Positions 1-64,000 of a stretch of 64,000 nucleotides of DNA are shown here, piece after piece; within the stretch, counting starts at the first letter, position 1, and every line of letters starts with the position of its first letter. The stretch covers positions 62,001 through 126,000 of the forward strand of contig NZ_FZPC01000010.1 of the NCBI RefSeq assembly GCF_900187975.1. The letters are read 5' to 3'. Position numbers and translations under genes: made by a program. Below the pieces are notes generated by a model, which saw only the letters and a list, made by a program, of their open reading frames with translations, did no database searches and was not told where the DNA came from. The DNA comes from Pseudomonas delhiensis. GTDB lineage: Bacteria > Pseudomonadota > Gammaproteobacteria > Pseudomonadales > Pseudomonadaceae.

Positions 1-1
1 G

Positions 2-649
2 GAAACCAGCGCGCTGGTGGACTTCTTCACCCCCGAAGGCCGCCTGCGCGCCGTGCTGCGCGGCGCGCGCGGCAAGTCCGGGGCCCTGGCGCGGCCCTTC
101 GTGCCGCTGGAAGCGGAGTTCCGCGGCCGCGGCGAGCTGAAGAACGTCAGCCGCCTGGAAGCCGCCGGCATCCCCAACCTGCTGGCCGGCGAGGCGCTGT
201 TCAGCGGCCTCTACCTCAACGAACTGCTGATCCGCGTGCTGCCAGCCGAGGTCGCCCATCCCGCGCTGTTCGAGCACTACCGCGCCACGCTGCCGGCGCT
301 GGCCGCCGGGCGCCCGCTGGAGCCCCTGCTGCGAGCCTTCGAATGGCGGCTGCTGGACGAGCTGGGCTATGGTTTCGCCCTCGATCGCGATATCGTCGGA
401 CAAGATATCGTCCCCGGCGGCCTCTACCGCCTGCTGCCCGATGCCGGCCTGGAACCGATGGGCGGCTTCCAGCCGGGCCTGTTCCATGGCGCCGACCTGC
501 TGGCCATGGCCGAGGCCGACTGGAGCGCCCCCGGCGCCCTGGCCGCGGCCAAGCGCCTGATGCGCCAGGCTCTGGCGCCGCACCTCGGCGGCCGACCGCT
601 GGTCAGCCGCGAACTCTTCATGAATCGCAAGGAACCTCCCCGTGACTGA
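2..649 (+). CDS. recO: DNA repair protein RecO, 5' end cut by window edge
   Basis: RecO works with RecF and RecR to load RecA on SSB-coated gapped DNA and anneals single strands. The reading frame is open from base 2, so only the first part of the N-terminal OB fold is missing. The visible sequence has the conserved GxxxGR-type stretch ([14 protein letters not shown]), the [10 protein letters not shown] helix and the [11 protein letters not shown] helix typical of the family. The usual zinc-site cysteines of many RecO proteins are absent, as is common in pseudomonads. The stop codon overlaps the start of pdxJ by 8 bases, so the two are co-translated. The recO-pdxJ order is standard in gammaproteobacteria (era-recO-pdxJ). 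Confidence 0.93.
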
Positions 650-1385
650 AGCCAACCGCATCCTCCTCGGCGTCAACATCGACCACGTCGCGACCCTGCG
701 CCAGGCCCGCGGCACCCGCTACCCGGACCCGGTCAAGGCGGCGCTGGACGCCGAGGAAGCCGGCGCCGACGGCATCACCGTGCACCTGCGCGAGGACCGC
801 CGGCACATCCAGGACCGCGACGTGCGCGTGCTCGCCGAGGTGCTGCAGACGCGCATGAACTTCGAGATGGGCGTGACCGAGGAAATGCTGGCCTTCGCCG
901 AGGCGATCCGCCCGGCCCACGTCTGCCTGGTCCCGGAAACCCGCCAGGAACTGACCACCGAGGGCGGCCTGGACGTGGCCGGCCAGGAAGCGCGCATCCA
1001 CGCCGCGGTGCAGCGCCTGGCCGCCGCCGGCTGCGAGGTGTCGCTGTTCATCGACGCCGACCCGCGGCAGATCGAGGCCTCCGCCCGCATCGGCGCGCCG
1101 GCCATCGAACTGCACACCGGGCGCTACGCCGACGCCCACGGCGTGGCGGAAACCGCGCTGGAACTGGCGCGCATCCGCGACGGCGTGGAGGCCGGCCTGT
1201 CCCACGGCCTGATCGTCAACGCCGGCCACGGCCTGCACTACCACAACGTCGAGCCCGTGGCGGCGATCCGCGGGATCAACGAACTGAACATCGGCCACGC
1301 CCTGGTGGCCCACGCGCTGTTCGTCGGCTTCAAGGCGGCGGTGGCGGAAATGAAGGCGCTGATAGTAGCGGCCGCCAACCGCTGA
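642..1385 (+). CDS. pdxJ: Pyridoxine 5'-phosphate synthase PdxJ
   Basis: PdxJ condenses 1-deoxyxylulose 5-phosphate with 3-amino-2-oxopropyl phosphate to give pyridoxine 5'-phosphate, the last step of the DXP-dependent vitamin B6 pathway. The 247-residue product has the normal length and starts at GTG with the family N-terminus ([18 protein letters not shown]). Other landmarks are [18 protein letters not shown], the catalytic Glu region [20 protein letters not shown] and the closing [13 protein letters not shown]. It is a cytosolic TIM barrel. The GTG start lies inside the end of recO, which suggests translational coupling. Confidence 0.97.
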
Positions 1386-1398
1386 GCCCTCGTCGGCC

Positions 1399-1661
1399 TC
1401 CGCGCCGGGGCATCGGCGGATAACCGCGAACGGTTATGCACCCTACGGCCCGGGCTACCCCTGTAGGAGCGGGCCCTGCCCGCGATTCGCGCGCAGGGCG
1501 CGCTCCTACATGAGGGAATGCGCCGCTCAGGGCTTGCGCGCCGTCGCTTCCGCGCCGGGGCATCGGCGGATAACCGCGAACGGTTATGCGCCCTACGGCC
1601 CGGGCTACCCCTGTAGGAGCGGGCCCTGCCCGCGATTCGCGCGCAGGGCGCGCTCCTACAT
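1399..1661. repeat. Two tandem copies of a REP-containing unit, period 150 bp
   Basis: The gap between pdxJ and cmoB is filled by two nearly identical copies, the second offset by exactly 150 bases. Each copy holds a GCGGATAACCGCGAACGGTT type half-palindrome (at 1417 and 1567) followed by a 49-bp imperfect palindrome that opens with TGTAGGAGCGGGCCCTGCCC (1462-1510 and 1612-1660). I see no gene here. Confidence 0.85.
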
Positions 1662-1680
1662 GGGGGCGGCGCGCGCCGGC

Positions 1681-2649
1681 CTAGGGCTTGCGCGCCACCA
1701 GGGTGGCGCGCAGCGGCGCCGGCAGGCCTTCGATGGTGCGGCTGGGGTCGTGCGGGTCGAGGAATTCCGGCAGCGACTGGTAGCGCATCCACTGGGTGGA
1801 ACGCTGTTCCTCCACCGTGGTGCGGCTCTGGTCGACGCAGCGCACGTCGGCGAAGCCGGCGCGGCGCAGCCACAGCTCCAGGGCCGCCACCGAGGGCAGG
1901 AACCAGACGTTGCGCATCTGCGCGTAGCGGTCCTCCGGCACCAGCACGGTGGTGGTGTCGCCTTCCACCACCAGGGTTTCCAGCACCAGCTCGCCGCCGC
2001 GGCGCAGGCAGTCCTTGAGCGCGAAGAGGTGGTCGATGGGCGAGCGGCGGTGGTAGAGCACGCCCATGGAGAACACCGTGTCGAAGCCTTCCAGCTTCTC
2101 CGGCAGCTCCTCCAGGGTGAGCGGCAGGTGCCAGGCCGGCAGGTCCGGCAGGTAGCGCTTCATGGCCAGGAACTGGCAGAAGAACAGCCAGTTCGGGTCC
2201 ACCCCCACCACGCTGCGGGCGCCGGCGCCGAGCATGCGCCACTGGTAGTAGCCGTTGCCGCAGCCGACGTCGAGGATGCGCTTGCCGGCCAGGTCCAGGT
2301 GCGGCGAGACGCGCTCCCATTTCCAGTCCGAACGCCACTCGGTATCGATGTGCACGCCGAACACGTCGAAGGGGCCCTTGCGCCAGGGGATCAGCCCTTG
2401 CAGGGCGGTCTTCAGCGCGGCGCGGGTGGCGTCGTCGCAGGGGCCTTCCAGGGCGAAGCGGCTGGCCAGCTCGACGCTTTCGGCGCGCAGCCCGGGCAAC
2501 TGGTCGACGGCGGCCAGCCAGCGCTCCAGGTCGCCGTGGCCATCCTCCACCTTGGCCGCGAGCTGCGCGGCGAGGGACTCGCTCCAGGCTTGCAGGGGCG
2601 TGCCGGCCAGTTCCCGGCGCAGGTCGTCGAGGGCGAAGCGTTCGATCAT
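1681..2649 (-). CDS. cmoB: tRNA U34 carboxymethyltransferase CmoB
   Basis: CmoB transfers a carboxymethyl group from carboxy-S-adenosylmethionine to 5-hydroxyuridine at tRNA position 34, giving cmo5U and widening wobble decoding. The 322-residue length and ending ([10 protein letters not shown]) match the family. The Rossmann motif [16 protein letters not shown] is near residue 120 and the substrate region [16 protein letters not shown] near 185. I chose the start at 2649 ([14 protein letters not shown]) because the upstream extension is not conserved and this ATG overlaps the cmoA stop as ATGA. It follows cmoA in one transcript. Confidence 0.95.
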
Positions 2650-3386
2650 GGCAGGGCGACCAGCGAGGCGAAGTTCAGGCACTGGAACCACGGCACCACC
2701 CTGGAGAAGCCGGCCCGGGCCAGGCGTTCGCGGTGCTCGTCCAGGGTGTCCGGGCGCATCACGTTCTCGATGGCGGTGCGTTTCTGGGCGATTTCCAGTT
2801 CGCTGTAGCCGTTGGCGCGCTTGAAGTCCAGGTGCAGTTCGTTCAGCAGTTCCTGCTCGGCGGCATCGCTGAAGCGCAGCTTCTCCGAGAGGATCAGCGC
2901 GCCGCCGGGCAGCAGGGCCTGGCGGATGCGCTGCAGCAGCTCCAGGCGCTTGCCGGGTTCGATGAACTGCAGGGTGAAGTTCATGGCCACCAGTGAGCAG
3001 GGCTGCAAGTCCAGGCGCAGGATGTCCGCCTCCAGCAGGTCCGCCGGCAGCAGTTCCTGGTACATGGCGTCCTGGGCGCTGAGGTATTCGCGGCAGCGCG
3101 CCAGCATGGCGGCGGAGTTGTCCACCCCCAGCACCCGGCAGCCGTCGGCCCTGACGTGGCGGCGCAACGCCTGGGTCACCGCGCCCAGCGAGCAGCCCAG
3201 GTCGTAGATCAGGCTGTGCGGCTGGGCGAAGCGGGCGCCGAGCACGCCGATGTTCTCGACGATGGTCGGGTAGCCCGGCACCGAGCGCTTGATCATGTCC
3301 GGGAAGACGCGCGCCACGTCCTCGTTGAAGGTGAAGTCGGCGACGTGTTCCAGGGGTTGGGCGAAGATGCGGTCAGACTCGCTCAC
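2646..3386 (-). CDS. cmoA: Carboxy-SAM synthase CmoA
   Basis: CmoA converts S-adenosylmethionine and prephenate into carboxy-SAM, the donor used by CmoB. The 246-residue protein begins at GTG ([20 protein letters not shown], the conserved family start); the longer open frame upstream is non-conserved. Motifs: [18 protein letters not shown] for SAM binding and the [10 protein letters not shown] and ILSEKL regions typical of CmoA. The stop overlaps the cmoB ATG by 4 bases, so expression is coupled. A candidate promoter lies about 70 bases upstream. Confidence 0.95.
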
Positions 3387-3449
3387 GCGGTGGGGCCTCG
3401 GTACGGGTGGTGCGGACGGCCGGCGCCTGCCTGAGGCGCCGGGGTGCGC

Positions 3450-3479
3450 ATTGTAGCCGAGCGGGGCGCGGCGCCCCAA
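3450..3479 (-). promoter_or_regulatory. Candidate sigma-70 promoter of cmoAB
   Basis: Read on the minus strand, TTGGGG (3474-3479) and TACAAT (3450-3455) are separated by 18 bases, upstream of the cmoA GTG. Between the -10 and the start codon lies a perfect 8-bp stem with a 5-base loop (3421-3441), which would sit in the 5' leader. Inferred from consensus only. Confidence 0.35.
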
Positions 3480-3503
3480 CCTCCGGGCGACGAGCCCGGC
3501 GCT

Positions 3504-4076
3504 TCACTTGAGCTTGTCGGAGAAGTATTCGCCGGCGCCCTGCAGCGGGCCCAGGGGGTTCTTCTTGTCTTCCACGCGGCGGATGTTCGGCTCGCCGTTG
3601 CTGACCTTGTGCACCACCACGTCGTCGATCAGCACGAACACCGGGCGGAACGACCAGCCCTGGACCTGGCGGCGCTTGCGGAAGTTGAACATGTCGGCCC
3701 AGAAGCTGCCGATGCGCTGGCTGTCGGTCTTGTTGAAGTCGAAGGAGTAGCCGATGCAGCGGTCCTTGGCCTGCAGGCAGGTCACCAGGCCGTCGGGCAG
3801 GTAGTCGATGGGGATGTTCGGCTGCACGAAGAGCAGGCGCACGTCGATGAACGAGAGCATCTTGGCGTTGCCCTGGGTCAGCGGGTCGAAGCCCAGGCTG
3901 AGCAGTTGCGAGCGCGTGGTCCTGCCCGGCACCACCTGTTCGTAGCGGTGCTCGGCGTCCTGGTAGTCGATGAAGGGAGACTGCACCTCGGCGCGTTCGC
4001 TGGGCAGCAGGCTGCCGCAGGCGGAAAGCATCGCACAGGTTCCAAGCATCCCCAGCAGACGGACTTCAGCACGCAT
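3504..4076 (-). CDS. Uncharacterised outer-membrane-type lipoprotein
   Basis: A 190-residue protein of unknown function. It opens with a lipoprotein signal peptide ending in a clear lipobox (LSAC, predicted acylated Cys at about residue 20) followed by Gly-Ser, which favours release to the outer membrane. The rest has no motif I can name; it carries conserved-looking segments DYQDAEHRYEQVVPGRTTRS and RRQVQGWSFRPVFVLIDD. The first of these resembles the SmpA/OmlA-like arrangement of a short linker before TTRSQLLSLGF, so a BamE-like fold is possible but unproven. The start at 4076 is set by a strong GGAGAGG ribosome site; the frame stays open far upstream but that part is antisense to the next gene. 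Confidence 0.75.
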   Translation of the reverse strand: MRAEVRLLGMLGTCAMLSACGSLLPSERAEVQSPFIDYQDAEHRYEQVVPGRTTRSQLLSLGFDPLTQGNAKMLSFIDVRLLFVQPNIPIDYLPDGLVTCLQAKDRCIGYSFDFNKTDSQRIGSFWADMFNFRKRRQVQGWSFRPVFVLIDDVVVHKVSNGEPNIRRVEDKKNPLGPLQGAGEYFSDKLK

Positions 4077-4162
4077 GAAACCTCTCCCTTCGATACTCCC
4101 CGGTATTTGATCTATAGACGATGGCGGCTGCGCCTGCCGGACTTTTCTGCAGGGCGAATGTG

Positions 4163-4912
4163 TCAGTCGACGGAGACCAGGTATTCGCGCATCAGCGGTG
4201 CCCAGGCGTCGTCCTCGCGGAGCCGCCGCAGGCCCTCGTCGAGCTGCGCCAGGCGTGCGTCGGCGTCCTTCAGGTGCGGGCTCAGGGCGACGTACATCGG
4301 CCGCGGGCTGGGCAGTTCCCCTGCGCTGCGGACCTGACCGTCGAGGCCCTGGCGCCTGAGGTAGCGGTCGACGATGCGGCGGTCCTCGACCACCACGTCT
4401 ACGCGGCCCAGCAGCAGCTTCTGCAGGTTGCGTTCGAGCACGCGCTCGCCGCTGAGGACCTGCACCCGCTCGTGGTCGTGCAGGTTGCGGTCGCGCCACG
4501 TGTCCAGTTGCTCGCCATAGGAATAGCCCTGCACCAGGCCGACGGCGAGCCCATCCAGGGAGGCCGGGCCGCGGTAGCGCCAGTCGCTGTCGGCGCGGGT
4601 GTAGAGGTGCATGTCCGCCCAGGCGATGGGCTCGCGGCCGATCAGCAGCCCCTGGCTTTCCTCGGCGTAGGCGCCGATCACCCCGTCGATCAGGCCTTCG
4701 CGGGCCATCTGCAGGGCCCGCGACCAGGGCAGGTTCTCGAACTGCGGCGGCTCGGGCAGGGCCTGGCCCAGGCCTTCGAGCAGGTAGCCGGGTTGCTCCG
4801 GCGTCTGCGGGCACAGGTAGGGGCACCAGTCGTCGCCGCCCAGGCGCAGCGGCTCGGCGGTGGCGCCCAGGGCAGCTGCGCAGCACAGGGCGGTGAGGAG
4901 GGAGCGCAGCAT
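4163..4912 (-). CDS. Periplasmic substrate-binding protein (SBP_bac_3 type)
   Basis: A 249-residue secreted protein of the amino-acid-type ABC binding fold, without transporter genes beside it. It has a signal peptide (MLRSLLTALCCAAALGATA), then the fold's typical LRLGGDDWCPYLCP opening, the helix LEGLGQAL, and the LDGLAVGLVQGYSYG hinge segment. In pseudomonads such orphan solute-binding proteins are common and often have no known ligand. The start at 4912 is preferred for the signal peptide and the GAGGAC ribosome site. Ligand and partner are unknown. Confidence 0.78.
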   Translation of the reverse strand: MLRSLLTALCCAAALGATAEPLRLGGDDWCPYLCPQTPEQPGYLLEGLGQALPEPPQFENLPWSRALQMAREGLIDGVIGAYAEESQGLLIGREPIAWADMHLYTRADSDWRYRGPASLDGLAVGLVQGYSYGEQLDTWRDRNLHDHERVQVLSGERVLERNLQKLLLGRVDVVVEDRRIVDRYLRRQGLDGQVRSAGELPSPRPMYVALSPHLKDADARLAQLDEGLRRLREDDAWAPLMREYLVSVD

Positions 4913-4919
4913 GTCGTCC

Positions 4920-5582
4920 TCAGGCGGCGGGGTTCGCCTGGGAGTATGGCAGAGGCGTACGGCGCGCACTAACCGAGGCGGCGATGCCCCACTGGCCGAG
5001 CCAGTAGCAGAGCATGATGGCGTAGCCGGCGCCGGCGAAGGGCGAGACGAAGCGGTTGATGCCGATCATGCCGTCGGAGACCACGAACAGCAGGGCGCCG
5101 ATAGCGGCCAGCCGCGCGCTGGGCGAGGCCTGCGGCAGGCGGGCCAGGGCGCGCCAGAGCATGCTGGCGATCACCAGGCTGTACAGCGCGATGGGCAGGC
5201 GCAGCGGCCCCAGGCCCTGCTGGTCGAGCAGCAGGAACAGCCCGCCGCCGAGCACCGCGGCGCAGGCCAGGGCCAGGGGTGCCGGGCGCCGCGTCTCGCC
5301 CAGGTAGGCGGCGAGGTAGGCCAGGTGAGCGAGGAGGAAGGCGCACAGGCCGGGCACGAAGGCATCGAGCGGCCATTCCAGCAGCACGTCGCCGAGCAGC
5401 GACAGCGCCAGGCCAAGGGCGATCCAGCGGCGGTAAGGGGTTGCCGGCGAGGCGCCGACCCAGCCCAGCAGGGCGATGATCGGCAGCGGCTTGCACAGCA
5501 TGCGCAGCCAGGGCAGGTCGAGGGCGATGCCCAGCAGGCAGGCGAGGCCGCCGAGGACGGCCAGGGGCAAGAGCCAGCGCAT
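4920..5582 (-). CDS. YhhN family membrane protein (TMEM86/lysoplasmalogenase-like)
   Basis: A 220-residue integral membrane protein with about eight hydrophobic segments. It shows the YhhN signature acids: GDVLLEW after the second-third helix and FVVSDGMIGINRF in a late helix. Eukaryotic family members (TMEM86B) hydrolyse the vinyl-ether bond of lysoplasmalogens; the bacterial role is not settled. Its stop lies 7 bases from the start of the binding-protein gene downstream, so the two are likely co-transcribed. Function is assigned by family only. Confidence 0.82.
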   Translation of the reverse strand: MRWLLPLAVLGGLACLLGIALDLPWLRMLCKPLPIIALLGWVGASPATPYRRWIALGLALSLLGDVLLEWPLDAFVPGLCAFLLAHLAYLAAYLGETRRPAPLALACAAVLGGGLFLLLDQQGLGPLRLPIALYSLVIASMLWRALARLPQASPSARLAAIGALLFVVSDGMIGINRFVSPFAGAGYAIMLCYWLGQWGIAASVSARRTPLPYSQANPAA

Positions 5583-5679
5583 CTGTCGATTCTCCGCGGG
5601 AAGATGCGCCGACTGTGCCGCAGCCGTTGCCGCGGCCCTAGGCCGCGGACGTCAGTTCGGGTGGTATTTGGCGCCGCGC

Positions 5680-6075
5680 TCAGAGGACCTTGAGCGCGCA
5701 GTCGAAGGTGCGCTCGGGGGCGACGTCGGCCTCCCAGGGGCGGCGGTAGGCCAGTTGCAGGTGGTCCTCGCCGCTGGCGCTGACGCGGAAGCGCCAGGTG
5801 GATTCGCCGGCGCTGCCGACCAGGCCGCTGTCCTCGGGGTTGTTGTAGACCTCCGGGCCCAGGCTGGCCAGCACCCGGCCGGCGGGGTTGCGCACTTCCC
5901 AGCGGAAGCCGGTGGTGGGGTTGCTCGGCAGCATCAGCACCAGTTCCTGGCCCTGGTGCAGTTCCAGGGGCTTGCAGGCCTTGTCGTCCTCCAGGCTGAC
6001 CACGGGGTCGGGCCGGCTGGCGCAGGCGGCAAGCAACAGCAGGGGCAGGGCGAGCAGGGGGCGGGGCGACGGCAT
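5680..6075 (-). CDS. icp: Chagasin-type cysteine protease inhibitor, lipoprotein (I42 family)
   Basis: A 131-residue lipoprotein (lipobox LLAAC, predicted Cys at about residue 18) with a chagasin-like beta fold. The three inhibitor loops are visible: SNPTTGF (residues about 50-56), the Gly-rich GLVGSAGES, and YRRPWE. Chagasins block papain-like (C1) peptidases by inserting these loops in the active-site cleft. In P. aeruginosa, icp (PA0778) lies beside the Lon homologue PA0779, as here. The start at 6075 has a GAGGA ribosome site. Natural target in this organism is unknown. Confidence 0.88.
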   Translation of the reverse strand: MPSPRPLLALPLLLLAACASRPDPVVSLEDDKACKPLELHQGQELVLMLPSNPTTGFRWEVRNPAGRVLASLGPEVYNNPEDSGLVGSAGESTWRFRVSASGEDHLQLAYRRPWEADVAPERTFDCALKVL

Positions 6076-6177
6076 GACGACTCCTCGGACGGTCCGGACA
6101 GCCGGGAGGATATCGCAAAGGTCCGCTGCGGTGGGGCCATGCATCCCCAAGGAACGGCGTGGGTGGGGGCTCTTCGT

Positions 6178-6667
6178 AGGAGCGAGCTGTGCCGGCCTGC
6201 GGCGTAGGAGCGGATCTCATCCGCGAATCGCGCCGGGATGTCCGGCCATCGCGGACAAGGTCCGCTCCTGCAGGAATGCCGTGCCTCGGGGCAACCTGTA
6301 GGAGCGGGCCCTGCCCGCGATTCGCGCGCAGGGCGCGCTCCTACAGTGGGAATGGCGTGGGTAGAGGGGAATCGCCGAGATGCTCTTTGTAGGAGCGAGC
6401 TTGCTCGCGAACCTGATGCCCCGCAGCGGAGTCTGTTCGCGAGCAAGCTCGCTCCTACGAGAAGCCGTGCCCGGCCTGCGGCGGAGCGGATCTCATCCGC
6501 GAATCGCGCCGGATCGTCCGGCTATCGCGGACAAGGTCCGCTCCACAGTTCCAGGGAAGCACGGTCGTAGGAGCGGACTCCGTCCGCGATTGGATTCACC
6601 GGCCACGCCGGACACCCCGGTGGCACGGCCAACGGCGGATAACGCCGTAGGCGTCATGCGCACTACG
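6178..6667. repeat. Dense cluster of REP-type palindromes of four kinds
   Basis: The 604-base gap between icp and lon contains no credible gene. It holds a GTAGGAGCGGATCTCATCCG palindrome (6204-6269) and a second copy of it (6481-6545), a TGTAGGAGCGGGCCCTGCCC palindrome (6297-6345), a GTAGGAGCGAGCTTGCTCGC palindrome with both arms (6388-6458), a single arm GTAGGAGCGGACTCCGTCCG (from about 6567) and a GCGGATAACGCCGTAGGCGT half-element (6633-6666). All four recur elsewhere in the window. Confidence 0.85.
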
Positions 6668-6679
6668 GGGGCAGCGGCC

Positions 6680-9079
6680 TCAGGCCGGGAACAGCACCTT
6701 GGCCACGTCGCCGTAGCGCCTGGCGAAGTGCACCGTCAGGCCTTCCTTGAGGTAGTCCGGCAGTTCCTCGAAGTCGCCGCGGTTGGCTTCCGGCAGGATC
6801 AGCTCGTGGATCTTCTGCCGGCGCGCCGCGATCACCTTCTCGCGCACGCCGCCGATGGGCAGCACCTGGCCGGTGAGGGTCAGCTCGCCGGTCATGGCCA
6901 CGCCCTTCTTCGGCGCCTGGTTGCGCGCCAGGGACAGCAGGGCGCTGGCCATGGTGACGCCGGCGCTGGGGCCGTCCTTGGGCGTGGCGCCCTCGGGCAC
7001 GTGCAGGTGGACGAAGGCCTGGTCGAAGAAATTGGCGTCGCCGCCGTACTTCTTCAGGTTGGCGGTGATGTAGCTGTAGGCGATTTCCGCCGACTCCTTC
7101 ATCACGTCACCCAGTTGCCCGGTCAGCTTGAAGCCGCGGTTCAGCGTGTGGATGCGCGTCGCCTCGATGGGCAGGGTGGCGCCGCCCATGCTGGTCCAGG
7201 CCAGGCCGGTGATGACGCCGACGCCGGAAAGCAACTGCTCGGTGCGGAACACCGGCATGCCGAGGTAGCTCTCCAGGTCCTTGGCGCCGATCCTCAGCCT
7301 GGTCTCGGGGTCCTCCAGCAGCTTGACCACGGCCTTGCGCACCAGCTTGCCGAGCTGTTTCTCCAGCTGCCGCACCCCGGCCTCGCGGGCGTAGCCCTCG
7401 ATCACCGCGCGCAGGGCGGCGTCGTTGATCGACAGGCGCTCCTTCGGCACCCCGGCCTTCTCCAGCTGCTTGGGCCACAGGTGGCGCTTGGCGATGGCCA
7501 GCTTCTCCTCGGCGATGTAGCCGGACAGGCGGATGACCTCCATGCGGTCGAGCAGCGGCCCGGGGATGGAGTCCAGGGTGTTGGCCGTGCAGACGAACAG
7601 CACCTTGGACAGGTCCAGGCGCAGGTCCAGGTAGTGGTCGAGGAACTCGACGTTCTGCTCCGGGTCGAGGGTTTCCAGCAGCGCCGAGGCCGGGTCGCCC
7701 TGGTAGCTGGCGCCGAGCTTGTCGATCTCGTCGAGCATGATCACCGGGTTCATCACCTCGACGTCCTTCAGCGCCTGCACCAGCTTGCCCGGCAGGGCGC
7801 CGATGTAGGTGCGGCGGTGGCCCTTGATCTCCGCCTCGTCGCGCATGCCGCCGACGCTGAAGCGGTAGAAGGGCCGGCCGAGGCTTTCGGCGATGGACTT
7901 GCCGATGCTGGTCTTGCCCACCCCGGGCGGGCCCACCAGCAACACGATGGAGCCGGCGATCTCGCCCTTGAAGGCGCCCACGGCGAGGAACTCGAGGATG
8001 CGGTCCTTGACGTCCTCCAGGCCCGCGTGGTGCTTGTCCAGCACCTTGCGCGCATGGGGCAGGCTGAGCTTGTCCTTGCCCAGCACGCCCCAGGGCACCG
8101 AGGTGGCCCAGTCCAGGTAGTTGCGGGTGACCGCGTATTCCGGCGAGCCGGTCTCCAGGATCGACAGCTTGTTCAGCTCCTCGTCGATGCGCTTGCGCGC
8201 CTGCTCGGGAAGGATCTTGCCTTCCAGGCGGGCGCGGAACTCGTCGGCGTCGGCGCTCTTGTCGTCCTTGGTGATGCCCAGCTCCTGCTGGATGGTCTTG
8301 AGCTGCTCCTTGAGGAAGAACTCGCGCTGGCGCTCGCCGATTTTGCGGTTGACCTCGGCCGACAGCTCCTTCTGCAGGCGCGCGACCTCGACCTCCTTGC
8401 GCAGCAGCGGCAGGACCTTCTCCATGCGCTTGAGCATCGGCACCGTGTCCAGCACTTCCTGCAGCTCGGTGCCGGGCGCGGTGGTCAGGGCCGCGGCGAA
8501 GTCGGTGAGCGGCGACGGATCGTTGGGGTTGAAGCGGTTCAGGTAGTTCTTCAGCTCCTCGCTGTACAGCGGGTTGAGCGGCAGCAGCTCCTTGATCGCG
8601 TTGATCAGCGCCATGCCGTAGGCCTTCACCTCGTCGCTGGCATCGCTGGGCGTGTGCGGGTAGTCGACCTCGACCAGGAAGGGCGGGCGGTGGCGCTTGA
8701 TCCAGCCGCGGATGCGCACCCGCGACAGGCCCTGGGCGACGAACTGCAGCTTGCCGCCCTCGCGGCTGGCGTGGTGCACGCGCACCAGGGTGCCGTGCTC
8801 GGGCAGGCTGTCCGGGTCGAAGTGGCGCGGGTCGTCCGGCGGGTTGTCCATGAAGAACAGCGCCAGGCAGTGGTGGTCGGTCTTGGCCACCAGCTCCAGG
8901 GTTTCCGCCCAGGGTTCCTCGTTGACGATCACCGGCAGCACCTGCGCGGGGAAGAACGGGCGGTTGTGGATCGGGATGACGTAGACGGTGGTCGGCAGCT
9001 TCTGGCCGGGCAGCACGAGGCTGGTCGTGCTGACCTCCTCGGCGCTGTGGATGTCGTGGATCTCGTCGTGGTCGCTCAT
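6680..9079 (-). CDS. lon: ATP-dependent Lon-family protease (AsrA-like)
   Basis: A 799-residue cytosolic AAA+ serine protease. Domain order: LAN substrate-binding domain (from about residue 27, VYVIPIHNRPFFPAQVLPVI), coiled coil, AAA+ module with Walker A GPPGVGKTS and LDEIDK Walker B, then the protease domain with catalytic Ser705 (PKDGPSAGVTMA) and Lys748 (GGVREKVIAARR). The N-terminus and the position beside icp fit the second Lon of P. aeruginosa, AsrA (PA0779), linked to aminoglycoside stress, rather than the Lon of the clpX-lon-hupB locus. Monocistronic by context. Confidence 0.93.
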   Translation of the reverse strand: MSDHDEIHDIHSAEEVSTTSLVLPGQKLPTTVYVIPIHNRPFFPAQVLPVIVNEEPWAETLELVAKTDHHCLALFFMDNPPDDPRHFDPDSLPEHGTLVRVHHASREGGKLQFVAQGLSRVRIRGWIKRHRPPFLVEVDYPHTPSDASDEVKAYGMALINAIKELLPLNPLYSEELKNYLNRFNPNDPSPLTDFAAALTTAPGTELQEVLDTVPMLKRMEKVLPLLRKEVEVARLQKELSAEVNRKIGERQREFFLKEQLKTIQQELGITKDDKSADADEFRARLEGKILPEQARKRIDEELNKLSILETGSPEYAVTRNYLDWATSVPWGVLGKDKLSLPHARKVLDKHHAGLEDVKDRILEFLAVGAFKGEIAGSIVLLVGPPGVGKTSIGKSIAESLGRPFYRFSVGGMRDEAEIKGHRRTYIGALPGKLVQALKDVEVMNPVIMLDEIDKLGASYQGDPASALLETLDPEQNVEFLDHYLDLRLDLSKVLFVCTANTLDSIPGPLLDRMEVIRLSGYIAEEKLAIAKRHLWPKQLEKAGVPKERLSINDAALRAVIEGYAREAGVRQLEKQLGKLVRKAVVKLLEDPETRLRIGAKDLESYLGMPVFRTEQLLSGVGVITGLAWTSMGGATLPIEATRIHTLNRGFKLTGQLGDVMKESAEIAYSYITANLKKYGGDANFFDQAFVHLHVPEGATPKDGPSAGVTMASALLSLARNQAPKKGVAMTGELTLTGQVLPIGGVREKVIAARRQKIHELILPEANRGDFEELPDYLKEGLTVHFARRYGDVAKVLFPA

Positions 9080-9134
9080 GAGGCACCTGACTGATTGAAC
9101 ATGACAGTCTAGATGGGGAATCGGCCGGCGACTT

Positions 9135-9941
9135 TCAATTCCCCGACGAGCGCGGCCTGTTGCCGGAGGTTTCCCGCGGCGCGCGCAGGAAGTCGATCGG
9201 CGGGCGGCCGAACTGGCGGCTGAACATGGCGCTGAAGGCGCTGGGCGTGGAATAGCCGACCTCCAGGGCCGCCTCCAGCACGCTGGCGCCGCTGCCCAGC
9301 AGCTCCAGGGCGCGCAGCAGGCGGGCCTGCTGGCGCCACTGGCCGAAGGTCAGCCCGGTGTCGCGCAGGAACCAGCGGCGCACCGTCTTGGTGTCGACCC
9401 CGGCCCGCGCGGCCCAGTCCTGGAGCCCGGCGTCCAGGCCCATGTCCCGGCACAGCCGGCGCAGGCGCGGCTCGTTGGGCAGCGGCAGGTGCAGCGGCAG
9501 CGCCGGCTCGCTGGTCAGCTCGTCCAGCAGCAGGCGCAGCACGCGGCCGTCGCGGCTGTCCGCCGGGGCCTCGCCGGCGATGCCCACGGCGGCCAGGATC
9601 AGTTCGCGCAGCAGCGGCGAGACGGCCAGCACCGTGCACTCGGCGGGCAGGTGCGGCGCGCTGCCCGGCTCGATGTAGAGGGTGCGCACGTGCACCTCGC
9701 CGACCATCCGCGTCCAGTGCTCGACGCCGGCGGGTATCCACAGGCCGCGGTTGTCCGGCACCACCCAGAGGCCGCTGGCGCTGCCCACCACCAGCACCCC
9801 GCGCACGGCGTAGAGCAGCTGCGCGCGCTGGTGGCTGTGGCTGGCCACCTGGTGGCCGTCGGCGTAGTCCAGGGCGACGGCGGTCACCGGATTGGCGGCG
9901 TGCTCGTCGCCGTGGATGGAGGGAATGTCCGCTTCTCGCAT
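9135..9941 (-). CDS. AraC-family transcriptional regulator with N-terminal cupin
   Basis: A 268-residue regulator. Residues about 25-95 form a cupin-like sensor (HSHQRAQLLYAVRGVLVV, WIPAGVEHW), and the C-terminal third carries two helix-turn-helix motifs of the AraC type (DWAARAGVDTKTVRRWFLRD and AALEVGYSTPSAFSAMFSRQ followed by GRPPIDFLR). The start at 9941 has a GGTG-type ribosome site; a longer frame adds four residues. It diverges from the DUF815 ATPase gene across 81 bases, so it may control that gene or itself. The position after Lon matches pruR (PA0780) of P. aeruginosa, but identity is not certain. Confidence 0.85.
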   Translation of the reverse strand: MREADIPSIHGDEHAANPVTAVALDYADGHQVASHSHQRAQLLYAVRGVLVVGSASGLWVVPDNRGLWIPAGVEHWTRMVGEVHVRTLYIEPGSAPHLPAECTVLAVSPLLRELILAAVGIAGEAPADSRDGRVLRLLLDELTSEPALPLHLPLPNEPRLRRLCRDMGLDAGLQDWAARAGVDTKTVRRWFLRDTGLTFGQWRQQARLLRALELLGSGASVLEAALEVGYSTPSAFSAMFSRQFGRPPIDFLRAPRETSGNRPRSSGN

Positions 9942-10022
9942 ATCACCGCCCATTTTGCGTTAGACGGCCAGTCTCGCCGCTCACTAGCATCTTCGCCAAT
10001 CCCCCTGCGTCCGGTTTTTCCC

Positions 10023-10913
10023 ATGTCCGATTTCGCCAGTGCCCTGCAACCGCTCACCGAACAGCTCACCCGCATCGCCGACCTGCTGCAGCGCAGCCTG
10101 CCGCCGGAGCCGGCCCAGGCGCTGCAGCCGGAGGTGATCGCCTACCTCTGGGAATACCGCCCCCACGCCGGGGTGGCCCAGGCGCAGCTGACGCCGGTAC
10201 AGGAGCCGGCGCTGATCGCCTTCGACGACCTGCGCAACGTCGACCGGCAGAAGGCCCTGGTCGAGCGCAACACCCGCCAGTTCGTCCAGGGCCGCCCGGC
10301 CAACAACCTGCTGCTCACCGGTGCCCGCGGCACTGGCAAGAGTTCGCTGGTGAAGGCCTGCCTGCACGCCTTCCACGCCGAGGGCCTGCGCCTGATCGAG
10401 GTGGACAAGGAGCACCTGGGCGACCTGCCGCGGATCATCGAGCTGGTGCGCCTGCGCCCGGAGCGCTTCATCCTGTTCTGCGACGACCTCTCCTTCGAGG
10501 ACGGCGAGACCGGCTACAAGGGCCTGAAGACGGTGCTCGACGGCTCGGTGGCGGGGCAGGCCGGCAACGTGCTGATCTACGCCACCTCCAACCGCCGCCA
10601 CCTGCTGGCCGAGCGCGCCGCGGACAACCTGGCCTTTTCCCGCGGCGACAACGGCGAACTGCACCCGGGCGAGGCGGTGGAGGAGAAAATCTCGCTGTCC
10701 GAGCGTTTCGGCCTGTGGATTTCCTTCTACGCCTTCAGCCAGGACGAGTACCTGGAGGCGGTGGCGCGCTGGCTGCAGTCCCACGGTCTGGGCCAGGAGG
10801 CCATCGAGGCCAGCCGCGCCGAGGCGATCCGCTGGGCCACCCACCGCGGCTCGCGCTCCGGGCGCATCGCCGCGCAGTTCGCCCGCGACTACGCCGGGCG
10901 CCAGGCGCCCTGA
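10023..10913 (+). CDS. DUF815 family P-loop ATPase
   Basis: A 296-residue cytosolic AAA-type ATPase of the DUF815 family (also called ATP-binding protein of unknown function). It has Walker A GARGTGKSS at about residue 100, Walker B FILFCDDLSFE at about 150, and a sensor-like LIYATSNRRHLL. The family is widespread; no reaction is known to me. The N-terminal 70 residues form a helical region. The ATG at 10023 is chosen because the frame upstream is antisense to the AraC gene. It is flanked by two AraC regulators. Confidence 0.88.
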   Translation: MSDFASALQPLTEQLTRIADLLQRSLPPEPAQALQPEVIAYLWEYRPHAGVAQAQLTPVQEPALIAFDDLRNVDRQKALVERNTRQFVQGRPANNLLLTGARGTGKSSLVKACLHAFHAEGLRLIEVDKEHLGDLPRIIELVRLRPERFILFCDDLSFEDGETGYKGLKTVLDGSVAGQAGNVLIYATSNRRHLLAERAADNLAFSRGDNGELHPGEAVEEKISLSERFGLWISFYAFSQDEYLEAVARWLQSHGLGQEAIEASRAEAIRWATHRGSRSGRIAAQFARDYAGRQAP

Positions 10914-10979
10914 CCGGCGTGGCTGGGCAGGGGCGCGCAACTTCGCTAGAGTGCGGGAAACCCTCGTACGCCCCTGCCG

Positions 10980-11729
10980 ATGCTGCACGCCCGTCTCGCT
11001 CACCTGCCCGAGCAGTCCCACGCCCATGACCACGAGCATCACCAACTGGTGCTGGCCCTGGCCGGCCGCGCCGAGTTCGAGGTCGACGGGCGCGGCGGCG
11101 AGGTCTGCCGCATGCGCGCCTGCCTGGTGCCGGGCGACGCCCGGCATGCCTTCGCCGGCACCGGCGACAACCGCATGCTGATCCTCGACCTGCCGCCGCA
11201 GGGCGTGTCGGACGAGGACCGCGAGTTGCTGGCCCGGCTGTTCGAGGCGCCGCGCTACCCGACGCTGGATGCCGACTTCCAGAACCTGCTCGGCTACGCC
11301 GGCGCGGAACTGGCGCGCTACGGCAGCGACCCGCTGCTGGCCAGGGCGTTGGGCGGCGTGCTGCTGCGCGCCCTGCACCTGCGCCTGTTCGGCGAGACGC
11401 CGCGGCCCGCCACCGGCCCGCTGGACATGCAGCGCCTGGACGGGCACATCCGCAGCCACCTGGCGCGGCGCATCACGGTGGCCGAACTGGCCCAGGTGGC
11501 CTGCCTGAGCCCCAGCCATTTCCACGCCCAGTTCAAGGACAGCGTCGGCCTGACGCCGCACCAGTACCTGCTCAAGCAGCGCCTGGACGCCGCCGCGCGC
11601 CTGCTGCGCGAGACCGACCTGGCGCTGGTGCGGGTGGCGGAGGAGTGCGGCTTCTCCAGCCAGAGCGCCCTGACCACGGCGATGCGCCGCTACCTGGGGC
11701 TCACCCCCGGGGCCCTGCGCCGCGGCTGA
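10980..11729 (+). CDS. AraC-family transcriptional regulator
   Basis: A 249-residue regulator with a His-rich cupin N-terminus (HAHDHEHHQLVLALAGRAEF at residues 14-33, metal-binding in appearance) and a C-terminal AraC domain (ITVAELAQVACLSPSHFHAQ, then VRVAEECGFSSQSALTTAMR and the closing LGLTPGALRRG). The gene follows the DUF815 ATPase by 66 bases on the same strand. The next gene downstream is convergent. Inducer and targets cannot be read from the sequence; it is an alternative candidate for the PruR-like regulator expected near here. Confidence 0.85.
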   Translation: MLHARLAHLPEQSHAHDHEHHQLVLALAGRAEFEVDGRGGEVCRMRACLVPGDARHAFAGTGDNRMLILDLPPQGVSDEDRELLARLFEAPRYPTLDADFQNLLGYAGAELARYGSDPLLARALGGVLLRALHLRLFGETPRPATGPLDMQRLDGHIRSHLARRITVAELAQVACLSPSHFHAQFKDSVGLTPHQYLLKQRLDAAARLLRETDLALVRVAEECGFSSQSALTTAMRRYLGLTPGALRRG

Positions 11730-11738
11730 ACGCCCGCC

Positions 11739-12047
11739 TCAGGGGCCGGCGATGTCGCGGGAGTCGACCTCGGCGCGGTAGCCGGGGCCGACGTCGAAGA
11801 GCACGAAGTAGGGCACCGCCGGACGCTGGAAGGTCAGGCTGGAGTCGGCGCCCAGGCGTTCTTCCAGCAGCGTCTGGCCGTCGTGGCCGAGGACGCGCAG
11901 CTTCACCCCCGGCGCCTGGCTGCCGTCGCTGAAGCCGCCCAGGCAGCGGATGCGCTCGGCGTCCAGGGCCTTGCATTCGAGGAAGGGCGCGTGGGCCAGG
12001 GCCAGCGGGCTCAGGCCCAGCAGCAGGAGGGGCAACAGGGCTTTCAT
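11739..12047 (-). CDS. Small secreted protein of a PepSY operon (FpvJ-like position)
   Basis: A 102-residue protein with a signal peptide cleaved after LALA-HA. The mature part has two cysteines (FLECKAL and RIRCLGG) that could form a disulfide and reads as a small beta domain. It is the third gene of a tight operon and overlaps the stop of the preceding gene as ATGA, with a strong AAGGAG site. The order PepSY protein, one-helix protein and small secreted protein is the same as fpvG-fpvH-fpvJ, whose products help reduce ferripyoverdine in the P. aeruginosa periplasm. Homology is inferred from layout. Confidence 0.72.
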   Translation of the reverse strand: MKALLPLLLLGLSPLALAHAPFLECKALDAERIRCLGGFSDGSQAPGVKLRVLGHDGQTLLEERLGADSSLTFQRPAVPYFVLFDVGPGYRAEVDSRDIAGP

Positions 12048-12574
12048 CGGGACGCTCCTTGGCGGTCGAGCCAGGCCACCAGCGACGGGGAGGCCTCGGC
12101 GAGGGGCAGGCTGGCCTGGTGCACGCCGCCGTCCCAGGCTTCGACGGTCAGCCACAGCTGGTCGTCGGCGCGGGCGCGCGGCGGCACCGCCACTTCGGTG
12201 AACTGCTGGTAGGGGCTGCCGCTGAGCAGCGCGCCGGGGGCGCTCAGGCTGTAGGGCCGGCCGATGCGCAGGTAGGCCGCGCGGATGCGCTGCTCGCAGC
12301 CCTGGCACCAGGCCAGGGTGAAGGCCTTGAGGTGGCCGGCGCGGCCTTCGTCCTCGGGGTCGCCGACTTCCCACTCGGCCAGGCGGGCGCGCCAGGGGCC
12401 GACCTGCAGCTCGCCGACCTCGCGCTCGCCCAGGCCGGTGAGGCCGCGGTCGACGCGGGCCTCGTGGAGGAACGCCGGCAGGTAGCCGAGGGGGATCAGC
12501 ACCAGCAGGGCGCTGAGGTGGAAGCGCCAGCGCAGCCAGTGGCGGCGCAGGCGCGAAGGTTTACGTCCGGGCAT
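12044..12574 (-). CDS. Single-pass inner membrane protein of the PepSY operon (FpvH-like position)
   Basis: A 176-residue protein with a basic N-terminus and one membrane helix (FHLSALLVLIPLGYLPAFL, residues about 18-36), the rest predicted periplasmic. A CxxC motif (WCQGC, residues about 87-91) in the periplasmic part suggests redox or metal binding. An ATG at 12574 is well placed after a GGAG site; a GTG three codons upstream overlaps the preceding stop as GTGA and is an alternative. Its downstream neighbour overlaps by 4 bases. Function is inferred from the operon, not from a recognised domain. Confidence 0.72.
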   Translation of the reverse strand: MPGRKPSRLRRHWLRWRFHLSALLVLIPLGYLPAFLHEARVDRGLTGLGEREVGELQVGPWRARLAEWEVGDPEDEGRAGHLKAFTLAWCQGCEQRIRAAYLRIGRPYSLSAPGALLSGSPYQQFTEVAVPPRARADDQLWLTVEAWDGGVHQASLPLAEASPSLVAWLDRQGASR

Positions 12575-12579
12575 GGCGT

Positions 12580-13749
12580 TCACTCCGTGAGGGCCGCGGT
12601 GCGCTGCGGGGCGCGTTGCTTCTTCAACTGCTTGGCGGTGGCCAGCAGGGTGCGCTTGCTCCAGATCTGCAGGCCGCTGAGTACCATCAGGCTGAGCAGC
12701 AGGCCGAAGGCGAACCAGATCAGCTTCACCCACAGCCCGCCGAAGTCGCCCACGTGCAGCGGGCGCATGGATTCGCTGAAGAACTCCAGGCCGCTGCGGT
12801 CGCCCAGGCGCCGGGTGGCGGCCAGGCTGCCGTCGTAGGGGTTGACCTGGGCGCGCTCGAACAGCAGCGGGAACCAGCCGTGGCCGAGCAGGCCGATGGG
12901 CGCGAAGGCGTCGCCCGGCAGCGCCAGGTAGCGCGGCTCGAAGCCGGGGATCTCGCGCTGCGCGACGGCCACGGCCTGGTCCAGGCCGATGCGCGGCGGC
13001 GGGCCGCCGTCGACGCCGGGCGGTACCTGCTCGGGCTGGATGATGGCCGGCACGCCCTCGCTGGAGATGGAAATGGCGTTGTCGTAGAGCACCGCCTGGA
13101 CCAGGAACCAGGTGCCGCTGACGGCGATCACCGCGATGAACCAGATCGACCAGATGCCGGCCAGGCGGTGGACGTCGCCCCAGAAGATGCGCGCGCCCTG
13201 GTTCAGGCGCAGGCGCGGCTTGAGGAAGCCGCGCCAGAAGCGCTTGTACACCACCAGCCCGGTGACCAGCGAGGCCAGCATCGGCAGGCCCAGCAGCGTC
13301 ACCAGGTACCAGCCCCAGCTGTAGCCGTGGCTGAAGGGCACCAGCCACCAGCCGTGCAGGGCGCGGGTGAAGTTGCGGAAGTCGAACAGCGGCGCCTCGC
13401 CCTGGATGGCGCCGCTGTACGGGTTGACGTAGAGGGTGGCGTTGCGCGCTTCCGGGTAGCTGACCTGGGCTTCCACGGCGAAGTGCTCTTCGCTCGGCAC
13501 CCGCAGGCCCTGCACGTGGGCCTGCGGCTGCTGGCGCTGGACGGCGGCCAGCAGGGCGTCGTAGCCCAGGCGCGGGGCGTCGCCCGGCGGCGCGTTGGCG
13601 CGGATGGCCGGGTTGGCCAGCCAGACGATCTCCTGGCTGACGGTGGCCAGGGTGCCGGTGATGCACACCAGGAAGACGAAGAACCAGATGGGCAAGGCCA
13701 GCCAGCTGTGGACCAGGAACCAGTTCCTGGCGCGGGATTTCTTGGACAT
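12580..13749 (-). CDS. PepSY-domain transmembrane protein (FpvG-like reductase candidate)
   Basis: A 389-residue PepSY-associated membrane protein with four hydrophobic helices: residues about 17-38 (LALPIWFFVFLVCITGTLAT), about 145-170, about 195-220 (IWSIWFIAVIAVSGTWFLVQ) and about 345-365. Family hallmarks are the HSWLALP start, RALHGWW, and the WGDVHRLAGIWS helix, where His residues are thought to bind haem. FpvG in P. aeruginosa, of this family, is the inner-membrane reductase for ferripyoverdine; related proteins are found by many TonB receptors. First gene of a three-gene operon and next to a Fur-like regulator, both fitting an iron role. Confidence 0.85.
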   Translation of the reverse strand: MSKKSRARNWFLVHSWLALPIWFFVFLVCITGTLATVSQEIVWLANPAIRANAPPGDAPRLGYDALLAAVQRQQPQAHVQGLRVPSEEHFAVEAQVSYPEARNATLYVNPYSGAIQGEAPLFDFRNFTRALHGWWLVPFSHGYSWGWYLVTLLGLPMLASLVTGLVVYKRFWRGFLKPRLRLNQGARIFWGDVHRLAGIWSIWFIAVIAVSGTWFLVQAVLYDNAISISSEGVPAIIQPEQVPPGVDGGPPPRIGLDQAVAVAQREIPGFEPRYLALPGDAFAPIGLLGHGWFPLLFERAQVNPYDGSLAATRRLGDRSGLEFFSESMRPLHVGDFGGLWVKLIWFAFGLLLSLMVLSGLQIWSKRTLLATAKQLKKQRAPQRTAALTE

Positions 13750-13828
13750 GGGGGGCTTCGGGCTTTACACGCGGGGAAGGGCCTCGCGCTCGGCGAGGGA
13801 TTCTATGGAGTAGGACGGGTGAGAAGGA

Positions 13829-13884
13829 AAAACCGGCAATGGGGCTTTGCAAGAAATTGTTTCGTCGCCTCGGTTGCCGGTTTT
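13829..13884. promoter_or_regulatory. Inverted repeat between the PepSY operon and the Fur-like gene
   Basis: Perfect 11-base arms AAAACCGGCAA (13829-13839) and TTGCCGGTTTT (13874-13884) enclose 34 AT-richer bases. The repeat sits in the divergent intergenic region, so it could be an operator or a leader hairpin. It does not match the Fur-box consensus. Confidence 0.4.
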
Positions 13885-13946
13885 GCCCCGCTCGTTCGTC
13901 TTCTATAGGAGAAAGCCGCAATGGCGGCCCGGAAAAGGACCCTTTC

Positions 13947-14279
13947 GTGACCCTCCATCATCGCTTCCCCGACGCGGCCGCCGGCGGCCGGCCCGAAGTC
14001 CCGCCGCTGGCGCTGCGCCGCGAGCTGCGCCCGGCGCGCAAGCTGCTCGAACTGGCCGGCCTGCGTTGCAGCCTGCCGCGCCTGAAGGTGCTGGACGTGC
14101 TCTGCGCCGGCGGTTTCTACAGCGTTTCGGCGCTGCACCAGCGCCTGCTGGACGAAGCCGCGCCCATCTCGCCCAACTGCGTGCGCCAGACCCTGCGGCG
14201 CCTGCACGCCAGCGGTGTGCTGCGCCGCGATGCGCAGCGCCGCTACGGCCTGGAGCCAGAGCTGCCGGCGCCGGGCTGA
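13947..14279 (+). CDS. Fur-like winged-helix protein lacking the metal-binding dimerisation domain
   Basis: A 110-residue protein that aligns in pattern with the N-terminal DNA-binding half of Fur: LLELAGLRCSLPRLKVLDVL, then FYSVSALHQRLLDEAAPISP and NCVRQTLRRLHASGVLRRD, which mirrors the Fur recognition helix and the following turn. The Fur C-terminal metal-binding and dimerisation domain (His/Cys-rich) is absent. P. aeruginosa PA2384, an iron-starvation regulator of this shortened type near the pyoverdine genes, is the closest match I recall. GTG at 13947 is chosen for its AAGGA site; an upstream ATG at 13839 adds an unlikely Cys/Arg-rich leader. Divergent from the PepSY operon. Confidence 0.72.
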   Translation: MTLHHRFPDAAAGGRPEVPPLALRRELRPARKLLELAGLRCSLPRLKVLDVLCAGGFYSVSALHQRLLDEAAPISPNCVRQTLRRLHASGVLRRDAQRRYGLEPELPAPG

Positions 14280-14375
14280 AGGGGTCGCGGACGAACGATT
14301 GGCGTGTCGGCCGGCCAACCCGGTCTACAGTTGAAGTGTCGATCATTCGTTGAAAGAACCTGAGGGAGTGTAGCC

Positions 14376-15482
14376 ATGAGCCAGCTGTTCGAGCCCCTGA
14401 CCCTGCGCCAACTGACCTTGCCCAACCGCATCGGCGTTTCCCCCATGTGCCAGTACTCGGCCGAGGACGGCCTGGCCAACGACTGGCACCTGGTGCACCT
14501 GGGCAGCCGCGCCGTGGGCGGCGCCGGCCTGGTCATAGTGGAGGCCACCGCGGTGGTCCCGGAGGGGCGCATCACCGACCGCGACCTGGGCCTGTGGAAG
14601 GACGAGCAGGTCGAGCCCCTGCGGCGCATCACCCGCTTCATCGAATCCCAGGGGGCAGTGGCCGGCATCCAGCTGGCTCATGCCGGGCGCAAGGCCAGCA
14701 CCTATGCGCCCTGGCTGGGCAAGCCGGGCAGCATGCCGGTGGCCGAGGGCGGCTGGGTGCCGGTGGCGCCGTCGGCCATCCCCTTCGACCCCAAGCACAC
14801 CACCCCCGCTGCGCTGAGCGAAGAGCAGATGGCCGAAGTCACCCAGGCCTTCGTCCGCGCCGCCGAGCGCGCCCTGGTGGCCGGCTTCAAGGTGGTGGAG
14901 GTGCACGCGGCCCACGGCTACCTGCTGCACCAGTTCCTCTCGCCGCTGTCCAACCAGCGCCGCGACCAGTACGGCGGCTGCTTCGAGAACCGCATCCGCT
15001 ACCTGCTGGAAGTGACCCAGGCGGTGCGCGAGGTATGGCCCGAGGAACTGCCGCTGCTGGTGCGCCTGTCGGCCACCGACTGGGTGGAGGACGGCTGGAA
15101 CCCCGACGAGACGGTGGAACTGGCCCGGCGCCTGAAGGGCCTGGGCGTGGACCTGATCGACGTGTCTTCCGGCGGCACCGCGGTGAACGCCGAGATCCCG
15201 GTGGGCCCGGGCTACCAGACGCAGTTCGCCGAGCGCGTGCGCAAGGAGGCCGAGATCGCCAGCAGCACCGTGGGCATGATCACCGAGCCGGTGCAGGCCG
15301 AGCACATCCTGCGCACCGGCCAGGCCGACCTGATCCTGCTGGCCCGCGAGCTGTTGCGCGAGCCCTACTGGCCGCTCAACGCCGCCGACGAGCTGGGCGG
15401 CCAGCAGGTGCCCTGGCCGCCGCAGTACCTGCGCGCGGCCCAGCGCGGCACGCCGGCGCGCAAGCCCCTGGGCGAGGCCTGA
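14376..15482 (+). CDS. Old yellow enzyme family NADH:flavin oxidoreductase (XenA/YqjM class)
   Basis: A 368-residue FMN-dependent ene-reductase. It has the class-III thermophilic-like start VSPMCQYSAEDG, where the Cys of PMCQY tunes the flavin, the substrate-binding pair in QLAHAGRKAS, and HAAHGYLLHQFLSPLSNQRRDQYGG-type FMN/active-site segments with C-terminal ADLILLARELLREPYWP. XenA of P. putida reduces activated alkenes, quinones and nitro compounds; the physiological substrate is unknown. Preceded by a GAGGGAG ribosome site; stands alone. Confidence 0.92.
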   Translation: MSQLFEPLTLRQLTLPNRIGVSPMCQYSAEDGLANDWHLVHLGSRAVGGAGLVIVEATAVVPEGRITDRDLGLWKDEQVEPLRRITRFIESQGAVAGIQLAHAGRKASTYAPWLGKPGSMPVAEGGWVPVAPSAIPFDPKHTTPAALSEEQMAEVTQAFVRAAERALVAGFKVVEVHAAHGYLLHQFLSPLSNQRRDQYGGCFENRIRYLLEVTQAVREVWPEELPLLVRLSATDWVEDGWNPDETVELARRLKGLGVDLIDVSSGGTAVNAEIPVGPGYQTQFAERVRKEAEIASSTVGMITEPVQAEHILRTGQADLILLARELLREPYWPLNAADELGGQQVPWPPQYLRAAQRGTPARKPLGEA

Positions 15483-15617
15483 GGCCGTGGCGCGCCGCCC
15501 GTCGGGCGGCGCGCCGGGGCTTGCCGCAACGAAATGTGAAATGGATCGCATGCAGGCCTTTTGCTGCTATGCTTCGCCGCGACGCGTCAGGACGACGCAT
15601 TCCCCACAGGTAGACGC

Positions 15618-15947
15618 ATGGACGCACACACCTCACCCTCTGCCGTGCCGGAGTCGGAGATCGCCCTGCTGGCGAACATCCTGGCCCTGGCGACGCGCAA
15701 CATGTCCGCCCTCAGCACTCTGATCGGCCAGCTGTCCCTGGAGCTGGGCCGCAGCGCCGACCCGCACCTGCAGCAGGTCGGCCAGCGCGCGCTGAACGAC
15801 ATCACCCGGCTGGCCGGCGACCTGGAGACCCAGTGGGAGCTGATCGGCAGCCTGGCGCGCTTCTGCCCGCTGCTCAAGCGCAGCCAGCTCAAGCCCGAAC
15901 CGCTGCTGACGGAAATCCACATCACCGAGTTGCCCACCGCCGAATGA
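15618..15947 (+). CDS. Small uncharacterised alpha-helical protein
   Basis: A 109-residue protein I do not recognise. It looks wholly helical and soluble, with a long amphipathic stretch from about residue 15 to 75 (ATRNMSALSTLIGQLSLELG, then LNDITRLAGDLETQWELIGS). No Cys except in FCPLLKRS, no membrane segment. The ATG at 15618 gives the most compact product, although the ribosome site is weak. Base and codon use match its neighbours, and the GC3 pattern supports coding. It stands alone between a reductase and a dehydrogenase. Confidence 0.65.
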   Translation: MDAHTSPSAVPESEIALLANILALATRNMSALSTLIGQLSLELGRSADPHLQQVGQRALNDITRLAGDLETQWELIGSLARFCPLLKRSQLKPEPLLTEIHITELPTAE

Positions 15948-16024
15948 GCCTTTGATCGGGATCAGGCCCTGGCCGCCGGGGCGGGACTAGCCTGTCCGGA
16001 CCATTCCCCGAAAGGAGCCCGGCC

Positions 16025-17062
16025 ATGAAAGCCCTGGTCTATTGCGGTGTCGGCGACATCGCCCTGGAAGAGCGCCCCGACCCCACCCTGCAGGCCCCGG
16101 GCGATGCGGTGGTGCGCCTGGTCCGCACCACCCTGTGCGGCACCGACCTGCACATCATCAAGGGCGACGTGCCGGCCTGCAGACCCGGGCGCATCCTCGG
16201 CCACGAGGGCGTCGGGGTGGTCGAGCAGGTCGGCTCGGCGGTCAGCCAGTTCAAGCCCGGCGACCGCGTGCTCATCTCCTGCATCAGCGCCTGCGGCAAG
16301 TGCGACTTCTGCCGCCGGGGCATGACCTCGCACTGCCGCACCGGCGGCTGGATACTCGGCCACCTGATCGACGGCACCCAGGCCGAGAAGGTGCGCATCC
16401 CCCATGCCGACACCAGCCTCTACCACCTGCCCGCCGGGGTGGACGAGGAGGCCATGGTGATGCTCAGCGACATCCTCCCCACCGGCTTCGAGTGCGGCGT
16501 GCTCAACGGCCGCGTGCAGCCCGGCGGCAACGTCGCCATCGTCGGCGCCGGCCCGGTGGGCCTGGCCGCGCTGCTCACCGCGCAGTTCTACTCGCCGGCG
16601 CGGATCATCATGATCGACCTGGACGACAACCGCCTGGAGGTGGCCAGGGGCTTCGGCGCCACCGACTGCTTCAACGCCGGCGACCCGCAGTTGCTGGAGA
16701 GGGTCCGCGCGCTGACCGACGGCCTGGGCGTGGACAGCGCGGTGGAGGCGGTGGGCGTGCCCAGCACCTTCAGCCTGTGCGAGGAACTGATCGCCCCCGG
16801 CGGCGACATCGCCGTGCTCGGCGTGCACGGGGTGCCGGTGCAGTTGCACCTGGAACGCCTGTGGTCGCACAACATCACCCTGCGCACCCGCCTGGTGGAC
16901 GCGGTGACCACGCCGATGCTGCTCAAGAGCGTGCAGGCCGGCAAGCTGCAGCCCGAGCAGCTGATCACCCACCGCTTCGCCCTGGGCGACATCCTCCAGG
17001 CCTACGAGACCTTCGGCAAGGCGGCGCAGAACAAGGCGTTGAAGGTGATCATCGAGGTTTGA
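16025..17062 (+). CDS. Zinc-dependent alcohol dehydrogenase family protein
   Basis: A 345-residue medium-chain dehydrogenase/reductase. Catalytic zinc ligands are Cys in TTLCGTDLH (about residue 38), His in LGHEGVG and the Glu beside it; the structural zinc loop CGKCDFCRRGMTSHC has the four expected cysteines. NAD binding is through VGAGPVGLAAL followed by MIDLDDNRLEVA, whose acidic residue favours NAD over NADP. It resembles Pseudomonas ADHs acting on small alcohols. A good AAGGAG site precedes the ATG. Substrate is not determined by the sequence. Confidence 0.92.
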   Translation: MKALVYCGVGDIALEERPDPTLQAPGDAVVRLVRTTLCGTDLHIIKGDVPACRPGRILGHEGVGVVEQVGSAVSQFKPGDRVLISCISACGKCDFCRRGMTSHCRTGGWILGHLIDGTQAEKVRIPHADTSLYHLPAGVDEEAMVMLSDILPTGFECGVLNGRVQPGGNVAIVGAGPVGLAALLTAQFYSPARIIMIDLDDNRLEVARGFGATDCFNAGDPQLLERVRALTDGLGVDSAVEAVGVPSTFSLCEELIAPGGDIAVLGVHGVPVQLHLERLWSHNITLRTRLVDAVTTPMLLKSVQAGKLQPEQLITHRFALGDILQAYETFGKAAQNKALKVIIEV

Positions 17063-17086
17063 TGGCGGGGGGCTTTTCGTATTTTC

Positions 17087-17309
17087 GTAGGAGCGAGCTT
17101 GCTCGCGAACCGTGCATTCCTGCGATGTTGGCGTGATGGTTTGACTCCGCTCCCTCTCCCCAACCCTCTCCCTGAAGGGAGAGGGGGCTGTCCGTGCCAG
17201 TGGGAATGGGCGGTGCTCGCCGGCGAGCATCGATGTTGCGCTTCAAACCGTAAGGCTCCCTCTCCCTTCGGAGCGGGGCGCGCAGCCAGGGCGGGGGGAG
17301 AGGGCTGGT
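17087..17309. repeat. REP half-site and CCCTCTCC hairpin repeats
   Basis: The 277-base gap holds a single-arm GTAGGAGCGAGCTTGCTCGC repeat (17087-17110), then a perfect 10-bp hairpin CCCTCTCCCT/AGGGAGAGGG with a GA loop (17164-17185), and a second C/G-rich element (about 17252-17309) ending in GGGGGGAGAGGG. The hairpin has no T-run, so termination is uncertain. No gene is seen. Confidence 0.65.
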
Positions 17310-17339
17310 GGGCATAGCACCAACAGCCCCAGGCCAGCC

Positions 17340-17816
17340 TTACCACCCCAACTGCTTATGCAACCCCATGGCGTCGTAATAGTCCCCCTGGTACACGATC
17401 TTGCCGTCCTTGACCTTCACGTAGCTCACGCCGTCGAACGACAGCGGCTTGTTGGTCGCCGGGGTCTGGGCGTCCCAGGCGCCGGTGTTGGTGCCGCTGA
17501 AGGTCCACTGGAAGGCGATGCCGTCCTTGCTGACGATGGGCGTGCCGTTCATCTTCCACTTCAGGTCCGGCACGGCGCCGACGAAGACCTTGATGACGTT
17601 GTCGCGCGCGGCCTCGCGGCCCTTCTGCGGGGTGCCGACGGTGACGTCGAAGTACTCCGCGTCCTTGGCCAGGTAGCCGGCGGCCTTCTCGGCATCGTGG
17701 GCGTTCCACGCGGCCATGTAGGCGTCGACTATCTGTTTAGGGCTCTCCGCGGCCTGGGCCAGGCCGGCGAGGGTGAACAGCGACAGCAGGTAGAGCGCTC
17801 TGACGAGGTGACGCAT
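17340..17816 (-). CDS. Secreted SnoaL/NTF2-like protein (ester-cyclase-like fold)
   Basis: A 158-residue exported protein: signal peptide MRHLVRALYLLSLFTLAGLAQA, then an NTF2-like domain with the typical helix KQIVDAYMAAWNAHDAEKAA, the YFDVT strand, the GREAARDNVIKVFVGAVPDL segment and closing strands. SnoaL-like folds include polyketide cyclases and many ligand-binding proteins of unknown role; catalysis cannot be claimed here. It lies 40 bases downstream of no gene on its own strand except patD, which is upstream on the same strand at the 5' side, so read-through from patD is possible. Confidence 0.8.
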   Translation of the reverse strand: MRHLVRALYLLSLFTLAGLAQAAESPKQIVDAYMAAWNAHDAEKAAGYLAKDAEYFDVTVGTPQKGREAARDNVIKVFVGAVPDLKWKMNGTPIVSKDGIAFQWTFSGTNTGAWDAQTPATNKPLSFDGVSYVKVKDGKIVYQGDYYDAMGLHKQLGW

Positions 17817-17856
17817 GCTTGCCTCCGTTGCGGGCGCGCCCGCGGGGTTGTGGGCC

Positions 17857-19281
17857 TCAGTGCTTGAACATCACGTGGCGGACGGCGGTGTAGTCCTCCA
17901 GCCCGTACATGGACATGTCCTTGCCGTAGCCGGAATGCTTCACGCCGCCGTGGGGCATTTCGCTGACCAGCATGAAGTGAGTGTTGACCCAGGTGCAGCC
18001 GTACTGCAGGCGGGCCGCCAGGCGGTGGGCGCGGCCGACGTCGCGGGTCCACACCGAGCTGGCCAGGCCGTAGTCGGAGTCGTTGGCCCAGGCCAGGGCC
18101 TGCGCCTCGTCGTCGAACTCGGTGACCGAGACCACCGGGCCGAATATTTCGCGGCGCACCACTTCGTCGTCCTGGCGGGCGCCGGCCAGCACGGTCGGCT
18201 CGAAAAAGAAGCCGGGGCGGTCGGCGCGCTTGCCGCCGGTGACCACCTGGATGTGCGGCACCTGGCGGGCGCGCTCGACGAAGCCTTCGACGCGCTGCAG
18301 GTGCTGCTCGGTGATCAGCGGGCCGAGCTCGGTGTCCGGGTCGTCCTGCTCGCCGTAGCGGATGCTGCCGACGGCTTCGCCCAGCTTCTGCACGAACCTG
18401 GCGTACACGCCCTTCTGCGCATAGATGCGGCAGGCGGCGGTGCAGTCCTGCCCGGCGTTGTAGAAGCCGAAGGTGCGGATGCCTTCCACGGCGGCGTCGA
18501 TGTCGGCGTCGTCGAAGATGATCACCGGGGCCTTGCCGCCCAGCTCCATGTGCATGCGCTTAACGGTGTCGGCGGTGCCGGCGATGATGCGGCTGCCGGT
18601 GGCCACCGAGCCGGTCAGCGAGACCATGCGCACCTTCGGGTGGGTGGTCAGCGGCTCGCCGACGCTCGGGCCGCGGCCGAAGACCATGTTGACCACGCCG
18701 GCGGGGAAGATTTCGGCGATCAGCTCAGCCAGGCGCAGGGCGGTCAGCGGCGTCTGCTCGGAGGGCTTGAGCACCACGGTGTTGCCGGCGGCCAGGGCCG
18801 GGCCCAGCTTCCAGGCGGCCATCATCAGCGGGTAGTTCCAGGGCGCGATGGAGGCCACCACGCCCACCGGGTCGCGGCGGATCATCGAGGTGTGGCCTGG
18901 CAGGTACTCGCCCGCGGCCGAACCCTGCAGCACGCGGCTGGCGCCGGCGAAGAAGCGGAACACGTCGGCGATGGCCGGCAGTTCGTCGTTCAGCGCGGCG
19001 CTGTAGGGCTTGCCGCAGTTGCTGGATTCCAGGCGGGCCAGCTCCTCGGCGTTGGCATCGATGGCATCGGCCAGTTTCAGCAGCAGCAGCGAGCGGTCCT
19101 TGGGCGCGCTCTGCGACCAGCTGTCGAAGGCGGCGTCGGCGGCTTCCACCGCGGCGTTGACCTGGGCCGGAGAGGCCTCGGCGATCTCCACCAGGGGGGT
19201 GCCCAGGGACGGGTTGAGCACGGCGAGCTTCTCGCCTTCGCCAGCGACCAGTTGGCCGTTGATCAGCAGTTTGGTTTGCAT
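17857..19281 (-). CDS. patD: 4-aminobutyraldehyde dehydrogenase PatD/YdcW
   Basis: A 474-residue NAD-dependent aldehyde dehydrogenase, equal in length to E. coli YdcW and matching it along its length ([19 protein letters not shown] start, VRHVMFKH end). It oxidises 4-aminobutyraldehyde to GABA in putrescine breakdown. Catalytic Cys lies in [12 protein letters not shown] (about residue 280), the general-base Glu in MELGGKAPV (about 246), and the NAD loop in SLTGSVATG. It is the last gene of the ydc-like operon, 86 bases after ydcV, as in E. coli ydcSTUVW. Confidence 0.95.
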
Positions 19282-19367
19282 TGGTAAGTCCTCTCGTTCA
19301 GGGCTTGCAGATAGTCGTCGGTGTTTCTTTTATGGGGCCGCCGCTTGCGGCAGTCCTGAGGGGGTCT

Positions 19368-20174
19368 CTACTTCCCGCTCCCCGCCACGCCCTCGCCACC
19401 CTTGGTCAGGTAGTAGGCGCCGAGGATCGGCAGCATGGTCACCAGCATCACCAGCATGGCCACCACGTTGGTCACCGGCACGTCGCGCGGGCGCGTCAGC
19501 TGGTTGAGCAGCCAGATCGGCAGGGTGCGCTCGTGGCCGGCGGTGAAGGTGGTGACGATGATCTCGTCGAAGGACAGCGCGAAGGCCAGCATGCCGCCGG
19601 CCAGCAGCGCCGAGCCGAGGTTCGGCAGGATCACGTGGCGGAAGGTCTGCCAGCCGTCGGCGCCCAGGTCCATGGAGGCCTCGATCAGGCTGTGGGAGGT
19701 GCGGCGGAAACGCGCTATCACGTTGTTGTAGACGATCACCACGCAGAAGGTCGCGTGGCCGATGACGATGGTCAGGAAGCCCGGCTCGATGCCGAGGGTC
19801 TTGAACGCCGACAGCAGCGCGATGCCGGTGATGATGCCGGGCAGGGCGATGGGCAGGATCAGCATCAGCGAAATGCCTTCCTTGCCGAAGAAGTCGCGGC
19901 GGTACAGCGCGGCCGCGGCCAGGGTGCCCAGGAGCATGGCGATCAGGGTGGCGACGCAGGCGATCTTCAGCGACAGGGTGATCGACTCCAGCACGTCCTG
20001 GCGGGCGAAGGCGACGCTGAACCAGTGCAGGGTGAAGCCCTGGGGCGGGAAGCTGAACGCGGCGTCCTCGGTGTTGAAGGCGTACAGGAAGATGATCAGG
20101 ATCGGGAAGTGCAGGAACACCAGCCCGCCCCAGGCGGCCGCTTTCAGGCCCCAGGAAGCTTTGTCAGAGTGCAT
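19368..20174 (-). CDS. ydcV: ABC transporter inner-membrane permease YdcV
   Basis: A 268-residue permease with six hydrophobic helices and the EAA motif [20 protein letters not shown] (about residues 168-187), which contacts the ATPase. The sequence follows E. coli YdcV closely, including [15 protein letters not shown] at the start and [19 protein letters not shown] near the end. YdcSTUV imports putrescine (and, in E. coli, possibly other polyamines). It overlaps the end of ydcU by 11 bases, so the two permease subunits are translated together. Confidence 0.94.
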
Positions 20175-21114
20175 CGAAGGCCCCCAGGCGTTTGACGATG
20201 GACAGGTACAGGGCGATCAGCACGATGGGCACCAGGGTGAAGGCGGCGGCCATCGGCATGTTGCCGATCGCGCCCTGCTGGGCGTAGACCATGCTGCCGA
20301 TGAAGTAGCCCGGCGGGCCCACCAGCTGCGGCACGATGAAGTCGCCCAGGGTCAGGCTGAAGGTGAAGATCGAGCCGGCGGCGATGCCCGGGATCGACAG
20401 TGGCAGGATGACCTGGAAGAAGGTCTGCCGCGGGTGCGCGCCGAGGTCCGCCGAGGCCTGCAGCAGCGACGGCGGCAGGCGCTCCAGGGAGGCCTGGATG
20501 GGCAGGATCATGAACGGCAGCCAGATGTACACGAACACCAGGAAGCGTCCCAGGTGCGAGGTGGACAGGGTGTTGCCGCCCACGCCGGGCACGTCCATCA
20601 GCAGGTCCAGCAGCCATTGCAGGCCGAGGTGGTGCACGAACCACATGGCCACCCCGCCCTTGGCCAGCAGCAGGGTCCAGGCATAGGCCTTGACGATGTA
20701 GCTGGCCCACATCGGCATCATCACCGCGATGTAGAAGAAGGCCTTGGTCTTGCCGCTGGTATAGCGCGCCATGTAGTAGGCGATGGGGAAGGCCACCACG
20801 CCGCTGGCGATGGACACGGCCACCGCCATCAGCACCGTGCGCTGGATGATGTCGAAGTTGGCCGGGGTGAACAGGGCGGCGAAGTTGGCCCAGGTCAGGT
20901 CCGGCGTCACCGTCATGGTGAAGTCGTCGAAGGTATAGAAGCCCTGCCACATCAGGGTCAGCAGCGAACCCAGGTAGATGGCGCCGAACCACAGCAGCGG
21001 CGGCACCAGCAGCAGCGAGAGGTACAGCGTCGGCTTGCGGTACAGCAGGTTGGACAGGCGCCGCAGCGGGCCGTTGCCGGCCGTAGGCGCCTGCGCATTC
21101 ATCGTCAGCTCCAT
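20164..21114 (-). CDS. ydcU: ABC transporter inner-membrane permease YdcU
   Basis: A 316-residue permease with six helices and the EAA motif [20 protein letters not shown] (about 220). It aligns with YdcU ([36 protein letters not shown] and [20 protein letters not shown]). It forms the heterodimeric channel with YdcV. The gene begins 1 base after the ydcT stop, which indicates translational coupling. An in-frame ATG at 21102 ([11 protein letters not shown]) is a possible shorter start. Confidence 0.94.
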
Positions 21115-21115
21115 C

Positions 21116-22144
21116 TCAGGCGCCCTCGTTCAGCGCCACCATGGCCTCGCGCGCCCAGCGCGCGGTCACGCGCTGCCCCGGCTGGTGGGCGACGGCGGCG
21201 GCGTCCCACTGGCTGTTGGCCTGGCTCAGGCAGAGGTTCTGGCCGTTGTCCAGGCGGATTTCGTAGCGGGTGGCGGCGCCCTGGTACTGGATGTCGTGCA
21301 GCAGGCCGCTGATCTCCAGGTCGCAGGCCGCGCGCTCGCCGCTGGCGAAGCGGATGTGCTCGGGGCGGATGGAGAGCGGCTGGGCGTTGCCGGTGAGCTG
21401 TTGGGCGAGGTCGCCGCGCAGCACGTTGGAGGTGCCGACGAACTCGGCGACGAAGGGCGTGGCCGGCTTCATGTAGAGGTTGCGCGGGGTGTCCACCTGC
21501 TCGATGCGGCCCTTGTTGAACACCGCCACGCGGTCGGACATCGACAGCGCTTCGCCCTGGTCATGGGTGACGAAAATGAAGGTGATGCCCAGCTGGCGCT
21601 GCAGCTTCTTCAGCTCGCTCTGCATCTGCTCGCGCAGCTTCAGGTCCAGCGCGCCCAGGGGTTCGTCCAGCAGCAGCACGCGCGGGCGGTTGACCAGGGC
21701 GCGGGCCAGGGCCACGCGCTGGCGCTGGCCGCCGGACAGCTGCACCGGCTTGCGGCCGCCGTAGCCGCCCAGGGCGACCATGCCCAGGGCCTCTTCGGCG
21801 CGCTTCAGACGCTCGGCCTTGGCCACGCCCTTGACCTTGAGGCCATAGGCGACGTTGTCCAGCACGTTCATGTGCGGGAACAGCGCGTAGTCCTGGAACA
21901 CCGTGTTGACGTCGCGCTCGTAGGGCGGCAGCCCGGCGGCTTCCTGGCCATGGATGCGGATGGAGCCGGAGGAGGGTTGCTCGAACCCGGCGATCAGCCG
22001 CAGGCAGGTGGTCTTGCCGGAACCCGAGGGGCCGAGCATGGAGAAGAACTCGCCGTCCTTGATGTCGATGGACACCCGGTCGACGGCTTTCACCTCGCCG
22101 AACTGGCGGGAGACCTGGGTGAATTGAACAGCGGGGGTGGTCAT
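21116..22144 (-). CDS. ydcT: ABC transporter ATP-binding protein YdcT
   Basis: A 342-residue ATPase of the polyamine/Pot class. Walker A GPSGSGKTTCL (about residue 39), Q-loop DVNTVFQDYALFPHM, signature LSGGQRQRVALARAL, Walker B VLLLDEPLGALD and the switch His VTHDQGEAL are all present. A C-terminal TOBE domain (about 250-342) regulates transport. It matches E. coli YdcT. It is separated from ydcS by 231 bases with a hairpin, which may lower its expression relative to the binding protein. Confidence 0.95.
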   Translation of the reverse strand: MTTPAVQFTQVSRQFGEVKAVDRVSIDIKDGEFFSMLGPSGSGKTTCLRLIAGFEQPSSGSIRIHGQEAAGLPPYERDVNTVFQDYALFPHMNVLDNVAYGLKVKGVAKAERLKRAEEALGMVALGGYGGRKPVQLSGGQRQRVALARALVNRPRVLLLDEPLGALDLKLREQMQSELKKLQRQLGITFIFVTHDQGEALSMSDRVAVFNKGRIEQVDTPRNLYMKPATPFVAEFVGTSNVLRGDLAQQLTGNAQPLSIRPEHIRFASGERAACDLEISGLLHDIQYQGAATRYEIRLDNGQNLCLSQANSQWDAAAVAHQPGQRVTARWAREAMVALNEGA

Positions 22145-22375
22145 GGGGCACGCTCCAGGGGCAGGAATTCGGCGTGCGAAGGCCCTGCCCGGAAATCAGA
22201 ATTCGGGTGAAACAGATAAAAATGGAAAGATGAAAAGTCGTTCAGAGAGGGTCGCGAGCAGGCCCTCAGCCGTGCCCGGCCAGCGCGCAGGAACCGCAGC
22301 GTACTTCAGTACGTGAGGATTCCGAGCACTGCCCGGGCGCGGATCAGGGCCGCGCAGCAGCTATCTGGATGACTT
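22145..22375 (-). promoter_or_regulatory. ydcS-ydcT spacer with stem-loop
   Basis: The 231-base spacer has a perfect 6-bp stem CGTACT/AGTACG (22300-22313) flanked by GC-rich sequence with further partial complementarity. Such structured gaps after a binding-protein gene often stabilise the upstream mRNA or stop part of transcription, giving more binding protein than transporter. No gene is seen. Role is inferred. Confidence 0.4.
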
Positions 22376-23521
22376 TTAGCGGCCGCCCATGATCGCGATA
22401 TAGTCCTGGGTCCAGCGGCTGTAGGGCACGAACTTGCCGCCCTCGGCCTGCGGGGTCTTCCAGAAGGCGATCTTCTCGAACTGGTCGAAGCCGTTGGTGG
22501 CGCAGCCTTCGCCGCCGAGCAGCTCGCTGGCCTTGCAGCCTTCCGGCGCGGCCGGCACCGAGCCGAACCAGGCGGCGACGTCGCCCTGCACCTTGGGCTC
22601 CAGCGACCAGTTCATCCACTTGTAGGCGCAGTTCGGGTGCGCGGCCTCGGCGTGCAGCATGGTGGTGTCGGCCCAGCCGGTGACGCCCTCTTTCGGGAAC
22701 ACGGTGGCGATCGGCTGCTTCTCGCCCTTCAGCGCGTTGGCCTGGTACGGCCAGGAACTGGAGGCGGCGACGCCTTCGTTCTTGAAGTCGCTCATCTGCA
22801 CGGTCGCGTCGTGCCAGTAGCGGTGGATCAGCGAATGCTGCTTGCGCAGCAGGTCGAGCACGGCGGCGTACTGCGCCTCGGTCAGCTGGTACGGGTCCTG
22901 GATGCCCAGTTCCGGCTGGGTGCTCTTCAGGTACAGCGCGGCGTCGGCGATGTAGATGGGGCCGTCGTAGGCCTGCACGCGGCCCTTGTTCGGCTTGCCG
23001 TCGGGCAGGTTCTGCGCCTGGAACACCACGTTCCAGCTGTCCGGCGCCTTGGGGAAGACCTTGGTGTTGTACATCAGCAGGTTCGGGCCCCACTGGTAGG
23101 GGGTGCCGTAGGTCTTGCCGGCGACGGTGTACCAGGGCGCGTCCTTCAGGCGCGCGTCGATGTTCTTCCAGTTGGGGATCAGCTCGGGGTTGATCGGCTG
23201 CACGCGCTTGCCGTAGATCAGGCGCAGGGAAGCGTCGCCGGAGGCGGTGACCAGGTCGTAGCCGCCCTTGGCCATCAGGCTGACCATCTCGTCGGAGGTG
23301 GCGGCGGTCTTCACGTTGACCTGGCAGCCGGTGTCCTTCTCGAACCGGGTGACCCAGTCGTAGGCCTTGTCGGATTGGCCGCGTTCGATGTAGCCGGGCC
23401 AGGCGATGATGTCCAGGCGGCCCTCACCGGCGCCGACCGCCTCGATGGCATCGGCGGCCTGTACGCCGGCGCTGGCCAGCAGGGCGGTGGTGATGGCGCT
23501 GAGCAGTGCGGTCTTGCGCAT
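22376..23521 (-). CDS. ydcS: Periplasmic polyamine-binding protein YdcS
   Basis: A 381-residue periplasmic binding protein, the same length as E. coli YdcS and matching it throughout (RLDIIAWPGYIERGQSDKAY, NVKTAATSDEMVSLMAKGGY, ending YIAIMGGR). A signal peptide (cleavage near AGVQA-AD) exports it. It binds putrescine or related polyamines and hands them to YdcU/V. E. coli YdcS has also been reported to have polyhydroxybutyrate synthase activity, so a second role is possible. It lies 119 bases after the first aldehyde dehydrogenase gene. Confidence 0.95.
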   Translation of the reverse strand: MRKTALLSAITTALLASAGVQAADAIEAVGAGEGRLDIIAWPGYIERGQSDKAYDWVTRFEKDTGCQVNVKTAATSDEMVSLMAKGGYDLVTASGDASLRLIYGKRVQPINPELIPNWKNIDARLKDAPWYTVAGKTYGTPYQWGPNLLMYNTKVFPKAPDSWNVVFQAQNLPDGKPNKGRVQAYDGPIYIADAALYLKSTQPELGIQDPYQLTEAQYAAVLDLLRKQHSLIHRYWHDATVQMSDFKNEGVAASSSWPYQANALKGEKQPIATVFPKEGVTGWADTTMLHAEAAHPNCAYKWMNWSLEPKVQGDVAAWFGSVPAAPEGCKASELLGGEGCATNGFDQFEKIAFWKTPQAEGGKFVPYSRWTQDYIAIMGGR

Positions 23522-23640
23522 GCGATGTCTCCCTCGTTTGTTGTCTCTATTGGTGGGGCAGTGTCAATCGAGCAACGGCCCTCGCGCGGCGTACCGCCGG
23601 GGCGCTTCTTGTGTACCGGCGGGCGGGCCCGCCGGGTGGT

Positions 23641-25149
23641 TCAGTCCAGCCGGTCGCCGTGGCGGGCCATGATGTGGCGCACCACGCTGTAGTCCTGCAG
23701 CGAATCGCTGGACAGGTCCTTGCCGTAGCCCGAGCGCTTGAGGCCGCCGTGGGGCATCTCGCTGGCGAGCATGAAATGGGTGTTGATCCAGGTGCAGCCG
23801 TACTGCAGGCGGTTGGCGATCTGGAAGGCCTTGTCCAGGTTCTGCGTCCACACCGAGGAGGCCAGGCCGTACTCGGAGTCGTTGGCCCAGTCCACCGCCT
23901 GCTCCAGTTGCTCGAAGCGGGTCACGGTGACCACCGGGCCGAACACCTCGCGCTGGACGATCTCGTCCTGCTGCCGGCAGCCGGCCAGCAGCGTGGGCTG
24001 GTAGTGGAAACCGGGGCCGGAGTGCACGGCGGCGCCAGTCACCCGCTCGATGTGCGGCTGGCCCAGGGCGCGTTCGACGAAGCTGGCCACGCGGTCGCGC
24101 TGGCGGGCGCTGATCAGCGGGCCGATCTCGTTGTCCGCATCGCGCTTGCGGGCGAAGCGGATGCTGGCCACGGCCTCGCCCAGCTCGGCCACCAGGCGGT
24201 CGTGGATGCCGGCCTGGGCGTAGATGCGGCAGGCGGCGGTGCAGTCCTGCCCGGCGTTGTAGTAGCCGTGGGTGCGCACGCCCTGGACGACCGCCTCGAT
24301 ATCGGCGTCGTTGCAGACGATGACCGGCGCCTTGCCGCCCAGCTCCAGGTGGGTGCGCTTCAGGGTGCGCGCGGCGGCCTGGAGGATCTTCTGCCCGGTG
24401 ACGATGTCGCCGGTCAGCGACACCATGCGCACCCGCGGGTGGCCGACCAGGTGGCTGCCGACGTTCTCGCCGCCGCCGCAGACTATGTTGAGAACGCCCG
24501 GCGGGAGGATGTCGGCCAATGCCGGGGCCAGCACCAGGATCGACAGCGGGGTATGCTCGGACGGCTTGAACACCAGGGTGTTGCCGGCGGCCAGGGCCGG
24601 GGCGATCTTCCACGCCGCCATCATCAGCGGGTAGTTCCAGGGCGCGATGGAGGCCACCACGCCCACCGGGTCGCGGCGCACCATGCTGGTGTGCCCGGGC
24701 ACGTACTCGCCGGCCAGCTGGCCCTGCTGGCAGCGCACTGCGCCGGCGAAGAAGCGGAACACGTCGGCGGTGGCCGGGATGTCGTCCTGCCGCGCCAGGT
24801 GCAGCGGCTTGCCGCAGTTCAGGGCCTCCAGGCGGGCGAGGGCGTCGGCGCGCCTGTCGATGGCGTCGGCGATGGCCAGCAGGGCGGCGGAGCGCTGCGC
24901 CGGGGTGGTCCGCGACCAGGCCGGGAAGGCGCGCTGGGCGGCGTCGATGGCCCGCTCGATCTGCTCGGGGGAGGCATCGGCGACGCTGACCAGGGTTTCG
25001 CCGCTGGCGGGGTTGAGGATGGCCTCGGCGAGGCCCTGGCCGGCCGCCAGCTGACCGTCGATCAGCAGCTCGGTGTACAGAGTCGGGGGGCTCGCAAGGG
25101 CGTTCATCTTCGCGGCTCTTTTCTTCTCGGTCTTGTTTTCGGGGGCCAT
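23641..25149 (-). CDS. Second aminobutyraldehyde-type aldehyde dehydrogenase
   Basis: A 502-residue paralogue of PatD at the head of the operon. It keeps the catalytic Cys ([12 protein letters not shown]), Glu (LELGGKAPV) and the [13 protein letters not shown]-like region, but diverges at NAD and substrate loops ([20 protein letters not shown]) and has an N-terminal extension of about 25 residues with a basic KKRAAK stretch. I chose the ATG at 25149, preceded by a GGAG site; an internal ATG at 25107 is an alternative. Likely it handles a different aminoaldehyde, such as 3-aminopropanal or 5-aminopentanal. It sits 122 bases after the LysR gene stop. Confidence 0.9.
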
Positions 25150-25229
25150 TGGCGTGCTCCGGAGGGGCTGCCCGGAACCGGCCCTTTTGTATGAAGCGAG
25201 AGACTAGAGTCCGGGCTTGAGGTCGACAA

Positions 25230-25267
25230 ATTCTAAATACTGAAAGCGGTATTCGATTAAATCGAAA
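25230..25267 (-). promoter_or_regulatory. Candidate LysR operator and promoter of the putrescine operon
   Basis: A near-perfect palindrome TTCGATTAAATCGAA (25252-25266) has the T-N11-A layout of LysR-type sites. On the minus strand it lies just upstream of a TAGAAT -10 candidate (25230-25235), where an activator would sit. A 17-base variant with 14 identities recurs before the LysR gene (26229-26245). Confidence 0.55.
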
Positions 25268-25271
25268 GCTG

Positions 25272-26183
25272 CTAGATCGATGGCCGCTTGGCGTTGGGTT
25301 GTTCGCGGGCCACGGTGAGGAACGGGTCCACCAGCGCCGGCCGCGCCGTGCCGCGGCGCCAGGCCAGGCCGACGTCCAGCGGCTCGCCCAGGTCCACCAG
25401 TGGGCGCGCCTCGATGATGTCGCCCTCCAGGGACCAGGGGCGGTAGGTCATGTCCGGCTGGATCGACAGGCCCAGGCCCGCCGCCACCAGGCTACGCACG
25501 GCCTCCACCGAGGCGGTGCGCAGCGTCACCTGCGGCGCCAGCCCGGCGCGCGACCAGATGCGCTGGGTGTGCAGGCCCATCTCGTCGGCGTTGAGCTGGA
25601 TCAGCGGCTCGCCGGCGACGTCCGCCAGGCCGATGCTGTCGCGCTCCAGCAGCGGGTGCTGGGCCGGCAGCCAGAGGCGGTGCGGCGAGTGGGTGAGCAC
25701 CTCGGTCTGCAGGGCGTGGCGGTCCTCCAGGTTGGAGAGGATGAGCACGCCCACGTCGATCTCGCCGCTCACCAGCAGGTGCTCTATATAAGGCCGCTCG
25801 TCCTCCACCACGCGGGTCTGCACGTTGGGGTAGGCGCGCTGGAAGCGGGTGATCAGGTCGGCCAGGTAATAGCCGGCCACCAGGCTGGTCACGCCTATGG
25901 TCAGACTGCCGGCGACCTTGTCGGTGCTCTGCTGCAGGCTGCGCTTGGCGTTCTCCACCGTGGCCAGGATCAGGTGCGCCTGGCGCAGGAACTGGTGGCC
26001 CTGGTGGGTGAGCGTCATGCCCTTGGCGTGGCGCTCGAACAGGCGCACGCCGATCTCCTCCTCCAGTTGCTGGATGGCCAGCGTCAGGGTGGACTGGGAA
26101 ATGAACACCGCCTGGGCGGCGGCGGAGATCGAGCCGGTCTCGGCGACGGCGATGAAATGGCGGATCTGGCGCAGGGTCATCAT
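25272..26183 (-). CDS. LysR-family transcriptional regulator of the putrescine operon
   Basis: A 303-residue LysR regulator. The N-terminal winged helix (LRQIRHFIAVAETGSISAAA, then FISQSTLTLAIQQLEEEIG) is followed by the type-2 periplasmic-binding-like effector domain (about 90-300). It is transcribed in the same direction as the aldehyde dehydrogenase and ydc genes, unlike the usual divergent LysR arrangement. An operator-like palindrome occurs both before this gene and before the next one, which suggests autoregulation and control of the operon. The effector may be a polyamine or its aldehyde; this is inferred. Confidence 0.9.
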   Translation of the reverse strand: MMTLRQIRHFIAVAETGSISAAAQAVFISQSTLTLAIQQLEEEIGVRLFERHAKGMTLTHQGHQFLRQAHLILATVENAKRSLQQSTDKVAGSLTIGVTSLVAGYYLADLITRFQRAYPNVQTRVVEDERPYIEHLLVSGEIDVGVLILSNLEDRHALQTEVLTHSPHRLWLPAQHPLLERDSIGLADVAGEPLIQLNADEMGLHTQRIWSRAGLAPQVTLRTASVEAVRSLVAAGLGLSIQPDMTYRPWSLEGDIIEARPLVDLGEPLDVGLAWRRGTARPALVDPFLTVAREQPNAKRPSI

Positions 26184-26228
26184 GGTGGCGGGCCATGGCT
26201 TTGTGCTTTATCGAAAATACATGGGAAC

Positions 26229-26245
26229 ATTCTTTTAAATCGAAT
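26229..26245 (-). promoter_or_regulatory. Second LysR-type operator candidate, before the LysR gene
   Basis: ATTCTTTTAAATCGAAT shares 14 of 17 positions with the site at 25251-25267, in the same orientation. It lies 45 bases upstream of the LysR start, a fitting place for autoregulation. Confidence 0.5.
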
Positions 26246-26270
26246 GGAAGGCGCAAGAACGAGGCTCTTC

Positions 26271-26380
26271 GTAGGATGGATTGAGCCTTGGCGAAACCCA
26301 TGCGGCCATGGCGATGGGGCTCTCCTGCACTTGTAGGAGCGGGCCCTGCCCGCGAATCGCGCGCAGGGCGCTCTCCTACA
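26271..26380. repeat. Partial GTAGGATGG palindrome and a REP palindrome
   Basis: 26271-26320 is one end and the core of the GTAGGATGGGTTGAGC element found complete at 37292-37364, here in reverse orientation and truncated. 26332-26380 is a TGTAGGAGCGGGCCCTGCCC palindrome. The rest of the 299-base gap before the DUF533 gene shows nothing clear besides the LysR promoter. Confidence 0.7.
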
Positions 26381-26482
26381 GATGGGGCGCCGATTCAGCA
26401 ATATCCCGAAGCACTCTGCGCCTGCGCGCACCATGGGCGGGCGCTAGAGTCGGGATTTCCCCAACCGACCCAGGAGACCGCC

Positions 26483-27205
26483 ATGAACACCCGTGGCCTG
26501 CTCGACCAACTGCTCAAATCCGGCCAGGAACTCCTGCAGAACAAGGGGCTCGCCCAGGCCGGCGGCCAGCCGCAGGCCGGGCAGGGCGCCGGCAAGGGCG
26601 GCCTGGACATCGGCAGCCTGCTCTCCGGCGCCGGTGGCGGCGCCCTGGCCGCCGGCGCGCTGGGCCTGCTGCTGGGCAGCAAGAAGGCGCGCAAGATGGG
26701 CGGCAAGGTAGTCGCCTACGGCGGCCTGGCCGCCCTCGGGGTGATCGCCTACAAGGCCTACGGCAACTGGCAGCGCCAGCAGGCCAGCGCGCCGCGCGGC
26801 GAACCGCAGACCGTCGACCGCCTGCCGCCGGTGGAAGCCGAAGCCCACAGCCACGCCATCCTCCGCGCCCTGGTGGCGGCGGCCAAGGCCGACGGCCATA
26901 TCGACGCCCGCGAACGCCAACTGATCGACGGCGAGATCGCCAAGCTCACCGGCGACCTGGAGCTGCAGGGCTGGCTCGACCGCGAGCTGGCCAAGCCGCT
27001 GGACCCGCGGGAAGTGGCGGGGGCCGCGCAGAGCGAGGAAATGGCCGCCGAGATGTACCTGGCCAGCCTGCTGATGGTGGACGAGGAAAACTACATGGAG
27101 CGCGCCTACCTCGACGAACTGGCCCGCCAGCTGAGCCTCGACCCCGGCCTCAAGGCCGAACTGGAAGCCCAGGCGCAGAAGGCCCTGCAGGCACTGCCGG
27201 CCTGA
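26483..27205 (+). CDS. DUF533 family protein (YebE/TerB-like), first copy
   Basis: A 240-residue protein. A Gly/Ala-rich membrane-inserting segment (residues about 40-65, GGGALAAGALGLLLGSKKAR) is followed by a second hydrophobic turn (about 73-90) and a C-terminal helical TerB-like domain (about 120-235, AHSHAILRALVAAAKADGHI and acid-rich loop). DUF533 proteins such as E. coli YebE are inner-membrane-associated and respond to envelope stress; the biochemical role is unknown. A CAGGAG site precedes the ATG. It is followed by a paralogue. Confidence 0.85.
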   Translation: MNTRGLLDQLLKSGQELLQNKGLAQAGGQPQAGQGAGKGGLDIGSLLSGAGGGALAAGALGLLLGSKKARKMGGKVVAYGGLAALGVIAYKAYGNWQRQQASAPRGEPQTVDRLPPVEAEAHSHAILRALVAAAKADGHIDARERQLIDGEIAKLTGDLELQGWLDRELAKPLDPREVAGAAQSEEMAAEMYLASLLMVDEENYMERAYLDELARQLSLDPGLKAELEAQAQKALQALPA

Positions 27206-27300
27206 TTCTCAGCGCGCCCCTGAATAGTCCCGGACGGCATTGGCGGAATTCGCCACCGGGACTATCGTTGCCTGACCGCAACCACGCCGAGGGCGCTGCC

Positions 27301-28026
27301 ATGAACACCACGGATCTGCTGGAACAACTGCTGCGGGCCGGCCAGGGCGCGCAGGCGCAACAAGGCGGCGCAGGCGGCCTGGGTGGCCTCGGAGGGCTGC
27401 TCGGCGGCCTGCTCGGCGGCGCCACCGGCGGGGGTGCATCGGCCGGTGGCCTGGGCGGCCTCGGCGGTGTGCTGGGCAGCATGCTCGGCGGCGGCGCCCC
27501 GGCCAGCCAGGGGCGCTCCAGTGGCGGCGGGGTCAACTACGCCATGCTCGCCTCCCTTGGCATGATGGCCTTCCAGGCCTACCAGAACTGGCAGCAGCAA
27601 CAGGCGGCCGCCGCGCCGCAACAGGCGCCGACCACCGTCGACCAGCTCTCCGGCGACGAAGCCGAAGCCCACAGCCACGCCATCCTCATCGCCCTGATCG
27701 CCGCGGCCAAGGCTGACGGCCGCATCGACGACAAGGAAAAGCAGGCGATCTACGCGGAAATCTCCCGCCACGCCGGCGAGCCGGAACTGCAGGCCTGGCT
27801 CGACAACGAGGTGCGCAAACCCCTCGAAGCCGCCGACGTGGCCCAGGCCGCCCAGGGCGACCCCGGCAAGGCCGCGGAAATGTACCTGGCCAGCGTGATG
27901 CTGGTGGACGACCAGCAGGAAAGCGAACGCAACTACCTGGACGAACTGGCCTACCAGCTCCAGCTCGACCCGCAACTGCAGGCCCACCTGGAGCAGCAGG
28001 CCAAGAGCGGCGGTGAAGTAGCCTGA
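27301..28026 (+). CDS. DUF533 family protein, second copy with Gly-rich N-terminus
   Basis: A 241-residue paralogue of the previous gene. The N-terminal 70 residues are strikingly Gly/Leu-rich (GLGGLGGLLGGLLGG repeats), then a hydrophobic segment and the same TerB-like domain (EAEAHSHAILIALIAAAKAD, with the DGRIDDKEK acidic loop). The C-terminal domains are closely similar, while the N-termini have diverged, which fits an old tandem duplication. Gly-rich repeats may be prone to length change. Role as for the first copy is unknown. Confidence 0.84.
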   Translation: MNTTDLLEQLLRAGQGAQAQQGGAGGLGGLGGLLGGLLGGATGGGASAGGLGGLGGVLGSMLGGGAPASQGRSSGGGVNYAMLASLGMMAFQAYQNWQQQQAAAAPQQAPTTVDQLSGDEAEAHSHAILIALIAAAKADGRIDDKEKQAIYAEISRHAGEPELQAWLDNEVRKPLEAADVAQAAQGDPGKAAEMYLASVMLVDDQQESERNYLDELAYQLQLDPQLQAHLEQQAKSGGEVA

Positions 28027-28103
28027 AACAACTTGGCAAGGCTTGAGGGCTCGCATGTAGGAGCATTCGCACATTCAGGCTGTCGAAGGGACGCAAGCAA
28101 TCC

Positions 28104-28134
28104 GGACGAACGCATCCGCGCGTTGCGTTCGTCC
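28104..28134. terminator. Perfect 11-bp hairpin before ecotin gene
   Basis: Arms GGACGAACGCA (28104-28114) and TGCGTTCGTCC (28124-28134) with a 9-base loop. It could end the DUF533 transcript or act as an attenuator of the ecotin gene, whose AAGGAGG site follows 11 bases later. There is no T-run, so termination is not certain. Confidence 0.4.
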
Positions 28135-28155
28135 TTCAACCGGCAAGGAGGCGTC

Positions 28156-28638
28156 ATGCCCTGCACCCGTTTCACCCTCTCCACCGCGCTGCTGCTCAGC
28201 GCCACCGCCACCCTGGCCAACGCCGCCAAGCTCGAAGACGTAGCGCCTTATCCCAAGGCCGAGGACGGCTTCGTGCGGCAGGTCATCCATCTGCCCAGGC
28301 AGGCGCAGGAAGAGAACTTCAAGGTCGAGGTCCTGGCCGGCAAGACCCTGACCGTCGACTGCAACCGCCAGCGCCTGGGCGGCAGCCTGGAGGAAAAGAC
28401 CCTGGAAGGCTGGGGCTACCCCTATTACCGCCTGGACAAGGTCAGCGGCCCGGCCAGCACCCTGATGGCCTGCCCGCAAGGCAAGAGCAGGAAGGACTTC
28501 GTACCGGTGGTCGGCGACGGCTTCCTGCTGCGCTACAACAGCAAGCTGCCGATCGTGATCTACGCGCCCAAGGACGTCGAAGTCCGCTACCGCATCTGGT
28601 CCGCGTCCGAGAAGGTCGAGCACGCCCGCGCGGAATAA
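28156..28638 (+). CDS. eco: Ecotin, periplasmic serine protease inhibitor
   Basis: A 160-residue secreted dimeric inhibitor of trypsin-fold proteases. Signal peptide ends near [12 protein letters not shown]. The ecotin disulfide cysteines are in [10 protein letters not shown] and LMACPQGK. The reactive loop reads [12 protein letters not shown]; by alignment with E. coli (STMMAC, P1 Met84) the P1 residue here is Leu and P1' is Met. The ending [20 protein letters not shown] is highly conserved. Ecotin shields bacteria from host or predator proteases such as neutrophil elastase. Confidence 0.95.
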
Positions 28639-28663
28639 CCCCCTCGACCTAGCCCATGCATCC

Positions 28664-28800
28664 TGTAGGAGCGGGCCCTGCCCGCGATTCGCGCGCAGGG
28701 CGCGCTCCTACATGGGAATGGCGTGGGTGGGGCAGCGTAGGAGCGGATCTTATCCGCGATCCGCGCCGAAACCTCCGGCGCTCGCGGACAAGGTTAACGC
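28664..28800. repeat. REP palindrome and degraded GTAGGAGCGGATC repeat
   Basis: 28664-28712 is a TGTAGGAGCGGGCCCTGCCC palindrome; 28737-28796 is a copy of the GTAGGAGCGGATCTCATCCG type whose right arm breaks off into GGTTAACGCC. No gene is seen in the gap. Confidence 0.75.
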
Positions 28801-28857
28801 CAACAGCAGGGTTGCCGCACAATACGCGGCCCACAGCAGGCCAACAGGGAGCGTTCT

Positions 28858-29412
28858 GTGCAAAGAATCCTGATCATCGGCTCCGGTGGCAGCGGCAAGA
28901 GCACCTTGTCCGCAGCTCTCGGCCAACGCCTGGCTCTACCGGTCATCCACATGGACGCGCTGTACTGGCAGCCCGGCTGGGTGGAGCCGGCAAAGCCTGA
29001 CTGGCAGGCGCGCGTGGAGGCGCTTTGCCTGGGCGAGCGCTGGGTGATGGACGGCAACTACTCCGGTACCCTGGCGCAGCGCCTGGCCGCCTGCGACACC
29101 GTGATCTTCCTCGACCTGCCACCTCTGCTCTGCCTGTGGCGCGCCCTGCGTCGCGGCTTCCGCTACCGCGGCCAGGTCCGCCCCGACATGGCCGAAGGCT
29201 GCCCCGAGCAACTGCCCGACCCGGCGTTCCTGAGCTGGATATGGAACTACCCGACGCGCAGCCGCCCCAAGGTGATGGCGTTGCTGGACGCGCACCGGCA
29301 GGGGCGGCGCATCGTCCATCTGCGCTCGCGGCGCGAGGTCGGCGAGTTTCTCCATACGCTGGGCCAGACTACGGATACGACAGCGGCGGCCAGCTCTCAT
29401 ACCACCTTATAG
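28858..29412 (+). CDS. Small P-loop kinase (FlaR/topology-modulation-like)
   Basis: A 184-residue P-loop NTPase of the adenylate-kinase fold, similar to proteins called topology modulation protein FlaR. It begins at GTG with MQRILIIGSGGSGKSTLSAA (Walker A), has VIHMDALYWQPGWVEP, the DGNYSGT helix, and VIFLDLPPLLCLWRALRRG (nucleoside-binding LID-like region). The closing residues (TTDTTAAASSHTTL) look non-conserved. An AGGGAG site precedes the start. Substrate is not known. Confidence 0.8.
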   Translation: MQRILIIGSGGSGKSTLSAALGQRLALPVIHMDALYWQPGWVEPAKPDWQARVEALCLGERWVMDGNYSGTLAQRLAACDTVIFLDLPPLLCLWRALRRGFRYRGQVRPDMAEGCPEQLPDPAFLSWIWNYPTRSRPKVMALLDAHRQGRRIVHLRSRREVGEFLHTLGQTTDTTAAASSHTTL

Positions 29413-29426
29413 GCAAGCTCCGTGCG

Positions 29427-29481
29427 CATTACAGGCAGGAGGAAGCGGGCATCCTCCCGATAATAGTCCAGGCCCGTAATG
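29427..29481. promoter_or_regulatory. Nested stem-loop in the leader of the 29.5-kb gene
   Basis: CATTAC (29427-29432) pairs with GTAATG (29476-29481) and, inside it, GGAGGA (29438-29443) with TCCTCC (29452-29457). The inner GGAGGA resembles a ribosome site that is hidden by the stem. No ORF starts just after it, so it may be a leader element. Confidence 0.3.
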
Positions 29482-29497
29482 ATCAAGGACGCGTCAT

Positions 29498-30073
29498 ATG
29501 CGATACATCACCAGCATCGTTCTTCTGTTTCTCCCGTTATTCGCCCTGGCGAATGACTGCATTTTCAGTCCTCCGAAAAAGGAACCATTCGAGTACAAGG
29601 CGGGACGCTATCTGCCGGTTTTCCTGGGAGGCGTTCAGTTCGATCTTCCAGGGGCTCCCAAGGCCTTTGTCAGTAATGGGATATTCATCGCAGCCTATCC
29701 TGACAAGCAATTCGTCAGTCATCAGCTCATCACATCAGAAACTTTCCCGGAGTTTCGAGAGTTCTTTCCGCACATCCAATCCGTCGCCCAAGTGTTCCGG
29801 TTGATTCATGGGGTGGAACCTGCAACAGCCCTCACCGCGGCGCAGGCACAGGAGCTGGATATGTTGCGTAAGGCCTTCCGGCTCGACTGCAAATCACAGG
29901 TACGTTTGTTCGCTACGGCAGATGTTCAGATTCTGCTGCGCGAATTGACCAGCCCCGAGGGGGTCTTCGAAATCCTCGTGCTCCGCCAAAACGATGTGGA
30001 CCTGATCCAGGTGAGGGGGCCGGAGTCGACCGCGCTCGAGGTGGTTCGCAGTATCAGGATGGTTGGTCAATGA
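29498..30073 (+). CDS. Secreted protein of unknown function in a lower-GC patch
   Basis: A 191-residue protein with a signal peptide (MRYITSIVLLFLPLFALA) and a two-cysteine mature part (NDCIFSPPK, LDCKSQV). I do not recognise it. Codon third positions are visibly less GC-rich than in all neighbouring genes, and the leader is AT-rich, so recent acquisition is likely. The middle of the protein is mixed alpha/beta by eye with no motif. The ATG at 29498 has an AAGGA site. Its stop overlaps a following 37-codon frame as ATGA. Confidence 0.7.
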   Translation: MRYITSIVLLFLPLFALANDCIFSPPKKEPFEYKAGRYLPVFLGGVQFDLPGAPKAFVSNGIFIAAYPDKQFVSHQLITSETFPEFREFFPHIQSVAQVFRLIHGVEPATALTAAQAQELDMLRKAFRLDCKSQVRLFATADVQILLRELTSPEGVFEILVLRQNDVDLIQVRGPESTALEVVRSIRMVGQ

Positions 30074-30183
30074 GCCGGATCGTCGACCCCGCGGATGAGC
30101 GGACCCTGAAAGCAGTCCTGGCAACCTGGTACGGACCCCGGTACCAAAGGTGGAGCATCGATATGGTGACCATGAGCGTCTGA
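30070..30183 (+). CDS. Possible 37-residue ORF coupled to the preceding gene
   Basis: Its ATG overlaps the stop of the previous gene as ATGA, the arrangement used for translational coupling. The product begins MSRIVDPADERTLKAVLATW and has no recognised motif; it could also be the remains of a longer gene. Support is the overlap and start only. Confidence 0.25.
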   Translation: MSRIVDPADERTLKAVLATWYGPRYQRWSIDMVTMSV

Positions 30184-30254
30184 TCGAGTGTGCAAGGCCT
30201 GGGGGCGCCCAGGTAAAGCGGGTTCCGCAACGTTCCGCCCGCCTTCCGGTTCAT

Positions 30255-31148
30255 TCAGGCCTTGCCCTCCACCAGAACCCCCTGCTCCCTCTCGCACAGC
30301 CCCAGCAGAAAATCCCAAACCAACCTCAGACGCACCGACCGGTGCAACTCCCTTCGCGTACACATCCAGTACTCCCGCTCGATGAACTCCTCCGGCAGCA
30401 CCGGCACCAGCAGCGGGTCGTGCAGGCCCATGAACTGGGGCAGGATGGCCAGGCCGACGCCGGCCTGGGCGGCCTGTTGCTGGGCCACCACGCTGGTGCT
30501 GCGGAACACCACCTGGGGGTGGCGGCAGAAGCTGTGGTGGAACATCAGTTCCTGGCTGAACAGCAGGTCGTCCACGTAGCCGATCCACTGGTGCTTGCAC
30601 AGGTCGTCGCGGTCGCGCAGCGGTGGGGCCTTGTCCAGGTAGGCGGGGCTGGCGAACAGGCTCAGGCGGTAGCGCGTCAGGCGGCGGCTGATCACCAGGT
30701 CGGCGTTGGGCCTTTCCAGGGTGATGGCGATGTCGGCCTCGCGGTTGGTGATGCTGACGAAGCGCGGCACCGACACCAGTTCCAGCTCGAGACCCGGGTA
30801 CTGGCGCATCAGCTCGCCCAGGCGCGGGGCGAGGAACATGGTGCCCAGGCCCTCGGTCACGCCCAGGCGCACCTGGCCCAGGGGGCTGATGCTCTGGCTC
30901 ATTTCCTCCTGGGCGAGGAGGGCGGTGTTCTCCATGGCCTCGGCGTGCCTGAGCAGCGCCAGGCCGGCCGGCGTCAGCTGGTAGCCGCCGGTGTGCTGGG
31001 CGAACAGCTGGGTGCCCAGGTCGCGCTCGATGTTCTCGATGTGCCGCGCCACGGTGGCGTGGGTGGTGTTCAGCTTGCGCGCCGTGGCCAGCAGGCGGCC
31101 GCTGCGGTGCAGTTCGAGGAAGTAGCGCAGGTCGTTCCAGTCGAACAT
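30255..31148 (-). CDS. LysR-family transcriptional regulator (divergent from GMC oxidoreductase)
   Basis: A 297-residue LysR protein with a winged helix (DLRYFLELHRSGRLLATARK, KLNTTHATVARHIENIERDL) and an effector-binding domain. It is divergent from the GMC oxidoreductase gene across 116 bases that hold a 7-bp inverted repeat, AAAACGA (31167-31173) and TCGTTTT (31195-31201), a possible operator. In P. aeruginosa, PA3711 (LysR), PA3710 (GMC) and PA3709 (MFS) have this order next to wspA. The inducer is unknown. Confidence 0.9.
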   Translation of the reverse strand: MFDWNDLRYFLELHRSGRLLATARKLNTTHATVARHIENIERDLGTQLFAQHTGGYQLTPAGLALLRHAEAMENTALLAQEEMSQSISPLGQVRLGVTEGLGTMFLAPRLGELMRQYPGLELELVSVPRFVSITNREADIAITLERPNADLVISRRLTRYRLSLFASPAYLDKAPPLRDRDDLCKHQWIGYVDDLLFSQELMFHHSFCRHPQVVFRSTSVVAQQQAAQAGVGLAILPQFMGLHDPLLVPVLPEEFIEREYWMCTRRELHRSVRLRLVWDFLLGLCEREQGVLVEGKA

Positions 31149-31264
31149 GGCGGGCTCCGTTGTTAGAAAACGATCAGCAGCTGACTCGAAATGTTCGTTT
31201 TTTTATCGCGAATGAGCGGCTAGCCTCAAGCGACGCATCGATAAGAACAACAAGAGGTCAGCCC

Positions 31265-32923
31265 ATGCCCCAGGCACTGGACTCGTTCGACTACCTGATC
31301 GTCGGCGCCGGCCCCGCCGGCTGCCTGCTGGCCAACCGGCTGTCCGCCGACCCGGCCAACCGAGTGCTGCTGATCGAGGCCGGCGGCCCGGACAACTACC
31401 CGTGGATCCACGTCCCCGTCGGCTACCTCTACTGCATCGGCAACCCGCGCACCGACTGGTGCTTCGACACCGAAGCCGTCCCCGGCCTCAATGGCCGCGC
31501 CATCAAGTACCCCCGTGGCCGCGTGCTCGGCGGCTGCTCCTCGATCAACGGCATGATCTACATGCGCGGCCAGGCCCGCGACTACGACGGCTGGGCCGCC
31601 GAGGGCAACCCCGGCTGGGGCTGGGACGACCTGCTGCCGCTGTTCCTCGGCATGGAGGACCACTTCGCCGGCGACAGCGCCATCCACCATGGCGGCGGCG
31701 AATGGCGGGTGGAGCAGCAGCGGCTGTCCTGGGAAATCCTCGATGCCTTCCGCGAGGCCGCCGCGCAGACCGGCATCGCTTCGGTGGACGACTTCAACGG
31801 CGGCGACAACGAAGGCTGCGGCTACTTCCAGGTGAACCAGCGCGGCGGCGTGCGCTGGAATGCCTCCAAGGCCTTCCTGCGCCCGGTCGAACAGCGCCCG
31901 AACCTGATGGTGCTGACCCACGTCGAGGCGCAGCAGCTGATCCTCGAAGACGGCCGCGCCCGCGGCCTGGTGGTGGACTGGCAGGGCGCCCGCCGCGAAC
32001 TGCGGGCGCGCCGCGAGGTGATCCTGTGCGCCGGCGCCATCGGCTCGCCGGCCCTGCTGCAGCGCTCGGGCATCGGCCCGCGGCCCCTGCTGGAGCAACT
32101 GGGCATCGGCGTGCGCCACGAGCTGCCCGGCGTCGGCGAGAACCTCCAGGACCACCTGCAATTGCGGCTGATCTACCGCATCCAGGGCACCCGCACGCTG
32201 AACCGCATCGCCGCCACGCCCTGGGGCAAGGTCGGCATGGGCCTGGAATACCTGTTCAAGCGCAGCGGCCCGCTGTCCATGGCGCCGAGCCAGCTGGGCG
32301 CCTTCGCCAAATCCGACCCCGGCCAGGCCTCGGCCAACCTCGAATACCATGTGCAGCCGCTGTCCCTGGAGCGTTTCGGCGAGCCGTTGCACGCCTTCCC
32401 GGCCTTCACCGCCTCGGTGTGCGACCTGCGCCCGCAGAGCCGCGGCAGCGTGCGCATCCGCAGCAGCGATGCGCGCGCCAAGCCGCTGATCCAGCCCAAC
32501 TACCTGAGCCACCCGGAAGACCTGCGGGTGGCCGCCGACGCCATCCGCCTGACCCGCCGCATCGCCGCCGCGCCGGCCCTGGCGCGCTTCCGCCCGGAGG
32601 AATACAAGCCCGGCCCGGACTTCCAGACCGAGGAAGACCTGCACCGCGCCGCGGCGGACATCGGCACCACCATCTTCCACCCGGCCGGCACCTGCCGCAT
32701 GGGCTCGGGGCCGAATGCGGTGGTCGACAGCCAGTTGCGCGTGCACGGCATCCCCGGCCTGCGCATCGCCGACGCCTCGATCATGCCCACGCTCACCTCC
32801 GGCAACAGCTGCTCGCCGGTGCTGGTGATCGCCGAGAAGGCGGCGCGGATGATTCTTGCCGAACCCTCGCGCAGCGCCGAGGTCATCCCTATCAGCGGGC
32901 GCGAGGAGAAGGCCCTGTCCTGA
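31265..32923 (+). CDS. GMC-family FAD oxidoreductase (choline/alcohol dehydrogenase type)
   Basis: A 552-residue flavoenzyme. The FAD dinucleotide motif VGAGPAGCLLANRLSAD is at residues about 13-29, the GMC signature segment GCSSINGMIYMRGQ near 95, and the active-site pair sits in HPAGTCRMG and LTSGNSCSPV. It oxidises an alcohol to an aldehyde, possibly passing electrons to the respiratory chain like BetA or AlkJ. The start at 31265 is chosen over an earlier frame because it opens with MPQALDSFDYLIVGAG. The MHS transporter downstream (118 bases) may supply the substrate. Confidence 0.9.
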   Translation: MPQALDSFDYLIVGAGPAGCLLANRLSADPANRVLLIEAGGPDNYPWIHVPVGYLYCIGNPRTDWCFDTEAVPGLNGRAIKYPRGRVLGGCSSINGMIYMRGQARDYDGWAAEGNPGWGWDDLLPLFLGMEDHFAGDSAIHHGGGEWRVEQQRLSWEILDAFREAAAQTGIASVDDFNGGDNEGCGYFQVNQRGGVRWNASKAFLRPVEQRPNLMVLTHVEAQQLILEDGRARGLVVDWQGARRELRARREVILCAGAIGSPALLQRSGIGPRPLLEQLGIGVRHELPGVGENLQDHLQLRLIYRIQGTRTLNRIAATPWGKVGMGLEYLFKRSGPLSMAPSQLGAFAKSDPGQASANLEYHVQPLSLERFGEPLHAFPAFTASVCDLRPQSRGSVRIRSSDARAKPLIQPNYLSHPEDLRVAADAIRLTRRIAAAPALARFRPEEYKPGPDFQTEEDLHRAAADIGTTIFHPAGTCRMGSGPNAVVDSQLRVHGIPGLRIADASIMPTLTSGNSCSPVLVIAEKAARMILAEPSRSAEVIPISGREEKALS

Positions 32924-33040
32924 CGGCCACCCCGGCGGGACGAACAGGTTCGACAGAAGACAGCGTCGCGCGGCCCCCGGGCCGTGGCGGTCGAGGCTGA
33001 AACAACAATAAGAGCCCCCACGAGGGGCAGGAGAGCCGTA

Positions 33041-34663
33041 ATGACCGATCTAGCACAGCCCCAGTCGTTCGAGCGGGGGCGCTCCAGCGGCCGCGAAGAG
33101 CGCAAGGTGATCTTCGCTTCCTCGCTCGGCACCGTGTTCGAGTGGTACGACTTCTTCCTCTACGGATCGCTGGCGGCGGTCATCAGCAAGCAGTTCTTCG
33201 CCGGCGTCAACGATACCACCGCCTTCATCTTCGCCCTGCTGGCCTTCGCCGCCGGCTTCCTGGTGCGGCCCTTCGGCGCCCTGGTGTTCGGCCGCCTGGG
33301 CGACATGATCGGGCGCAAGTACACCTTCCTCGTCACCATCCTGCTGATGGGCCTGTCGACCTTCTGCGTCGGCCTGCTGCCGTCCTACGCCAGCATCGGC
33401 GTGGCCGCGCCCATCATCCTCATCGCCCTGCGCCTGCTGCAGGGCCTGGCCCTGGGCGGCGAGTACGGCGGCGCGGCCATCTACGTCGCCGAGCACGCCC
33501 CGGCCAACAAGCGCGGCGCCTACACCAGCTGGATCCAGTGCACCGCCACCGCCGGCCTGCTGCTGTCGCTACTGGTGATCTGGGGCTGCCGCCAGTTCAC
33601 CGGCGAGGCTTTCGAAAGCTGGGGCTGGCGCCTGCCGTTCCTGCTGTCCATCGTGCTGCTGGGCATCTCCACCTGGATCCGCCTGTCGATGCAGGAATCG
33701 CCGGCGTTCCTGAAGATGAAGGCCGAAGGCAAGGTCAGCAAGGCGCCGCTGAAGGAGTCCTTCACCAACTGGAGCAACCTGAAGATCGTGCTGATCGCCC
33801 TGTTCAGCATCAATGCCGGCCAGGCGGTGACCTTCTATGCCGCGCAGTTCTACGTGATGTTCTTCCTCACCCAGGTGCTCAAGGTCGACCCGGCCCTGTC
33901 CAACGTGCTGCTGATCATCTCCCTGGTGATAGGCGCGCCGCTGTTCGTGGTGGCCGGCTGGGTGTCCGACAAGGTCGGGCGCAAGCCGGTGCTGGTGGTC
34001 GGCCTGCTGCTGGCCACGCTGTGCTACTTCCCGCTGTTCAAGGCCCTGACCCACTATGCCAACCCGCAGATCGACCAGGCCACGCGCCAGGCCCCGGTGG
34101 TGGTGATGGCCGACCCGGCCACCTGCACCTTCCAGTTCGACCCGGTGGGCAAGGCCAGATTCGACAGCCCCTGCGACAAGGCCAAGACCCTGCTGGTGAA
34201 GGGCGGCGTGCCCTACAGCACCCAGGCCGCGCCAGCCGGCAGCGAGCTGGTGGTGAGCGTGGGCGAGAAGCGCATCGAGGGCTTCGACGCCGCCGCCCTG
34301 GGCGCCGCGGTGAAGGAGGCCGGCTACCCGGCCCAGGCCGACGCCTCGCTGGTGAACCGGCCGATGGTGATCGCCATCATCGTGGCGCTGATCTTCATCG
34401 CCACCTGCTGCTACGGCCCGCTGGCGGCGCTGATGGTCGAGCTGTTCCCGACGCGCATCCGCTACACCTCGCTGTCGCTGCCGTACCACATCGGCAACGG
34501 CTGGTTCGGCGGCCTGCTGCCGACCATCTCCTTCGCCCTGGTGGTGTACACCGGCAACATCTTCTACGGCCTCTGGTACCCCGTGCTGGTCACCGGCGTG
34601 AGCCTGGTGTGCTCGCTGCTGTTCCTGCGCGAGACGCGGCATAACGACATTCATGCCGATTGA
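33041..34663 (+). CDS. MHS-family MFS transporter with a large loop insertion
   Basis: A 540-residue metabolite:H+ symporter (ProP-like). It has 12 hydrophobic helices and the MFS motif GRLGDMIGRKY between helices 2 and 3, with a repeat VSDKVGRKPV between 8 and 9. The notable feature is a hydrophilic insert of about 95 residues (residues about 345-440, with two Cys at TCTF and DSPC), longer than in most MHS proteins, followed by four more helices. It likely imports a small organic acid or compatible solute that feeds the GMC oxidoreductase; the substrate is not known. A GGAG site precedes the ATG. Confidence 0.9.
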   Translation: MTDLAQPQSFERGRSSGREERKVIFASSLGTVFEWYDFFLYGSLAAVISKQFFAGVNDTTAFIFALLAFAAGFLVRPFGALVFGRLGDMIGRKYTFLVTILLMGLSTFCVGLLPSYASIGVAAPIILIALRLLQGLALGGEYGGAAIYVAEHAPANKRGAYTSWIQCTATAGLLLSLLVIWGCRQFTGEAFESWGWRLPFLLSIVLLGISTWIRLSMQESPAFLKMKAEGKVSKAPLKESFTNWSNLKIVLIALFSINAGQAVTFYAAQFYVMFFLTQVLKVDPALSNVLLIISLVIGAPLFVVAGWVSDKVGRKPVLVVGLLLATLCYFPLFKALTHYANPQIDQATRQAPVVVMADPATCTFQFDPVGKARFDSPCDKAKTLLVKGGVPYSTQAAPAGSELVVSVGEKRIEGFDAAALGAAVKEAGYPAQADASLVNRPMVIAIIVALIFIATCCYGPLAALMVELFPTRIRYTSLSLPYHIGNGWFGGLLPTISFALVVYTGNIFYGLWYPVLVTGVSLVCSLLFLRETRHNDIHAD

Positions 34664-34687
34664 GCGTGGCGCCGCCGGGGGCTTTTC

Positions 34688-34838
34688 GTAGGAGCGAGCT
34701 TGCTCGCGAACACACTCCGCTGCGGGGCCCGTTCGCGAGCAAGCTCGCTCCTACGAGAAGCCATGCTCGCCTGCAACGTAGGAGCGGACTCCGTCCGCGA
34801 TTCGGCGGATAACGCCGTAGGCGTTATGCGCCCTACGT
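34688..34838. repeat. REP palindrome with both arms and two half-sites
   Basis: GTAGGAGCGAGCTTGCTCGC and its reverse complement frame 34688-34754. Two single arms follow: GTAGGAGCGGACTCCGTCCG (from 34779) and GCGGATAACGCCGTAGGCGT (about 34805-34838). No gene is seen between the MFS gene and polB. Confidence 0.75.
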
Positions 34839-34867
34839 TCGGCTGGGGCTCTCGCCGGCGGGAGACT

Positions 34868-37231
34868 TCAGAACAACTCCATCTGCCGATCGATCAGCCG
34901 CCCGAAGTCATCCCCGACGAAGGGCAGGATGGCGTCGGCCACCGGTTGCAGCTGGCGTGTCAGGTAGTGCTCGTAGTCGATGGGGGCGCTGCGGTTTTCC
35001 AGGGGCTCGGGGCCGGCCACGGTGATCAGGTAGCTGATCCAGCCGCCGTGCTGGTACTGCCGCGGGCGGCCCTGGCTCTGGTTGTAGTCGTCGGCGGCGC
35101 GGGCCGCGCGGACGTGGGGCGGGACGTTGCGTTCGTAGTCGTCCAGGCGCCGGCGCAGGCGCTTGCGGTAGACCAGCAGGTCGTCCAGCTCGCCGGCCAG
35201 GGTGCGGCGCACGTAGTCGCGCACGTAGTCCTGGTAGGGCTGGCGGCGGAAGATGCGTTCGTACAGCTCCTGCTGGAAGCGCTGGGCCAGCGGCGACCAG
35301 TCGGTGCGCACCGTCTCCAGGCCCTTGAAGACCATCTCCTCGCTGCCGTCGGCGCGTCGCACAAGGCCCGCGTAGCGTTTCTTGCTGCCTTCCTCGGCGC
35401 CGCGCACGGTGGGCATCAGGAAGCGCTGGTAGTGGGTTTCGTACTGCAGCTCCAGGGCGCTTTCCAGGCCGTACTCCTCGTGCAGGTGTCGCTTCCACCA
35501 CTGGTTGACGTGCTGCACCAGGGCGCGGCCGATGCGCTCGGCGTCCGCCTCGGCGTGGGTGCCGCCGAGCCAGACGAAGGTGGAGTCGGTGTCGCCGTAG
35601 ATCACCTGCTGGCCCTCGGCCTCGATCAGCTCGCGGGTGCGGCGCATGATCTGGTGCCCGCGCAGGGTGATGGAGGAGGCCAGGCGCGGATCGAAGAAGC
35701 GGCAGCCGCTGGAGCCGAGCACGCCGTAGAAGGCGTTCATGATGATCTTCAGCGCCTGGGACAGCGGCTTGTTGCCCTCGCGCTTGGCCGCCTCGCGGCC
35801 CTGCCACACGCGCTCGACGATGGCCGGCAGGCAGTGCCGGGTGCGCGAGAAGCGGGCGCCGCGGAAGCCTTCCACCGAGTGCTCGTCGTCCGGCTGGCCC
35901 AGGCCTTCCACCAGGCCCACCGGGTCGATCAGGAAGCTGCGGATGATCGACGGGTACAGGCTCTTGTAGTCCAGCACCAGCACCGATTCGTAGAGGCCCG
36001 GCCGCGAGTCCATGACGAAGCCGCCGGGGCTGGCCTCCGGCGGCTTGCCGCCCAGGTTGGGGGCGACGAAGCCCAGGCGGTGCATGGGCGGCAGGTACAG
36101 GTGGGTGAAGGCCGCCACCGAGCCGCCGCTGCGGTCGGCGGGCAGGCCGGTGACGCTGGCGCGTTCGAGCAGGAAGTGCAGCAGCTCGGTCCTGGCGAAG
36201 ATGCGCGTGACCAGCTCGCAGTCCTTGAGGTTGTAGTGGGCCAGGGCCGGCTTGTCCTCGGCGAACTTGCGGTCGATCTCGGCCATGCGGTCGTAGGGGT
36301 TGTCGATCGCCTTGCCTTCGCCGAGCAGCGTCTGAGCCACGCTTTCCAGGCTGAAGGAGGGGAAGCTCCAGGTCGCCGAGCGCAGCGCCTCGATGCCGTC
36401 GATGATCAGCCGCCCGGCCGCCGCGGCGAAGTAGTGGTTGCTGCCGCTGCCGTGCTGGCGCCAGCCCATCTCGTCACCGCCGCGGCCCAGGCGCAGGGGG
36501 ATCTTCAGGCGCTGGGCGTGGTCGCGCAGCACGCGCAGGTCGAACTGCACCAGGTTCCAGCCGATGATGGCGTCGGGGTCGTGCTCGGCCAGCCACTGGT
36601 TGAGGCTTTCCAGCAGTTCGCCGCGGCTGTCGCGGTAGGCCAGGTCGAAGTCCAGCCAGCTGGCGTCGCCGTTGGCCGGGCCGAGCATGTACACCTGGCG
36701 CTGGCCGCAGCCCTCCAGGGCGATGGAGTAGAGGTTGCCGTGGATGTCGGTCTCGATGTCCAGGGACACCAGCTTCAGCTGCGGCCGGTAGTCCGGCGCC
36801 GGCTTGAGCACGGCCTCGCACAGTACGCCGTCGGCGTCGGGCTCGCCGTCGAAGGTCACCGGCGCGGTGATGAAGCGCTCCATCAGGTAGCGCTCCGGCG
36901 GGCGGATGTCGGCTTCCAGCAGCTCGATGCCGGCGCCGCGCAGGCGCTTGTCCAGGTCCATCAGCTGGCGGTGCTGGCGGCAGTACAGGCCAAGCACCGG
37001 GCGCTGCTCGAAGTCGCGCAGCTGCAGCGGGCGCAGCTCCACGCCGGCCTCGCCCTGCAACAGGCGCTGCGCCGCCTCGCGCTGGGCGGCGGGCAGGAAG
37101 GCCACCGAGGTCTGCAACGGCAGGCGCACCCGGCGCGGGCCGGCGTCGGTGGCCAGCCAGAACTCCACCTCGGTGCCGGCGGGCGTGTCGCGCCAGTGCC
37201 GGGTGAGGACGAAGCCGTGTTGTGCTGCCAC
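34868..37231 (-). CDS. polB: DNA polymerase II (family B)
   Basis: A 787-residue repair and translesion polymerase. The 3'-5' exonuclease has ExoI ([15 protein letters not shown]), ExoII ([14 protein letters not shown]) and ExoIII (HYNLKDCEL). The polymerase domain has [33 protein letters not shown] and [11 protein letters not shown], so all catalytic carboxylates are present. In E. coli polB is SOS-induced; I did not find a clear LexA box upstream. The gene stands alone, before a convergent-facing repeat. Confidence 0.97.
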
Positions 37232-37291
37232 CGGGAACCCCTGGGAAGAATCTTTCAGGCGTTCATTCTACAGGTCCGGACCAAACACCGT

Positions 37292-37366
37292 CGTAGGATG
37301 GGTTGAGCGAAGCGATACCCATCGCCATGGCCGCATGGGTTTCGCCTGGGCCCAACCCATCCTGCG
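37292..37366. repeat. GTAGGATGGGTTGAGC palindromic element
   Basis: Arms AGGATGGGTT (37295-37304) and AACCCATCCT (37354-37363) enclose an inner imperfect palindrome around CCATGG. The core and one end recur at 26271-26320 in reverse orientation. It fills the polB-methyltransferase gap; no gene is seen there. Confidence 0.75.
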
Positions 37367-37444
37367 AAGAGCCGCCCGGCGATTCTCTTTTGCGCCGATC
37401 CTGTCCAGAATGGCGCCCCCTTTCGCCGCTTCCGCCCCGCCGCC

Positions 37445-38386
37445 ATGAACGCCCAAGCCCTCGATGTCCTCCTGCAACACCTGCTGGCCGCGCTGGAAGC
37501 GCCGCCCGCGGAGGTCCGCCGCCTGTTCCACGGCCGCGGCCGGCGCTGGCCGGGGCTGGAGCACCTGACCGCCGACTGGCTGCAGGGCGTGCTGCTGGTG
37601 TCGCTGTTCCGCGAGCCGGAAGCCGCCGAGCTGGCGGCGCTGGAGCGCCTGCTGCTGAGCCTCGGCGAGTCGCCGCAATGGCGCGCCAGCGGCGCCGAGG
37701 CGTTGCTGCTGCAGCACCGCTACCGTCCGGACAGCGCCATGCAGGCCCTGCTCGGCGAGGTGCCGGAGGAACGCGTGGTCAGCGAGAACGGCCTGCGCTA
37801 CCTGCTGGACCTGGGGCGCAAGCAGAACAACGGGCTGTTCCTCGACATGCGCCTGGGCCGCCAGTGGGTGCAGGCCCGGGCCGCCGGGCAACGGGTGCTC
37901 AACCTGTTCGCCTACACCTGCGGCTTCTCGGTGGCGGCCATCGCCGGCGGCGCAGAGCACGTGGTCAACCTGGACATGGCGCGCGCCGCGCTCAGCCGCG
38001 GGCGCGACAACCACCGGCTGAACGGCCACGACCTGTCGCGGGTGGAGTTCCTCGGCCACGAGCTGTTCAAGTCCTGGGGCAAGGTGAAGAAGAGCGGCCC
38101 CTACGGCCTGGTGATCATCGACCCGCCGTCGTTCCAGAAGGGCAGCTTCGCCCTCGGCAAGGACTACCCGCGCATCCTGCGCCGCCTGCCCGAGCTGCTG
38201 GCTCCCGGCGGCCGGGTGCTGGCCTGCGTCAACGATCCGTCCGTGACCCCGGCCTTCCTCATCGAGGGCATGGCGGCCGAGGCGCCGGAACTGGCCTTCG
38301 TCGAGCGCCTGGACAACCCGCCGGAGTTCGCCGACGTCGATGCGGACGCGGCGCTCAAGGCGCTGGTGTTCGCCCGTGCGGGCTGA
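37445..38386 (+). CDS. Class I SAM-dependent methyltransferase (COG1092-like)
   Basis: A 313-residue methyltransferase. The SAM fold starts with VLNLFAYTCGFSVAAIAGGA (about residue 150) and has LVIIDPPSFQKGSFALGKDY, a motif IV with PP-F used in N- or C-methylation of RNA bases (RlmI/RlmK type). It lacks the N-terminal PUA domain of RlmI, and the first 130 residues are a helical region of unknown role. The substrate is likely rRNA, by analogy only. Confidence 0.83.
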   Translation: MNAQALDVLLQHLLAALEAPPAEVRRLFHGRGRRWPGLEHLTADWLQGVLLVSLFREPEAAELAALERLLLSLGESPQWRASGAEALLLQHRYRPDSAMQALLGEVPEERVVSENGLRYLLDLGRKQNNGLFLDMRLGRQWVQARAAGQRVLNLFAYTCGFSVAAIAGGAEHVVNLDMARAALSRGRDNHRLNGHDLSRVEFLGHELFKSWGKVKKSGPYGLVIIDPPSFQKGSFALGKDYPRILRRLPELLAPGGRVLACVNDPSVTPAFLIEGMAAEAPELAFVERLDNPPEFADVDADAALKALVFARAG

Positions 38387-38487
38387 GCCCCGCCCCCGGG
38401 CAACACCTGGCACACAATCTGCTCCGCATCGGCCATGGCACGGAAAACGCCGGTTTTCCGTCACCCCCTGGCCACGGAGCGAATCCC

Positions 38488-39231
38488 ATGCGCTTTTCCT
38501 GCAACGGTTGCGGCAAATGCTGCCATGACCACCACGTACCCCTGACCCTCGACGAATCCCGCGACTGGGTGGCCGACGGCGGCAGCCTGATCGTCCTGCT
38601 GGAGGCGGTGCTGGACGATGGCGCCAGCCTGCCGGAGGAGCAGCGCGAGCACGTGCTGCGGCGCTCCCTGCCGGTGCGCTGCGGCAGTGCCCGGGCGCAC
38701 CTGGCGATCACCTTCGCTGCCTTCAACCAGGGCGCCTGCCGCCACCTGGGCAGCGACATGCGCTGCGGCATCTACGAGCGGCGGCCGCTGGTGTGCCGCA
38801 TCTACCCCATGGAGATCAACCCGCACATCCCCCTGCGCGCGGAGGCCAAGGACTGCCCGCCGCAGGTCTGGGAAGAGGGTCCCGAGCTGATCGTCGGCGG
38901 CCGCCTGGTGGACACCGGGCTGGCGGCGCTGATCGAGCGCTCGCGCCAGGCCGACCGCGAGGAGATCGCCGCCAAGGCGGCCATCTGCGAACGCCTGGGC
39001 ATCAGCGTCTCGGCGCTCAAGGGCGACGGCTTCACCGCCTACCTGCCGCAGCGCAAGGCCTTCCTCGCGGCCCTGGACGCGGTGCGCGCGCAGGCGCCGG
39101 CCAGCTCCGCGGCGGACTGGCAGCTGCACGTCTCCAGCGACGACCTGGCCCGCCAACTGGCGGAAACCGGGGCGATGATCGCCGCGCTGCTGGCCGATGA
39201 TTGCGCCTTCATTCCCCTGCGCGCGGCCTGA
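38488..39231 (+). CDS. YkgJ-family cysteine-cluster protein
   Basis: A 247-residue protein whose N-terminal half has the YkgJ-type zinc or iron-sulfur cysteines: FSCNGCGKCCHDHHVPLT at the start, then CRHLGSDMRCGIYERRPLVC with two more. The usual CxxC...C...C set of about eight cysteines can be counted. The C-terminal half is helical without a known domain. Family function is unsettled; some members lie in redox or RNA contexts. 101 bases downstream of the methyltransferase on the same strand. Confidence 0.82.
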   Translation: MRFSCNGCGKCCHDHHVPLTLDESRDWVADGGSLIVLLEAVLDDGASLPEEQREHVLRRSLPVRCGSARAHLAITFAAFNQGACRHLGSDMRCGIYERRPLVCRIYPMEINPHIPLRAEAKDCPPQVWEEGPELIVGGRLVDTGLAALIERSRQADREEIAAKAAICERLGISVSALKGDGFTAYLPQRKAFLAALDAVRAQAPASSAADWQLHVSSDDLARQLAETGAMIAALLADDCAFIPLRAA

Positions 39232-39271
39232 TGGGGGAGGGGCTGGCCGGGTACTAGTTGCTTCGGAATAA

Positions 39272-39301
39272 TGACGCCGAAAATTCGCCGTTACGGATAA
39301 T
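39272..39301 (+). promoter_or_regulatory. Candidate wsp operon promoter
   Basis: TGACGC (39272-39277) and GATAAT (39296-39301) lie 18 bases apart in an AT-rich stretch that is the only one upstream of wspA. The distance to the wspA start is about 100 bases. Weak -35; inferred. Confidence 0.3.
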
Positions 39302-39403
39302 ATATGCGGCATTTTCCGCTAGAACTGAAGAGAAGGCTGACTCCTATCAGTCTTCATCTGAAGGTTTGCCTGTCAGATAGCCGGCCACCACCAGGGGACT
39401 ACT

Positions 39404-41023
39404 GTGAAGAATTGGACGCTCCGCCGACGTATCCTGGCCAGCTTCGCGGTCGTGATCGCGATCATGTTGCTGATGGTGGTGGTTTCCTACATCACCCTGC
39501 TCGCCGTCGAGCGCGATTCGCGCCGCGTCAGCTCCGACGCCATGCCGGGCACCTATGCCCTGACCACGGTGCGCACCTCCTGGACCGACACCATGCTGCG
39601 CACCCAGGCGCTGGTCGGCCTGGGCGACGGCAAGCCGCTGGATGCCGCCGGCCGCCAGGGCTTCCGCGAGCTGCACGAGACCCTGCTGCAACGCATCGCC
39701 GCCTATGAATCCACCGTGCACGAGTCGTCCGACCGTGAGCTGCTGAACCGCTACAAACAGCAGGCGGTGGACTTCCAGGGGCAGCTGGAGCAACTGCTGG
39801 ACCTCTACGACAAGGACCACGAGGCCGCCCGCCACGCCCTGCTGAATGAACTGCTGCCGGCCTGGGAGAAGGGCCGGCAGACGCTCAACGAGCTGATCTC
39901 GCTGAACAAGCAGATCGCCGATTCCGCCGCCATCGGCATCGTCCACCAGGTCGAGGTGGCCGAGATCACCATGCTGGTCTCGCTGCTGCTGGCGATCTTC
40001 GCCGCCGGCGTCCTCGGCCTGCTGCTGATGCGCGCCATCACCGGCCCGGTGGAGCAGGTGGTGAAGACCCTCCAGACCATGAGCGGCGGCGACCTCACCG
40101 CGCGCCTGGCGCTGGCGCGCAACGACGAGTTCGGGGTGATCGAGAGCGGCTTCAACGGCATGGCCGAGGAACTCAAGGCCCTGGTGGCGCAGGCGCAGCG
40201 CTCGGCCATCCAGGTCACCACCTCGGTCACCGAGATCGCCGCCACCTCCAAGCAGCAGCAGGCCACCGCCACCGAGACCGCGGCCACCACCACCGAGATC
40301 GGCGCCACCTCGCGGGAGATCGCCGCCACCTCGCGGGACCTGGTGCGCACCATGACCGAGGTGTCCAGCGCCGCCGAGCAGACCTCCACCCTGGCCGGCT
40401 CCGGCCAGCTGGGCCTGGCCCGCATGGAAGAGACCATGCACCAGGTGATGGGCGCCGCCGAGCTGGTCAACGCCAAGCTTGCAATCCTCAACGAGCGCGC
40501 CGGCAACATCAACCAGGTGGTCACCACCATCGTCAAGGTCGCCGACCAGACCAACCTGCTGTCGCTCAACGCCGCCATCGAGGCGGAGAAGGCCGGCGAG
40601 TACGGCCGCGGCTTCGCCGTGGTGGCCACCGAGGTGCGCCGCCTGGCCGACCAGACCGCGGTGGCCACCTACGACATCGAGCAGATGGTCCGCGAGATCC
40701 AGTCGGCGGTGTCCGCCGGGGTGATGGGCATGGACAAGTTCTCCGAGGAGGTGCGCCGCGGCATCGCCGAGGTCGGCCAGGTCGGCGAGCAGCTGTCGCA
40801 GATCATCCACCAGGTGCAGGCCCTGGCGCCGCGGGTGCAGATGGTCAACGAAGGCATGCAGGCGCAGGCCACCGGCGCCGAGCAGATCAACCAGGCCCTG
40901 GTGCAGCTGGGCGAGGCCACCGGGCAGACCGTGGAGTCGCTGCGCCAGGCCGGTTTCGCCATCGACGAGCTGAACCTTGTGGCCAATGGACTGCGCAATG
41001 GCGTCTCCCGCTTCAAGGTCTGA
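39404..41023 (+). CDS. wspA: Wsp chemoreceptor WspA
   Basis: A 539-residue methyl-accepting receptor that senses growth on surfaces and signals through WspE. GTG start, N-terminal helix ([20 protein letters not shown], residues about 7-26), periplasmic four-helix region (about 32-185), second helix (about 188-210), HAMP, then the signalling domain with the hairpin tip [20 protein letters not shown]. It is the first gene of the wsp operon, which ends with wspR. In P. aeruginosa the receptor forms lateral clusters rather than polar ones. The 26-base overlap with wspB suggests coupling. Confidence 0.95.
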
Positions 41024-41498
41024 GGCCGGCGGGCGGCTCTACCTGCAGTTCCGCCTGGGCGCCGACCGCTATGCGCTGGACGTGCGCGAGATCGTCGAGA
41101 TCCTGCCGCTGCAGCGCTTCAAGCAGGTGCCCGAGGCGCCGGCCTGGGTGGCCGGGCTGTTCGTCCACCGCGGCGAGCTGCTGCCGGTGCTCGACCTCAG
41201 CCAGATCGCCTGCGGCCGCCCGGCGCCGCGGCACACCAGCACGCGCCTGGTGCTGGTCGACTACCGTTTCGCCGGCAGCGGCCCGCAGCGGCGCCTGGGG
41301 CTGATCCTGGAGCAGGCCAGCCAGACCCTGCGCCGCGACCCGGCGGCCTTCCGCGACTACGGCCTGGCGCGCGGCGAGGCCCGCTACCTGGGGCCGGTGC
41401 TGGAAGACGCCGAGGGCCTGCTGCAACGCGTGCAGGTGGACGAACTGCTGCCCGAGCACGTGCGCGAGCGGCTCCTGGCCGAAGGTGAGCGGCCATGA
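40998..41498 (+). CDS. wspB: CheW-like adaptor WspB
   Basis: A 166-residue CheW-type protein linking WspA to the kinase WspE. The CheW fold is seen from [20 protein letters not shown] through [18 protein letters not shown] and closing [15 protein letters not shown] at 40998 lies inside wspA; an ATG four codons upstream (40986) is a possible start. It ends with an ATGA overlap to wspC. Confidence 0.93.
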
Positions 41499-42736
41499 GC
41501 GACGCCCGTTTCAGCCAGTTGCTCAAGGCACGCATCGGCCTGGACGCGGAGTCGGTGGGCGATGCGGCCATCGCCCGCGCCGTGCGCCAGTGCGCCAACC
41601 GCACCAGCGGCGGCGACCTGGAGGCCTACTGGCAGCGACTGCAGGGCTCCGCCGAGGAGCAGCAGGCGCTGATCGAGGCGGTGATAGTCCCGGAGACCTG
41701 GTTCTTCCGCTACCCCGAATCCTTCGCCGCCCTCGGCCGCCTGGCCCTGCGCCGGCAGCTGGAACTGGCCGGCGCGCGGCCGCTGCGCCTGCTCAGCCTG
41801 CCCTGTTCCACCGGCGAGGAACCGTACTCCATCGCCATGGCCCTGCTCGACGCCGGGCTGCCGGAGGCGGCCTTCCAGATCGACGCCCTGGACGTCAGCC
41901 CGGCCTCGCTGGAGCGCGCGGCCCATGGCGTGTACGGGCGCAATTCGTTCCGCGGCAGCGAACTGGGCTTCCGCGACCGCTACTTCCATGCCGAGGGCCC
42001 CGACTACCGGCTCGACGAACGGGTGCGCCGCCGCGTGCGCCTGCGCCGCGGCAACCTGCTGGCGCCCGGCCTGCTGGCCGAGGAGTCGCCCTACGACTTC
42101 CTGTTCTGCCGCAACCTGCTGATCTATTTCGACCGCGACACCCAGGAGCGCGCCGTGCAGGTGCTGCTGCGCCTGGTGCGCGAGGATGGCGCGCTGTTCA
42201 TCGGCCCGGCCGAGGCCAGCCTGATGTCGCGCACGGGGCTGCGCGCGCTGGGCGTGCCGCAGTCCTTCGCCTTCCTGCGCGTGGCGGCGCAGCCCGAGGT
42301 GCCGGCGGCCAGGCCGTGCCCCACCCTGCAAACCACGCCGCCGCCCGCCGTGGCGCCGCGCCCGATGCCGCGCCGCGCGCCTTCGCCGCCACCCGCCAGG
42401 CCGGCGGTAGTGCCGCCGAGCGGCGCCGAACAGGGCCTGGCGGAAATCGCCCAACTGGCCAACCAGGGCCAGGCGGCCCAGGCCCGCGCCGCCTGCGAGG
42501 CCTACCTCGCCCAGCACGGCCCGGCGGCCCAGGCCTATTACTGGCTGGGCCTGCTGGCCGATGCCGAGGGCCGCGGCGAACAGGCCCAGGGCTACTACCG
42601 CAAGGCGTTGTACCTGCAGCCCGACCACCAGGAAAGCCTGCTGCACCTGGCCGCCCTGCTGGCCGCCCGCGGCGACCAGGAAGGCGCGCGGCGCCTGCAG
42701 GAGCGCGCCGCGCGAGGAGTGAAGCGCGATGCCTGA
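41495..42736 (+). CDS. wspC: Chemoreceptor methyltransferase WspC with TPR tail
   Basis: A 413-residue CheR-type methyltransferase that methylates WspA. SAM motif LRLLSLPCSTGEEPYSIAMA (about residue 90) and FLFCRNLLIYFDRDTQ (about 200). A Pro-rich linker (about 268-305) joins it to a C-terminal TPR segment (about 315-405, QGYYRKALYLQPDHQESLLH) that binds partner proteins. It overlaps wspB by 4 and wspD by 8 bases, so the operon is tightly translated together. Confidence 0.94.
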   Translation: MSDARFSQLLKARIGLDAESVGDAAIARAVRQCANRTSGGDLEAYWQRLQGSAEEQQALIEAVIVPETWFFRYPESFAALGRLALRRQLELAGARPLRLLSLPCSTGEEPYSIAMALLDAGLPEAAFQIDALDVSPASLERAAHGVYGRNSFRGSELGFRDRYFHAEGPDYRLDERVRRRVRLRRGNLLAPGLLAEESPYDFLFCRNLLIYFDRDTQERAVQVLLRLVREDGALFIGPAEASLMSRTGLRALGVPQSFAFLRVAAQPEVPAARPCPTLQTTPPPAVAPRPMPRRAPSPPPARPAVVPPSGAEQGLAEIAQLANQGQAAQARAACEAYLAQHGPAAQAYYWLGLLADAEGRGEQAQGYYRKALYLQPDHQESLLHLAALLAARGDQEGARRLQERAARGVKRDA

Positions 42737-43397
42737 GCAGCGCTACCACCTGCACCCCGAGGCGGCCGGCCAGGCCGTGGACGACTGCTGGAATCGCATC
42801 GGCATCCGCGGCGACAAATCCTGCCCGCAGCTGGCCGAGCACATCCACTGCCGCAACTGCCCGGTCCACGCCAGCGCCGCCGTGCGCCTGCTGGACCGCT
42901 ACGCCCTGGGCTCGGAGAGCGAGCATGTCGCCAGCGTCGGCGAGGAGGCGCCGCCGGGAGATGCCTACCTGCTGTTCCGCATCGGCGAGGAATGGCTGGC
43001 CCTGCGCACCCTGGCGCTGACGGAGGTGGCGCCGAACTGCCCGGTGCATTCGCTGCCGCACCAGCGCTCGCCGGTCTTGCTGGGCGTGGCCAACGTCCAT
43101 GGCACCCTCGTCGCCTGCCTGTCGCTGGCCGAACTGCTCGGCCTGGCCCCCTCCGCCCCGCGCGAGGACGAGGGGCGCCACCGGCCGCGCATGCTGGTGC
43201 TGGCCACCGACAGCGGGCCGGTGCTGACGCCGGTGGACGAGGTGGACGGCATCCACCCGCTGGCGCCGGGCCAGGCGCGCGCCGCCGCGGCGGCCGGCAG
43301 CCGTTTCACCCATGACGTGCTGAAGTGGCGCGAGCGCAGCGTGCGCCTGCTCGACCACCAGGCCCTGCTGGCCGCCGCCGCCCGGAGCCTGGCATGA
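42729..43397 (+). CDS. wspD: CheW-like adaptor WspD
   Basis: A 222-residue CheW-like protein with an N-terminal extension (about 60 residues) holding four cysteines in a CxxC-like cluster (KSCPQLAEHIHCRNCPVHAS), not found in WspB. The CheW domain follows (about 75-220, YLLFRIGEEWLALRTLALTE, GVANVHGTLVACLSLAELLG). The Cys cluster may bind metal or act in redox sensing; this is seen in the sequence but unproven. ATGA overlap with wspE. Confidence 0.92.
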   Translation: MPEQRYHLHPEAAGQAVDDCWNRIGIRGDKSCPQLAEHIHCRNCPVHASAAVRLLDRYALGSESEHVASVGEEAPPGDAYLLFRIGEEWLALRTLALTEVAPNCPVHSLPHQRSPVLLGVANVHGTLVACLSLAELLGLAPSAPREDEGRHRPRMLVLATDSGPVLTPVDEVDGIHPLAPGQARAAAAAGSRFTHDVLKWRERSVRLLDHQALLAAAARSLA

Positions 43398-45673
43398 CCC
43401 CCGAGCAGATGAAGGACGCCTCGCTGCTGGAGCTCTTCCGCCTGGAGGCCGAAGCCCAGGCCCAGGCCCTCGGCCAGGGCCTGCTGGCGCTGGAGCGCGA
43501 GCCGCGCCAGGCCACCCGGCTGGAAGCCTGCATGCGCGCCGCGCATTCGCTCAAGGGCGCCGCGCGCATCGTCGGCCTGGACGAAGGCGTGCAGGTGGCC
43601 CACGTCATGGAGGAATGCCTGGTGGCCGCCCAGGACGGCCGCCTGCTGCTGGGGGCGGAGCATATAGATGCCTTGCTGGCCGGCACCGACATCCTGCTGC
43701 ACATCGCCGACGTCCAGCCCGGGCGGGCCGCCGCGGCGCGTGCGGCGGTGCCGGACCTGGTGCTGCGCCTGCAGGGCCTGCTGGGCGGGGAGACGGCGCA
43801 AGCCAAGGCGCCGCCTGCCGCGCCGCCGCCCGCTCCCGCCGAAGCCGCGCCGCCGGTGCCGCAGCCGCCCGAGGCCGCCGAGCCGCCGCCCGAACCGGCC
43901 GCAGTCGCGAACCCGCGCAGCCCGGGCGAGGAGGGCACGGGTCGGGTGCTGCGCGTCACCGCCGAGCGCCTGAACCAGTTGCTCGACCTGTCCAGCAAGG
44001 CCCTGGTCGATTCCCAGCGCCTGCAACCGCAGCTGGCCTCGATGCAGCGCCTGAAGCGCCTGCAGGCCACCGCCAGCCGCCTGCTCGACGGCGCCCGCGA
44101 CGCCGCCGGCGCCACCCTCGACCCGCAGGCCCAGGCCTTCCTCGCCGATGCGCGGCGCCTGGTGGGCGAATGCCAGCAACTGCTGGGCGAACAGATGGCC
44201 GAGCTGGACGAGTTCGCCTGGACCACCTCGCAGCGCGCCCAGACCCTCTACGACAGCGCCCTGGCTTGCCGCATGCGGCCCTTCGCCGACGTGCTCGGCG
44301 GCCAGGCGCGGATGGTCCGCGACCTCGGCCGCGAGCTGGGCAAGCCGGTGCGCCTGGAGGTGGACGGGGTGTCCACCCAGGTGGACCGCGAGGTCCTGGA
44401 AAAACTCGAGGCGCCGCTGACGCACCTGTTGCGCAACGCCGTCGACCACGGCATCGAGATGCCGGACGCGCGGCGCCGGGCCGGCAAGCCGGAGCAGGGG
44501 CTGATCCGCCTGCTGGCGCGGCACCATGCCGGCATGCTGGTGCTGGACCTGCGCGACGACGGCGCCGGCGTCGACCTGCAGCGCCTGCGCGAAGGCATCG
44601 TGCGCCGCGGCCTGTCCACCGCGGACACCGCCGCGCGGATGTCCGAGGAAGAGCTGCTGGCCTTCCTCTTCCTGCCCGGCTTCAGCCTGCGCGAGCAGGT
44701 CACCGAGGTCTCCGGCCGCGGCGTCGGCCTGGACGCCGTGCAGCACATGGTGCGCCAGCTGCGCGGCGGCATCCGCATGGAGCAGGTGCAGGGCCAGGGC
44801 AGCCATTTCCACATCGAGGTGCCGCTGACCCTCTCGGTGGTGCGCAGCCTGGTGGTGGAGATCGGCGGCGAGGCCTACGCCTTCCCCCTGGCGCACATCG
44901 AGCGCATGCGCAGCCTGGCGGCGGAGGAGATCGTGCAGATCGAGGGCCGCCAGCAGTTCTGGCACGAGGGCCGGCACGTCGGCCTGGTGGCGGCGCACCA
45001 GCTGCTGCAGCGCCCGGAAGGCCGTGCGCCGGAAGGCGACATCCCGCTGGTGCTGATCCGCGAGCGCGACACCCTGTACGGCGTGGCGGTGGAGCGCTTC
45101 ATCGGCGAGCGCACCCTGGTGGTGATGCCGCTGGACGCGCGCCTGGGCAAGGTCCAGGACGTGTCCGCCGGCGCCGTGCTGGACGATGGCACCCCGGTGC
45201 TGATCCTCGACGTCGAGGACATGCTGCGTTCGGTGGACAAGCTGCTGGCCAGCGGCCGCCTGGAACGCATCGACGCCGGCAACCGCCAGGGCGCGATGCT
45301 GCGCAAGCGCGTGCTGGTGGTGGACGACTCGCTGACGGTGCGCGAACTGGAGCGCAAGCTGCTGGCCGGCCGCGGCTACGACGTGGCGGTGGCTGTGGAC
45401 GGCATGGATGGCTGGAACGCCCTGCGCTCGGAGCGCTTCGACCTGGTCATCACGGATATCGACATGCCCCGCATGGACGGTATAGAACTGGTCGGGCTGA
45501 TCCGCCGCGACGCCCGCCTGCAGGCCCTGCCGGTCATGGTCGTGTCCTACAAGGACCGCGAGGAGGACCGCCGCCGCGGGCTCGATGCCGGCGCCGACTA
45601 TTACCTGGCCAAGGCCAGTTTCCATGACGAGGCTCTGCTGGATGCGGTGGTCGATCTGATCGGAGGTGCGTAG
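43394..45673 (+). CDS. wspE: Hybrid chemotaxis kinase WspE (HPt-CheA-receiver)
   Basis: A 759-residue CheA-type kinase fused to a C-terminal receiver. The HPt domain has His51 in AAHSLKGAARIVGL; a Pro/Ala-rich linker (about 135-180) precedes dimerisation and the ATPase (LRNAVDHGIEMPDARRRAGK, LRDDGAGVDLQRL, SGRGVGLDAVQHM). A CheW-like region follows (about 475-620), and the receiver (from about 635) has Asp688 in VITDIDMPRMDG. WspE phosphorylates WspR and WspF. The stop TAG at 45671-45673 is the first codon of the inverted repeat that lies before wspF. Confidence 0.94.
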   Translation: MTPEQMKDASLLELFRLEAEAQAQALGQGLLALEREPRQATRLEACMRAAHSLKGAARIVGLDEGVQVAHVMEECLVAAQDGRLLLGAEHIDALLAGTDILLHIADVQPGRAAAARAAVPDLVLRLQGLLGGETAQAKAPPAAPPPAPAEAAPPVPQPPEAAEPPPEPAAVANPRSPGEEGTGRVLRVTAERLNQLLDLSSKALVDSQRLQPQLASMQRLKRLQATASRLLDGARDAAGATLDPQAQAFLADARRLVGECQQLLGEQMAELDEFAWTTSQRAQTLYDSALACRMRPFADVLGGQARMVRDLGRELGKPVRLEVDGVSTQVDREVLEKLEAPLTHLLRNAVDHGIEMPDARRRAGKPEQGLIRLLARHHAGMLVLDLRDDGAGVDLQRLREGIVRRGLSTADTAARMSEEELLAFLFLPGFSLREQVTEVSGRGVGLDAVQHMVRQLRGGIRMEQVQGQGSHFHIEVPLTLSVVRSLVVEIGGEAYAFPLAHIERMRSLAAEEIVQIEGRQQFWHEGRHVGLVAAHQLLQRPEGRAPEGDIPLVLIRERDTLYGVAVERFIGERTLVVMPLDARLGKVQDVSAGAVLDDGTPVLILDVEDMLRSVDKLLASGRLERIDAGNRQGAMLRKRVLVVDDSLTVRELERKLLAGRGYDVAVAVDGMDGWNALRSERFDLVITDIDMPRMDGIELVGLIRRDARLQALPVMVVSYKDREEDRRRGLDAGADYYLAKASFHDEALLDAVVDLIGGA

Positions 45674-45938
45674 GGTCGGCTCCCGTTTCGGCGCGGCCGC
45701 GACGGAGCCGCATTTTGCGCAGAGCAAGGCGCGAGGAGAGAGGTTTGGTTATTCCAAATGAACGACGAGTAACGCGGCGCTGCGCAAAATGCGGCCCGTC
45801 CCTTCGGGTTGCGCGGCAAATCACGCCATGCGTCGTTGCGGGACTTGCCAAGGGAGCGACCATTGCCTGCGTCCCGCGCCTAGCCTGGCGTGATTTGTCG
45901 CGGCAACGCGGCTCGCGCCGAAACGGGAACCGACCCTA
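45671..45938. repeat. 268-bp nested palindromic element inserted between wspE and wspF
   Basis: Outer arms of 25 bases with one mismatch: TAGGGTCGGCTCCCGTTTCG... (45671-45695) against its complement (45914-45938). Inside are a perfect 16-bp repeat GCCGCATTTTGCGCAG (45707-45722) paired with 45780-45795, a small TTTGG/CCAAA hairpin (45744-45758), a second 16-base pair GCGGCAAATCACGCCA (45813-45828) with 45886-45901 (one mismatch), and GCGGGAC/GTCCCGC (45838-45844, 45871-45877). The left arm begins at the wspE stop and the right arm ends 2 bases before the wspF ATG. It differs from the REP families in the rest of the window and does not code for protein. Confidence 0.85.
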
Positions 45939-45940
45939 AG

Positions 45941-46948
45941 ATGAGGATAGGCATCGTCAACGACATGCCGCTGGCGGTGGAGGCATTGCGCCGCGCATTG
46001 GCCTTCGAACCCTCGCACCGCGTGCTCTGGGTGGCCGGCAATGGCGCCGAGGCCGTGGAAATGTGCGCCGCGCAGACCCCCGACGTGGTGCTGATGGACC
46101 TGCTGATGCCGGTGATGGACGGCGTCGAGGCCACGCGGCGGATCATGGCCGCCTCGCCCTGCGCCATCATCGTGGTCACCGTGGACCTGGAGCAGAACCT
46201 CTCGCGGGTGTTCGAGGCCATGGGCTGCGGCGCGGTGGACGCGGTGAACACCCCGGCGCTGGGCGTCGGCGACTCCCTGGAGGCGGCCCGCCCGCTGCTG
46301 CGCAAGCTGCAGAACCTGGCCTGGCTGTCGGCCCCGGGCAATGCCCGGCCGCGCAGCGAGGTCGCCGTGCGCGACAACCCCGCCAAGGCCCGCCGCCTGG
46401 TGGCCGTGGGCGCCTCGGCCGGCGGCCCGGCGGCCCTGGCCGAACTGCTGGGCAAACTGCCGGCGAGCTTTTCCGCGGCCATGGTGGTGGTGCAGCACGT
46501 GGACGAAGTGTTCGCCGCCGGCATGGCCGAATGGCTGGCCAGCCAGGCCAGCATCCCGGTGCGCCTGGCGCGCAACGGCGAGGTGCCGCAGCCCGGCTGC
46601 GTGCTGCTGGCCGGCACCAACGACCACATCCGCCTGCAACGCAACGGCGAGCTGGCCTACACCGCCGAACCCTGCGGGCACATCTACCGGCCCTCGATCG
46701 ACGTGTTCTTCGACAGCGTGGCCGACAACTGGGTGGGCCAGGCCACCGGCGTGCTGCTCACCGGCATGGGCCGCGACGGCGCCCAGGGCCTCAAGCACAT
46801 GCGCGAGCGCGGCTTCCTGACGCTGGCCCAGGACCAGGCCAGCAGCGCGGTCTATGGCATGCCCAAGGCCGCCGCGGTGATCGGCGCCGCCACCGAGATC
46901 CGCGCCCTGGGCGATATCGCCCGGCGCCTGGGCGAACTGTACGGCTGA
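45941..46948 (+). CDS. wspF: Chemoreceptor methylesterase WspF
   Basis: A 335-residue CheB-type methylesterase that resets WspA. The receiver has Asp53 (VLMDLLMPVMDG) and the catalytic triad is visible as Ser159 (GASAGGP), His (VVQHVDE) and Asp (GMGRDGAQGL). Loss of WspF locks the pathway on and gives wrinkly, high c-di-GMP colonies. The ATG at 45941 fits the family N-terminus. Its ribosome site lies inside the right arm of the palindrome, so translation may depend on that structure. A GTG at 45890 gives 17 extra residues and is less likely. Confidence 0.93.
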   Translation: MRIGIVNDMPLAVEALRRALAFEPSHRVLWVAGNGAEAVEMCAAQTPDVVLMDLLMPVMDGVEATRRIMAASPCAIIVVTVDLEQNLSRVFEAMGCGAVDAVNTPALGVGDSLEAARPLLRKLQNLAWLSAPGNARPRSEVAVRDNPAKARRLVAVGASAGGPAALAELLGKLPASFSAAMVVVQHVDEVFAAGMAEWLASQASIPVRLARNGEVPQPGCVLLAGTNDHIRLQRNGELAYTAEPCGHIYRPSIDVFFDSVADNWVGQATGVLLTGMGRDGAQGLKHMRERGFLTLAQDQASSAVYGMPKAAAVIGAATEIRALGDIARRLGELYG

Positions 46949-46984
46949 CATTCCGGAGGGAGCGCCAGCGGCGCCAGAACGACG

Positions 46985-48007
46985 ATGAATCCCAAGCATA
47001 GCGAGAAGCCCTTGATCACCCCGGACGACACCGCGGTCATGGTCCTGCTGGTCGACGACCAGGCCATGATCGGCGAAGCCGTGCGCCGCGCCCTGGCCGA
47101 CGACAGCGGTATCGACTTCCACTTCTGCTCCGACGCCACCCAGGCCATCGAGCAGGCCCTGCAGATCCGCCCGACGGTGATCCTCCAGGATCTGGTGATG
47201 CCCGACACCGACGGCCTCGACCTGGTGCGCCAGTACCGCCGCCACCCGCAGACGCGGGACATCCCGATCATCGTCCTGTCGACCAAGGAGGAGCCGCAGG
47301 TCAAGAGCGCCGCCTTCGCCGCCGGGGCCAACGACTACCTGGTCAAGCTGCCCGACGCCATCGAGCTGGTGGCGCGGGTGCGCTACCACTCGCGCTCCTT
47401 CCTGGCCCTGCAGCAGCGCGACGAGGCCTACCGCGCCCTGCGCGAGAGCCAGCAGAAGCTGCTGGAGACCAACCTGGTGCTGCAGCGGCTGATGAATTCC
47501 GACGGCCTCACCGGGCTGTCCAACCGCCGGCACTTCGACGAGTACCTGGAAATGGAATGGCGCCGCGCCCTGCGCGAGCAGAGCCAGCTGTCGCTGCTGC
47601 TGATCGACGTCGACCACTTCAAGGCCTACAACGACACCTTCGGCCACGTCGCCGGCGACGAGGCGCTGCGCCGCGTCGCCGGCACCATCCGCGAGAGCTG
47701 CGCGCGTTCCTCCGACCTGCCGGCGCGCTACGGCGGCGAGGAGTTCGCCATCATCCTCCCGGGCACCTCGCCGGGCGGCGCGCGGCTGCTGGCGGAAAAG
47801 CTGCGGCTGACCGTGCAGGCCCTGGGCATCGCCCACGAGGAGCCGGATTCCGGCGCGGTGCTGACGGTCAGCGTCGGCGTGGCGACCCTCACCCCGGGGC
47901 AGGGCGAAAGCTGCCTGCGGCTGATCGAGCACGCCGACCGCGCGCTCTACAACGCCAAGCACGGCGGGCGCAACCAGGTCGGGGTGGACGGCGGCCCGAC
48001 CGGCTGA
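46985..48007 (+). CDS. wspR: Response regulator diguanylate cyclase WspR
   Basis: A 340-residue response regulator that makes c-di-GMP from two GTP when phosphorylated by WspE. Receiver with Asp69 ([12 protein letters not shown]), a coiled-coil stalk (about 140-172), and a GGDEF domain with GGEEF at 250-254 and an allosteric I-site RSSD at 241-244. All GTP and Mg residues ([19 protein letters not shown]) are present, so the enzyme should be active and inhibited by its product. 36 bases after wspF. Confidence 0.95.
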
Positions 48008-48012
48008 CGCAT

Positions 48013-48034
48013 AGCCGCCCATGGGCGGCTTTCT
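48013..48034 (+). terminator. Intrinsic terminator-like hairpin after wspR
   Basis: Perfect stem AGCCGCCC/GGGCGGCT with a 2-base loop followed by TTTC. It ends the wsp operon; prfB begins 50 bases later with a TATACT -10-like box at 48039-48044. Confidence 0.7.
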
Positions 48035-48085
48035 CGGGTATACTTCCGGGTTTTTCCACGCCATTACCCGTGAGTGCTGACCGTC

Positions 48086-49181
48086 ATGGAAATCAACCCG
48101 ATCCTCAACAGCATCAAGGACCTCTCCGACCGCACCCAGTCCATTCGGGGGTATCTTTGACTACGATCTGAAGCATGATCGTCTGGTCGAAGTGAACCGC
48201 GAGCTGGAAGACCCGGCCGTCTGGAACAACCCCGAATACGCCCAGAACCTGGGCCGCGAGCGCGCCACCCTGGCGCAGATCGTCGAGACCCTCGACGAGC
48301 TGACCGGCGGCCTGGCCGACTCCAGCGACCTGCTGGACATGGCGGTCGAGGAAAACGACGAAGGTGCCGTCAACGACGTCGCGACCGAAGTCGAGCGCCT
48401 GCGCGAGATCCTCGAGAAGCTGGAATTCCGCCGCATGTTCAGCGGCGAGATGGACCCGAACAACGCCTACCTGGACATCCAGGCCGGCTCCGGCGGCACC
48501 GAGGCCCAGGACTGGGCCAACATGCTGCTGCGCATGTACCTGCGCTGGGCCGACAAGCACGGCTTCGACGCCGAGATCGTCGAACTGTCCGAGGGCGAGG
48601 TCGCCGGCATCAAGGGCGCCACCGTGCACATCAAGGGCGAGTACGCCTTCGGCTGGCTGCGCACCGAGATCGGCGTGCACCGCCTGGTGCGCAAGAGCCC
48701 GTTCGACTCCGGCAACCGCCGCCACACCTCGTTCACCGCGGTGTTCGTCTCGCCCGAGATCGACGACAACATCGAGATCGAGATCAACCCGGCCGACCTG
48801 CGCATCGACACCTACCGCTCCTCCGGCGCCGGCGGCCAGCACGTGAACACCACCGATTCGGCGGTGCGCATCACCCACGTGCCGACCAATACCGTGGTGG
48901 CGTGCCAGAACGAACGCTCCCAACACGCCAACAGGGACACCGCCATGAAGATGCTGCGGGCCCGGTTGTACGAGCAGGAGATGCAGAAGCGCAACGCGGC
49001 GTCCCAGGCCCTGGAAGACAGCAAGTCGGACATCGGCTGGGGCCACCAGATCCGCTCCTACGTGCTCGACCAGTCGCGGATCAAGGACCTGCGTACCGGC
49101 GTCGAGCGTAGCGACTGCGACAAGGTGCTCGACGGCGACCTGGACGAGTACCTGGAAGCCAGCCTGAAGCAGGGCCTGTAA
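48086..49181 (+). CDS. prfB: Peptide chain release factor 2, programmed +1 frameshift
   Basis: RF2 ends translation at UGA and UAA. The gene begins at ATG 48086 and reaches an in-frame TGA (48158-48160) after 24 codons in the standard shift site CGG GGG TAT CTT TGA C. Reading shifts by one base (the T at 48158 is skipped), and the long frame continues to 49181, giving 364 residues. The domain with GGQ ([20 protein letters not shown]) and the stop-recognition SPF motif ([14 protein letters not shown]) are present. Autoregulation by RF2 level is known for this site. The internal start at 48192 is an artefact. Confidence 0.96.
48145..48161 (+). promoter_or_regulatory. prfB +1 frameshift site
   Basis: The segment CGGGGGTATCTTTGAC contains an internal Shine-Dalgarno-like GGGGG, three bases before CTT, followed by a TGA stop. 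When RF2 is scarce the ribosome slips on CTT T and enters the +1 frame. Confidence 0.92.
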
Positions 49182-49194
49182 TAAACCGCACCCC

Positions 49195-49253
49195 GTAGGA
49201 GCGAGCTTGCTCGCGAACCCGTCGAAGAGCTTCGCGAGCAAGCTCGCTCCTGC
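49195..49253. repeat. REP palindrome before lysS
   Basis: GTAGGAGCGAGCTTGCTCGC at 49195 pairs with GCGAGCAAGCTCGCTCCTGC ending at 49253 around a short loop. It is located between prfB and lysS, whose ATG at 49298 lies 45 bases downstream. Confidence 0.8.
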
Positions 49254-49297
49254 ACGATTTCCCCATTTGATCTAGACGCCAGGCAGATAGAACGACC

Positions 49298-50803
49298 ATG
49301 AGCGACCAACAACTCGACCAGCACGAACTGCAGCAGGAAGAAAACAAGCTGATCGCCCAGCGCAAGGAAAAGCTTGCCGCCGTGCGCGAGGCCAAGGCCA
49401 TCGCCTTCCCCAACGACTTCCGCCGCGACAGCTACTTCGCGGACCTGCAGAAGCAGTACGCCGACAAGACCAAGGAAGAGCTGGAAGCCGCAGCCATCCC
49501 GGTCAAGGTCGCCGGTCGCATCATGCTCAACCGCGGTTCCTTCATCGTCCTGCAGGACAGCAGCGACCGCCTGCAGGTGTACGTCAACCGCAAGACCCTG
49601 CCCGAAGAGACCCTGGCCGAGATCAAGACCTGGGACCTGGGCGACATCATCGGCGCCGAAGGCGTGCTGGCCCGCTCCGGCAAGGGCGACCTGTACGTCG
49701 ACATGAACGACGTGCGCCTGCTGACCAAGTCGCTGCGCCCGCTGCCGGACAAGCACCACGGCCTGACCGACACCGAGCAGCGCTACCGCCAGCGCTACGT
49801 CGACCTGATCGTCAACGAGGAAACCCGCCACACCTTCCGCGTGCGTTCCCAGGTGATCGCCCACATCCGCCGCTTCCTCAGCGACCGCGGTTTCCTCGAA
49901 GTGGAAACCCCGATGCTGCAGACCATCCCCGGCGGCGCCGCGGCCAAGCCCTTCGCCACCCACCACAACGCGCTGGACATGGCCATGTTCCTGCGCATCG
50001 CCCCGGAGCTGTACCTCAAGCGCCTGGTGGTCGGCGGCTTCGAGAAGGTCTTCGAGATCAACCGCAACTTCCGCAACGAAGGCGTCTCGACCCGGCACAA
50101 CCCCGAGTTCACCATGCTCGAGTTCTACCAGGCCTACGCCGACTACGAAGACAACATGGACCTGACCGAGGAACTGTTCCGCGAGCTGGCCCAGGCGGTG
50201 CTCGGCACCACCGACGTGCCCTACGGCGACAAGGTCTTCCACTTCGGCGAGCCGTTCGCCCGCCTGTCGGTGTTCGACGCCATCCTCAAGTACAACCCGG
50301 ACATCACCGCGGCCGACCTGCAGGACGTCGACAAGGCCCGCGCGATCGCCAAGCAGGCCGGCGCCAAGGTCCTCGGCCACGAAGGCCTGGGCAAGCTGCA
50401 GGTGATGATTTTCGAGGAGCTGGTGGAGCACAAGCTGGAACAGCCGCACTTCATCACCCAGTACCCCTTCGAGGTCTCCCCGCTGGCCCGCCGCAACGAC
50501 CAGGACCCGAGCGTCACCGACCGCTTCGAGCTGTTCATCGGCGGCCGCGAGATCGCCAACGCCTACTCCGAGCTGAACGACGCCGAGGACCAGGCCGAGC
50601 GCTTCATGCTGCAGGTCAAGGAGAAGGACGCCGGTGACGACGAGGCGATGCACTACGACGCCGACTTCATCAACGCCCTGGAATACGGCATGCCGCCCAC
50701 CGCCGGCGAAGGCATCGGCATCGACCGCCTGGTGATGCTGCTGACCAACTCGCCGTCGATCCGCGACGTGATCCTGTTCCCGCACATGCGCCCGCAGGCG
50801 TAA
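49298..50803 (+). CDS. lysS: Lysyl-tRNA synthetase, class II
   Basis: A 501-residue class II synthetase. OB-fold anticodon-binding domain (about 60-160, [20 protein letters not shown]) precedes the catalytic core with motif 2 [20 protein letters not shown] and motif 3 [15 protein letters not shown]. It is downstream of prfB as in most gammaproteobacteria. A clear intrinsic terminator follows. Cytosolic. Confidence 0.98.
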
Positions 50804-50817
50804 GCGCCGGAGCTGTG

Positions 50818-50844
50818 GAAAAGCCGCCTTAGGGCGGCTTTTTC
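50818..50844 (+). terminator. Intrinsic terminator of lysS
   Basis: Stem AAAAGCCGCC / GGGCGGCTTTT around a 3-4 base loop (50819-50843), followed by TTTC. Perfectly placed 15 bases after the lysS stop. Confidence 0.85.
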
Positions 50845-50929
50845 ATGCCCGCGCGACGGCCGGTCGCGGACACAGCCTCCTTCCAACCCGTAGGGCGGAG
50901 TCCGCCCCTGCGGTTCCAGGAAGCACGGA

Positions 50930-51070
50930 TGTAGGAGCAACTGTCTTGCAGTCCGCGCCGGGGTGCTCTTTGTAGGAGCGGGCCCTGCCCGCGATTTCGC
51001 GCGCAGGGCGCGCTCCTACAGGGGAATGGCGTAGGTGGGGCAGCGTAGGAGCGGACTCCGTCCGCGATCG
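50930..51070. repeat. REP palindrome and half-sites between lysS and TetR
   Basis: 50971-51020 is a TGTAGGAGCGGGCCCTGCCC palindrome with one extra T, and about 51045-51070 is a single GTAGGAGCGGACTCCGTCCG arm. No gene is seen in the 365-base gap; the 3' end holds the TetR promoter region. Confidence 0.75.
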
Positions 51071-51168
51071 TCTCCGCCTTCCGCACCTGACGTCTCGGCG
51101 GCCCCCCGATTGATTCCCCGCGCAAAAGTCCGAACAATGCGCCATCGCCCGCGAGCGGAGGAAACACC

Positions 51169-51882
51169 GTGCCCCGAGCAGTTCCCAGAGACAGCGCCGC
51201 CCAGGCCGCCAGTGCGGTGGCCGAGAGTGTCCGGTACCAGGGCCGCAAGGCCGCCCGCCAGGGCAGCGAGCAGCGCCGCCAGGCGATCCTCGACGCGGCC
51301 ATGCGCATCATCGTCCGCGAGGGCGTGCGGGCCGTGCGCCACCGGGCGGTGGCGGCCGAGGCGGACGTGCCGCTGTCGGCCACCACCTACTACTTCAAGG
51401 ACATCGACGACCTCATCACCGACACCTTCGCGCTCTTCGTCGAACGCAGCGCCGAGGCCCTGTCGGCCTTCTGGGCCAGCGTCGAGGGCGACCTGCAGGC
51501 CCTGGCCGCCGGCCTCACCGGCAGCCCCGAGGCACGCCGCGAGCTGGCCGACCGCATCGCCGAGCTGGCCATCCAGTACGTGCGCGTGCAGCTCACCGAG
51601 CGCCGCGAGCACCTGCTGGCCGAGCAGGCGTTCCGCCAGGAGGCGCTGCTCAACCCGCGCCTGGAACAGCTGGCGCAGAGCCACAGGCGCATCCTCTCCC
51701 TGGGCGTGGTGCACTTCTTCGAGGTGCTCGGCTCGCAGCAGCCGGAACAGGACGCCAAGGTGTTGACGGCCATCATCCTGCAGATGGAGTATCAGGGCCT
51801 GCTGGATGGCGTGGAGCACCTGGACACCGTGGAGATGCGCGCCATCCTGACCCGCTACCTGTACCTGGTGCTGGGCCTCTGA
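51169..51882 (+). CDS. TetR-family transcriptional regulator
   Basis: A 237-residue TetR regulator. Basic N-terminus, then the helix-turn-helix from about residue 37 (RRQAILDAAMRIIVREGVRA, VAAEADVPLSATTYYFKDID) and an all-helical ligand domain. In P. aeruginosa the equivalent after lysS is PA3699. The next gene, a lipoprotein, starts 53 bases downstream on the same strand, so it may be co-transcribed. Ligand unknown. Confidence 0.9.
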   Translation: MPRAVPRDSAAQAASAVAESVRYQGRKAARQGSEQRRQAILDAAMRIIVREGVRAVRHRAVAAEADVPLSATTYYFKDIDDLITDTFALFVERSAEALSAFWASVEGDLQALAAGLTGSPEARRELADRIAELAIQYVRVQLTERREHLLAEQAFRQEALLNPRLEQLAQSHRRILSLGVVHFFEVLGSQQPEQDAKVLTAIILQMEYQGLLDGVEHLDTVEMRAILTRYLYLVLGL

Positions 51883-51935
51883 GCCCGCCGACGACCCCAT
51901 ATGGCGTGCCGCCCGCGGCCCCTGAGGAGACTTCG

Positions 51936-52499
51936 ATGAAAGCCTGGCGCGCCTTGCTGCTGTTGAGCATCCTCCTGCTCGGCGGCTGCCTGGTGACCTT
52001 CAAGGAGCCGATCCCGGCGAAGGAGGCCGCGCCCAAGCAGTTGCTCGGCCAGTGGTCGCGGATCGACGAATACGGCGAGGAACAGTTCCTCGAGATCAGC
52101 CGCACCGGCGAGGGCCTGTACCGCGCCTTCAGCTACTACGACGACAGCGGCAACACCGACAGCGCCGAAGACCTGCCCTTCACCGTGGCCCACCACGGCC
52201 AGCGCTGGTACCTGTCCGCCGAACTGCCCAAGAGCCAGGGCGGCAACTACGTGCTGGCCGGCTTCGAAATCACCGACAAGGACGAGCTGGTGGTCTACTC
52301 GCTGGACGTCGAGCAGGTCCTCCAGGCCATGGCCAAGGGCACCCTGCGGGGCCAGAAGGTGGACAGCGAGCAGGGCGCCGGCGCCCTGGTGGCCAGCCCC
52401 CTGGGCGACGTCCTGGCCTACCTGGACGACCCCGCCAACGCCGAAGTCTTCAGCGAAGCGCTACGCTTCCAGCGAGTGACTCCGGGAGAACGCCCATGA
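51936..52499 (+). CDS. Uncharacterised lipoprotein upstream of DUF1704 gene
   Basis: A 187-residue lipoprotein (lipobox LLGGC, Cys about residue 18) with a beta-rich mature part; the segment LLGQWSRIDEYGEEQFLEIS resembles a calycin-type beginning. No confident family. A GAGGAGA site precedes the ATG at 51936. Its stop overlaps the start of the DUF1704 gene as ATGA, suggesting coupled expression and a shared function in the envelope. Confidence 0.75.
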   Translation: MKAWRALLLLSILLLGGCLVTFKEPIPAKEAAPKQLLGQWSRIDEYGEEQFLEISRTGEGLYRAFSYYDDSGNTDSAEDLPFTVAHHGQRWYLSAELPKSQGGNYVLAGFEITDKDELVVYSLDVEQVLQAMAKGTLRGQKVDSEQGAGALVASPLGDVLAYLDDPANAEVFSEALRFQRVTPGERP

Positions 52500-53800
52500 A
52501 CCCGCGGCGCAAGAAGGCCACGCCCAGCGAGTACCAGCAGATCATCCGCGGCCTGTCCGACCGCCTGGTGGAGGCGCAGACGCCGATCCGCGTGCTCGAC
52601 GCCATCAAGTGGGACGACAGCGTGCGCGCGGACTTCCTCAAGGGCCGCGGCAAGCATGCGCCCAAGGTCGACCGTGGCTACTACGACGGCCGCCCGCTGG
52701 CCTTCGACGGCAACGCCAAGAAGCAGGAATTCCAGAACCTGGAGCGCGACATCACCCGCCAGCTCGGCCAGTTCAACCCGGTGGGGCAGATCATGCGGCG
52801 CATGTGCCGCGAGTACCGCATGGTCATCCGCATGCTCGAGGCGCGCGGCACCCAGGATTTCGGGCTGATCTCCCAGGAGCTCTACGGCTCGGCCTCCGAC
52901 GCCTTCCACGCCGGCGACCCGACCCTGGCCGACCTCGGCCTGATGCTCTCGGACTACCTGAACAACATCGCCGACCGCGGCGACCTCAAGGACGAGCCCA
53001 AGACCCTCACCGCCAAGGAAGCGGTGGCCATGCTGCAGGAGCGCCTGAACAAGACCTTCGGCGAGGCCGAGGACACCATCCGCGTGTTCGAGTCCGACGG
53101 CATAGTCGCCGACGCCGCGGCCGGCGCCGACTACATCAAGGTGCGGGCGGACGCCATGTTCAACGAGCGCGACGTGCGCGCCCTGGAGGTCCACGAGGGC
53201 CTGGTGCACGTGGGCACCACCCTGAACGGGCAGAACCAGCCGATCTGCACCTTCCTGGCCAAGGGCCCGCCGTCCTCCACCGTGACCCAGGAAGGCCTGG
53301 CCATCCTGATGGAAGTGATCGCCTTCGCCTCCTACCCCACGCGCCTGCGCAAGCTGACCAACCGCACCCGCGCCATCCACATGGCCGAGGAGGGTGCGGA
53401 CTTCCTCGAGGTGTTCCACTTCTACCGCGAGCAGGGCTACAGCCAGGAAAGCAGCTACCAGAACGCCAGCCGGGTGTTCCGCGGCTCGACCCCGGCCGGG
53501 CTGCCGTTCACCAAGGACCTGTCGTACCTGAAGGGCTTCATCCTCATCTACAACTACATCCAGCTCGCCGTGCGCAAGGGCAAGCTGGAGCAGATCCCGC
53601 TGCTGTTCTGCGGCAAGGCCACCCTGGAAGACATGCGCACCCTGCGCCAACTGGTGGACGAGGGCCTGGTGGTGCCGCCGAAGTACCTGCCGCCGCAGTT
53701 CCGCGACCTCAACGCGCTGTCGGCCTGGATGTGCTTCTCCAACTTCCTCAACCACCTGAGCCTGGACCGCATCGAGGCGGACTACGCGAATATCCTCTAG
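52496..53800 (+). CDS. DUF1704 (QEGLA/MATCAP-like) putative metallopeptidase
   Basis: A 434-residue protein of the DUF1704 family, annotated elsewhere as flavohemoglobin-expression-modulating QEGLA motif protein. The zinc-binding HExxxH motif is HEGLVH at residues 233-238, and the third ligand or catalytic Glu fits QEGLA at 265-269. Eukaryotic relatives (MATCAP) are tyrosine carboxypeptidases acting on tubulin; a peptidase role here is inferred. No signal peptide is seen, so it is likely cytosolic. Coupled to the lipoprotein upstream by ATGA. Confidence 0.82.
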   Translation: MNPRRKKATPSEYQQIIRGLSDRLVEAQTPIRVLDAIKWDDSVRADFLKGRGKHAPKVDRGYYDGRPLAFDGNAKKQEFQNLERDITRQLGQFNPVGQIMRRMCREYRMVIRMLEARGTQDFGLISQELYGSASDAFHAGDPTLADLGLMLSDYLNNIADRGDLKDEPKTLTAKEAVAMLQERLNKTFGEAEDTIRVFESDGIVADAAAGADYIKVRADAMFNERDVRALEVHEGLVHVGTTLNGQNQPICTFLAKGPPSSTVTQEGLAILMEVIAFASYPTRLRKLTNRTRAIHMAEEGADFLEVFHFYREQGYSQESSYQNASRVFRGSTPAGLPFTKDLSYLKGFILIYNYIQLAVRKGKLEQIPLLFCGKATLEDMRTLRQLVDEGLVVPPKYLPPQFRDLNALSAWMCFSNFLNHLSLDRIEADYANIL

Positions 53801-53852
53801 GGACCGCTCCTACGAAAAGCCGTGCGTTCCCGGCCCCAAGGATGACCCGACC

Positions 53853-54773
53853 ATGACCCACCGCTTCAAGGCCGCCGCGCTGTCCCTGCTGCTGTTCCTC
53901 GGCGGCTGCAGCTCGCTGCTGTTCTACCCCAGCCCCGACGTGGCCATCACCCCGCAGCGGGCCAAGCTGGACTACCGCGACGTCAGCATCACCACCGCCG
54001 ACGGCGTGAAGCTCGCCGGCTGGTGGCTGCCGGCCAAGCCGGGCGTGCCGGTGAAGGGCACGGTGCTGCACCTGCATGGCAACGGCGGCAACATGGCCTG
54101 GCACCTGGGCGGCACCTTCTGGCTGCCGGAACAGGGCTACCAGGTGCTGATGATCGACTACCGCGGCTATGGCCATTCCCAGGGCGAGCCGCGCCTGCCG
54201 GATGTCTACCGCGACATGGACGCGGCCTTCGCCTGGCTGGACAAGGCCCCGGAAGCCCAGGGCAAGCCGCTGGTCCTGCTCGGCCAGAGCCTGGGCGGCG
54301 CCATGGGCGTGCACTACCTGGCGCAGCACCCCGAACGGGTGAAGCAGCTCAAGGCGGTGGTGCTCGACGGCGTGCCGGCCAGCTACCGCGAGGTGGCCCG
54401 CTACACCCTGGGCACCGCCTGGCTGACCTGGCCATTGCAGATTCCGCTGTCCTGGCTGGTGCCCGACGGCGACAGCGCCATCCGCGCCATGCCGCGACTT
54501 TCTGGCGCACCCGTGCTGTTCTTTCACAGCATCGACGATACCATCGTGCCCCTGGACAACGGCCTGAGCCTGTACAAGGCGGCGCGGCCGCCGAAAGTCT
54601 TCCAGTTGACCCGCGGCGGGCACGTGGAAACCTTCGGCGAACCGACCTGGCGCGAAGTGATGCTGCGCTTCCTCGACGACCCGCAGCACTTCAGCGGCCT
54701 GCGCCGCCTGGCCGAAGTCCCCGACACCGATCCGCCGGCCGAGCCGGCCAGCCAGTCCCAGGGCAAGCCATGA
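53853..54773 (+). CDS. Alpha/beta-hydrolase lipoprotein
   Basis: A 306-residue lipoprotein (lipobox LGGC at residue about 19) with an alpha/beta hydrolase fold of the BEM46/ABHD type. The nucleophile elbow is GQSLGGAMG, the oxyanion region LHLHGNGGNMA, the acid is in HSIDDTIVP and the His in RGGHVETF. Likely an envelope esterase or lipase; substrate unknown. Overlaps the next gene by 4 bases (ATGA). Confidence 0.85.
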   Translation: MTHRFKAAALSLLLFLGGCSSLLFYPSPDVAITPQRAKLDYRDVSITTADGVKLAGWWLPAKPGVPVKGTVLHLHGNGGNMAWHLGGTFWLPEQGYQVLMIDYRGYGHSQGEPRLPDVYRDMDAAFAWLDKAPEAQGKPLVLLGQSLGGAMGVHYLAQHPERVKQLKAVVLDGVPASYREVARYTLGTAWLTWPLQIPLSWLVPDGDSAIRAMPRLSGAPVLFFHSIDDTIVPLDNGLSLYKAARPPKVFQLTRGGHVETFGEPTWREVMLRFLDDPQHFSGLRRLAEVPDTDPPAEPASQSQGKP

Positions 54774-55102
54774 CCACCAGCACCGACCGCAACATGATCC
54801 CGTACATCCTCACCGCCATCGGCAGCATCATCGTCAGTGTCGGCACCCTCTGGTACTACGGTTACCTGCACTTCGCCAAGGAGCAGGACGCCCTGCTGCT
54901 GGCCGAGTTCACCATGCTCAAGAGCATCCCCGGGGAGGACGTGAAGCTGTCCCTGGAGCCGGCCAACCAGATCGCCCAGTGCATCGACGGCGTGCTGGTG
55001 CTGTTCGACACCACCCAGAAGGGCCTCTCCGGCGTGCTGGTGGACAACAGGAAGCACGCCGTGCGCTGCGCCGGCGAGGAAACCCCGCAGGAAGTCCGCT
55101 GA
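54770..55102 (+). CDS. Small single-pass membrane protein
   Basis: A 110-residue protein with one N-terminal helix (IPYILTAIGSIIVSVGTLWYYGYLH region, residues about 9-33) and a soluble tail with two Cys (AQCIDGVLVLFD, VRCAGEE). No known family; PA3694 of P. aeruginosa is at the same place. It is translated with the hydrolase upstream via ATGA. Function unknown. Confidence 0.72.
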   Translation: MTTSTDRNMIPYILTAIGSIIVSVGTLWYYGYLHFAKEQDALLLAEFTMLKSIPGEDVKLSLEPANQIAQCIDGVLVLFDTTQKGLSGVLVDNRKHAVRCAGEETPQEVR

Positions 55103-55148
55103 CGGCATGCTTCGGGGCTAGTCTGGGAGCAACCCGGAGGGCGCGACC

Positions 55149-55667
<519 letters not shown>

Positions 55668-55691
55668 GCGCCGACTGCCCCGAGGTCCTCT

Positions 55692-55773
55692 TCGTAGGAT
55701 CGAGGGGGACGCCTAGTTCTTGCTCGCGAATAAACACGGTGCCATGCGGTTCGCGAGCAAGCTCGCTCCTACG
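55692..55773. repeat. REP palindrome with a 17-19 base insertion in the left arm
   Basis: The right arm (GCGAGCAAGCTCGCTCCTAC, to 55773) is intact, while the left arm reads GTAGGA, then about 17-19 foreign bases (TCGAGGGGGACGCCTAG), then TTGCTCGCGAA. Other copies in this window lack this insert. Confidence 0.7.
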
Positions 55774-55794
55774 AAAAGCCATGCTCGCCGGCAA

Positions 55795-56165
55795 TGTAGG
55801 CGGGCCCTGCCCGCGATTCGCGCGCAGGGCGCGCTCCTACATGGGAATGGTGTGGGTGGGGCGGTGTAGGAGCGGATCTCATCCGCGAATCGCGCCGATA
55901 TTTCCGGCTATCGCGGACAAGGTCCTACGGTGGGATATGTGCTGCACGGTAACCTGTAGGAGCGGGCCCTGCCCGCGAATCGCGCGCAGGGCGCGCTCCT
56001 ACATGGGAATGGTGTGGGTGGGGCGGTGTAGGAGCGGATCTCATCCGCGAATCGCGCCGATATTTCCGGCTATTGCGGACAAGGTCCTACGGTGGGATAT
56101 GTGCTGCACGGTAACCTGTAGGAGCGGGCCCTGCCCGCGAATCGCGCGCAGGGCGCGCTCCTACA
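55795..56165. repeat. 162-bp tandem duplication of paired REP palindromes
   Basis: Two full units and part of a third with an exact period of 162 bases (landmark ATGGGAATGG at 55841 and 56003; third end at 56165). Each unit contains a TGTAGGAGCGGGCCCTGCCC palindrome (55795-55841, 55955-56003, 56117-56165), a GTAGGAGCGGATCTCATCCG palindrome and the bases between. The first palindrome lacks AG in GTAGGAGC. No gene is seen in the 510-base gap. Confidence 0.88.
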
Positions 56166-56177
56166 TGGAGAGCCGCG

Positions 56178-56957
56178 TCAGTAATCGCTATCCACCGACG
56201 AGCGCGGCGCCACCGGCTTGGCGTCGTTGGAGATGGTCACTTCCACCCGGCGGTTCTGTGCGCGGCCGGAGGAGCTGGCGTTGCTCGCCACCGGGTAGTC
56301 CTTGCCGTAGCCGCGGGTGGTCACCCGGGCCGGGTCCACGCCCTGGGCCAGCAGGGCCATGCGCACCGAGTCGGCGCGGCGCTCGGACAGGCTCTGGTTG
56401 TAGCCGGCCGAGCCGCTGCTGTCGGTGTAGCCCTCGACCAGTACCTTGCGCTCGGGGTTCTGCTGCAGGTAGCTGGCCAGTTGCTGGATGTTGTGGCTGG
56501 CCTCGGGCTTGAGGTCGGCGCGGTCGAGGTCGAAGAGCACGTCGCCGAAGGTCACCAGGGTGCCGCGCTGGGTCTGCCTGGCCTGCAGGTCCTTGAGCTG
56601 CTGGGTGCGCACGTCCAGGCGAGCCTGGGTGCGTTGCGCCGCGGTGTTCTGCAGCTGCCCTTCGGCGGTCTTCAGGGCGATGGTCTGGTTGGCCAGGTTG
56701 ATGCGCTGCTGCGTCAGGTAGGCCAGCTGGTCCACGTCCTGCTGCTTCTCGCCGTCGCGGTAGGCCTTGTCGGCCTTGCTCAGCCAGTCGCCGGCGTCCT
56801 TGGTTTCCAGGGCCGCGAGCTGGGTGGCCTGGGGTTGCGCCTGCAGGGCGGAATAGTCGCTGCGGGCCTTCTCCAGGTTGGCGTTGGGCTCGTGGGCGCA
56901 GGCGGCCAGCAGCAGCGCCAGGCTGGAGAGGGCGGGGAGGGCGATGAGTTTACGCAT
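56178..56957 (-). CDS. lptF: OmpA-family lipoprotein (LptF, lipotoxin F-like)
   Basis: A 259-residue lipoprotein (lipobox LLAAC, Cys about residue 20), a helical middle part (about 50-135, coiled-coil like) and a C-terminal OmpA peptidoglycan-binding domain (TFGDVLFDLDRADLKPEA, VEGYTDSSGSAGYNQSLSER, NRRVEVTI). It anchors the outer membrane to peptidoglycan. The name LptF here follows P. aeruginosa PA3692 (lipotoxin F), not the LPS export permease. Co-oriented with the DUF4398 lipoprotein gene, 45 bases downstream of it. Confidence 0.9.
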   Translation of the reverse strand: MRKLIALPALSSLALLLAACAHEPNANLEKARSDYSALQAQPQATQLAALETKDAGDWLSKADKAYRDGEKQQDVDQLAYLTQQRINLANQTIALKTAEGQLQNTAAQRTQARLDVRTQQLKDLQARQTQRGTLVTFGDVLFDLDRADLKPEASHNIQQLASYLQQNPERKVLVEGYTDSSGSAGYNQSLSERRADSVRMALLAQGVDPARVTTRGYGKDYPVASNASSSGRAQNRRVEVTISNDAKPVAPRSSVDSDY

Positions 56958-57002
56958 GGCTGTCGTCCTTAATGATCCGGAGGGGGGAATGGGGAAGGGC
57001 GC

Positions 57003-57404
57003 CTACTGCTGTGGCTGCTGGAGCTTCTGCAGCCCTTCCTCGCGGATTTCCATCACGCCCTGCTGGGCGTCCTTGACGGCGTTCTGCGCCTTGACCGCCT
57101 GCGACTTGCGCTCGGCCACGCGGGCGTCCCACTCGGCCTGCTGGGCCAGGCGCCTGGCCTGCTCGTACTCCTTGTCGTTGAGGGCGATGCGCGCCTGGGC
57201 GAGCTTGTCCTGGGCGGATTTCGTCTCCACCGGCGCGTACTGCGGGCCGCCGGCGCTGACCGCGGCGTTGACCGCCGACTCGGTGACTGCCATCTGCTCG
57301 CTCGGCGGGTTGCCGGCGCAGCCGGCCAGGACCAGGGCGCCGGCGCCGATCAGCAGGCCCGTGCGCAGGAAGGCGAGGCGGGGTTGGTGTGCTTTCGGTT
57401 CCAT
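57003..57404 (-). CDS. DUF4398 lipoprotein
   Basis: A 133-residue lipoprotein (lipobox LAGC, Cys about residue 29) with a long helical tail (about 55-125, DKLAQARIALNDKEYEQARR, AEWDARVAERKSQAVKAQ) predicted as coiled coil. It pairs with the OmpA-family gene downstream; PA3691 is at the same place. ATG at 57404 has a GAGGA site. Role in envelope organisation is inferred. Confidence 0.85.
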   Translation of the reverse strand: MEPKAHQPRLAFLRTGLLIGAGALVLAGCAGNPPSEQMAVTESAVNAAVSAGGPQYAPVETKSAQDKLAQARIALNDKEYEQARRLAQQAEWDARVAERKSQAVKAQNAVKDAQQGVMEIREEGLQKLQQPQQ

Positions 57405-57540
57405 TGGTCGAGTCCTCTCGTCTGGGGAACGCGGATTCTCAGCGGGCGATGCCCGGCCTGGCCGTTCGCAGCCCTGCGCTGCGGCGTTGTCCCGTGGTTG
57501 CCAGGTACTACTGGGGACTTGAGGACTTGTCCGAGGGTTC

Positions 57541-57570
57541 AAAAAAAATGGCCGCCCGGAAGGGCGGCCC
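57541..57570 (-). terminator. Intrinsic terminator of the metal ATPase gene
   Basis: On the minus strand GGCCGCCC / GGGCGGCC with a 4-base loop (57550-57569) is followed by eight T. A textbook Rho-independent terminator, 18 bases after the ATPase stop. Confidence 0.92.
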
Positions 57571-57587
57571 TATCTGCGGCGCGGCTT

Positions 57588-59846
57588 TCAGAAGCGCAGG
57601 CGGAGCAGGCGCAGGCCGTTGAAGACCACCAGCAGGCTGGCGCCCATGTCGGCGAACACCGCCATCCACAGGGTGCCCAGGCCGGCCAGGGTAAGGGCCA
57701 GGAACAGCGCCTTGATGCCCAGCGCCAGGCTGATGTTCTGCACCAGCACGGCGTGGGTGCGGCGCGACAGGCGGATGAACTGCGGCAGCTTGCGCAGGTC
57801 GTCGTCCATCAGCGCCACGCCGGCGGTCTCGATGGCCGTGTCGGTGCCCGCCGCGCCCATGGCGAAGCCGATGTCGGCACGGGCCAGGGCCGGGGCGTCG
57901 TTGATGCCGTCGCCGACCATGCCCACCCGCGCGCCGCCGGCCTGGTGCTGCTCGACCTCGCGCAGCTTGTCCTCGGGCAGCAGGTTGCCGCGAGCCTGGT
58001 CGATGCCCACCTGGGCGGCGATGGCGGCCGCGGTGTGCGGGTTGTCGCCGGTCAGCATCAGCGTCTTCACGCCCAGGCCGTGCAGTTCGGCCAGCGCCTC
58101 GCGGCTGGTCTGCCTGACCGCGTCGGCCACGGCGAACAGCGCCAGCGGGCCTTCGTCGTCGAGCAGGACGATGACGGTCTTGCCCTGTTGCTCCAGGGCG
58201 TCCAGGCGGGCTTCCAGGGCCGCCGAGCACAGCCCCAGTTCCTCCACCAGGCGGTGGTTGCCCAGGTGGTGCAGGCGGCCGTCCACTTCGCCCTTCACGC
58301 CGCGGCCGGGAATGGCCTCCAGCGCGTCGACGCCGTACAGCGCCAGGCCGTCGGCCTCGGCGGCGCGGGCCACGGCCTGGGACACCGGGTGGTCGGAGCG
58401 GGCGGCCAGGCTGGCGGCCAGCGCACGGGCGCGCGCCGCGTCGCCGCGCAGGCCGTGGAAGTCGGTCTGCGTCGGGCGGCCTTCGGTGAGGGTGCCGGTC
58501 TTGTCCAGGGCCAGCCATTGCAGTTGCCGGCCCAGTTCGAGGAACACCCCGCCCTTGATCAGGATGCCGGCGCGCGCCGCCGCCGACAGGCCGCTGACGA
58601 TGGTCACCGGGGTGGAGATCACCAGCGCGCAGGGGCAGGCGATCACCAGCAGCACCAGGGCGCGGTACACCCAGTCGAGCCAGGCGCCGCCGAAGGCCAG
58701 CGGCGGGATGAGCGCGGTGGCGATGGCGATGAGGATCACGACTGGCGTGTAGATGCGTGCGAACTGGTCGACGAAGCGCTGCGTCGGCGCCCGCGAGCCC
58801 TGGGCTTCCTCTACGGCGTGGATGATCCGCGCCAGGGTGCTGTCGTCGGCGCCGCGGCTCACCGCGTACTCCAGCGCGCCCTCGCCGTTGATGCTGCCGG
58901 CGAACAGCGGCTCGCCGGCCTGTTTCTCCACCGGCAGGCTCTCGCCGGTGATGGGCGCCTGGTTGACGCTGGAGCGGCCCTCGACCACCTCGCCGTCGAG
59001 GGCGATGCGCTCGCCGGGGCGCACGCGCACGCGCTCGCCCACGGCCACCGACTTGGCCGGCACGTCCTGCCACTGTCCGTCGCGTAGCACCGTGGCCTGT
59101 TCCGGGGCCAGTTGCAGCAGGCCGCGGATGGCGCTGCGCGCGCGCTCCAGGGAGCGTGCCTCGATCAGCTCGGCGATGGCGAACAGCACCGCCACCATGG
59201 CCGCTTCCGGCCACTGGCCGATCAGCATGGCGCCGGTCACGGCGATGCTCATCAGCGCGTTGATGTTCAGGTCGCGGTTCTTCAGGGCGATCCAGCCCTT
59301 GCGGTAGGTCGGCAGGCCGGCGCCGAGGATGGCCGCCACGGCCAGGCCGGCCACCAGCCACTGCGGGCCGAGGGCGAACCATTCGCAAACCTCCGCGGCC
59401 AGCGCCAGCACCCCGGCCAGGGCCAGCGGCCACCAGGGCTTGTGCTTCGCCGGCGCGCTGGCCAGCGGCTGGCCGTCTTCCACGGCCTCGGCCTCCATGC
59501 CCAGGGAGGCCACCAGCTTCTGCAGCGGTTCCAGGCTGTCGAAGCGGTGCTGCACCTTGAGCAGGCGCTGCATCAGGTTGAATTCCAGTTGCTCCACCGC
59601 CGGCAGCTTGCCCAGGGCGTCGCGCAACAGGCGCTCCTCGGTGGGGCAGTCCATGGCCTCGATGCGCAGGCTGCTCCAGCGCAGCTCGCCGGTGGCGGCG
59701 GCCGCGGCGGCGCCCAGCGCGGCTTCGGCGTGGCGCGGGCGCTCGTGGTGGTGGTCATGCCCGTGGCCGTGCTCGTGGCGGTGCGCGGCGGCGGGGGCGT
59801 GGCAGCAGGGCCCGCATCCAGGCTGGCGGCTGTTGGCGTCGGTCAT
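57588..59846 (-). CDS. zntA: Zn/Cd/Pb-exporting P-type ATPase
   Basis: A 752-residue P1B-type ATPase. The N-terminus has a His-rich run (HEHGHGHDHHHE, residues about 24-35) and a degenerate metal-binding domain whose motif is MDCPTEE in place of the usual CxxC. Core motifs: CPCALVISTP in the membrane, DKTGTLTEG (phosphorylated Asp), TGDNPHTA and VGDGINDAPALA. It pumps zinc, cadmium or lead to the periplasm. ATG at 59846 chosen after a GGGA site; longer starts to 59897 exist. Divergent from cadR with the operator between. Confidence 0.94.
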   Translation of the reverse strand: MTDANSRQPGCGPCCHAPAAAHRHEHGHGHDHHHERPRHAEAALGAAAAAATGELRWSSLRIEAMDCPTEERLLRDALGKLPAVEQLEFNLMQRLLKVQHRFDSLEPLQKLVASLGMEAEAVEDGQPLASAPAKHKPWWPLALAGVLALAAEVCEWFALGPQWLVAGLAVAAILGAGLPTYRKGWIALKNRDLNINALMSIAVTGAMLIGQWPEAAMVAVLFAIAELIEARSLERARSAIRGLLQLAPEQATVLRDGQWQDVPAKSVAVGERVRVRPGERIALDGEVVEGRSSVNQAPITGESLPVEKQAGEPLFAGSINGEGALEYAVSRGADDSTLARIIHAVEEAQGSRAPTQRFVDQFARIYTPVVILIAIATALIPPLAFGGAWLDWVYRALVLLVIACPCALVISTPVTIVSGLSAAARAGILIKGGVFLELGRQLQWLALDKTGTLTEGRPTQTDFHGLRGDAARARALAASLAARSDHPVSQAVARAAEADGLALYGVDALEAIPGRGVKGEVDGRLHHLGNHRLVEELGLCSAALEARLDALEQQGKTVIVLLDDEGPLALFAVADAVRQTSREALAELHGLGVKTLMLTGDNPHTAAAIAAQVGIDQARGNLLPEDKLREVEQHQAGGARVGMVGDGINDAPALARADIGFAMGAAGTDTAIETAGVALMDDDLRKLPQFIRLSRRTHAVLVQNISLALGIKALFLALTLAGLGTLWMAVFADMGASLLVVFNGLRLLRLRF

Positions 59847-59878
59847 CAGGTCGTTTCCCATTTGACGATGTGCTTGCG

Positions 59879-59909
59879 ATTGCACACCCTGTAGCAACTA
59901 CAGAGTCAA
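59879..59909 (-). promoter_or_regulatory. MerR-type operator and promoter of the metal ATPase gene
   Basis: ACCCTGTAGCAACTACAGAGT (59886-59906) is an imperfect palindrome of the CadR/ZntR type. On the minus strand it lies between TTGACT (59904-59909) and TGCAAT (59879-59884) with the long 19-base spacer that MerR regulators twist open when metal binds. Confidence 0.85.
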
Positions 59910-59931
59910 GCGGTTCCGGGAGGAAAGGCTG

Positions 59932-60399
59932 ATGAAGATCGGTGAACTGGCGAAACTGACCGGCTGCCCGGTGGAGACCATCCGCTACTACGAGCGCGAG
60001 GGCCTGCTGCCGGAGCCGGCGCGCACCGGCGGCAACTACCGGCAGTACGACGGCAGCCACGTCGAGCGGCTGTCGTTCATCCGCCACTGCCGCTCGCTGG
60101 ACATGACCCAGGAGGAGATCCGCATCCTCCTCGGCCTGCGCGACCGCCCCGAGTCCGACTGCGGCACCGCCAACCGGCTGATCGACGAGCACCTGCACCA
60201 CGTCGAGGTGCGCATCGCCGAGCTGCAGTCGCTGCGCCAGCAGCTGCAGGACCTGCGCGCCCGCTGCAGCGGCAGCGGCAACAGCGAGGACTGCGGCATC
60301 CTCCGCGAGCTGCAGCTGCCCGCCGAGCCCTCGGCGGTGCCGGAAGCCTGCGCCGAGGCCGGGCACCTGCACGTGCCCGGGGTGCATGGCAGGCATTGA
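59932..60399 (+). CDS. cadR: Cadmium/lead-responsive MerR-family regulator CadR
   Basis: A 155-residue MerR regulator. Helix-turn-helix MKIGELAKLTGCPVETIRYY and the MerR coiled coil, followed by metal ligands Cys77 (DCGTAN), Cys112 (RCSG) and Cys121 (EDCGIL) and a His-rich tail (HLHVPGVHGRH), characteristic of CadR. It activates the divergent ATPase gene when cadmium, lead or zinc is bound. ATG at 59932 with a GGAGGAAAGG site. Confidence 0.95.
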   Translation: MKIGELAKLTGCPVETIRYYEREGLLPEPARTGGNYRQYDGSHVERLSFIRHCRSLDMTQEEIRILLGLRDRPESDCGTANRLIDEHLHHVEVRIAELQSLRQQLQDLRARCSGSGNSEDCGILRELQLPAEPSAVPEACAEAGHLHVPGVHGRH

Positions 60400-60412
60400 A
60401 GCCCGTTCCAGC

Positions 60413-60545
60413 CGTAGGGCGCATAACCGTTCGCGGTTATCCGCCGATACACCGAGGCCAAAGTCAACGCCAAGGTTGGCCCCGGAGCCGCCGGGGACCA
60501 AGGCCAAACGGCGGATAACGTCGGAGGCGTTATGCGCCCTACGGG
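60413..60545. repeat. Two-armed GTAGGGCGCATAAC palindromic repeat
   Basis: GTAGGGCGCATAACCGTTCG (60413 on) faces a complementary GGCGTTATGCGCCCTAC arm ending at about 60543, with a GCGGATAAC copy on each side. It is the same family as the single-arm elements at 1417, 1567, 6633 and 34805 and fills the cadR to 60.9-kb gene gap. Confidence 0.75.
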
Positions 60546-60551
60546 ATGGGG

Positions 60552-60899
60552 TCAGCTGTGGCTCGGCTCTTCCTGGTGTCCCGTCAGCTCGTGCAGGTAC
60601 TTGCGCGACAGCTGCAGGAAGCGCGGGGTAGGGCCGACGTCCTCGTAGAGCGGGTCGCCCTGCTCGTCGTGCGCCACCACCTTCTGCCCCTTCACGTAGG
60701 GGAAGCTCGCCTCCAGCTCTTCCAGGGCCGAGCCGACCAGCTCGCCGAGCAGTTCCTCGACGCTGCGCTTGGGGTACATGTCGTGCAGCGCCGCCAGGCG
60801 CGCCGCGGTTTCCACGTCCAGCGGGATGCTGTAGCTGTGGCTGGTCATGCGCCCCCTGGCGTTCTGTTCCCAATGGCGTACCAGATCGCGGATCTTCAT
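60552..60899 (-). CDS. Conserved small protein of unknown function (PA3688 position)
   Basis: A 115-residue soluble protein (KIRDLVRHWEQNARGRMTSH start, closing KYLHELTGHQEE). The middle SIPLDVETAARLAALHDMYP, KRSVEELLGELVGSALEELE looks like a ribbon-helix-helix or short helical unit that could be a DNA or protein binder; not proven. ATG at 60899 is set by a close GAGGT site. It is convergent with cadR-side repeats and divergent from ppc across 195 bases. Confidence 0.7.
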   Translation of the reverse strand: MKIRDLVRHWEQNARGRMTSHSYSIPLDVETAARLAALHDMYPKRSVEELLGELVGSALEELEASFPYVKGQKVVAHDEQGDPLYEDVGPTPRFLQLSRKYLHELTGHQEEPSHS

Positions 60900-61094
60900 G
60901 TTCACCTCGTGGGCCGGCTCGTGGCCGGCGTGGAAGACGGCCCTTCTGGGGCCGCCGGGAAGAATTTCCCGAATCCTTCGGGATCACATCTAGCCTAGAC
61001 GCTGTCGGAGCAGGATCGCGGGCGTTCGTCGCACGCTTGTCAGCCGGTGTCGCCAGGCGGCACTGTAAGTAGAACCAGACACGGAGAACCCGTC

Positions 61095-63731
61095 ATGGCG
61101 GATATCGACGCGCGCCTGCGCGAGGACGTGCACCTGCTCGGCGAACTGCTCGGGCAGACCATCCGCAACCAGTACGGCCAGGCCTTCCTCGACAAGGTCG
61201 AGCTGATCCGCCAGGGCGCCAAGGCGGCGCGGCGCGGTTCGGCGGAAGGCGCGCGGCAGCTGGCGGCGGCCCTCGACGGCCTCGGCGAGGATGAGCTGCT
61301 GCCGGTGGCGCGGGCCTTCAACCAGTTCCTCAACCTGGCCAACATCGCCGAGCAGTACCACCGCATCCGCCGCCGCGGGCCGAAGGAGCCGCAGCCCTTC
61401 GAGCAGCGCGTGCTGGGCGAGCTGCTGGGGCGCCTGCGCAAGACCGGCGTGGAGCCGGCGGAACTGGCGCGCCAGGTGGCGCAGCTGGACATCGAGCTGG
61501 TGCTCACCGCACACCCCACCGAAGTGGCGCGGCGCACGCTGATCCAGAAGTACGACGCCATCGCCGCGCAACTGGCGGCCAAGGACCACGCCGACCTGCT
61601 CCCCGAGGAGCGCGAGCAGGTGGACGGGCGCCTGCGCCGGCTGGTGGCCGAGGCCTGGCACACCGAGGAGATCCGCCGCACCCGGCCGACGCCGGTGGAC
61701 GAGGCCAAGTGGGGCTTCGCGGTGATCGAGCATTCGCTGTGGCAGGCCGTGCCCGACTTCCTCCGCCACGTCGACGAGACCCTGCAAGGCGGCACCGGCC
61801 AGCGCCTGCCGCTGGAAGCCGCGCCCATCCGCTTCGCCTCCTGGATGGGCGGCGACCGCGACGGCAACCCCAACGTCACCGCCGCCATCACCCGCGAGGT
61901 GCTGCTGCTGGCGCGCTGGATGGCCGCCGACCTGTACCTGCGCGACGTCGACAGCCTGGCCGCCGATCTCTCCATGCAGCAGGCCAGCGAGGAACTGCTG
62001 GCGGAAACCGGCGCGGTGGCCGAGCCCTACCGCGCCCTGCTCAAGCAGCTGCGCGAGCGCCTGCGGGCCACCCGGGCCTGGGCCGAACGCGCGCTGGCCG
62101 GGGACGAGGTTGCACCCGATGCGGTGCTGCAGGACAACCGCGAGCTGCTGGAACCGCTGGAGCTGTGCCACCGTTCGCTGCACGCCTGCGGCATGGGCGT
62201 GATCGCCGACGGCGCGCTGCTCGACACGCTGCGCCGCGCCGCCACCTTCGGCCTGTTCCTGACGCGCCTGGACATCCGCCAGGACGCCGGCCGCCACGCC
62301 GCCGCGCTGAGCGAGATCACCGAGTACCTGGGCCTGGGCCGCTACCAGGACTGGGACGAGGCGGTGCGCCAGGAATTCCTCCTGGAAGAGCTGGGCAACC
62401 ACCGCCCGCTGCTGCCGGCGGACTACCAGGCCAGCGCCGACACCGCCGAAGTCCTGGCCACCTGCCGCGTGGCGGCCGCCGCGCCGCAGGCTTCGCTGGG
62501 TTCCTATGTCATTTCCATGGCCGGCCAGCCGTCCGACGTGCTGGCGGTGCAACTGCTGCTCAAGGAGTGCGGGTTGCGCCGGCCGCTGCGCGTGGTGCCA
62601 CTCTTCGAAACCCTCGACGACCTCGACAACGCCGGCCCCTGCATCGACCGCCTGCTCGGCCTGGACGCCTACCGCGAAGCCCTGGCCGGGCCGCAGGAGG
62701 TGATGATCGGCTACTCCGACTCGGCCAAGGACGCCGGCACCCTGGCCGCCGCCTGGGCGCAGTACCGCGCCCAGGAAGCGCTGGTGGACATCTGCCGCGC
62801 CCACGGCGTCGAACTGCTGCTGTTCCATGGCCGCGGCGGCACCGTCGGCCGCGGCGGCGGCCCGGCCCACGCGGCCATCCTCTCGCAGCCGCCGGGCTCG
62901 GTGGCCGGGCGCTTCCGCACCACCGAGCAGGGCGAGATGATCCGCTTCAAGTTCGGCCTGCCCGGCATCGCCCGGCAGAACCTCGACCTCTACCTGGCCG
63001 CGGTGCTGGAAGCCACCCTGCTGCCGCCGCCGGCGCCGGAGCCGGCCTGGCGCGAGGAGATGCAGCGCCTGGCCGCCGATTCCCTGGCCGCCTACCGCCA
63101 GGTGGTGCGCGAGACGCCGCAGTTCGTCGACTACTTCCGCGAGGCCACCCCGGAGCAGGAACTCGGCCGCCTGCCCCTGGGCAGCCGCCCGGCCAAGCGC
63201 CGCCAGGGCGGCATCGAGAGCCTGCGGGCGATCCCGTGGATCTTCGCCTGGACGCAGACGCGGCTGATGCTGCCGGCCTGGCTGGGCTGGGAGACCGCGC
63301 TGTTCAACGCCATCGACCGCGGCGAGGGCAGCCTGCTGGAGCGCATGCGCGGGCAGTGGCCGTTCTTCCGCGCGCGCATCGACATGCTGGAGATGGTCCT
63401 GGCCAAGGCCGACGGCGAGATCGCCCAACTCTACGACGAACGTCTGGTGCAATCGGAACTGCGACCATTAGGTGCGCATTTACGCGACCTATTGTCGCAG
63501 GCGCTGCGCGTGGTGCTCGGCCTGACGGGCCAGCAGCGCCTGCTGGCGCAGGCCACCGAGACGCGCGAATCCATCGCCGTGCGCAACATCTACCTGGACC
63601 CGCTGCACCTGCTCCAGGCGGAGCTGCTGGCCCGTTCCAGACGCTGCGAGGGCGACGCCTGCGGCGCTCTGGAACAGGCCCTGCTGGTGACGGTGGCGGG
63701 CATTGCCGCGGGGCTGCGCAACACCGGCTGA
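61095..63731 (+). CDS. ppc: Phosphoenolpyruvate carboxylase
   Basis: An 878-residue enzyme that carboxylates PEP to oxaloacetate to refill the TCA cycle. Catalytic His in [13 protein letters not shown] (about residue 140), second site [13 protein letters not shown] (about 540), the Arg-rich loop [16 protein letters not shown] (about 580) and the allosteric C-terminal RNTG all present, so the enzyme is intact and probably inhibited by aspartate. It precedes adk as in P. aeruginosa (PA3687-PA3686). Start is ATG 61095. Confidence 0.97.
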
Positions 63732-63846
63732 GGGGCCCCGACCACGACTTTCCGGTGGCTTGTGCGCTCAGGGTGCGCTGTGTATCTTGATCAGCCTTTC
63801 GGCGTATTCCTGCGCCATTTCAAGCATGTTCAGATTGGCCCCATAA

Positions 63847-64000
<154 letters not shown>

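Follow-up and report, generated by a model that had tools for sequence, protein, structure and literature searches.

The 268-bp palindrome that lies between wspE and wspF in the window (the whole stretch of 64,000 nucleotides of Pseudomonas delhiensis DNA that was analysed) is an insertion. It is very probably a non-autonomous miniature inverted-repeat transposable element (MITE) mobilised in trans by the transposase of an ISPa67-like IS5-family insertion sequence (IS) of about 860 bp. Its sequence places it in a large gammaproteobacterial family with two conserved internal hairpins.

The palindrome and its site in the wsp operon

The preliminary description had reported a nested palindrome filling the gap between the two genes, and this palindrome proved real. 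Indeed, the outer arms are 25 nt long and 96% complementary, the two inner pairs of arms are 19 nt (95% complementary) and 20 nt (90% complementary) long (Table 1), and both the GCGGGAC/GTCCCGC pair (45838-45844/45871-45877) and the TTTGG/CCAAA hairpin are present in the sequence. The element has a predicted RNA fold of -174.3 kcal/mol, against -116.7 +/- 5.1 in 200 dinucleotide-preserving shuffles, none of which was as low (z = -11.35). The sharp edge at a stop codon is there too, with the refinement that the TAG of wspE (45671-45673) is formed by the element's own first three bases.

Table 1. Features of the element and of its flanking genes (positions in the window).
Feature	Position	Strand	Basis or remark
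Whole element, 268 bp, between wspE and wspF	45671..45938	+	copies elsewhere; 22 of 25 genus genomes lack it here
Left TA, target dinucleotide (with the next G, wspE stop TAG)	45671..45672		90 of 154 full-length copies TA...TA
Right TA, second copy of the target dinucleotide	45937..45938		TA ends of copies; single-TA empty site at L080
Left terminal inverted repeat / outer stem arm	45671..45695	+	complementarity search; same type as IS5-family repeats
Right terminal inverted repeat / outer stem arm	45914..45938	-	complementarity search; IS5-family repeat type
Hairpin module 1, arms 45707-45725 and 45777-45795	45707..45795	+	pairing and covariation
Module 1 apical core, conserved, type X	45724..45778	+	about 85-95% identity in other gammaproteobacterial matches
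Middle motif CCCGTCCCTTCGGGTTGCGC, conserved, between the modules	45795..45814	+	41-sequence alignment; distant copies, either orientation
Hairpin module 2, arms 45812-45831 and 45883-45902	45812..45902	-	inverted relative to module 1; pairing and covariation
wspE, CheA-like hybrid kinase	43397..45673	+	stop is the TAG of the element
GGAGG, putative wspF Shine-Dalgarno sequence	45662..45666	+	now 5' of the element; 9 nt before the start in L049 and L051
wspF, CheB-like methylesterase	45941..46948	+	frame intact; ATG 2 bp past the element

The genes are, in order, a CheA-like hybrid kinase, a CheB-like methylesterase and a GGDEF response regulator, which we take from this gene order to be wspE, wspF and wspR. 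As read from the sequence, wspE acquires a TAG stop through the insertion, and the putative Shine-Dalgarno sequence of wspF is parted from the wspF ATG. In an operon without the element (e.g. L049), GGAGG is followed by 9 nt and the ATG, and wspE overlaps the wspF start and ends in TGA; with the element, GGAGG and ATG are 274 nt apart, a distance that shrinks to 6 nt (TGCG and AG) once the element is folded out. A search of 45550-46100 gave no promoter- or terminator-like site. In the transcript, the element would fold into a closed three-way structure whose ends meet, leaving six unpaired bases between the old GGAGG and the ATG, so that wspF would still be translatable and the insertion tolerated. 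Against such bridging, the predicted fold of the wsp context has some of the GGAGG region in paired form. Elsewhere in the window, positions 22239-22314 (minus strand) match the Xanthomonas sRNA sX9 (RF02228) in Rfam with 44.2 bits, for a gathering score of 44.

The wsp query matched all 25 genus genomes examined. Three of them (G000, G008 and G020) carry the element at wspE-wspF, and the remaining 22 have the flanking matches side by side or at most 20 nt apart according to match coordinates, in agreement with the earlier statement that wsp operons lack such an insert. Base-by-base reading covered 13 genomes, 2 with and 11 without the element (minus-strand loci being left out). All 11 relatives without it have CA at the expected target TA, and the right junction differs, so that a target duplication is not directly visible at wsp. 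At each of 12 other sites queried, some relative matched the joined flanks in one piece; 9 of these sites were read at the junction, several of them with small differences and one (L073) poorly. The clearest case is L080, where two relatives (L358 and L372) have a single TA and the copy has two.

Copies, target sites and terminal repeats

A search of relatives revealed the dispersed matches that had been anticipated: 25 of 56 relatives, own genome included, match at 1e-5, and the own genome contains five clear loci and one 25-base match. Four plasmid records carry the element, from Azotobacter (2), Pseudomonas aeruginosa and Halomonas. A pattern scan of GTDB species genomes gave at least 119 stretches; among the matches listed (80 of these) were Pseudomonas, Stutzerimonas, Azotobacter, Ventosimonas, Salinicola, Vreelandella, Chromohalobacter, Solimonas, Salinisphaera and Chromatiales. 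The pooled copies number at least 205, of which 154 are full-length; these counts are lower bounds (candidates scored per genome: 13 among relatives, 2 in the gammaproteobacterial searches), and redundancy was removed at the level of sequences, not of sites. A phage origin was rejected (phage collection without a match; one viral contig).

With the window element as query, 21 of 274 gammaproteobacterial genomes (own included) matched at 1e-10, most of them only near element positions 54-108, which correspond to the module 1 apex. Around 20 such distant places, mostly complete elements of the same plan were found, with the repeat TAGGGCCTGTTAACAC or a similar one; L388 has other ends. With a distant element as query, 29 of 274 genomes matched, the match spanning 266 or more of the 269 positions in 15 of them, and no match was obtained in the E. 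coli genomes searched with this form. Among 23 raw detections in the distant loci (length range searched, 250-311 bp), 16 measure 268-270 bp and 13 are of the form TA...TA. The aligned distant set comprises 16 elements chosen at 265-270 bp, the window's own element, two nested L425 duplicates and four detections of 281-305 bp (L397, L398 twice, L433) having been dropped. These 16 elements come from 15 genomes of 15 families, align almost without gaps and share the same fold; the same architecture occurs in 15 further gammaproteobacterial families.

Several variants were also encountered. An apparent 161-nt form (matches from about 97-106; L112-L116 and L118-L120) was discarded: L112, the only one of these loci that was folded, is a longer element. 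L112 lies at a site near a gene end, found in several species, and combines the usual second hairpin with a divergent first hairpin; L113-L116 and L118-L120 were grouped with it by flank and match pattern. In genome G033, the loci L376, L382 and L383 display a second terminal-repeat class, TAGGGCGTGTCATCAATTG, which accompanies the twin-hairpin core in L376; elsewhere no evident transposase was seen near it. The repeat GGGCGTGTCATCAATTG is present in 10 places within two mismatches in G033, and no transposase was recognised by eye among the ORFs of the two loci listed.

Of the full-length copies, 90/154 start and end in TA, in a YTAR context: the base 5' of the element is a pyrimidine (C/T) in 117/152 and the base 3' a purine (G/A) in 124/153. 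As regards the target-site duplications suggested beforehand, these copies and the L080 site speak for them, and the remaining 64 copies, in which at least one end is not TA, speak against them. Nothing points to a duplication of more than 2 bp; a comparison over 4 bases, one of which on each side belongs to the element, gave 29 agreements versus 16.4 in shuffles (maximum 23), an excess due to the C..G flanks in CTAG context and not to a longer duplication. When both ends are non-TA, they are more often complementary than repeated (GA..TC 6, AA..TT 5, CA..TG 3, TG..CA), which would not be expected from plain duplication. Short dispersed palindromes of Pseudomonas are often REPs, and the lack of a duplication longer than 2 bp would agree with a REPIN/REP-type element that depends on a RAYT (Y1) transposase for its mobility. 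Nevertheless, size (268 bp), ends (terminal repeats of 20-25 bp in common with IS5 elements that have a DDE transposase, and TA in YTAR) and matching transposase differ from those of REPINs and REPs, and this origin seems extremely improbable.

The terminal repeats match those of autonomous elements, namely an 859-bp IS5-family element of Ventosimonas and four others. In the Ventosimonas genome (G026) the terminal repeat occurs 83 times within two mismatches, and two perfect inverted TAGGGTCTGTTCCCGTTTC repeats, identical to the ends of some Ventosimonas copies and one base off many others, bound the 859-bp element in CTAG. This element encodes a 249-aa DDE transposase with DUF4096 and DDE_Tnp_1 domains, which scores 276 bits against the NCBIfam IS5 model (cut-off 110). 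Related ISs from P. avellanae, Raoultella (ISPa67), Azotobacter and Halomonas carry repeat variants of the same type, flanked by C..G; the plasmid ISs are annotated as IS5 family, one of them as ISPa67, and their repeats are GGGTCTGTTCCCGTTTC, GGGTCTGTTGCCATTTC, GGGYCTGTTGACGTTTC and GGGCCTGTTGACGTTTC. These variants are the ones seen in copies of the element, near-identical in the Azotobacter and Halomonas records. If outer arms track the repeat of the local IS, their variation from copy to copy, with pairing kept, would be accounted for. This does not explain everything, since L011, L107, L108 and L129 have the same core and unrelated outer arms.

The genome that contains the window yielded no complete partner: the Ventosimonas transposase had no match at 1e-20 and NF033580 none. 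In the genus, no IS5_3 transposase exceeded the cut-off among the matches listed, weak ones being seen in G001, G006 and G016. An IS630/Tc1 origin, suspected from the TA, was dismissed, PF13358 being found in 7/56 relatives and 0 in the genus, and the repeats matching IS5 elements. Two further observations concern the ISs and their ends: (i) in the IS5-type partners (L280:581-630; same region in L339-L342) an inverted repeat lies in the leader and ends beside the transposase start, its stem varying in sequence between ISs, mostly pairing and perhaps hiding the transposase start; (ii) tiny elements with two terminal repeats and almost nothing between them occur at L298:986-1022, L291:885-936 and L289:1116-1166.

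According to the proposed mechanism, the transposase would act on the terminal repeats and join them to a TA, the target TA being doubled and the junction reading TAG. Such a junction would account for the many copies that lie at gene ends and supply the stop, as in wspE. Indeed, 25 of 85 gene 3' ends facing an element are exactly its own TAG (gene calls from an ORF heuristic, not annotation, and a count without random control), and 3 of 103 sites lie inside an ORF.

The twin-hairpin interior and the level of constraint

The 154 full-length copies gave 141 that passed a length filter and 56 clusters at 90%; the alignment consists of the window element and 40 of these clusters, and the structure was predicted from the same alignment. 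In these 41 sequences, 97.4% of 3645 cells pair; most of the divergent clusters are among the 16 left out, a choice that favours clean pairing. The covariation that was looked for is pronounced, with 56 of 89 pairs changing on both sides and a score of 0.319 versus 0.107 in shuffles (0/500); sliding the pair partners leaves 36-43% paired. Apical sequences are conserved, and stems vary but stay complementary. Furthermore, the two modules, read on opposite strands, share the plan C(A/T)AGGCGC, 36 nt, G(C/T)AAC (module 2, minus strand: CTAGGCGC, 36 nt and GCAACG), so that a single hairpin plan is present twice in the element, in inverted orientation, on either side of CCCGTCCCTTCGGG.

Complementarity could be kept without selection, by copying from arm to arm (template switching in the palindrome) or by gene conversion between copies. 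In orthologous copies at the same site (13 comparisons at 9 sites, partly dependent), 12 double differences preserve pairing beside 45 one-sided differences, an excess over what independent mutation would produce, and several of the 12 fall in adjacent pairs (157/158, 161/162, 158/159), which suggests arm-to-arm or copy-to-copy conversion. Stem variants also recur as blocks, and the complementary non-TA ends would follow from the same process. However, arm copying accounts neither for apical sequences that stay the same from family to family beside variable stems, nor for the length of 268-270 bp in most of the distant copies. Copying of this kind seems somewhat unlikely as the explanation, although it may act together with selection.

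The preliminary description had left the choice between a MITE-like element and a structured RNA. The first of these is supported by the dispersed copies, the empty sites, the TA ends and the IS5 match. The second, a conserved structured RNA or 3' UTR element that is transcribed with hairpin 1 first, serves in stability, processing or as an sRNA and has its pairing selected in RNA, is consistent with the very strong conservation and covariation of the pairs, which are indeed kept. Two asymmetries point the same way: of 51 sites between co-directional genes, 37 have module 1 ahead of module 2 and 14 the reverse order (p = 0.0018; 103 sites overall), and the plus strand folds slightly better in 66 of 100 sampled copies (p = 0.0016). 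The orientation bias hints at an effect in transcripts, against a purely DNA-level view, and is puzzling for a near-symmetric element.

The mispairs nevertheless fit a single selected transcript less well. Among pairs that are at least 85% Watson-Crick in the 56 cluster representatives, G.T and A.C mispairs number 41 and 21 in module 1, 6 and 27 in module 2, and 21 and 34 in the outer stem, whereas in a single RNA G.U should be preferred in the two modules alike. Counted in the direction of the modules, the ratio is 68:27 (binomial p 3e-5), or 28 versus 6 at the level of sequences (sign test 2e-4), p values that serve as guides, the sequences being related; the 16 distant elements go in the same direction (15:8, small numbers). 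The contrast may come partly from arm composition. The one-sided differences between orthologous copies (G.T 15, A.C 15, other 15) look like drift, 27 of the 103 sites lie between divergent genes, and neither the element nor any of seven distant loci reached the gathering score of an Rfam family, the element having only MIR3440 at E 0.34 under a loose threshold. Taken together, a functional RNA appears distinctly improbable.

The mispair pattern seems to fit a constraint at the DNA level better than one selected transcript, and ends read as DNA hairpins could give the opposite mispair signs. In the preferred reading of a trans-mobilised MITE, the two hairpin modules would be structurally constrained in active lineages, and an action as hairpin-forming DNA at the ends of the element appears the most likely function, our first choice from these comparisons. 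More speculatively, the inverted modules could be the true replicating unit, a class-wide DNA element of IS-independent origin in which each end combines a terminal repeat with an inward-read single-stranded DNA hairpin, terminal repeats being exchanged to use different IS5-type transposases in different lineages; this broader scheme is regarded as rather unlikely.

Significance and comparison with known systems

Twin hairpins conserved within about 268 bp in so many families suggest that the structure is required, either for mobility or for tolerance by the host. The insertions are also natural experiments on operons, with an upstream stop supplied and a Shine-Dalgarno sequence parted from its gene; the wsp insertion precedes the presumed repressor of c-di-GMP signalling, wspF, and might have the regulatory effect that the preliminary description considered possible. 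No description of the element was found in the open-access literature searched, including element sequences as text.

The ends are usually regarded as all that a MITE requires, and the twin-hairpin interior combined with the class-wide spread makes this element an unusual variant. Like known MITEs, it is short (268 bp), non-coding, transposase-less and foldable, with at least 205 dispersed copies bearing terminal inverted repeats; it differs from them by its two inverted modules, conserved apices, covarying stems and near-constant length in many families. Mobilisation of MITEs in trans by ISs and the formation of stem-loops by MITE transcripts are mentioned in the part of a review that was consulted (PMC10969869).

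The ISPa67-like ISs of the IS5 family share with the element the terminal repeats GGGYCTGTT..., the TA ends in C..G context and the same genera, and one record, the Azotobacter plasmid pAcX50f, carries both. They differ in being about 860 bp long with a transposase gene, and derivation of the interior from such ISs was not apparent, local matches beyond the repeats being weak in a small comparison with five ISs (best E 0.16). Assignment to the IS427 group would follow from size and 2-bp duplication, as the table rows consulted for IS5/IS427 elements give 832-865 bp and 2-bp duplications, except one of 4 bp (PMC3281130). Finally, the repeats R0, R2, R178 and R200 of P. fluorescens are likewise dispersed and intergenic, some of them proposed as MITEs; in the part of the source consulted the listed sizes are 50-352 bp, none near 268 (PMC2718517). 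R178 and R200 of strain SBW25, considered as candidates, were rejected because their listed sizes do not fit.
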